From a virus: 26,630 nucleotides of DNA. Under the pieces are notes generated by a model. It saw nothing but the letters and a program-made list of their open reading frames with translations. It was not told the origin of the DNA and searched no databases. Position 1 is the first letter of the stretch, and each line of letters begins with the position of its first letter. Below, piece by piece: positions 1-26,630 of this stretch. A program made the translations under genes and the position numbers. The stretch covers positions 1-26,630 of the IMG/VR virus record IMGVR_UViG_3300025086_003984; one strand, written 5' to 3'.

Positions 1-118
1 TTGCTGGAGCTCCGTCAATCTTTGCTGAAATGTTACTCTCAGCGATAAACCAATCTAATACAGATAGATCACCAGTTAGGATGCTATCTTCGGGGTGTTC
101 GATGTGAGTGTTTTTCAT
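1..118 (-). CDS. Conserved cyanophage protein with KxDG motif, N-terminal fragment
   Basis: The reading frame opens with ATG at 118 and runs off the left edge, so only the first 39 residues are visible. It begins MKNTHIEHPEDSILTGDLSV and ends in SAKIDGAPA. I recognise this opening as a protein conserved in many T4-like cyanophages, a family I believe is catalogued as unknown function (possibly DUF6267). The K-I-D-G string resembles motif I (KxDG) of the ligase/nucleotidyltransferase superfamily, where the lysine carries the nucleotide. With only this motif visible, enzymatic activity is a guess. There is no Shine-Dalgarno sequence before the ATG. The gene follows directly on the terminator at 135-159, and a weak promoter candidate would place the transcript start at or next to the ATG. 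Confidence 0.75.
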   Translation of the reverse strand, partial: MKNTHIEHPEDSILTGDLSVLDWFIAESNISAKIDGAPA

Positions 119-124
119 ACTTAT

Positions 125-153
125 AGTATGGCATAAAAAAACCCCTTTTGCAA
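125..153 (-). promoter_or_regulatory. Weak sigma70-like promoter inside/after terminator
   Basis: TTGCAA (153-148, in the hairpin loop) lies 17 nt from CATACT (130-125). The -35 matches 5 of 6 consensus positions apart from its fourth base, and the -10 matches 4 of 6. The placement parallels better promoters at 3227-3255 and 5516-5544. Transcription would start almost on the ATG at 118, giving a leaderless message, so this is tentative. Confidence 0.3.
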
Positions 154-159
154 GGGGTT
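135..159 (-). terminator. Rho-independent terminator after the 169-459 gene
   Basis: On the minus strand an 8-bp stem AACCCCTT/AAGGGGTT with a GCAA (GNRA-type) loop is followed by a run of seven T. It begins about 10 nt past the stop codon of the 169-459 gene. Bases 150-170 are identical to 5541-5561. Confidence 0.9.
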
Positions 160-168
160 GTGTGACAG

Positions 169-459
169 TTACTTAACTGGTTGTGCCAGTTTCAAGAGTT
201 CTTTAACTCCTGCCTCTAAGTATAAAATAGGGAGCAAGATTAAAGATAAACCATCACGAGGATAATCATTTAGCAATGACTTAACACTTTTAGTCTCAAC
301 TTTAGCCTCTTCGTTAACATCATCCACTTGAATTTTTGCGGGTGATGTATTTATTTTAGAAGCAGACTTTCTACGAGTTGTTGATACTTTTTTGCGAGGT
401 GTGGTTGCCTTGCGTGTACGTGTCTTGCGTGTAGAAGTTGCTGCTGTCAAATTAGTCAA
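169..459 (-). CDS. Small Lys/Arg/Thr/Ser-rich protein with hydrophobic C-terminal segment
   Basis: This 96-aa protein has no family I recognise. Residues 1-40 are extremely rich in K, R, T and S (runs such as TRKTRTRKATTPRKK), like a histone H1 tail or a disordered nucleic-acid-binding arm. The middle is acidic (DDVNEEAK), and residues 70-92 form a hydrophobic or amphipathic helix containing LSLILLPILYLEAG. The start is TTG at 459, with AAGGAG ten bases upstream immediately after the methyltransferase stop codon; no ATG lies nearby in frame. It is the last gene of the unit 1879-169 and is followed by a strong terminator. A DNA- or membrane-associated role is possible but unproven. Confidence is good that it is a gene and low for its function. 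Confidence 0.7.
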   Translation of the reverse strand: MTNLTAATSTRKTRTRKATTPRKKVSTTRRKSASKINTSPAKIQVDDVNEEAKVETKSVKSLLNDYPRDGLSLILLPILYLEAGVKELLKLAQPVK

Positions 460-474
460 TTTATTTGGACTCCT

Positions 475-1332
475 TCATTCTACATCATTAAAGGCACTCG
501 TCAATCCATTGTGTACCACCTTGTTATCTGGCACACGCTGTTGAATTAGATCATTATACTCTTCATGCAACTCACATCCAATATAATGCCTACCCAAATC
601 CCTTGCTACCATTGCAGTTGTGCCACTTCCTATGAACGGATCTAATACAATATCATTCTCCTCACTACCAGCTAATATGCAAGGTGTTATTAACTCAGGT
701 GGAAATACTGCAAAATGTGAACCTTTATAAGGTTTTTTATTGATATTCCATACACTTCTCTTACGTCTTGTTGGTTCTTTGATAACATCTACATCAAAAT
801 AATAGTTCTGACTCTTACTCAATAAGAACATATATTCATGGGATTTAGTACACCTATCACGCACACTTTCAGGCATTGGATTAGGTTTATTCCATATAAT
901 ATCTTGTCTTAAGTACCACCCATCAGCCCTTAATGCAAACGCTAACATCCACGGAATACCAATTAAATCTTTCTCTTTTAGTCCCTCTAATTTATTACCA
1001 CGCCTCGCACATTTGTCTGGTAAATCTTGTTTAGTAGCAGACACAGTTTGTTTTACTAATGCCTGCCCTTTTCCTGGTCTATAGTTATAGTAACTATCAC
1101 CAATATTCACCCATAATGTACCATCATCACTCAAACAGTTTCTAACACTGCGGAATATATTCACGAGGTTATTAATATATTCTTCTGGTGTATCTTCTAA
1201 TCCTATTTGTTTACCTTCATCACCATAGTTTCTTAAACCATAATAAGGTGGGGATGTAACGCACATCCTCACCTTTTCATCAATTTGTGATAGTGTCTCA
1301 CGACAATCACCAAATAAAATAGTATCTTTCAT
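475..1332 (-). CDS. Beta-class DNA methyltransferase (N4-cytosine or N6-adenine)
   Basis: The gene encodes a 285-aa S-adenosylmethionine-dependent amino-methyltransferase of DNA. The catalytic motif IV is T-SPPY-YG (residues 26-32) near the N-terminus, and the AdoMet-binding motif I, DPFIGSGTT (231-239), is near the C-terminus; that order defines the beta class. SPPY, rather than DPPY, is commoner in N4-cytosine enzymes. The middle contains WNKPNPMPESVRDR (147-160) and an HFAVFP segment typical of the family. I take ATG at 1332 as the start; a TTG codon directly before it is also in frame. The start overlaps the stop of the 112-aa gene by one base. No restriction partner lies beside it, so it is probably a solitary phage methylase that marks phage DNA. 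An HNH nuclease gene lies 2 kb upstream in a separate transcription unit. Confidence 0.92.
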   Translation of the reverse strand: MKDTILFGDCRETLSQIDEKVRMCVTSPPYYGLRNYGDEGKQIGLEDTPEEYINNLVNIFRSVRNCLSDDGTLWVNIGDSYYNYRPGKGQALVKQTVSATKQDLPDKCARRGNKLEGLKEKDLIGIPWMLAFALRADGWYLRQDIIWNKPNPMPESVRDRCTKSHEYMFLLSKSQNYYFDVDVIKEPTRRKRSVWNINKKPYKGSHFAVFPPELITPCILAGSEENDIVLDPFIGSGTTAMVARDLGRHYIGCELHEEYNDLIQQRVPDNKVVHNGLTSAFNDVE

Positions 1333-1670
1333 CAATAATCTTTTGGCCTACCATCTTGTGATTTGTACATATCAAGAGATGCTTGATCTCTTCTATTCTT
1401 TACATATTCTAACTCATGCCAACAATTTTCCACGCATAATAATAATGTATGAATCATTTTATGCCTCATTGGTTTACCACTTGTATATACGCAATTTGGT
1501 TTTGGTTTAACACCAGTTTCAATAGTAATATACCTTGAAACTGTGTTCCATCCTTGCTTTATACGTTTTTCATTATCAACTGGATCACCCTTAAAATATA
1601 CCCACCCCTCTTCCCAATCACCATTTGGTCTTTTCCAAATAACATAATCGTCTACTTGGGGTTCATACAT
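1332..1670 (-). CDS. Conserved cyanophage protein of unknown function (112 aa)
   Basis: This 112-aa protein starts MYEPQVDDYVIWKRPNG. It contains a VKPKPNCVYTSGKPMRHK stretch followed by MIHTLLLCVENCWHELEYVKNRR, a pattern I recognise from small orphan proteins common in T4-like cyanophages. Its N-terminal segment, with spaced aromatic residues (YVIWKR, WEEGWVYFKG), looks like a small beta-barrel of SH3/KOW type, but that is only an impression. It has two cysteines and three histidines with no obvious metal-site spacing. It sits between the 69-aa gene and the methyltransferase, overlapping each by one base, and is therefore very likely translated in series with them. Confidence 0.8.
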   Translation of the reverse strand: MYEPQVDDYVIWKRPNGDWEEGWVYFKGDPVDNEKRIKQGWNTVSRYITIETGVKPKPNCVYTSGKPMRHKMIHTLLLCVENCWHELEYVKNRRDQASLDMYKSQDGRPKDY

Positions 1671-1879
1671 TATGCTCTATTTTGTTCTAATGTTTGTAAT
1701 CCATCATCGGGGTGAGTAGAAGGAACTGCTCTTAATCTATTCGGAGCTATACCATCATCAATATAAACATTCAACCAACGATCACACTCTTCTTTGGTTA
1801 AACGATCTGATTGAGGGTCAATACTTGTCCATCCATTTGTAGATAATTCTTGAACCTTCCAAAGTTTTTCTTGAGTCAT
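1670..1879 (-). CDS. Conserved small cyanophage protein (69 aa)
   Basis: This 69-aa protein has the sequence pattern LWKVQELSTNGWTSID, then LTKEECDRWL, then a PNRLRAVP near the end. I recognise this layout from a small family that recurs in cyanomyoviruses (WKVQELST..GW...LTKEQC...G..PNRLRA). Its function is unknown. It is the first gene of the unit that continues into the methyltransferase. The ATG at 1879 is preceded at good spacing by TGGAG. The promoter at 1925-1953 would give it a leader of about 40 nt. Its stop overlaps the next start by one base (TAATG). Confidence 0.8.
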   Translation of the reverse strand: MTQEKLWKVQELSTNGWTSIDPQSDRLTKEECDRWLNVYIDDGIAPNRLRAVPSTHPDDGLQTLEQNRA

Positions 1880-1910
1880 TAGATAATAATCTCCAGCACT
1901 AAGTATATAT

Positions 1911-1942
1911 TAAAATACCCTATCAGTATAACCGATAGGGTA
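1911..1942 (-). terminator. Hairpin terminator after the 40-aa gene
   Basis: The minus strand carries a 9-bp stem TACCCTATC/GATAGGGTA (1942-1934 and 1924-1916) with a 9-nt loop, followed by TTTTAAT. The U-tract is short, so it may be a moderate terminator. It lies 8 nt past the stop at 1950. The promoter at 1925-1953 overlaps its 5' arm and loop. Confidence 0.65.
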
Positions 1943-1953
1943 CTATTTGTCAA
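1925..1953 (-). promoter_or_regulatory. Strong sigma70-like promoter for the methyltransferase unit
   Basis: A perfect -35, TTGACA (1953-1948), lies 17 nt from TATACT (1930-1925, five of six consensus bases). The -35 contains the TGA stop codon of the 40-aa gene, and the -10 lies in the loop of the terminator hairpin. Predicted initiation near 1918 falls in the 3' arm, so its own transcript cannot form the hairpin. Confidence 0.65.
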
Positions 1954-2072
1954 ATAAGGAATTCAGCGATGTAATAATCAACAGTGATTTCTAACTTAGC
2001 TGCTTCCTTTTCACATTCACTGATAAACTTTTCAATCATTTCATCAGTTTGGTTTAAAAAATCTTCTTTCAC
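1950..2072 (-). CDS. Small conserved cyanophage protein (40 aa), GTG start
   Basis: This 40-aa protein reads MKEDFLNQTDEMIEKF, then ISECEKEAAKLEITVD, then YYIAEFLI. It is acidic and predicted almost wholly helical. I recognise the pattern (FL.QTD.MI..FI.ECEKEAA...VDYY..EF) as a microprotein found next to the 58-aa gene in cyanomyoviruses. The start is GTG at 2072, with GGAGG eight bases upstream, and its first bases overlap the stop of the 58-aa gene (GTGA), indicating translational coupling. The TGA stop is embedded in the -35 box of the next promoter. Function is unknown. Confidence 0.75.
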   Translation of the reverse strand: MKEDFLNQTDEMIEKFISECEKEAAKLEITVDYYIAEFLI

Positions 2073-2245
2073 GAAAGCACCTCCAATCCAGATTTGTTGA
2101 ATGTTTTGCCTAACATTGGAACATAAAGTTCGCCATCATCTTTTAGCATGTAAAGCATTTTGTTAAACCACTCGTTGTTTACACGATGCTGTTCTCTTGT
2201 CAATCCTTTGATGTAAGATTGACTCCACCTACCCCTGTATGCCAT
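2069..2245 (-). CDS. Small conserved cyanophage protein (58 aa)
   Basis: This 58-aa protein starts MAYRGRWSQSYIKGLTREQH, continues with RVNNEWFNKMLYMLKDDG, and ends in VPMLGKTFNKSGLEVLS. The layout closely matches a short orphan protein I know from many T4-like cyanophages (MAY.G.WS.SYIKGLT..QH....WFNKML..LKDDG...VP...K.FNK.G). The basic N-terminus and helix-rich body suggest a small nucleic-acid- or protein-binding factor, but nothing is proven. It has no strong Shine-Dalgarno sequence. A promoter candidate lies at 2269-2297. Four bases overlap the GTG-started gene behind it. Confidence 0.78.
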   Translation of the reverse strand: MAYRGRWSQSYIKGLTREQHRVNNEWFNKMLYMLKDDGELYVPMLGKTFNKSGLEVLS

Positions 2246-2268
2246 AATGAAGAAGTTTTAACATTTAT

Positions 2269-2297
2269 ATAATGCCATATTCACGAGGGAAAGTCAA
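2269..2297 (-). promoter_or_regulatory. Candidate sigma70-like promoter for the 58/40-aa pair
   Basis: TTGACT (2297-2292) lies 17 nt from CATTAT (2274-2269). The -35 matches five of six and the -10 four of six. As at 1948-1953, the -35 contains the TGA stop codon of the preceding gene (2294-2296). A TATAAATG string (2270-2263) resembling a late promoter octamer lies just downstream, so the class of promoter is uncertain. Confidence 0.4.
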
Positions 2298-2512
2298 CTG
2301 ACAGTGGACAGTTCCCGAAGTGCCACCATCTTTGTAAATAATCCTTCCATATTATAATATAACTGATAATTTTCTGTTGTTACATAATGGCCTTTGATGT
2401 CACTACCATCACAGTGCCAGCCATACGCTTTAACCCTCTCCTCAACACCATCTATCCTCATTTTCTTACTACCATCGAGGTAAGAATGGTATCGCTCGTC
2501 TAGGTTAATCAT
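2294..2512 (-). CDS. Hypothetical protein (72 aa)
   Basis: This 72-aa protein starts MINLDERYHSYLDGSKKMRI and contains GWHCDGSDIKGHYVTTENYQ. I do not recognise it. It is mixed charged with several aromatic residues, one cysteine and three histidines, has no membrane segment, and is probably a small soluble fold. It stands alone between a promoter candidate (2536-2564) and another that overlaps its stop codon (2269-2297), so it may be its own transcription unit. No clear ribosome-binding site precedes the ATG at 2512. Codon use and base composition match its neighbours. Confidence 0.6.
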   Translation of the reverse strand: MINLDERYHSYLDGSKKMRIDGVEERVKAYGWHCDGSDIKGHYVTTENYQLYYNMEGLFTKMVALRELSTVS

Positions 2513-2535
2513 AGTTTTAGAAGGAATGTGTTGAG

Positions 2536-2564
2536 ATTATAACATAATATATGTAATATATCTA
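2536..2564 (-). promoter_or_regulatory. Candidate sigma70-like promoter for the 72-aa gene
   Basis: TAGATA (2564-2559) lies 17 nt from a perfect TATAAT (2541-2536), in an AT-rich 89-nt gap. The -35 matches four of six. Initiation near 2529 would leave a leader of about 17 nt. Confidence 0.4.
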
Positions 2565-2601
2565 GGACTTTAATAATGTCTTTACAGTTTTGTAATACTA
2601 T

Positions 2602-2796
2602 TTAATAAAACCTTTCATAGTCATCACTAACTTGAACCTCTATAGTATCAAAGATTCTATTTAATGATCTAGCAAATATTCTATAACCTGATCCAACATA
2701 TAATTGGCCTGCTACTACAGAAAATGTTGCAATGCCCCAGAATAGATAATAAAATCTGGATTTCACTTGATTTCTCACCTTATCTTTAGTTAACAT
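2602..2796 (-). CDS. Conserved small membrane protein of cyanophages (64 aa)
   Basis: This 64-aa protein has a basic N-terminus (MLTKDKVRNQVKSRFYY) followed by a hydrophobic stretch LFWGIATFSVVAGQLYVG (residues 18-35) that can span a membrane once. An amphipathic segment (YRIFARSLNRIFDTIEVQV) and an acidic tail ending DDYERFY follow. I recognise this sequence as nearly invariant in T4-like cyanophages; its role is unknown. The basic side would face the cytoplasm. GAGGA lies about seven bases before the ATG at 2796, overlapping the stop region of the 71-aa gene. It is the last gene of the 3205-2602 unit, and no clear hairpin follows it. Confidence 0.85.
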   Translation of the reverse strand: MLTKDKVRNQVKSRFYYLFWGIATFSVVAGQLYVGSGYRIFARSLNRIFDTIEVQVSDDYERFY

Positions 2797-2798
2797 AA

Positions 2799-3014
2799 TT
2801 AATCCTCAATAAATTTTCTAGGGTTGTGCATGTTTTTAGCCATCTCAATAACCTGCTCTCGAATCTGCATCAAATCATCATAACATTGTTGATTGTACGC
2901 ACAACTCCTCAAATGAGTATCAGGTTTCATTAACGACTCAAGAAAGATGGCATGAGCAGCATCCCATCTCTCAAAAGGAGTTAACTTTTGGTCTAATGTC
3001 TTTTGATCTTTCAT
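2799..3014 (-). CDS. Hypothetical small protein (71 aa)
   Basis: This 71-aa protein starts MKDQKTLDQKLTPFERWDAA, then AHAIFLESLMKPDTHLRSC, and ends in NPRKFIED. It is predicted mainly helical, with two cysteines (CAYNQQC spacing). I do not recognise a family, though its setting beside two cyanophage-typical genes argues that it is a real conserved gene. GGGAG lies about nine bases before its ATG, and the ATG overlaps the upstream stop codon (ATGA). Its stop is two bases from the membrane-protein start, so the three genes form one operon. Confidence 0.7.
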   Translation of the reverse strand: MKDQKTLDQKLTPFERWDAAHAIFLESLMKPDTHLRSCAYNQQCYDDLMQIREQVIEMAKNMHNPRKFIED

Positions 3015-3205
3015 TTAATGATCTCCCAATCTTTGTCATCACTCTCCATGATCGAAAATAGATAACGACCTGAAATAGATGATAGAAATACTCTACCATC
3101 CTTACGTTTATCTATGCGACATGAATGTAACCTATCCATTTTATTCACGAAGCGAGAATTAGCCTCTTTGGATTTAGGTTTGACGTAGAGAAATTCAGAT
3201 TTCAT
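3011..3205 (-). CDS. Small basic cyanophage-type protein (64 aa)
   Basis: This 64-aa protein has a basic first half (MKSEFLYVKPKSKEANSRF, VNKMDRLHSCRIDKRKDG) and a beta-rich second half (RVFLSSISGRYLFSI) ending DKDWEIIK. I do not know a function. It is the first gene of the 3205-2602 operon. The promoter at 3227-3255 would give a leader of about 15 nt without a recognisable ribosome-binding site. Its last four bases overlap the next start (ATGA). Confidence 0.72.
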   Translation of the reverse strand: MKSEFLYVKPKSKEANSRFVNKMDRLHSCRIDKRKDGRVFLSSISGRYLFSIMESDDKDWEIIK

Positions 3206-3226
3206 TGAAAGGTTTGTATTAACGAA

Positions 3227-3255
3227 AGTATAACATAAAAAAAGGGGGAAGTAAA
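3227..3255 (-). promoter_or_regulatory. Sigma70/T4-early-like promoter overlapping a terminator
   Basis: TTTACT (3255-3250) lies 17 nt from TATACT (3232-3227). The -35 sits in the loop of the terminator hairpin at 3237-3263, and the spacer includes its 3' arm and U-tract. The TTTACT-T form resembles the T4 early promoter -35 (GTTTACWT). It would drive the three-gene unit 3205-2602. Confidence 0.5.
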
Positions 3256-3263
3256 TCCCCCTT
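3237..3263 (-). terminator. Rho-independent terminator after the HNH nuclease gene
   Basis: The minus strand has an 8-bp stem AAGGGGGA/TCCCCCTT (3263-3256 and 3249-3242) with a 6-nt loop, followed by seven T. It lies nine bases past the stop codon at 3273. The linker AACTGTCACA matches the linker before two other terminators in the window. Confidence 0.9.
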
Positions 3264-3272
3264 GTGACAGTT

Positions 3273-4871
3273 TTAATCTGGTGGGTAATTGTCAGACTGT
3301 TTAGTATTTAAGTCACTGGAAGTTAAAACCAACTCGTTAGTAGAATCGTTTTCACCACCTTTACCAACAGGAATCATGTGATGTACCACCCTTTCATTAA
3401 ATGAAACTAGATTTTTAGTTGGCCACCTATCTAAATCATCATTCTTATGCTGTGCTTGTGCTTGCATCATTTGCACTGTAGTGATGTTACGGGCATCATT
3501 GTTAGCAAGAATTGCTCCACTTTTCTTACAATCTTCCAATATTACATTGAAATGTTTTGTAAATAACTTTTCCCTTTCATCCAAATCAACCGCAGTTGCC
3601 CCAGTATGATACTGATAGAATGAATGAGTTTTAGAATCCTTTGCTCTTCTAGGCAACAGGATTTTCTCACCATCTACATCCAGTATAAAATCACCAGTTT
3701 TATCATCTACCTTATATCTTGGTTCAAAATTTTCATCAGCAGCATGTAATTCTACTAATTTATTAAGCAGACTGCTTAAGAAGACAGATGGTTTTTTAAT
3801 CTGGTTTAATTTTTTGATATTATAAGATAATGATTTAGTATTTTTACCCTTATCAAGTAATCTCGCTATTGATTGAAATACATGTCTAAAAATTTCTTTA
3901 CTGATTAATTTACCATATAAAGATTTAGGCATATACTTAGCAATCCACAACGATACATCATTAACAAAATCAATCTGTTTATTAATGTCATCATCTTTAG
4001 TTCCATAAAGAACATCTAATTGATTTTCAGATCCGCATGATCCATTTCTTAAATAATGGAGAAACTCTGCTAAAAATCTCACATCACCTTTTTTCTCTAA
4101 ATCATATTTTTCACCTGAAAATATTTTAGGTAACTTTTTAAAGAATTGAACAACTGTAGGATGAGAAACAGTGGTGTTAATTGATAGAGATACTGCGGTA
4201 AAATCAGTAGACCTCTTTTCATTTTGAGTCATCATTTCGGACTCATTCAAACTAATAATCTGATCCCTAATGGCTCTTATATCACCCGAAACAACCCTTT
4301 GAATAATAACTGGTATGTTCAATATATCTTTTTGAAGTTGACTTTGGCAATCATTTTCCTCATCATATAATGAATCAAAAGTAACATCCCTTAGTTCTTC
4401 AACAAAAGGAAGTTGATTTTCATCTTGAGATAAGATTTTTATATTTGCCATCATCTTTTTAAAAAGAAAAGGAACAATAGCAAATGCTAACCTATTTTGG
4501 CCATCAAGAATGATGTATTTAGCACCATTTTTCTTTTTATTCTCTAACCACTCAATCATTTCAGACCATAGTTTTTGTAACTTAGGTTCTTGTCTCTTTT
4601 TTAACTGTAAATTATCTAGTACTATATCTATTCCACAAATTAAAAATCCTTGTACGCACCCATCTGTTCCCATTAAAGAACTTAGATATTCTAATGCTTT
4701 TTTTCCTCTTCTAGACTTCCATTTTTTTTCTTGTTGCAACCTTTGCAACCACTTATTATATGAAATTAATTCTTGATTTACCCAAAGTGTAGCAATATGC
4801 TCTAGTGTAGATTCACTTGTTACTACTTGGACATGGCGGTACAAAGTTGCACCTGAATACGCAAACGGCAT
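3273..4871 (-). CDS. DUF262/GmrSD-like protein with C-terminal HNH nuclease
   Basis: This 532-aa protein is probably a nucleotide-dependent DNA endonuclease of the GmrSD (type IV restriction-like) kind. YIILDGQNRLAFAIVPF (DGQNRL at 123-128) matches the DGQQR signature of the ParB/Srx-like DUF262 domain. It is followed by NIPVIIQRV and an SLNESE...NEKR stretch (about 208-220), which the same domain uses. The C-terminus, VVHHMIPVGKGGENDSTNEL (from about 495) then VLTSSDLNTKQSD, is a clear HNH motif: H497-H498, N512 and N522/K524. A longer TTG-started form from 4922 is possible, but AAGGAGG five bases before the ATG at 4871 decides for the shorter one. It has its own strong promoter (4962-4990) and terminator. 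The N-terminal YQRxYxW motif of classic DUF262 is absent. Roles in host DNA degradation or exclusion of rival phages are inferences. Confidence 0.8.
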   Translation of the reverse strand: MPFAYSGATLYRHVQVVTSESTLEHIATLWVNQELISYNKWLQRLQQEKKWKSRRGKKALEYLSSLMGTDGCVQGFLICGIDIVLDNLQLKKRQEPKLQKLWSEMIEWLENKKKNGAKYIILDGQNRLAFAIVPFLFKKMMANIKILSQDENQLPFVEELRDVTFDSLYDEENDCQSQLQKDILNIPVIIQRVVSGDIRAIRDQIISLNESEMMTQNEKRSTDFTAVSLSINTTVSHPTVVQFFKKLPKIFSGEKYDLEKKGDVRFLAEFLHYLRNGSCGSENQLDVLYGTKDDDINKQIDFVNDVSLWIAKYMPKSLYGKLISKEIFRHVFQSIARLLDKGKNTKSLSYNIKKLNQIKKPSVFLSSLLNKLVELHAADENFEPRYKVDDKTGDFILDVDGEKILLPRRAKDSKTHSFYQYHTGATAVDLDEREKLFTKHFNVILEDCKKSGAILANNDARNITTVQMMQAQAQHKNDDLDRWPTKNLVSFNERVVHHMIPVGKGGENDSTNELVLTSSDLNTKQSDNYPPD

Positions 4872-4961
4872 AAAATCCTCCTTTGAAATTGACTTAGTAA
4901 AGTTTGTTTCGTTTAAAGTCAACTAATTGATCGTAACCAATTTCATTGACTGATATTAACA

Positions 4962-4990
4962 AGTATAACTTAATTAGTTTTACTTGTCAA
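4962..4990 (-). promoter_or_regulatory. Strong sigma70-like promoter for the HNH nuclease gene
   Basis: A perfect TTGACA (4990-4985) lies 17 nt from TATACT (4967-4962). It overlaps the 3' end of the metallopeptidase gene. Initiation near 4955 gives a leader of about 84 nt before the ATG at 4871, long enough for RNA-level control, though I see no clear structure. Confidence 0.7.
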
Positions 4991-5401
4991 GTATGTATTA
5001 TATTTAGCATATAACACATCTTCCATACGCTGTGCCTCTAGTTCCCATGGCTGGTCACTATAGTCCGTCTGAGAGTGATCTATGCCCTTCCAGAGGCGTT
5101 GATTACGCTTATCCCTTAAATCACCACGCACATGCTGTAATATGTGCCAGAGTTCATGTAGAAGGGTTTTGGTATACTCTTCTACTGACAAGCGATTGTG
5201 GATCTCGATCTCAAATTCACGAGGTCTAGAATCAGAATCAGTAGACCACTGCCAACCAAATACACCTTCCCTGAGTAGGCCCTTATGGTCTACATTCACG
5301 AAGATCTTATGGCGTGGGAGATACTTATCCACGAACCAAGTCACGATGCTCTCACACCTGTTCGTGGAATATTTGTAACCTGAGTGACTAAGAAAGAGCA
5401 T
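4970..5401 (-). CDS. HExxH zinc metallopeptidase-like protein
   Basis: This 143-aa protein has the zincin motif HELWH (residues 82-86) within KTLLHELWHILQH. A glutamate-rich helix follows, QPWELEAQRMED (117-128), where E120 or E122 could be the third zinc ligand. The layout resembles SprT/ImmA-type minimal metallopeptidases and is common in cyanophage genomes. In those families the function is cleavage or binding of DNA-bound or regulatory proteins; the target here is unknown. It has no signal peptide, so it should act in the cytoplasm. Its ATG lies inside the end of the 35-aa reading frame (14-nt overlap), suggesting coupled translation from the promoter at 5516-5544. Confidence 0.8.
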   Translation of the reverse strand: MLFLSHSGYKYSTNRCESIVTWFVDKYLPRHKIFVNVDHKGLLREGVFGWQWSTDSDSRPREFEIEIHNRLSVEEYTKTLLHELWHILQHVRGDLRDKRNQRLWKGIDHSQTDYSDQPWELEAQRMEDVLYAKYNTYLTSKTN

Positions 5402-5495
5402 TGTTAATCACCAGTTGAGAAACACGCACACCCCAATTCATAAGAATCATAAAGGATGTGATGAAAATCAATTTTTCAGATCCAGTGAGTTGCAT
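5388..5495 (-). CDS. Putative membrane microprotein (35 aa)
   Basis: The 35-aa frame starts MQLTGSEKLIFITSFMILMN and continues WGVRVSQLVINNALS. It has one hydrophobic helix (residues 9-21) and would be a single-span or peripheral membrane peptide. Three features support it: it begins about 14 nt after the start predicted from a good promoter (5516-5544), it fills the gap between that promoter and the metallopeptidase, and it overlaps the metallopeptidase start by 14 nt. There is no strong Shine-Dalgarno sequence, and I do not recognise the family. It could instead be only a leader that couples translation. Confidence 0.45.
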   Translation of the reverse strand: MQLTGSEKLIFITSFMILMNWGVRVSQLVINNALS

Positions 5496-5515
5496 AATAA
5501 TCCACGAACATAGGT

Positions 5516-5544
5516 ATTATAAAACCCCTCACCATTTCTGGCAA
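5516..5544 (-). promoter_or_regulatory. Sigma70-like promoter overlapping the tail-array terminator
   Basis: TTGCCA (5544-5539, five of six) lies 17 nt from a perfect TATAAT (5521-5516). The -35 is inside the 5' arm of the terminator hairpin 5521-5550, and the -10 follows its T-run. Initiation near 5509 would produce a transcript without the hairpin, for the 35-aa/metallopeptidase unit. Confidence 0.6.
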
Positions 5545-5550
5545 GGGGTT
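5521..5550 (-). terminator. Rho-independent terminator closing the tail-fibre array
   Basis: The minus strand forms an 11-bp stem (AACCCCTTGCC with GGTGAGGGGTT, including two G-U pairs) with a 6-nt loop, then TTTT. It follows the stop codon at 5577 by about 26 nt. Bases 5541-5561 are identical to 150-170. Confidence 0.88.
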
Positions 5551-5576
5551 GTGTGACAGTTGTTCAAGTGGAGTAA

Positions 5577-6866
5577 TTATGTATCATATAGCTGCTTACC
5601 TGAAATTGCAAGACCACCTTGACTAGCTGCAGCTACATTGTAGAAAGAAGCATTTCCTATCAGAGTTGGTGATGAGCGTCGCCAGTCACCATAGGGTGAG
5701 AGAGGCGGAATATTATTGGCTCCTGCTGTACCATTATTTTCCTGTAGTCCACCAAGAAACCATAATGTTCCATCAGTTTTAGTCCAGAAAGTACCACCCT
5801 TGAATTGCATCCCATAACTCGTAGAATTCCACGTAGTATCAGTTCCTACTTGAGTTGGTGATGACATAGAATTTTTACTACTAGGACTAGTTCTAGCAGT
5901 ATTAAGTCCTAAGTTTCCATAAGTATTACCTCCCCATGACCATAATGTTCCATCTGTTTTGGTTCCATGAGAACTTCTATTTCCTTGGTCATTATTCATA
6001 TGAATTGATCGCCAATTAGTATTAGTTCCTACTTGTCTTGGTGATGACCATGAACTTGGGTTTTCATTCATTCCTAAACACCCATCACTATGATATCCCC
6101 ATGACCATAATGTTCCATTTGCTTTAATTGCCATAGTACCTGTATTACCAACTGCAAAGGAGTTAAATCCTGTTGCCCACGTACCAGGTATTTGAGTTGG
6201 TGATGAATATGGTGAAGTATTATTAAGTCCTAATCTCGATGAATTATATCCCCATGACCAAAGTGATCCATCGGTTTTAACTGCTAATGTAGTATTCTTA
6301 TGACCTGTCTTACACGCAACCCAATTAGTTCCAGGAATTTGAACTGGTGATGAATAGAAGATATTGCTAGTATTAGTTCCTTGATTTATTCCCAATCCTC
6401 CACTCACATTACTTCCCCACTTCCACAATGTTCCGTCTGTTTTGACTCCCCACCTTCCTGTAGTCCATGCACCCGCAAACTCCCAATCAGTGCCAGTTCC
6501 TAGTTGAGTAGGTGATGATACATTAGTAGGTTCTGGTGTATTAAGTCCTAATGCTCCAGATTGATTAGTTCCCCATACCCAGTGGGTTCCATCATATTTA
6601 ATACCACAAGCACTATTAGCGGAAGCGTATACTCGCTTCCATGTAGAATCAGTTCCTACTTGAGTTGGTGATGAACGCCTTCCAGCTGGAAATACATTAT
6701 TAAATCCACTGAATCCTCTACTATTACTTCCCCATGCATATAATTCTCCCGATCCACTGGCTGCACCAGTAAACATTAAAGAGGCAACACCACCACCCAT
6801 TCCAGTTAAACCTAGAAAGGGTGCTTCTTTCAGTGGTGCTTCTTTAACTTTCCAAAAACTATCCAT
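5577..6866 (-). CDS. RCC1-repeat propeller protein, tail-fibre-associated
   Basis: This 429-aa protein is essentially one RCC1-like beta-propeller. I count seven repeats of the form KTDGTLWSWG-N-G-LGLN...SSPTQVG-TW between about residues 40 and 425, the number needed for one closed seven-blade ring. The short N-terminus has a duplicated KEAP string and a hydrophobic FLGLTGMGGGVASLMF segment (18-33), and lacks the fibre leader of its three paralogues. AAGGAGG precedes the ATG at 6866, only 13 nt after the 612-aa gene stop, so the two are probably co-translated. A structural or receptor-binding tip role is inferred from context. It ends the array before a strong terminator. Confidence 0.85.
   Translation of the reverse strand: MDSFWKVKEAPLKEAPFLGLTGMGGGVASLMFTGAASGSGELYAWGSNSRGFSGFNNVFPAGRRSSPTQVGTDSTWKRVYASANSACGIKYDGTHWVWGTNQSGALGLNTPEPTNVSSPTQLGTGTDWEFAGAWTTGRWGVKTDGTLWKWGSNVSGGLGINQGTNTSNIFYSSPVQIPGTNWVACKTGHKNTTLAVKTDGSLWSWGYNSSRLGLNNTSPYSSPTQIPGTWATGFNSFAVGNTGTMAIKANGTLWSWGYHSDGCLGMNENPSSWSSPRQVGTNTNWRSIHMNNDQGNRSSHGTKTDGTLWSWGGNTYGNLGLNTARTSPSSKNSMSSPTQVGTDTTWNSTSYGMQFKGGTFWTKTDGTLWFLGGLQENNGTAGANNIPPLSPYGDWRRSSPTLIGNASFYNVAAASQGGLAISGKQLYDT
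5600..6740 (-). repeat. Coding tandem repeats, RCC1 blades (7 copies)
   Basis: Imperfect units of about 150-165 bp recur seven times inside the 429-aa gene. The best-conserved DNA blocks encode SSPTQ(V/I)G and KTDGTLWSWG; on the plus strand they appear as TTGAGTTGGTGATGA and CCATGACCATAATGTTCCAT. The same blocks occur in the three other propeller genes. Confidence 0.85.
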
Positions 6867-6879
6867 TGTTTAATCCTCC

Positions 6880-8718
6880 TTAATCAAAGTTAGTATAGTT
6901 TCCAAGCACCTTGTAGGTGTTTGCAGCAGTTTTTATAATCGTAAAGGCATTTACATCCAGACCCCCATCTCCACCAGCAGCAGGAGTTGTTGCTCCTGCC
7001 CACTCTACAGTGTGAGCACTACCATCAATATTGAATTGGTTAATGTAACTAGCAGCCGCTGCAGTAGTTATAAGAGTTACAGTACAAACATTACCAGTAT
7101 CCATAGCACTGTTTAAAGTGGTGCTACTGTTAATTCTTAGGTTTGGTATTGCTGTCCCTGTTTCTTGAGTAGAGAAGTAATGAACCATACCATTCTCAAG
7201 ATCAATATTAAGATTATCACTCAACTTACCAGCAGTTATCTTTACATTTTCATCGAATAAACCATTACTAAATTGGAATCCACCAGTTGATGTAATGCGA
7301 AGTCTTTCTACAGTTGCTGCATTAAAAGGATCATTAGATGCAGCAGCACTTGTTGTTTTAAATACTAAATGTGCTCCTTCATCATCCCCATCACCAAGTG
7401 CATACATATTTGCAACAGAATGACCATCCAATGCAGTCCAGTTGATTGCACCAATAGCACCAGTTGTATTTGTATTTGTTCTCTTTAATTCTAATCTTGC
7501 TGAAGCACTAATACCAGCAACAGTAACTTTACCTCCTGGTAAATCAGTTCCTATACCAACTGATCCTGCTGATGAGATGCGAACTCTTTCACTACCTCCT
7601 GCTTGAAATGCCATATTAGAAGGTGCAGCCACAGTTCCTGCAGTCACAATACCTGCATTTCCTGCATCTATACCAGTATTATTAATCGTTACTCCACTAC
7701 CAATAGTAGCAGCAGTACCAACAATCTTACCTGTGACTATAACACCACCACCTTGATCATCCGTAGCAGTTTCAAGACGTTTTACATTATTTTCATATAA
7801 TTCAACTGAGGAGTTATTAGATGCAAGGAGCATCGTTTCACCATTGGTACTGTTCCATAAACGAATACCAGTTCCGTTAGATTGCAAACTTAACTCACCT
7901 GTACCTGCATCACTTACTATCGAATTAGTCCCATTATGGAATATTTCTAAATCTCCCGAATCACCAAATTTAGCTTTTACACTATCTGCTAATGATAATC
8001 CAGCACCACAAGTAGTAACACCCAAAGAACGTAAACCTGTAGCCGTAATAAAACCAGCAACACTAACACCTGTATTGATACCTAGTGCTGCTTTATCAGC
8101 ATCATAAAGAATATTTACATGTGTTTGTCCATAGATGATAGCACCTGCACCATCTTGAGATGCTGCTGTTGGAGCATTGGTTGAGCCAATACCAATAGTC
8201 TTGTCCTGAACATTAAGTTCATTAGTATTAATAATAGTTTCAGTTCCCTGAACTGTGAGGTTACCAGGAATTGTGACTGTATTACCTGAGCCACCAATTG
8301 TAAAATCTTCTGATTTAAGAGAAGATGATCCTACACTATCATCCGCAACAGTATTAAGTGCAAGTGCTGTTCCTAAAAGAACACCGAAGAATGTTAGACC
8401 AGAAGTAGGAGCAGTAGTAAAAGTGAGTGTTGAACCAGAAACAGTGTAGTCTTGACCAGCATTTTGCATCACACCACCAACACTGATGATGAGTTGTTGA
8501 ACATTTGCAGGTTCTACGTTAACAGCCGCTACTTTTAACGTGAAGGTTGTATCTGAACCATCAAAATCACTTGAAATATCATCAATCTCTCTAATATTAG
8601 CAACAGTCGAAGGATCAAAACTTCTCCATACTGTACCATTGTACTGAAAAGTAAACCCAGAGGTCGCATCTGTAAAGGTATCACCTGACGAAGGGGAATC
8701 TGGAAAATTAATAGCCAT
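6880..8718 (-). CDS. Virion structural / tail-fibre protein without propeller
   Basis: This 612-aa protein is built like marine phage fibre proteins. The N-terminal FPDSPSSGDTFTDATSGF to YNGTVWRSFDP (1-36) is a likely attachment module. Next come a beta domain (50-120) and the segment TETIINTNELNVQDKTIGIG (159-178) with DGAGAIIYGQTH. Repeats of the GDLEIFHNGTNS and VELYENNVKRLET type (255-318) follow, then SAGSVGIGT (383-391). The C-terminal MVHYFSTQETG to YKVLGNYTNFD (511-612) is a beta domain that I know from other cyanophage structural proteins. There is no peptidase-type intramolecular chaperone. The late promoter octamer at 8745-8752 lies 27 nt upstream. It probably trimerises. Confidence 0.85.
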   Translation of the reverse strand: MAINFPDSPSSGDTFTDATSGFTFQYNGTVWRSFDPSTVANIREIDDISSDFDGSDTTFTLKVAAVNVEPANVQQLIISVGGVMQNAGQDYTVSGSTLTFTTAPTSGLTFFGVLLGTALALNTVADDSVGSSSLKSEDFTIGGSGNTVTIPGNLTVQGTETIINTNELNVQDKTIGIGSTNAPTAASQDGAGAIIYGQTHVNILYDADKAALGINTGVSVAGFITATGLRSLGVTTCGAGLSLADSVKAKFGDSGDLEIFHNGTNSIVSDAGTGELSLQSNGTGIRLWNSTNGETMLLASNNSSVELYENNVKRLETATDDQGGGVIVTGKIVGTAATIGSGVTINNTGIDAGNAGIVTAGTVAAPSNMAFQAGGSERVRISSAGSVGIGTDLPGGKVTVAGISASARLELKRTNTNTTGAIGAINWTALDGHSVANMYALGDGDDEGAHLVFKTTSAAASNDPFNAATVERLRITSTGGFQFSNGLFDENVKITAGKLSDNLNIDLENGMVHYFSTQETGTAIPNLRINSSTTLNSAMDTGNVCTVTLITTAAAASYINQFNIDGSAHTVEWAGATTPAAGGDGGLDVNAFTIIKTAANTYKVLGNYTNFD

Positions 8719-8744
8719 TCTTCACTACTACACTACTTTTTATG

Positions 8745-8752
8745 TATTTATA
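8745..8752 (-). promoter_or_regulatory. T4-type late promoter octamer
   Basis: The minus strand reads TATAAATA, the T4 late promoter -10 recognised by gp55/gp33-modified polymerase. It lies 27 nt before the ATG of the 612-aa structural gene and 17 nt beyond the stop of the 671-aa gene, so the 612/429 pair may be transcribed independently late in infection. Confidence 0.55.
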
Positions 8753-8768
8753 TCAGCTTGCATTTAAC

Positions 8769-10784
8769 TTATCCTGCCTTCTGGAAACCCATTCCCATAT
8801 TTTGTACAGCATAAATTATTTCCCAAGAAGTACCAGGTATTTGAGTTGGTGATGAAAGTTTTGTATTAGCTGGTTGATTGTGTCCTAATGCCATTTTATC
8901 ATTAAATCCCCAAGACCAAGCAGTTCCATCAGTTTTAGTTGCAAAACAAACCTCATCACAACCTACAACAGTACTCCAAGTAGTCTCCGATCCCACTTGT
9001 TTAGGTGATGAATATTCTGTTGTATTATTTTGTCCCATTTGTCCATTACCATTATTTCCACATGACCATAATGTTCCATTTGTTTTAATTCCAAAAAATC
9101 CTTTATGGCAACCACCAGATGATTGACTCCAACTACCAGGAATTTGAACTGGTGATGAATATCTTGTGGTATTACTTTGTCCTAATGCTCCAGTTTGATT
9201 CTCTCCCCATACCCATAATGTACCATCTGTTTTGATACATCCCATAGAATATGATCCACTATGTTGAAGTTTCAACCAATCAGTATCAGTTCCTACTTGA
9301 GTAGGTGATGATCGCTTTGTTGTATTAGGTATATTTTGTCCTAATTGTCCATTACCATTATTTCCCCATGACCATAGTGTTCCATCTGCTTTAACACCTG
9401 CTGTATAATAATTGTAACCACAAATAGAAAGTTCACTCGTACTCCAAGTACCAGGAATTTGAGTTGGTGAAGAAACATCATCTCTATGATTAAGTCCTAA
9501 TGGGCCACTATAACTGTTACTTCCCCATGCCCATAATGTTCCATCAGTTTTAGTTGCTAACATATTATTCTCACCAGCACCTGTAGATCTATTCCAAGTA
9601 GTGCCAGGTATTTGAGTTGGTGATGATCTACTATTTCTATCATTGTGTCCTAAGTTTCCGCCAGCACCGTATCCCCATGACCATAATGTTCCATCAGTTT
9701 TAGTTGCACTGGCAAAGAGCATACCATTTCTAGTATAACCAAACTGACCATATTTCCAATTAGTATTAGTTCCTACTTGAGTAGGTGATGATTTCATATT
9801 TGATTGTTCATCATCGTTTCCTCCTAATTGTCCATGATTATTACCTCCCCATGTAAACATACTAAATGTTTGAGGATCAACTCTCACTATTTCTTTTCCA
9901 TACCATTTCTCACCCATAGTACGAGTGACTAATAAGAATACTTGTGCATCAGTGCTTCTAGGGTTGTCATTAATTAAAGTAGGTTCCGATCCACCACTCC
10001 AACCAATACTCACAGGCCATGTGATGGTTCTTGCGGTGGTATTATCATCCTTTGTTCTTATGAAATATACATTTCCATTTGATGTATTAGCAAATGATAC
10101 TGTGGTATCCGCACTTTGAGTTGCAAATATTAAATTACCATTACTTAAATCTATTGTGGTAGCAGCAGATGTAATTCCAACCGATTGTTGTGATACAGGG
10201 CCTGAAGATACTCCCTCTAAATTACTACCATCTCCATGAAAATAGGTAGCAGTAATAACTCCTGCCCTTACCTGTGAGGTTCCTGCTCCTGTCCACCCAC
10301 CATTATAATTGACTCCTAATCCACCTGATGTTCCTGTTGCATTACCAGTTACGTTTCCTGTGACATTCCCAGCTATAGTACCAGTGACATTTCCTGTAAC
10401 ATTACCTACTACATTACCTGTTACATTACCTGTGATTGGGCCTGATAATGATGTGGCAGTTACAAGTCCCACAGTGATTGCAGGTTGACTTGTTAGATCT
10501 GTAACTGAACCAGTGAGATTACCAACAAATGATGATGCAGTCGTGACTCCAGCAGATATATCAGGTGCAGAATCAGCAAGTCTTTGTATATTTCCTGTGA
10601 GATTACCTACAAAAGATGTGCCAGTTACAACACCAGCAGTTACATCAGTCCCATTAACCAGACTCTTTGCAGACCCAACAACATTACCTGTGAATGATGT
10701 AGCAGTAATGACTCCAGTGGCAGTCAGACCACTCACAGTCATAATACCGATAGGTGCAATTAATTGTGCCTTTTCCTGACTCAT
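8769..10784 (-). CDS. Modular tail-fibre protein with RCC1 propeller (671 aa)
   Basis: This is the simplest of three long paralogues. The leader MSQEKAQLIAPIG (1-13) is followed by TATGVITATSFTGNVVGSA and two further TA/TG-SFVGNLTG repeats up to about 92. A GNVT tetrapeptide array (119-152) and a FHGDGSNLEGV motif (182-192) come next. A small beta domain opens TIDLSNGNLIF (210-220) and includes ARTITWPVSIGW (251-262). The propeller (about 308-671) has seven RCC1 repeats. The likely role is a trimeric fibre or spike presenting a propeller for receptor or glycan binding. The AATAAATA octamer at 10801-10808 precedes it, with no Shine-Dalgarno sequence. Neighbouring genes duplicate its design. 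Confidence 0.88.
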   Translation of the reverse strand: MSQEKAQLIAPIGIMTVSGLTATGVITATSFTGNVVGSAKSLVNGTDVTAGVVTGTSFVGNLTGNIQRLADSAPDISAGVTTASSFVGNLTGSVTDLTSQPAITVGLVTATSLSGPITGNVTGNVVGNVTGNVTGTIAGNVTGNVTGNATGTSGGLGVNYNGGWTGAGTSQVRAGVITATYFHGDGSNLEGVSSGPVSQQSVGITSAATTIDLSNGNLIFATQSADTTVSFANTSNGNVYFIRTKDDNTTARTITWPVSIGWSGGSEPTLINDNPRSTDAQVFLLVTRTMGEKWYGKEIVRVDPQTFSMFTWGGNNHGQLGGNDDEQSNMKSSPTQVGTNTNWKYGQFGYTRNGMLFASATKTDGTLWSWGYGAGGNLGHNDRNSRSSPTQIPGTTWNRSTGAGENNMLATKTDGTLWAWGSNSYSGPLGLNHRDDVSSPTQIPGTWSTSELSICGYNYYTAGVKADGTLWSWGNNGNGQLGQNIPNTTKRSSPTQVGTDTDWLKLQHSGSYSMGCIKTDGTLWVWGENQTGALGQSNTTRYSSPVQIPGSWSQSSGGCHKGFFGIKTNGTLWSCGNNGNGQMGQNNTTEYSSPKQVGSETTWSTVVGCDEVCFATKTDGTAWSWGFNDKMALGHNQPANTKLSSPTQIPGTSWEIIYAVQNMGMGFQKAG
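8790..9860 (-). repeat. Coding tandem repeats, RCC1 blades (7 copies)
   Basis: Seven imperfect units of about 150 bp lie inside the 671-aa gene, sharing DNA blocks with the other three propeller genes, for example TTGAGTTGGTGATGA and CATAATGTTCCATC on the plus strand. Confidence 0.85.
10329..10430 (-). repeat. GNVT tetrapeptide coding array
   Basis: About eight imperfect 12-bp units encode G-N-V-T/V-G style repeats (residues 119-152 of the 671-aa protein). Synonymous changes break perfect identity, but plus-strand units such as ACATTACCTGTT recur. Confidence 0.8.
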
Positions 10785-10800
10785 GAGAATATTTTTTAGT

Positions 10801-10808
10801 TATTTATT
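10801..10808 (-). promoter_or_regulatory. Late promoter-like octamer
   Basis: AATAAATA on the minus strand, 17 nt before the ATG at 10784, fits the NATAAATA form of the T4-type late -10. The 15 bases at 10792-10806 are identical to 13161-13175 ahead of the 776-aa paralogue, where the octamer is degraded to CTAAATAA. Confidence 0.4.
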
Positions 10809-10824
10809 GAATTCATAAAGATGG

Positions 10825-13155
10825 TTAGTTACTCTTTTCAACAGCACACCAGAAGTCCATATTTGCCGACACAGTATCCCAATTAGTGCTACTCCCTACT
10901 TGAATTGGTGATGAATATTGTGTTCTATTATTTTGTCCCAATTCTCCATAAGGATTAGCTCCCCATGCCCATAATGATCCATCACCTTTAATTGCTATTG
11001 TTGAATAAACTGCATTATCAAATTTATTATTTCCCGCAACCCATGATCCAGGTATTTGTTTTGGTGATGAATAGTTGCCACTTGTTTGGTTTTGTCCCAA
11101 CATACCACTGGAATTGAGTCCCCACATCCATAATGTATTATCAGTTTTAACTGCCATCATGCAATTATAAGCTGAGGATACCACTCTAGACCAAGTAGTA
11201 TTAGTTCCAACTTGTCTTGGTGATGAATATTGTGTTTGATTACCTTGTCCTAATTGTCCTTGATGATTTCTACCCCATGTCCACAATGTTCCATCAGTCT
11301 TAATCGCTGCATTATCATGCATACCAGAAGGAGCAGCACTGGCCCACGTTGCATCAGTTCCTATTTGAGTAGGTGATGATCTCCAAGTTCCAGGCCCAGA
11401 TGGGCCTGCCTCATTAAGTCCTAATTCTCCATACTCATTATATCCCCATGTCCATATTGTTCCATCCGTTTTAATTACCAAACGGTTGTTACCTGCTCCA
11501 CCAACAGCACCATCATTATTACTCCAATCAGTATCAGTTCCTATTTGTATGGGTGAGGAATAACTTACATTATTATTGTTACCACTTACTCCACCTCCCC
11601 ACTGCCACAATGTTCCATCAGTTTTAGTCATGACTATACCAGCACCACCAGCAAACTGACCTCCTCCCCAAGTACCAGGAATTTGAACGGGTGATGAAAA
11701 ACCGTGATTAGCTGGGCCTCCACCTCCACCAACAGAATTTTGTCCCATTTGTCCATAATTATTTCTTCCCCATCCCCATAGAGTTCCATCATCTTTAAGA
11801 CCCATTCCGCCGTAATTACCTTGTCCTCCTCCTACAATTTTTGACCAACTAACATTTGTACCTATTTGAGTTGGTGATGATTTATGACTACTTTCTGGTG
11901 CATTTAGTCCTAATGCACCATATTCATTTTTACCAGCCGTAAATAATAAACCATTTTCTTTGTCTAATTTAAAGGGTTCCCATGCATACCAATTTAGTCC
12001 AGCATCTCGTGTAAGGAATTGGAATTGCTGACTATCACCATCTTGAGTTGCATCACTAATTAAAGTAGGAGCAGATCCACCATTCCAACTAACGGAAGTG
12101 GGCCATGTGATCGATCTTGGAGTGCCATTAGCATCTTTTATCCTAATAATAGTAACATCCATTGCAGTCTCTGTATTCGCAAAGGATATAGTTGTGTCGG
12201 CACTCTGATTAAAGGTTATCATATTACCAGCACTTAAATCTATTGTCGTTGTAGCAGTTACAGTGATGGTTCCAATCATACCAGAGTGATTTCCACACTG
12301 ATAATAATAAGTACCAGCAGTGTTAGGTGTCCAAGAAACAGTGCCACTTTGAGAACCTTGATTGGTTGCTGCAGGAGTGCTTACATTTGCACCACCATCT
12401 GATACTCTAATATAAAATGGATGTCCTGAAGCATCCACAACAAAATTAAGTGTATCACCTACCTCAACACTAACACTAGCATTACTCCCAGAGACTGAAC
12501 CATTTCTATCAGTTCCTGAAAGAGTATATGCAGATGATCCAGAGGCAGTAACATTTATTGAAAAGGTTGATCCAGGAACAACTTGAGTATTATAATTAGT
12601 CGCTGCAATACCTGAGAGATTACTACCATCTCCACTAAAACTAATAGCCGTCAATACACCCACATGAATATTCGCACCAGAAGTTACACTTTTTGCATAT
12701 CCAGTTATATTACCAGTTACATTACCAGTTACATTTCCTGTTGAAACTCCCGTAACATTTCCCGTTATATTACCAGTTACATTTCCCGTTATATTACCAT
12801 CTGACGTTCCTGAGACATTAAATCCTGTGGCATTGACCGCACCTGCCTTAAAACCAGTTCCACGGAACATGCTAGTTGCCGTTCCAGTAAAATCTCCTGT
12901 AAAACTTGATGCTGTAAATTGTCCTACCTTAATATCTGCCCCTGTATTAATTCCTGTTGCCGTCCCTGTAAAATCTCCTGAGAAAGTGGTTGCATTTACA
13001 TCACCTAGATTTAAATTACCACCACTTATAATACTCGTCGCACTTCCTACCACATCACCCGTAAAAGAAGAGGCAGTCATAACACCAGTGACCACCACTC
13101 CTCCTGCGGTCACCACTCCTATGGGTTGAATTAATTGTGCCTTAGTCTGACTCAT
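10825..13155 (-). CDS. Modular tail-fibre protein with cupredoxin-like domain and RCC1 propeller (776 aa)
   Basis: The leader MSQTKAQLIQPIG is followed by SFTGDVVGSA-type repeats (1-115), a GNVTGNITG array (120-152) and FSGDGSNLSGI (173-183). Where the 671-aa paralogue has a short linker, about 110 residues are inserted (190-302) that read as a cupredoxin: GHPFYI with H245, then GTVSWTPNTAGTYYYQCGNH and SGMIGTITV with C287, H290 and M293, the usual type-1 copper ligand set. The common beta domain opens TIDLSAGNMITF (305-316). The propeller (about 402-776) has seven RCC1 repeats. Copper binding is predicted only from ligand spacing; the fold could simply serve as a beta-sandwich adhesin. No canonical late octamer precedes it, so it may be read through from the 891-aa gene. 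Confidence 0.87.
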   Translation of the reverse strand: MSQTKAQLIQPIGVVTAGGVVVTGVMTASSFTGDVVGSATSIISGGNLNLGDVNATTFSGDFTGTATGINTGADIKVGQFTASSFTGDFTGTATSMFRGTGFKAGAVNATGFNVSGTSDGNITGNVTGNITGNVTGVSTGNVTGNVTGNITGYAKSVTSGANIHVGVLTAISFSGDGSNLSGIAATNYNTQVVPGSTFSINVTASGSSAYTLSGTDRNGSVSGSNASVSVEVGDTLNFVVDASGHPFYIRVSDGGANVSTPAATNQGSQSGTVSWTPNTAGTYYYQCGNHSGMIGTITVTATTTIDLSAGNMITFNQSADTTISFANTETAMDVTIIRIKDANGTPRSITWPTSVSWNGGSAPTLISDATQDGDSQQFQFLTRDAGLNWYAWEPFKLDKENGLLFTAGKNEYGALGLNAPESSHKSSPTQIGTNVSWSKIVGGGQGNYGGMGLKDDGTLWGWGRNNYGQMGQNSVGGGGGPANHGFSSPVQIPGTWGGGQFAGGAGIVMTKTDGTLWQWGGGVSGNNNNVSYSSPIQIGTDTDWSNNDGAVGGAGNNRLVIKTDGTIWTWGYNEYGELGLNEAGPSGPGTWRSSPTQIGTDATWASAAPSGMHDNAAIKTDGTLWTWGRNHQGQLGQGNQTQYSSPRQVGTNTTWSRVVSSAYNCMMAVKTDNTLWMWGLNSSGMLGQNQTSGNYSSPKQIPGSWVAGNNKFDNAVYSTIAIKGDGSLWAWGANPYGELGQNNRTQYSSPIQVGSSTNWDTVSANMDFWCAVEKSN
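10840..11940 (-). repeat. Coding tandem repeats, RCC1 blades (7 copies)
   Basis: Seven imperfect units lie inside the 776-aa gene. The third blade is shortened (GGGVSGNNNN) and the second carries a glycine-rich loop (VGGGGGPANHG), but the SSP-Q signature is kept in all seven. Confidence 0.83.
12700..12798 (-). repeat. GN(V/I)T tetrapeptide coding array
   Basis: About eight 12-bp units encode GNITGNVTG-type repeats (residues 120-152 of the 776-aa protein). On the plus strand, units such as TTACCAGTTACA and TTTCCCGTTATA alternate. Confidence 0.8.
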
Positions 13156-13176
13156 ATCTCTTTTTTAGTTATTTAG

Positions 13177-15852
13177 TTAAGCTAGTTTGGTCGCTACTGA
13201 CACTCTTTCTCCTAAACTTACCTGTTCACCCCAATTAGTACCAGTAACTTGAGTTGGTGATGATCTATCACCTGCAGATGGATATCCAGCAATATTAATT
13301 CCTAATCTTCCATAAGAATTACTTCCAAATGCCCACATGGTTCCATCTGTTTTGGTTGCTACAGTCCATTGATAACCCATATCGACAGATCTCCATGTTG
13401 TACCAGGTAATTGAACTGGTGATGAATAATTTGTTTTACTATTATGTCCTAAGTTTCCTTTAGCATTATATCCCCATGTCCATAGTGTTCCATCAGTTTT
13501 GACTGCTCCCATAGAATTATATCCACCAGTAGTATCCGACCATGTACCAGGAATTTGAGTGGGTGATGAACGTTGTGTTTGACTATTATGTCCTAAGGTT
13601 CCATAACCATTATATCCCCATGACCATAATGTTCCATCAGTTTTAAGTCCACCAAGATAATCCGAACAAGCAAAAGTCTGACTCCAGTTACCAGGAAGTT
13701 GAGTTGGTGATGAACGTTGAGTTAAATTATTCAACCCCAATCTTCCACCAGATGCTTTACCACAAACCCACAGTGTATCATCAGTTTTTATTCCTAAGAA
13801 GTAATTAGATCCAGATTTCCCTACATGAGACCAATCAGTATCAGTTCCTACTTGCTTTGGTGATGAACGTTGAACATTACCCTCATTTTGTGCCATTGCT
13901 CCATTACTATTACCATATCCCCATGACCACATTGTTCCATCAGTTTTAACTCCTTGAGCAGCATTAGCTAACTTAACACTAGACCAACTACCAGGAAGTT
14001 GAGTTGGTGATGAACGTTTAGTTTGATCACTCAGTCCTAATTGATATCTAGCATTACGTCCCCATAGCCACAGTGTATCATCAGTTTTAATTGCTCCACA
14101 TGATTGGGTTGCACCACTATCAGACTTATGAACAAGAGTTTTCCAAGCACCAGATATTTGAGTTGGTGATGAGCAATCAGAAGATGTTGGTTGATTCTGT
14201 CCTAATCCTCCATTTGTATTATCTCCCCAAATGAATAATGCTAAATCTTGACTATCACTTTTTATTTCTTCCCATGCATTATAGTTAAGTCCAGTATCAA
14301 CAGTCGTAAAACGGAATACTTGGACAGCAAGATCTCTTGGATTTGTGATTAATGTAGGAGTAGTATCATTATTCCACTTAACCCTATCTGGCCATGTTAT
14401 GGTGTAATCACTCACCGTTAATGTTCCTGTGTTGGTGATGGTTTGAGCACCAGCAGTTGGATCTCCTTGAGCATTGAGTGTTTGAGGAGTTACAGCAGCA
14501 GCAGTAGTAGAACTATCTGATTGACAACATAATAATTTGGTATTGGTTATATTGGTGAGTTCTGCGGATGGAGGTATAAAAGCAGCCGTATAAAGTGCTG
14601 TTCCTTTTAGAACTCTAAGATTACTTATTACTCCATCCATCAAATAATTTGTATTATAATATCCACCTACAGCAATATATGTGCCGTCATAATCGTGGGT
14701 ATCAGACTGAGTTATTACTGCAGTTCCATCTATATAAAGTGTTGATGTTCCCGAAGATCTGACATAAGCAGTATGAATCCATGTATTGTTTGAAGGAGGA
14801 GAAACAGTGAGACCAGTTTTGCTGTATGTACCAGCACCATATATCTGCCATCCCTCTCCAGCTTGATGATCCCACGCAACAGCTAGTGTATCTCCATAGT
14901 CTGTGGCTAATCCACCTGAAGTGTTAGATATTTGCCAAAACCCGCTTATAGTACCGACATCGTGTATATATACCCAACATTCAACGGTAAAGTCACCAGT
15001 TCCCATAGTGAAATCACTACTAGCACTTGTTGTATTTAAATAATCACCTGTATCATCAAAATCAACTCCACCTGTAGCATAACTTATGTTCCAACTTGCA
15101 CTATAAGATGCTGTATTTCTTATAAATGTTATTTGTTCTGCAGCAGACGTGCTTGCAAACCCAACAGTGGTGGTAGCAGCATCTGCTTGATCAAAGTAAA
15201 TTAAATTTCCATATGATAAATCAATAATTGTTTCTGCACCAGTCGCAGTAATTTCTTGAGCAATATACGCACTCGATCCTGCTCCCACTAATGCACTTCC
15301 ATCACCATATAGTTCAAGAGCAGTACAAACACCCACTCCTAAATTAGATGTTCCTGCACCTGTCCATACATTAATACCATTAATTCCTAATCCTTTTGCT
15401 AATCCTGAGACATTTCCTGTTACATTTCCTTCTACATCTCCCGATATATTACCCGTTATATTACCCGTCACATCACCACTTACATTTCCCGTCACACCTC
15501 CAGTTACAAAGCCTACAAAACTAGTAGCAGTTATAAGTCCTACATTTAAGTTTGGTGTTCCTGTTAATCCAGCAGCCTTTCCCGTTGCATCTCCTACGAA
15601 ACTAGTTGCTGTTGTAATTCCTAAATTTAATTGAGGTGTCCCTGTTATATTTGCTGCGTGTCCATCTCCTTGACCAACAAAACTAGATGCTGTAACTATT
15701 CCAACATTTAAATCAGTAATACCTGCTAAAGCAGTTGCACTACCAGCGATGTCACCTTTTAAAGAGGTAGCAGTAACAACTCCCGTAGCAGTCATTCCTG
15801 GCAAATTCATATTGCCCTGAGGATCGACTAGTTGGGCCTTAGGTAGAGACAT
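13177..15852 (-). CDS. Modular tail-fibre protein with nested LamG domain and RCC1 propeller (891 aa)
   Basis: This is the largest of the paralogues. The leader MSLPKAQLVDPQG is followed by TATGVVTATSLKGD and three NVGIVTASSFVG-type repeats (1-113). A GNVSGDVTGNITG array lies at 114-150 and a YGDGSALVGAG motif at 182-192. The common beta domain begins TIIDLSYGNLIYF (208-220), breaks off after ITFIRNT, and resumes at TLTVSDYTITWPDRVKW (477-493). Between these lies a LamG/concanavalin-like lectin domain (255-445), with GTGDFTVECWVY, WIHTAYVRSSGTSTLYIDGT and DGVISNLRVLKGTALYT. The propeller (about 538-891) has seven RCC1 repeats. It is first in the array, with the late octamer TATAAATA at 15889-15896. 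A carbohydrate-binding adhesin role is inferred from LamG. Confidence 0.88.
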   Translation of the reverse strand: MSLPKAQLVDPQGNMNLPGMTATGVVTATSLKGDIAGSATALAGITDLNVGIVTASSFVGQGDGHAANITGTPQLNLGITTATSFVGDATGKAAGLTGTPNLNVGLITATSFVGFVTGGVTGNVSGDVTGNITGNISGDVEGNVTGNVSGLAKGLGINGINVWTGAGTSNLGVGVCTALELYGDGSALVGAGSSAYIAQEITATGAETIIDLSYGNLIYFDQADAATTTVGFASTSAAEQITFIRNTASYSASWNISYATGGVDFDDTGDYLNTTSASSDFTMGTGDFTVECWVYIHDVGTISGFWQISNTSGGLATDYGDTLAVAWDHQAGEGWQIYGAGTYSKTGLTVSPPSNNTWIHTAYVRSSGTSTLYIDGTAVITQSDTHDYDGTYIAVGGYYNTNYLMDGVISNLRVLKGTALYTAAFIPPSAELTNITNTKLLCCQSDSSTTAAAVTPQTLNAQGDPTAGAQTITNTGTLTVSDYTITWPDRVKWNNDTTPTLITNPRDLAVQVFRFTTVDTGLNYNAWEEIKSDSQDLALFIWGDNTNGGLGQNQPTSSDCSSPTQISGAWKTLVHKSDSGATQSCGAIKTDDTLWLWGRNARYQLGLSDQTKRSSPTQLPGSWSSVKLANAAQGVKTDGTMWSWGYGNSNGAMAQNEGNVQRSSPKQVGTDTDWSHVGKSGSNYFLGIKTDDTLWVCGKASGGRLGLNNLTQRSSPTQLPGNWSQTFACSDYLGGLKTDGTLWSWGYNGYGTLGHNSQTQRSSPTQIPGTWSDTTGGYNSMGAVKTDGTLWTWGYNAKGNLGHNSKTNYSSPVQLPGTTWRSVDMGYQWTVATKTDGTMWAFGSNSYGRLGINIAGYPSAGDRSSPTQVTGTNWGEQVSLGERVSVATKLA
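13200..14230 (-). repeat. Coding tandem repeats, RCC1 blades (7 copies)
   Basis: Seven imperfect units of about 147-160 bp lie inside the 891-aa gene. The plus-strand string AGTTGAGTTGGTGATGAACG recurs in several of its units and in shorter form in all the propeller genes. Confidence 0.85.
15403..15513 (-). repeat. GN(V/I)(T/S) tetrapeptide coding array
   Basis: About nine 12-bp units encode GNVSGDVTGNITGNISG-type repeats (residues 114-150 of the 891-aa protein). This copy is more diverged than the other two arrays, with D and E replacing N in several units. Confidence 0.78.
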
Positions 15853-15874
15853 ATTATAACTACAATGATACTAC

Positions 15875-15903
15875 TTGCTTTTCCTATTTATTTATACTAT
15901 AAT
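15875..15903 (+). promoter_or_regulatory. Candidate sigma70-like promoter for the epimerase
   Basis: TTGCTT (15875-15880) lies 17 nt from a perfect TATAAT (15898-15903) on the plus strand. Initiation near 15910 leaves only about eight bases before the ATG at 15918, and no Shine-Dalgarno sequence is seen. It is interleaved with the minus-strand late octamer. Confidence 0.4.
15889..15896 (-). promoter_or_regulatory. T4-type late promoter octamer for the tail array
   Basis: TATAAATA on the minus strand lies 36 nt before the ATG of the 891-aa gene, the first gene of the tail-fibre array. It lies in a 65-nt divergent intergenic region. Confidence 0.58.
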
Positions 15904-15917
15904 CTAAGTAAAAATAT

Positions 15918-16742
15918 ATGATAATACTTACAGGTTCCAAAGGATTTATCGGTCAAAATTTACTCAAATATCTTTTGGAACATTCAAAAGAAGAAATCAT
16001 AACTGTCAATGAGAAAGATGCATGGGATTGGATAGCCTTCTTCAAGGACTGGGATAAAGTCTCCCTCATTCTACATCAAGGTGCGATCTCCGATACAACA
16101 GAAACTAATGTAGATAAACTCCATGCAATGAATGTATGGTATAGTATAGAACTATTTGAAAAAGCAATACAATATCAAATACCAGTTAAGTTTGCTTCCT
16201 CTGCATCTGTCTATGGCAATCAACAAGGCATAGTTAATCCACTCAACTACTATGCGATCACCAAGTTGCAAATGGATTATTATATTCAGGATCACATGAC
16301 TGAGTTCTCATCTATCCAGAGTTTTAGATACTTTAATGTTTACGGAAATGGAGAGAATCATAAGGGAGATCAAGCAAGCCCTGTTCATAAGTTCACCAAA
16401 CAAATTCAAGAAACAGGTAAACTCAAACTATTTGAGGGATCAGATAAGTTCCTCAGAGATTTTGTATGGGTAGGAGATATAGTGGAGACTGTCCTTAATA
16501 ATGATAATCCCTCAGGTATATATGACTTAGGAACTAGTAATCCTGTTAGTTTTCAAGAGGTAGGAGAACTAGTAGCAGAAAAATATAACGGCACAATCGA
16601 ATATATCCCATTCCCAGAGCATCTTAAAGGTAAGTATCAGACCTACACTTGTGCTAAAAAGGAATGGGATCATAAGTTTATTAGTGTCAAAGAGTATCTC
16701 CAGCTATCACTCTATGAGAATCTTGATCAAAATGCTGAGTAG
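15918..16742 (+). CDS. hldD: ADP-L-glycero-D-manno-heptose 6-epimerase-like (HldD)
   Basis: This 274-aa extended short-chain dehydrogenase/reductase would convert ADP-D-glycero- to ADP-L-glycero-manno-heptose using bound NADP. The Rossmann motif GSKGFIG is at 6-12, the YxxxK pair is Y112/K116, and the HldD-specific strings RYFNVYGNGENHKG (137-150), KLFEGSDKFLRDFVWVGD (170-187) and IEYIPFPEHLKGKYQ (227-241) are all kept. It is about 35 residues shorter than the E. coli enzyme, mainly through loss of the segment after the second strand (near residues 30-45), which normally helps hold the cofactor phosphate. It is the only plus-strand gene here. Its 3' end overlaps the cupin gene tail-to-tail by 56 bp. 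The other pathway steps are on the opposite strand. Confidence 0.9.
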   Translation: MIILTGSKGFIGQNLLKYLLEHSKEEIITVNEKDAWDWIAFFKDWDKVSLILHQGAISDTTETNVDKLHAMNVWYSIELFEKAIQYQIPVKFASSASVYGNQQGIVNPLNYYAITKLQMDYYIQDHMTEFSSIQSFRYFNVYGNGENHKGDQASPVHKFTKQIQETGKLKLFEGSDKFLRDFVWVGDIVETVLNNDNPSGIYDLGTSNPVSFQEVGELVAEKYNGTIEYIPFPEHLKGKYQTYTCAKKEWDHKFISVKEYLQLSLYENLDQNAE

Positions 16743-17049
16743 AAAATTCAAAGAGTTCTGAATCTTGAATGGCAACCATTTGATGTCTCATCTTCCTTGG
16801 CATGTGAAACTTATCACCAGGTTCTAGTATTATAGTATTTGCTGATCCAATATCGTTTGTCTTTCCATAAAATAAATGTATGAGACCAGATTGTAGATAA
16901 AAAGTCTCATCTTTTAATAAATGATAATGCCAAGAGCATCTTTTATTTTTTTCTATAAACAATAACTTACCACAATATTCAGGAGAATTTGCAATCCATT
17001 TCTCCCATCCCCATCCTTTTGGGACAAATTTAATTTCTGAAGAACTCAT
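16687..17049 (-). CDS. Cupin-fold protein, sugar-phosphate type
   Basis: This 120-aa single-domain cupin begins MSSSEIKFVPKGWGWEKW. The first cupin motif supplies H41, H43 and E48 (CSWHYHLLKDETF), and the second is EPGDKFHMPRKMRHQM with H89, giving a full metal site. It resembles the small cupins of sugar-nucleotide clusters (mannose-6-P isomerase/dTDP-sugar epimerase neighbours), which isomerise or epimerise sugars, but the substrate cannot be told. Two in-frame ATGs at 17100 and 17088 give longer forms. I prefer 17049, which matches the usual cupin start and has an AAAGGA about 9-10 nt upstream. It overlaps the phosphatase by 20 bp and the epimerase (antisense) by 56 bp. It is the last gene of the long glycan operon. 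Confidence 0.8.
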   Translation of the reverse strand: MSSSEIKFVPKGWGWEKWIANSPEYCGKLLFIEKNKRCSWHYHLLKDETFYLQSGLIHLFYGKTNDIGSANTIILEPGDKFHMPRKMRHQMVAIQDSELFEFSTQHFDQDSHRVIAGDTL

Positions 17050-17362
17050 CTGAGTTGATTCCTTTGTCGTCAATAAAGTAGTCGGCATGTGGTTTTCCAA
17101 GAATCAATGTGTGATATTTACATCCCCATGATTTAAGTTGATCTTTAGTGAGATCAGTTAGGATAGCAGCTGCTTTAGTTGCTGCATCTGGATCTCCTGC
17201 AAATCTACCCATACCACGAGCAGTGAAATAGATGATAGTGTTACCTTCATCATACAACTTATTTATTTTAGATATTCTATCTTTCCAAGGAAGTGCTTTG
17301 TGGTAATCTCTACCAACTGTTGGACTACAAATCGTACCATCAATATCAACACAGTATCTCAT
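17030..17362 (-). CDS. HAD-family phosphatase, sugar-phosphate type
   Basis: This 110-aa minimal HAD hydrolase has the nucleophile motif VDIDGTIC with D6 and D8, motif II in YFTARG, and an acidic DYFIDDKG near the end as motif IV. It has no cap domain, as in KdsC-like or capsule-locus phosphatases. In the heptose pathway the missing 1,7-bisphosphate phosphatase step (GmhB, also HAD) lies between the kinase and the adenylyltransferase. Both of those genes are close by, so this protein is a candidate for the step. The inference comes from context only, and it is shorter than typical GmhB (about 190 aa). It overlaps the neighbouring oxygenase gene by ATGA. Confidence 0.8.
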   Translation of the reverse strand: MRYCVDIDGTICSPTVGRDYHKALPWKDRISKINKLYDEGNTIIYFTARGMGRFAGDPDAATKAAAILTDLTKDQLKSWGCKYHTLILGKPHADYFIDDKGINSDEFFRN

Positions 17363-17973
17363 GAGTTTAAAGTAATATTAAAAGAAAAAGTCATTCTCAT
17401 TTTATTTTTATGTTCAAATTTAGATGCCACAGAATGTGGAAGATATGGAGGAAATAAAATTATATCACCATCCTCGACGGGAAAATGACAACCCTCTGCT
17501 AAACATGGAGCCAGTGCTGTTTCCTCAAATCCACAAAATTTTTGAGTATTCCTCATATCATTAATGTTAAAAAATTGTGTAGGTGATGCATTTTTATTAT
17601 AATAAATTCCTGACCAAAAGGCTACAATTTGTCCTACATCAGAAAAATGAGTATGTTTTTCTTGTCCTTGATTATCATGGTATATATTATACCATAACTG
17701 CAGGAATTCAATATTAGTCGGAATATTTAATTGTTCAAAGGTTTCTACAATAGAATCATATAAATCTTTTTTCAAACTATCTCTTACAAAAGAGGAGACA
17801 ATAAGATCATCATCAGGAATAGAAGGAAATGTAGTGTGAAGTGATTTCACCCACCTCCCAGGTTTCTGATCTCTCTTTTCTACTTCAGGAAAATTATACT
17901 TATAATGATGATTAAACTTAATTTTAAGAAGAGGAACTGGAAAAAGTCCTATCATTTCAAAGTTGTTTGACAT
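17359..17973 (-). CDS. 2OG-Fe(II) oxygenase-like protein (204 aa)
   Basis: This protein has the double-stranded beta-helix signature of putative 2OG-Fe(II) oxygenases. QEKHTHFSDVGQIVAFWSGI (104-123) supplies the first iron ligands (H107/H109 region and possibly D112). GDIILFPPYLPHSVASKF (169-186) supplies H180, and R193 in KMRMTFSFNI would bind 2-oxoglutarate. Many cyanophage genomes carry such genes; substrates are mostly unknown. It lies between the HAD phosphatase and the heptose kinase, overlapping the kinase stop region by 17 bp, so it is made together with heptose-pathway enzymes. A role in hydroxylating a sugar or a structural protein is possible. Confidence 0.78.
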   Translation of the reverse strand: MSNNFEMIGLFPVPLLKIKFNHHYKYNFPEVEKRDQKPGRWVKSLHTTFPSIPDDDLIVSSFVRDSLKKDLYDSIVETFEQLNIPTNIEFLQLWYNIYHDNQGQEKHTHFSDVGQIVAFWSGIYYNKNASPTQFFNINDMRNTQKFCGFEETALAPCLAEGCHFPVEDGDIILFPPYLPHSVASKFEHKNKMRMTFSFNITLNS

Positions 17974-18691
17974 CTTCCTCCGTTAATACATAAGTTCCTC
18001 TATGCGATACAGCCACTGCTGCTGCTTTATTTGCAAGGGGTATTGCTTTATCTATTCTACCATACTTTAGATATCCATAAGTAAGAGCAGCAAGGAAAGT
18101 ATCACCTGCACCCACCACATCAAATACATTTACTTTCTCTGCTGGATATAAATCTCCTTTATATTCTGCTCCCTCACCTCCTCTAGTTATAATTAAGTTT
18201 TCATAATTACAATATGCCATTCTCTCATATTCCAGTTCATTAACTTTAATATATGCATCAGCAGGTAAATTAGTTTTCTTACTATCAATGAAAACTGGGC
18301 CTACAAATCTGGAAGTCAATTCAAATATTTTCTCTGTTGTTAGAAAACCTTTATTATAATCAGATATGACAAGAGCATCATATAAAGTGTTCCACTCTGT
18401 TGGAAAATCAAATGAAAGTGGTTCTATCTTTGATTCTTCATCATACCTCATGATCTGTTGATTAGACTTTTCATCAATATATCGTGTCTTAATAATCTCC
18501 TCTGGATGAGTAGAAAGAAAAACTTCCACCCCGAATGATATAAGATTTGCTCTTACATTCCATACCATTCCTTGACTTGTCACTCCTCTTCTATATTCTA
18601 GAATAGGAACAGGAGCCTCTGGATTCAGTCTCTTGACATCTCCATAGAAATACCTGTCTTCACAACTATCACCAATCAATAATACTTTCAT
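17957..18691 (-). CDS. hldA: D-glycero-D-manno-heptose-7-phosphate kinase-like (HldE kinase half)
   Basis: This 244-aa PfkB-family sugar kinase is closest to the N-terminal half of HldE. It has GDSCEDRYFYGDVKRLNPEA with PVPILE (7-32), then ALVISDYNKGFL (106-117), FIDSKKT (134-140) and the second PfkB signature DVVGAGDTF (191-199), with catalytic D197. In Gram-negative bacteria HldE fuses this kinase to an adenylyltransferase; here the second half is the next gene upstream, overlapping by ATGA. It is about 70 residues shorter than the usual domain. The GGA-NVA sugar-binding segment is replaced by TSQGMVWNVRAN (38-49), so substrate preference may have changed. It overlaps the oxygenase gene by 17 bp. 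Confidence 0.85.
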   Translation of the reverse strand: MKVLLIGDSCEDRYFYGDVKRLNPEAPVPILEYRRGVTSQGMVWNVRANLISFGVEVFLSTHPEEIIKTRYIDEKSNQQIMRYDEESKIEPLSFDFPTEWNTLYDALVISDYNKGFLTTEKIFELTSRFVGPVFIDSKKTNLPADAYIKVNELEYERMAYCNYENLIITRGGEGAEYKGDLYPAEKVNVFDVVGAGDTFLAALTYGYLKYGRIDKAIPLANKAAAVAVSHRGTYVLTEEDVKQL

Positions 18692-19089
18692 AGGTTATGA
18701 ATCCTTTTAATAGTGTTACTGCTTGCATAACCTCCCACTCTTGGAAGGAATCTAACTTCCTTGGCATACTCTCTACCTACCACATCCCCATACCTCCAGT
18801 CATCACCCAGTAATAGTATATCAGGATTATACAATTGAATCAACCCCTCAAGTTCGGGTCTGTCACCAAATGTCAACACCACATCAATATATTTGACTGC
18901 CTCAAGCATTGCAACTCGATAGCATAAATCATTCACAGGTTTATGATCACCTTTATCATTCTTTATCTTAGCATCGGTATCAGTGGCAACAATAACCTTG
19001 TCACCTAATGATCTTGCGACCTTAAAGAGTTGTATGTGGCCAGGATGTAGGATATCAAATGTTCCATTAGTCCATACAATTTTAGACAC
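18688..19089 (-). CDS. hldC: D-glycero-beta-D-manno-heptose-1-phosphate adenylyltransferase-like (HldE C-half)
   Basis: This 133-aa cytidylyltransferase-fold enzyme has TNGTFDILHPGHI, with the HxGH nucleotide-binding motif at 15-18. IKNDKGDHKPVND (42-54), LLLGDDWRYGDVVGRE (93-108) and a C-terminal SSNTIKRI (123-130, the SST-type motif) align with the adenylyltransferase half of HldE (RfaE2). It would join AMP from ATP to heptose-1-phosphate. Length and motif order are normal for a stand-alone domain. It is translated just ahead of the kinase half, with an ATGA overlap. The nucleotide used (ATP rather than CTP or GTP) is assumed from the family and from the HldD-like gene. Confidence 0.88.
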   Translation of the reverse strand: MSKIVWTNGTFDILHPGHIQLFKVARSLGDKVIVATDTDAKIKNDKGDHKPVNDLCYRVAMLEAVKYIDVVLTFGDRPELEGLIQLYNPDILLLGDDWRYGDVVGREYAKEVRFLPRVGGYASSNTIKRIHNL

Positions 19090-19843
19090 GATAAACCTCG
19101 TCTACAGTTACCATACTTGCCCTCTTGTTAATAATTTCATTCACCTCAGGATCATCTTTCTGCTCCTCAGTTGGTATATATATTGCCTTGGAATTGACAG
19201 GACAATTCTCTACTGGATCAGTAAGATAGTAAACTGCTATACTCTTTCTGTAACGTCTCTCAGGACACTCCAGAGGTGTTGGTAGTCCATGATATGAGTT
19301 TTGTGTCGTATCAAAAATTACTGCACGATTAAAGAGTGTATCAATAGAAGTTACGCATTGTTTTCTATCTGATGACCAGAACTCTAATTGGCCTTTCCAC
19401 TCAGGATTCCAGTTCTCTGCAAGATAAACAATCAGATTTAACTTTCTTTGAAGTTTCAGTTTAGGGTGAATAGAATAATCAAGATGCACGTTTAGTTTAC
19501 CACCTTTACCATGCATATGCAACCCTCCTCCATGCAGTCCTACATCAGGATACAACTTCTTGATACCTGTAATCTTTTGTAGTTTGGATATAAATGAAGA
19601 TGAATTGAGGTAACAAAATGTAGAGTATAAGTTTCTTGGAAACAAGTTCCATGCATTACAAGCCTTCTTATTCTCTAATGGATTGTTATACACATACCAC
19701 ACATCAGAATCATAAGAGGGAAACTCACGACTCAATGACATTGCAGTTTCATCATCAAAGAAGTTATCTATCACAGTATGATGAAATGGTTGTCCGTTGA
19801 TGAACTCAGATTTTAATTTAGAAACTTCAAGTCTATTAATCAT
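19082..19843 (-). CDS. 2OG-Fe(II) oxygenase, prolyl-4-hydroxylase type (253 aa)
   Basis: This is a clear P4H-like dioxygenase. The iron triad is H120-x-D122 in KLNVHLDYSIHP and H185 in QNSYHGLP, with a 2-oxoglutarate arginine (R197/R199) just after in RRYRKSIAVYYL. Upstream, the GLHGGGLHMHGKGGK stretch shapes the substrate site. In the family such enzymes hydroxylate peptidyl proline or other residues, or small molecules and sugars; in phage genomes the target is unknown. It overlaps the adenylyltransferase gene by eight bases and the glycosyltransferase-like gene by ATGA, placing it in the same polycistron. No signal peptide is seen. Confidence 0.88.
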   Translation of the reverse strand: MINRLEVSKLKSEFINGQPFHHTVIDNFFDDETAMSLSREFPSYDSDVWYVYNNPLENKKACNAWNLFPRNLYSTFCYLNSSSFISKLQKITGIKKLYPDVGLHGGGLHMHGKGGKLNVHLDYSIHPKLKLQRKLNLIVYLAENWNPEWKGQLEFWSSDRKQCVTSIDTLFNRAVIFDTTQNSYHGLPTPLECPERRYRKSIAVYYLTDPVENCPVNSKAIYIPTEEQKDDPEVNEIINKRASMVTVDEVYRV

Positions 19844-20472
19844 ATATAATTGTCTTCTGTAAATATTGTATCATACATGTTCATCTCCTTATGTACATGA
19901 TGCATATCACAAGGATCAAACCTATCTCCACTTCCAATCATCAACTCTCGATCAATCTTACCATGTTCTCCCTCAGTATACAAGAAGTTCTCATCTAGGG
20001 TCGCCACATAGTCTGCATTGGCCCACCAGAAATTACCACTGTAATGTGGGAATGGTTTCATTCTTAACTTAACTCCTACTGAATCATATTCTTTTAACTT
20101 ATCAACACACTCTCTCCATTTATCAATCACATAATATTCTAAAAACATTCTCCATGCATGAAGTTGAGGAACAAACTGTCTGCTTGCTCCCTTTGCATGA
20201 AAGAACAATACTTTATAGTCTGGGTTCTCCTTACAGAATCTATACATTGATTCCACTGTCTCACCCTCATCCTTAGTTAATCGTTTGTTGTATTGAACTC
20301 GTGCCTTCTTAGGTAATGAAAACATCTCTGCCTCACCCACAATACCAATATGAATAAACTCACACGCCTCCAACAATCCAGATGTATGTAACCTATGCAT
20401 CTGTTGCTGGTAAATTAAACCAGAAAGTTCATTTTGATACAGGTGATAAAAGATCGCTAATTTTTCTTTCAT
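19840..20472 (-). CDS. Putative glycosyltransferase-like protein (210 aa)
   Basis: This 210-aa protein has KLAIFYHLYQNELSG at the N-terminus, YKVLFFHAKGASRQF (86-100), a WRMFLEYYVIDKWREC region and HYSGNFWWANADYVATL (143-159). I associate the FHAKG...GNFWWA pattern with glycosyltransferase-like proteins of polysaccharide loci and giant or cyanophage viruses. No DxD is obvious, so the assignment is moderate. The neighbours (heptose genes on one side, glycosyltransferases on the other) support a glycan role. The gene overlaps the Cys-rich protein gene by 44 bp. Confidence 0.62.
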   Translation of the reverse strand: MKEKLAIFYHLYQNELSGLIYQQQMHRLHTSGLLEACEFIHIGIVGEAEMFSLPKKARVQYNKRLTKDEGETVESMYRFCKENPDYKVLFFHAKGASRQFVPQLHAWRMFLEYYVIDKWRECVDKLKEYDSVGVKLRMKPFPHYSGNFWWANADYVATLDENFLYTEGEHGKIDRELMIGSGDRFDPCDMHHVHKEMNMYDTIFTEDNYI

Positions 20473-20857
20473 AATCTTTTATAAATTCAGTAAATTCAGG
20501 TGGGCCAAATAATTTATCATAGTATTTGATGGGAACTTCTAATTTTTTGAGTTCCTCTAATATTTCATCAGTCATTTTCTTCTCTGGATCAACCAACTCT
20601 AACCATTTTCCTCTACCATGTGGCCAGTTTTTTACACTCACGATGATTCTAATATCTTTAGGAAACATCCATTCAGGTAGAACTCCTTGTGACCACATAC
20701 ATTCATACCTTTTGCAATGTGCAGGTCGGTTTTTATGAATTGAACATCCATTTTTTATAAACCTACATGGACTGTCTAAGGTTATCTCTTGTCCATAGAC
20801 ATTATGAGATAACCATCTACAGCATAAATCACATTCTCCACACTCTCTAGGCTCCAT
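20429..20857 (-). CDS. YkgJ/UPF0153-like Cys-rich Zn/Fe-chelating protein
   Basis: This 142-aa protein opens with a C-x2-C-x2-CC cluster (C6, C9, C12, C13 in ECGECDLCCRW), followed by PCRFIKNGCSIHKNRPAHCK with C31, C38 and C48, then C53 in YECMW. This matches the YkgJ family of putative zinc- or iron-chelating proteins, which has no settled function. The last third is acidic and helical. It sits between a glycosyltransferase-like gene and an oxygenase gene, so a link to iron loading of the many Fe(II) oxygenases here is an attractive but untested idea. Confidence 0.82.
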   Translation of the reverse strand: MEPRECGECDLCCRWLSHNVYGQEITLDSPCRFIKNGCSIHKNRPAHCKRYECMWSQGVLPEWMFPKDIRIIVSVKNWPHGRGKWLELVDPEKKMTDEILEELKKLEVPIKYYDKLFGPPEFTEFIKDYERKISDLLSPVSK

Positions 20858-21455
20858 GAAAGAAAAAGAGTTGAACTAATCTACAGTTATCATATGTAGT
20901 GCCGAACCAATCACCATTTGAATGCCATAAAAAAGGATTGAACATCACCAAACGATTATATTTAAATCCAATATTGTCAGTGCATATCCATTTAGATTCA
21001 TCCTTTCCTTCAGTATTAAAGAAGTTTACCATTTCTTGATGAGAATTTATACCATACTTAGCACCCTCTTCCATAGTAGGAGCTGTTTCCCATCCTGTTT
21101 CTTTGTGCTTCCAGAACTTTGTACCTGCTGTTGGATGAAAGGTAGGAGTAAGATAAAGAACACCTGCCCATACTAATCCTGGATTTGGATCAAAATGTAT
21201 ATGCTGAGAACCATACTGACCTTCTTTTGTTATTCTAAAATATGAACACTTGTTCTCTGGTTTGATAGCGAGTTGCTGTCCCACCACCTCAGAACATGCT
21301 TTAGTCATTTCCTTCTCACCATGAGAGTCCTTACTATCCCTACCAGGCCAATTCCTTCCACCTAATCGGTCATACTGTTGTTCAAGTGCATATTCTCGAA
21401 CACCATCAGGATTGTCTAAGAAATCATCAACAATAATTAACTCTCTACGCTTCAT
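20847..21455 (-). CDS. DUF6445-like / 2OG-Fe(II) oxygenase-fold protein (202 aa)
   Basis: This 202-aa protein begins ELIIVDDFLDNPDGVREYAL, the opening of a family I know as DUF6445, whose members look like 2OG-Fe(II) dioxygenases. The putative iron ligands are H87-x-D89 in SQHIHFDPNPG and H178 in NPFLWHSNGDWFG, with R192 in NCRLVQLFFF for 2-oxoglutarate. YLTPTFHPTAGTKFWKHKET (101-120) is the strand before the substrate loop and is typical. Its start overlaps the GT9-like gene stop (ATGA), and its end overlaps the Cys-rich gene by 11 bp. The substrate is unknown. Confidence 0.75.
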   Translation of the reverse strand: MKRRELIIVDDFLDNPDGVREYALEQQYDRLGGRNWPGRDSKDSHGEKEMTKACSEVVGQQLAIKPENKCSYFRITKEGQYGSQHIHFDPNPGLVWAGVLYLTPTFHPTAGTKFWKHKETGWETAPTMEEGAKYGINSHQEMVNFFNTEGKDESKWICTDNIGFKYNRLVMFNPFLWHSNGDWFGTTYDNCRLVQLFFFHGA

Positions 21456-22342
21456 AGTATTCTTAATAAGTCGTTTTTAACATCTTTAAAGGGTTGATTC
21501 CAATCTCCTTGTAATGACTGTTTATATATTCTCATTTTATCACCAAACCAGAAGTCTTGCAACCACAAATAATAAGGATCTTTTGGAACTACTGTCCATA
21601 TAGGTTTATTTAATCCTGCACATACAATAGGAATACATGTAGAACTACTAATGGTCAAGTCTAGTCTAGAGATGGCTGCAAATGTATCATCCCATGTTTC
21701 AAACCATGATCTCTTGTGTTCATGAAGAGGAATAACATTAGAGGGTATATCATCTATTCCATCATCCTTATGTAAAGAGTACAACTCAACATTTGGAAGA
21801 GATCCTAACTGTTCAAAATACTGAGCAGGGATAATTGTATCTTTTTCAAATGTAGTATTACCTGTCCATCTAACACCTATTTTAAATTTATCACTTGATG
21901 GTATAATTCTTCTCCATTTTGTAAGATACTCTTCAGTCGGTTCAAGATAAGATTCGATAGGAACTTGATCCTGAGTAAGATTTAATGCAACAGGAACCTC
22001 ACCCAGAGGAACCCAGTAATCATAATCCTCAAAATCTTCTACCTCAGTAATATGAATTACCTTATCAATACTTTCTATTTTTGCAATAACAGTATAAGAT
22101 GACCAATAGTTAGTTGCAAAAACCACTCTCATTCCTTTCTTTACAAAATTATGAGAGAACTTTGCCCCAAATAATTCATCACCTATTCCAGCTTCACCAG
22201 TAATTAATATAGTCTTACCTGTTTCAAATCTTGCATTCCATATGGGTTTTTTATGTTTATAAGAATATGCTCCCCAACGACTAGTCATCCTCTCAGTGTG
22301 CATCTTCACTAAGAGTTCTCTAAATTCTATAGGGTTGCCCAT
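21452..22342 (-). CDS. GT9/heptosyltransferase-like glycosyltransferase
   Basis: This 296-aa protein has a GT-B two-domain layout. The first domain starts TILITGEAGIGDELFGAKF (44-62). The second has KIGVRWTGN (154-162), VELYSLHKDDG, then WFETWDDTFAAISRLDLTIS (213-232) with SSTCIPIVCAGLNKPIWTVVP. That series matches the family 9 (heptosyltransferase) C-terminal domain, W-GN...DWDDTAA-I--LDLVI--DT--H-AGALG-PVW---P. The usual DTxxxH is replaced by SSTCIP, so the nucleotide-sugar contact may differ. Given that ADP-heptose enzymes are encoded in the same operon, heptose is the natural donor to propose, but this is inference. It overlaps both neighbours (16 bp and 4 bp). Confidence 0.78.
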   Translation of the reverse strand: MGNPIEFRELLVKMHTERMTSRWGAYSYKHKKPIWNARFETGKTILITGEAGIGDELFGAKFSHNFVKKGMRVVFATNYWSSYTVIAKIESIDKVIHITEVEDFEDYDYWVPLGEVPVALNLTQDQVPIESYLEPTEEYLTKWRRIIPSSDKFKIGVRWTGNTTFEKDTIIPAQYFEQLGSLPNVELYSLHKDDGIDDIPSNVIPLHEHKRSWFETWDDTFAAISRLDLTISSSTCIPIVCAGLNKPIWTVVPKDPYYLWLQDFWFGDKMRIYKQSLQGDWNQPFKDVKNDLLRIL

Positions 22343-22995
22343 TGTGCTAGTGTCTCTCTTGCTATTCGTAAGGACTTTGGTTTATCACCTGTTCCCACAT
22401 GAATAAGAAAAGGCCTTTGCCAATCCTCTGGACATATACCCTGATACTTTAATCCATACTTTGCAAGATTAAAAGACAATGCGAACTCATCTGCATAATG
22501 TCCCCATCCACGATTCCATTCACCTGGTTCATCATTGTTTGGAACTGCTAAATCAGAAATTTGTTGTGATGTAAGAGGTATTGGTTCCCATAAATCATGA
22601 GTTAAATTAGATGTGACCACAAAATTAGTGGCAATCCCAACATCCCTACCATCTCTCACAAAGTATGGTATTCGATTTGCTTGATACTTAGTGCTAATAT
22701 TATAATTATCATTAAATGCAACATAAGCAGGATCTTTTAAAATCTCCTGAACATCAGGAAAATGAGGATGAATGAGCATGTCTGCATCACATAACATGTT
22801 TAGATCAGCTCCCATACCATCCTGAAATACCTGCATCTTCTCATAATTGATAGGATAATCAGGAAACTTTCTCTCTGTTATCAAATTAATCAGAAACCCA
22901 TGTCGTTCCGCATATGCTTGAATGGTAGGAAAAGTTAGTGCGAAAAGTTCTGGAAAGAAATCATTGATATTAAGGACATGAATAAGTTTTTTCAT
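22327..22995 (-). CDS. Glycosyltransferase with DxD motif (222 aa)
   Basis: This 222-aa GT-A-like protein has the N-terminal strand KLIHVLNINDFFPELF and a YEKMQVFQD segment. The metal/nucleotide-sugar motif is CDADMLIHPHFPD (D70 and D72). A later GWGHYADEFALSFNL (163-177) resembles the acceptor-side acidic region. It is short for a full enzyme but resembles family 8/32-like transferases in viral gene clusters. Its stop overlaps the next start in the neighbour pair by 16 bp, and its own start overlaps the GT2-like stop by one base. Donor and acceptor are unknown. Confidence 0.75.
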   Translation of the reverse strand: MKKLIHVLNINDFFPELFALTFPTIQAYAERHGFLINLITERKFPDYPINYEKMQVFQDGMGADLNMLCDADMLIHPHFPDVQEILKDPAYVAFNDNYNISTKYQANRIPYFVRDGRDVGIATNFVVTSNLTHDLWEPIPLTSQQISDLAVPNNDEPGEWNRGWGHYADEFALSFNLAKYGLKYQGICPEDWQRPFLIHVGTGDKPKSLRIARETLAQWATL

Positions 22996-23951
22996 TATAA
23001 GGTAATCTCCTCCAGTTTTAAATTAAGATCTGAGTTCTCAGGTAATGAATAAGGTGTTTTATTATCTTCCCATAATTGCATAGCATGTTCTGGTCGCCAT
23101 GTAAAGGGAAGATCTCTTGAGACTGACATGTGCATTACATAAGGATCAAGAGGCATAAACATTCTAACATGGTTATTCCATAATTCACTAATAGTATCAC
23201 CTTCCCATCCAGCTGCAGGAGTTCCCGTTACTTGTAATCGATCAAAAGTCTCTTTATGTTTCTTGAATACTTTTGCTTTGAGCATGAATGTCTCATGAGT
23301 ATACCATGTTGTTCTATAATATCCTGTTGGTGTAGGAAATATAGTGCAAGGTCTTACATAAAAATCAAGTGTTGGGTTTGATGCAAAAGGAAACATCTGA
23401 ACAAAACATTGAGGAAAAATACCAACATCATGATCAGTTTCTTCATTGAATTGAAGAATCTTAAAATCTGTTTCTTCATCACTCAATCCATCATTCCATA
23501 GTTTTTTTCTATATTGATCACGAGGACTAATAAAATTTACCATGTGATCTAGATAATCCCATGTGATCAACATTCTTTTGATTGCATCAGGATAATGAAG
23601 ATGATCATCATCTACAATATACACAAAATCTTCATCAGGTAAATTATAGATGTAATCATAAGCCACTTTCACAGAAAATCTTGATTGTATGTGAGGATTT
23701 TGTCCTTCAGTATCTCTTTCTCCTAAAAAATCAAGTGTAACTTTCTGCTTTGACTCTTCGCATATTTTTTTAAGACTATCTCTAAAATATTCACTAGATC
23801 GATCATCAATGATATGATAATCCACATCATCTAGATTCTCCATGTTCTTAAGAACAGAGTTCACACAACGAAGAGCACACTCTGTCTTATTCACAATCCT
23901 TTTTGATTGGATTGAGGCCTTATCACATGTTCGTGTAATAATATGAAGCAT
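22995..23951 (-). CDS. GT2-like glycosyltransferase (318 aa)
   Basis: The 318-aa protein begins LHIITRTCDKASIQSKRIVN and CALRCVNSVLKNM, typical of a family 2 GT-A start. It has HIIDDRSSEYFRDSL (46-60) and the DxD region FVYIVDDDHLHYPDAI (109-124, D114-D116). Later GWEGDTISELWNN (about 264-276) may supply the catalytic base. It is probably a cytoplasmic inverting transferase using a nucleotide sugar, with no membrane helices. It overlaps each neighbour by one base. The sugar cannot be predicted. Confidence 0.82.
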   Translation of the reverse strand: MLHIITRTCDKASIQSKRIVNKTECALRCVNSVLKNMENLDDVDYHIIDDRSSEYFRDSLKKICEESKQKVTLDFLGERDTEGQNPHIQSRFSVKVAYDYIYNLPDEDFVYIVDDDHLHYPDAIKRMLITWDYLDHMVNFISPRDQYRKKLWNDGLSDEETDFKILQFNEETDHDVGIFPQCFVQMFPFASNPTLDFYVRPCTIFPTPTGYYRTTWYTHETFMLKAKVFKKHKETFDRLQVTGTPAAGWEGDTISELWNNHVRMFMPLDPYVMHMSVSRDLPFTWRPEHAMQLWEDNKTPYSLPENSDLNLKLEEITL

Positions 23952-24586
23952 TAGTATAAGTTACCTGCAATCGAAATTCTATAGTCATCACTGGTTTGGA
24001 AAGGATATACCATATGTAAAAGTTTAGATGGGAACATTACAATTCTTCCCTCCCATCCACTCTCTACAAACATTGGACAATTTGCAATATTACCCAATGC
24101 TGTATTATAAACAAACTGAAAAGTAGATGCTAATTCTACTGTTCTTGAATTCTTACAATTCGGCATGTTCCTTTCATCTTCTAATTTAAATGGAACATGT
24201 AACCATGCAACAAAACTCAAAGTGCCATCATGGTTATGAAGTGGATTCACCTCTAGTTTCTTTTGCATATTAACCCATACTGATTCTACTGTTAACTTAT
24301 TATCATTTGGATTTTCTTTAGGATAATAATTCCATTCTTTTTGATATGCTCTACCCATTTCCTCTAAGAATGGATTAAGAAGAGGTAATGACTTTGTAAT
24401 TTGATATTCCTTTGTGATCTGTCCTGCAAGAGAAGGATTCATTTGCAAAATACCATTCTTATCTAAAGAACCAGTTTCAGATGCCGTATGAATATCAACT
24501 ATCTCTTGATTAAGATCCTGATATATTTCAGGAGGAATCTTACCATTAGTAAGTCCTACGTTTGGTAAATGTGAATGATCAAACAT
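23951..24586 (-). CDS. 2OG-Fe(II) oxygenase-like protein (211 aa)
   Basis: This 211-aa protein has VNPLHNHDGTLSFVAWLHVP (113-132), where H117 or H119 with D120 would start the iron site. The second half of the site is WEGRIVMFPSKLLHMVYPFQ (178-197) with H191, and R203 in DDYRISIAGNLY binds the cosubstrate. This is the pattern of the putative 2OG-FeII_Oxy_5 type widespread in cyanophages. It is one of two such genes in a row. One-base overlaps on both sides show tight coupling. The target is unknown. Confidence 0.82.
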   Translation of the reverse strand: MFDHSHLPNVGLTNGKIPPEIYQDLNQEIVDIHTASETGSLDKNGILQMNPSLAGQITKEYQITKSLPLLNPFLEEMGRAYQKEWNYYPKENPNDNKLTVESVWVNMQKKLEVNPLHNHDGTLSFVAWLHVPFKLEDERNMPNCKNSRTVELASTFQFVYNTALGNIANCPMFVESGWEGRIVMFPSKLLHMVYPFQTSDDYRISIAGNLY

Positions 24587-25155
24587 TATTTTCTTTTTCC
24601 TTTATCAATATTCATAGAAATACACATTCTTCTTCCCTTTGTAGGTGGAACTTCATGATGTAATATTGCTGGCCATATTGCAAGCATACCATTTTGGGGC
24701 TGAAGTGTCAATGGTTGATTATTATCATTTACTCCATCTTTTTGCACACTTTCAAAAATAACAGGAGCACAACCTGGTTCTACATCCACATAATAGGCAA
24801 CGGCAAAATCAGATGGAAAATGTGAATGTCTCTTTGTCCACTCCGTATCTTCATACATCATAGCCCACATATTGATAACATTATACTCAACATCATCACA
24901 CTCATAGAATCCTGCAGAAATAAACTTACATGCACTCAAAACTCTATCAATCAATGGTTCAAACTTTGGATTCTCTTGATGAGTTACCCATGAGCTGTGC
25001 CATGCTTTTACATTACTCTTGGTTGTCTCTGGATTGTTCTGTCTATGTTCCAATATCACCTGCTTCAAGTACCTATTCATCTCTACATGATCATCTAGAA
25101 TGGTAGTAAAAACTGCCATTTGTTTTGGAACATGTTGTACCTCAAAAGTGCTCAT
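24586..25155 (-). CDS. 2OG-Fe(II) oxygenase-like protein (189 aa)
   Basis: This 189-aa protein belongs to the same broad type as the previous gene but is clearly diverged. It has WTKRHSHFPSDFAVAYYVDV (106-125; H110/H112 and possibly D116), VEPGCAPVIFES, then NGMLAIWPAILHHEVPPT (155-172; H166/H167) and R175/R176 before MCISMNI. The WP-ILHH-V motif is the usual second half of the site. It overlaps the GT25-like gene stop (ATGA). Having two side-by-side paralogue-like oxygenases suggests two positions or two substrates are modified. Confidence 0.8.
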   Translation of the reverse strand: MSTFEVQHVPKQMAVFTTILDDHVEMNRYLKQVILEHRQNNPETTKSNVKAWHSSWVTHQENPKFEPLIDRVLSACKFISAGFYECDDVEYNVINMWAMMYEDTEWTKRHSHFPSDFAVAYYVDVEPGCAPVIFESVQKDGVNDNNQPLTLQPQNGMLAIWPAILHHEVPPTKGRRMCISMNIDKGKRK

Positions 25156-25883
25156 GTTTTTGCTACCTTACCATCTAAAGTAATAGTTGATAAATCATGA
25201 GGGTTATCATAGGCATAAACCCCGTTCTGAACAATTCCAAACATATCAAATCTCATCATTGCATCTGCTGTTGTTATTATACCATGATGTATGGCATATG
25301 ACACTAGATTCTTTGCCATAAGAGGATCAATAGAATATGCATGAGCCCTACAGATAAATCTATCTAGTCCTTGATGATCTGATGCATGAGGAGGAATAGT
25401 ATCATTGGATCGTAAAGTACCACCTTCTTGCTGTTCACTACCGCCCAAATATACAATATTATTAAGATAGTTATGTCTCAGATAAGGTTTTACCATTACA
25501 GCATCATGTTCTAAAATAACAATGGGCATATCTTTATCAAGACACATACACCACAAACTATAATGAGAAAGGAAACATGCAATCTGAGTCATTAACAGAT
25601 CTGCTCTTTTTAATCTCAAGAAATTAAGAAATGCCTGACCCTGTAAGAACTCAGGAACCTTGATAGTTCCTAATTCACCTATTGGTTTACCTAAGTCATG
25701 CTTCTGAACTTTAATCTTAGAATCCGTAGCATCAAATGCAGGAAATACCTGAACATTTGGTTGTCCTATTTTTTGACAAGACTCATAACATTGTTGAGTT
25801 AGTTGTTCTGATACCTTATTACCTTGAATGGAGATGATATAAGTTCCCTCTACTGTCATCTCAAGTTGACTATAATAATTCAT
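25152..25883 (-). CDS. GT25-like (LPS biosynthesis) glycosyltransferase
   Basis: This 243-aa protein has the GT25 hallmarks. TYIISIQGNKVSEQLTQQCY is the first strand and helix, QIACFLSHYSLWCMCLD (100-116) is the G/C-LSH--W motif, and MPIVILEHDAVM (119-130) carries the acidic E125-H-D127 in place of the usual EDDA. RFICRAHAYSIDPLMAKNLV (175-194) is the conserved Y-I-xxxA helix. Family members add galactose or glucose to lipooligosaccharide or hydroxylysine. The His in EHD is unusual. It overlaps the sulfotransferase gene by ATGA. Confidence 0.82.
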   Translation of the reverse strand: MNYYSQLEMTVEGTYIISIQGNKVSEQLTQQCYESCQKIGQPNVQVFPAFDATDSKIKVQKHDLGKPIGELGTIKVPEFLQGQAFLNFLRLKRADLLMTQIACFLSHYSLWCMCLDKDMPIVILEHDAVMVKPYLRHNYLNNIVYLGGSEQQEGGTLRSNDTIPPHASDHQGLDRFICRAHAYSIDPLMAKNLVSYAIHHGIITTADAMMRFDMFGIVQNGVYAYDNPHDLSTITLDGKVAKT

Positions 25884-26630
25884 AATGCTTCAGGATAAAA
25901 TGCTTCATAGTACCAACGATTATTATCTATAACTACTTTTGATTGTTCTTCTGTCATTACCTTAGGCCATCTGGGTTCTAACTTTTCCAATTTAGTTCTT
26001 GTTTTATGACTCACCAATGATCTATAGACTGTATCATGTTCATAATAGTCTGGTTTGGGTATATTGTCAAGATCATGCTCAAAGTTTGGCTCTCCTAACC
26101 ATTGATATATCATCTGTAATGTTTCTCTTGGTTGCTCATTAAAATACTCATGCTTACATAGGAAGAAATTATTTGGATTCTTCTGTGCTACTTCCATTAG
26201 ATGTGGAAGTATATGTAATGGACGGCCTAAAAGAGATGTTCTATCAGTACAATACATCTCCATCCTATATTCAAATGATTCTTGATGAAATGGATTATCT
26301 CTGTCTCCATACTCTACTTGAGGATACTTCCACATAAGAGACTCAAAGGAACAAATGATATCTCTCAAGTCTCTCAGTATTACCAAATACTTAGAATTAG
26401 GATCTATAGCACAGGTATGAGAAAGCCACTCTACCCATATCCTTGACTTAGAGAAGACAATGGGTTTATCAGTCATTGCCTCATACCATCCTCTCATTCC
26501 CTGACGTAGGAAGTTGATATATGATTTATTTAATACGTCTTTATCTAATGCTATAAACTCGGATACCTCATTTGATCTTTTCTGACACGCATCAACAAAG
26601 TAAGGCATACAGCATGTGCCTGTTGTAAAT
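25880..26630 (-). CDS. Sulfotransferase family protein, 5' end cut by window edge
   Basis: The visible part has KYLVILRDLRDIICSFESL, which contains the 3'-phosphate-binding RDxRD...S motif of PAPS-dependent sulfotransferases (R79, R82-D83, S88 counted from the ATG at 26608). It also has a late-domain WLGEPNFEHDLDNI. An ATG at 26608 would lack the family's N-terminal P-loop. However, the frame stays open to the edge and reads FTTGTC-CMPYFVDAC across it, which looks like the end of the 5'-phosphosulfate loop (PRSGTT-type). I therefore treat the gene as starting beyond 26630. The expected role is transfer of sulfate from PAPS to a sugar or lipid hydroxyl, fitting the neighbouring glycosyltransferases. 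Confidence 0.82.
   Translation of the reverse strand, partial: FTTGTCCMPYFVDACQKRSNEVSEFIALDKDVLNKSYINFLRQGMRGWYEAMTDKPIVFSKSRIWVEWLSHTCAIDPNSKYLVILRDLRDIICSFESLMWKYPQVEYGDRDNPFHQESFEYRMEMYCTDRTSLLGRPLHILPHLMEVAQKNPNNFFLCKHEYFNEQPRETLQMIYQWLGEPNFEHDLDNIPKPDYYEHDTVYRSLVSHKTRTKLEKLEPRWPKVMTEEQSKVVIDNNRWYYEAFYPEAL

Follow-up and report, generated by a model that had tools for sequence, protein, structure and literature searches.

The window analysed here, an IMG/VR virus record of 26,630 bases, belongs to a relative of the T4-like marine cyanophages. It contains three exact matches to the 10-mer AACTGTCACA, all on the minus strand, and no match to the reversed motif used as a control; the three copies (A, B and C), which the first-pass annotation had already listed, are beyond chance expectation. 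Each is followed on its 3' side by a hairpin and then a -10 box, and the constant quantity is the distance from motif to -10, exactly 30 nt in A, B and C. Two further elements of the same class, with right halves at 512-521 and 2304-2313, have no terminator. The features are as follows.

1-118, minus strand: gene after copy A, N-terminus of a DUF6267/T4-GC71 homologue, apparently leaderless
125-130, minus strand: copy A -10 box CATACT, 30 nt from the operator and 6 nt ahead of the ATG
140-159, minus strand: copy A terminator hairpin AACCCCTTGCAAAAGGGGTT and T-run, within the operator-to--10 spacer (MFE -12.0)
148-153, minus strand: copy A -35-like TTGCAA
161-170, minus strand: copy A right half-site AACTGTCACA, exact motif, palindromic with the left half and overlapping the stop codon of ORF 169-459
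175-184, minus strand: operator left half-site ACAACCAGTT, copy A (PWM score 25.8 against a threshold of 15.75)
477-535, minus strand: terminator-free element TGTGCCAGAT-aaca-AGGTGGTACA, 29 nt, TAGAAT (PWM score 24.5)
2269-2327, minus strand: terminator-free element GGTGGCACTT-cggg-AACTGTCCAC, 29 nt, CATTAT (PWM score 25.1)
3011-3205, minus strand: ORF (phrog_1653), next gene after copy B
3227-3232, minus strand: copy B -10 box TATACT, 30 nt from the motif
3242-3263, minus strand: copy B terminator hairpin and T-run
3263-3272, minus strand: copy B right half-site AACTGTCACA from the motif search, left half weak
5516-5521, minus strand: copy C -10 box TATAAT, 30 nt from the motif
5523-5550, minus strand: copy C strong hairpin, only four T after it (MFE -19.7)
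5539-5544, minus strand: copy C -35-like TTGCCA
5552-5561, minus strand: copy C right half-site AACTGTCACA, exact motif
5566-5575, minus strand: copy C left half-site TACTCCACTT (PWM score 28.8)

The three copies resemble one another less closely than the fixed layout first ascribed to them would suggest. The order of hairpin, T-run and -10 box holds in A and B, but the position of the stop codon varies, overlapping the motif in A (AAG TAA CTG), directly adjoining it in B and lying 15 nt upstream of it in C. A and B combine a GC-rich hairpin with a run of seven T, whereas the T-run reported for C amounts to only four, which makes that copy a poor intrinsic terminator. The 17-nt gap between a -35-like hexamer and the -10 is present with TTGCAA in A, TTTACT in B and TTGCCA in C, but the -10 boxes, described as TATACT/TATAAT-like, include CATACT in A beside TATACT in B and TATAAT in C. 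The 21 identical bases noted in A and C are AACTGTCACACAACCCCTTGC (150-170 and 5541-5561). A palindrome around AACTGTCACA is clear in A and C, and B has a good right half and a weak left half. The terminator-free element at 477-535 sits within the 3' end of a methyltransferase ORF, ahead of ORF 169-459.

Three other features of the minus strand deserve mention. A 35-codon ORF, MQLTGSEKLIFITSFMILMNWGVRVSQLVINNALS (5388-5495), too small for the cut-off of the ORF list, starts 26 nt past the start of the copy C -10, a distance near the norm for the class. At 1915-1953 a TTGACA-17-TATACT promoter overlaps the hairpin ACCCTATCGGTTATACTGATAGGGT, with a short T-run next and the palindrome absent, and is possibly an ordinary overlap of promoter and terminator. 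Large genes with many RCC1-like repeats and short repeats of 12-nt period occupy 5577-15852; RCC1 was confirmed by Pfam in ORF 5577-6866, and the products are possibly host-interaction or tail-fibre proteins.

Beyond the window, AACTGTCACA proves to be the right half of a palindrome, TGTGMCASTT-N4-AASTGKCACA, which precedes TATAAT by 28-31 nt with a mode of 29. The weight matrix was seeded on the right half and the -10 only, the left half playing no role in the choice of seed, and it yielded the left half as the mirror image of the right. Distances from AACTGTCACA (at most one mismatch) to TATAAT were counted in the window, in T4 and in nine genomes of T4-like cyanophages. They fall at 28, 29, 30 and 31 nt in 8, 24, 14 and 5 cases respectively, with a background of about 3 per position; the reversed motif shows no rise at 28-31 nt, and T4 has no distance peak. 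In IMG/VR, at least 120 stretches have CAGTT-N4-AACTGTCACA with TATAAT 28-31 nt beyond it, and none has the pair at a spacing of 20-23 nt. At about 5% false discovery, the same nine genomes on which the matrix was trained contain 191 operators, 178 of them with a -10, which lies at 29 nt in 90; the nulls for each genome came mostly from one Markov shuffle, and from ten shuffles for six genomes. The -10 in these elements is often TGnTATAAT. A check against known RNA families in Rfam returned no match, and the papers listed by a literature search on the 10-mer are unrelated. Exact copies in P-TIM40, S-SSM5 and P-HM2 whose own side lacks a -10 were considered as a coding repeat, an idea we rejected because they are mostly left halves of palindromes facing the other way.

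The first-pass annotation had read the copies as an insulator cassette, with AACTGTCACA as the linker of a terminator and a host-type -35/-10 pair starting the next transcript. Part of that description stands: elements do lie at unit borders with a terminator and then a promoter, the layout holds in copies A and B, and the conservation in related phages proposed as a check was found, an IMG/VR scan for the motif plus T6 giving dozens of copies with the same layout. The role given to the motif does not. In whole genomes, exact copies of AACTGTCACA without any terminator have TATAAT at the same distance, so that the motif is half of an operator locked to the -10 and retained where the hairpin is missing; the same hairpin-free copies rule it out as a terminator-associated RNA element. 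Most elements of the nine genomes have no terminator, and "insulator" consequently fits only the hairpin-bearing subset. We regard the cassette as an improbable account of the class, the more so as the -35 is weak (below).

Hairpins are nevertheless in excess in the element spacers. A hairpin of MFE -9 or lower with at least five T occurs in 22 of 178 spacers, compared with 0.6 in shuffles; conversely, 18 of 157 strong terminator-like sites fall in element spacers, where 0.16 would be expected. Hairpins without a T-run are also in excess there (13 vs 3.2 expected). Upstream of the DUF6267 gene the hairpin is present in some phages and absent or different in others, with the operator, its spacing and the -10 kept throughout. 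Since only a subset of elements has the hairpin, the predicted terminator is an optional part nested in the promoter. The spacer, being fixed at about 29 nt, calls for a compact terminator, and this explains the constant look of the copies seen at first. The literature searched yielded no description of such a nested terminator, although one may exist elsewhere.

A -35-like hexamer 17 nt from the -10 forms a weak peak in all classes of element and is strongest in hairpin copies, where it often lies near the hairpin loop. The first-pass claim that such a hexamer sits in the hairpin region is borne out above chance, with a match of at least 5/6 to TTGACA in 27% of elements with hairpin and T-run against 1% of shuffles, and in 12-27% across classes. 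In hairpin-free elements it amounts to about 0.2 bit per position or less, a weakness that would make a plain host-type -35/-10 promoter unlikely, although some host-type contribution is possible.

The cassettes had also been thought to be shuffled. Some exchange is indeed visible, though clear cases are few: at one locus (L571) identical spacers stand at two places ahead of unrelated genes, and in another comparison (L527 against L531 and L523) the upstream region and promoter are common and the downstream sequence differs. To judge from these cases, gene exchange at the borders of the element is plausible.

Most elements lie 3' of a gene on the same strand and often reach into its stop codon; the ATG that comes next on that strand is mostly 25-35 nt past the start of the -10. 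The downstream genes are small early-type ORFs near dam and helicase; in P-SSM2 and P-HM2 many elements stand in the small-gene cluster near those two genes. In many DUF6267/T4-GC71 orthologues, as at copy A (116-130 of the window, minus strand), the -10 is six nt ahead of the ATG, a spacing suggestive of a leaderless phage mRNA.

The nine T4-like marine cyanophages have about 14-29 elements per genome, and Syn9 and P-TIM40 are among the carriers. The IUPAC form of the palindrome, with at most three mismatches, gives 4-13 sites in each T4-like cyanophage (control 0-1) and was found in none of T4, KVP40, P-SSP7 and Ma-LMM01. Elements are not above chance in T4, P-SSP7 or HTVC008M, the last a Kyanoviridae phage of SAR11. 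A variant is found in S-TIM5 (JQ245707), a cyanophage of unrelated lineage, which has 12 sites against about 1 in shuffles, nine of them within 163-171 kb; its core is GCCAGTT-N4-AACTGGCC, mostly 29-30 nt ahead of a -10. Several variant elements in that 163-171 kb region share AGCCCTGT right after the operator. A match with TATAAT at 29 nt came from a 'Flavobacteriales' bin (MAG Flavobacteriales TMED113), and the contig concerned and others of its bin are dense in the element and look like misbinned T4-like cyanophage DNA. Loci of Pyrinomonadaceae SSF56 and Nostocales (L422-L461) carry several perfect TGTGACAGTT-N4-AASTGTCACA palindromes, mostly with no nearby -10 at the phage spacing, which are perhaps transposon ends or sites of another regulator.

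Taken together, we consider it highly likely that marine cyanophages have in this element a phage-specific promoter, one that probably depends on an activator. In this model a dimer of a DNA-binding protein would occupy TGTGMCASTT-N4-AASTGKCACA at about -41 to -64 and help a host sigma-70-type RNA polymerase, faced with a weak -35, to start transcription at the TATAAT 28-31 nt downstream. In some border copies an intrinsic terminator may have evolved inside the spacer of about 29 nt, and at these the upstream transcript would end where the next begins. The promoter is probably early, to judge by its position beside small early-type genes and by the study of Doron et al. discussed below.

As candidates for the binding protein, a phylogenetic profile picked out phrog_495, phrog_507, a 47-aa basic protein and thyX as fitting the distribution of the element; phrog_495, phrog_507 and the rest were set aside as regulators on predicted folds that gave no DNA-binding match. 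The activator may also belong to the cyanobacterial host, as a transcription factor that the phage recruits, a special case of the promoter reading to which we give some, but clearly the smaller part, of our confidence. A host factor is favoured by the sharing of the element between two phage lineages whose hosts are of the same kind: the element tracks cyanobacterial hosts (T4-like cyanophages and the unrelated S-TIM5, with none in the SAR11 phage HTVC008M), and early promoters need a factor that is available at once. However, P-SSP7 infects Prochlorococcus and lacks the element, and 151 Cyanobiaceae genomes contain only 16 weak palindromes (control 2), nearly all without a -10 at 29 nt. A host regulon is thus unsupported in Cyanobiaceae, and the Nostocales and acidobacterial palindromes mostly lack a properly spaced -10; the want of a matching regulon in hosts favours a factor encoded by the phage.

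The palindrome might also be a repressor or roadblock site, where a bound dimer stops read-through or silences early genes, the -10 being part of the repressed promoter. Its position at gene ends, mostly in one orientation, agrees with this, and where it lies immediately 5' of a terminator it could aid stopping. The nearest parallel, the stoperators of mycobacteriophages, are likewise repeated protein sites near gene ends (the protein being putative in our case), but they are asymmetric and genome-wide and work through an immunity repressor that terminates elongation (PMC9283540), whereas the cyanophage site is palindromic and locked to a -10. A site tied to a -10 at 28-31 nt, in a promoter whose -35 is poor, better suits activation, and lytic T4-like phages have no need of an immunity repressor; we think this explanation unlikely.

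An activated promoter invites comparison with the middle promoters of T4, in which a phage-specific box also stands upstream of a host-type -10 (often TGn) and the -35 is weakened or replaced. The MotA box, TGCTTtA, is bound by a monomer and has its centre at -30, at a distance of 12 bp from the -10 (PMC2988021); motA and asiA are reported to be missing from cyanophages (PMC2984593). The cyanophage elements depart from the layout of a TGCTTtA box 12 +/- 1 bp upstream of the -10: what they conserve is a 24-bp palindrome ending about 29 nt (28-31 nt) from it. Ordinary intrinsic terminators beside sigma-70 promoters share the GC hairpin, T-run and -10 box, but here the hairpin lies within the operator-to--10 spacer and is optional.

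Closer still, Doron et al. in 2016 reportedly described a novel regulatory element of early genes in the T4-like cyanophages Syn9 and P-TIM40, which we take to be, perhaps, the palindrome and -10 described here: the phages are the same, and in both cases an element foreign to T4 would control cyanophage genes. If the two are identical, the promoter itself may be known already; the nested terminator is not known to be part of what that study described.

A bolder joint reading, held tentatively and at somewhat less than even confidence, is that two unrelated cyanophage lineages, the T4-like Kyanoviridae and S-TIM5, use the same fixed-distance palindromic activator site for an undescribed early regulator, that terminators have repeatedly evolved in its 29-nt spacer with the -35 near the loop, and that the resulting modules of about 60 bp may serve gene exchange at borders. 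T4-like cyanophages are among the commonest viruses of the ocean, and it is still to be explained how they take over host transcription when they have none of T4's Alt, AsiA and MotA (PMC2984593). A defined operator with exact spacing would provide a bait for the regulator and would allow promoters to be called in any genome or metagenome of cyanophages. With a nested terminator, a streamlined genome could finish one transcript and begin another in a space of about 60 bp; the cases of exchange suggest that gene content is reshuffled at the borders of the element.
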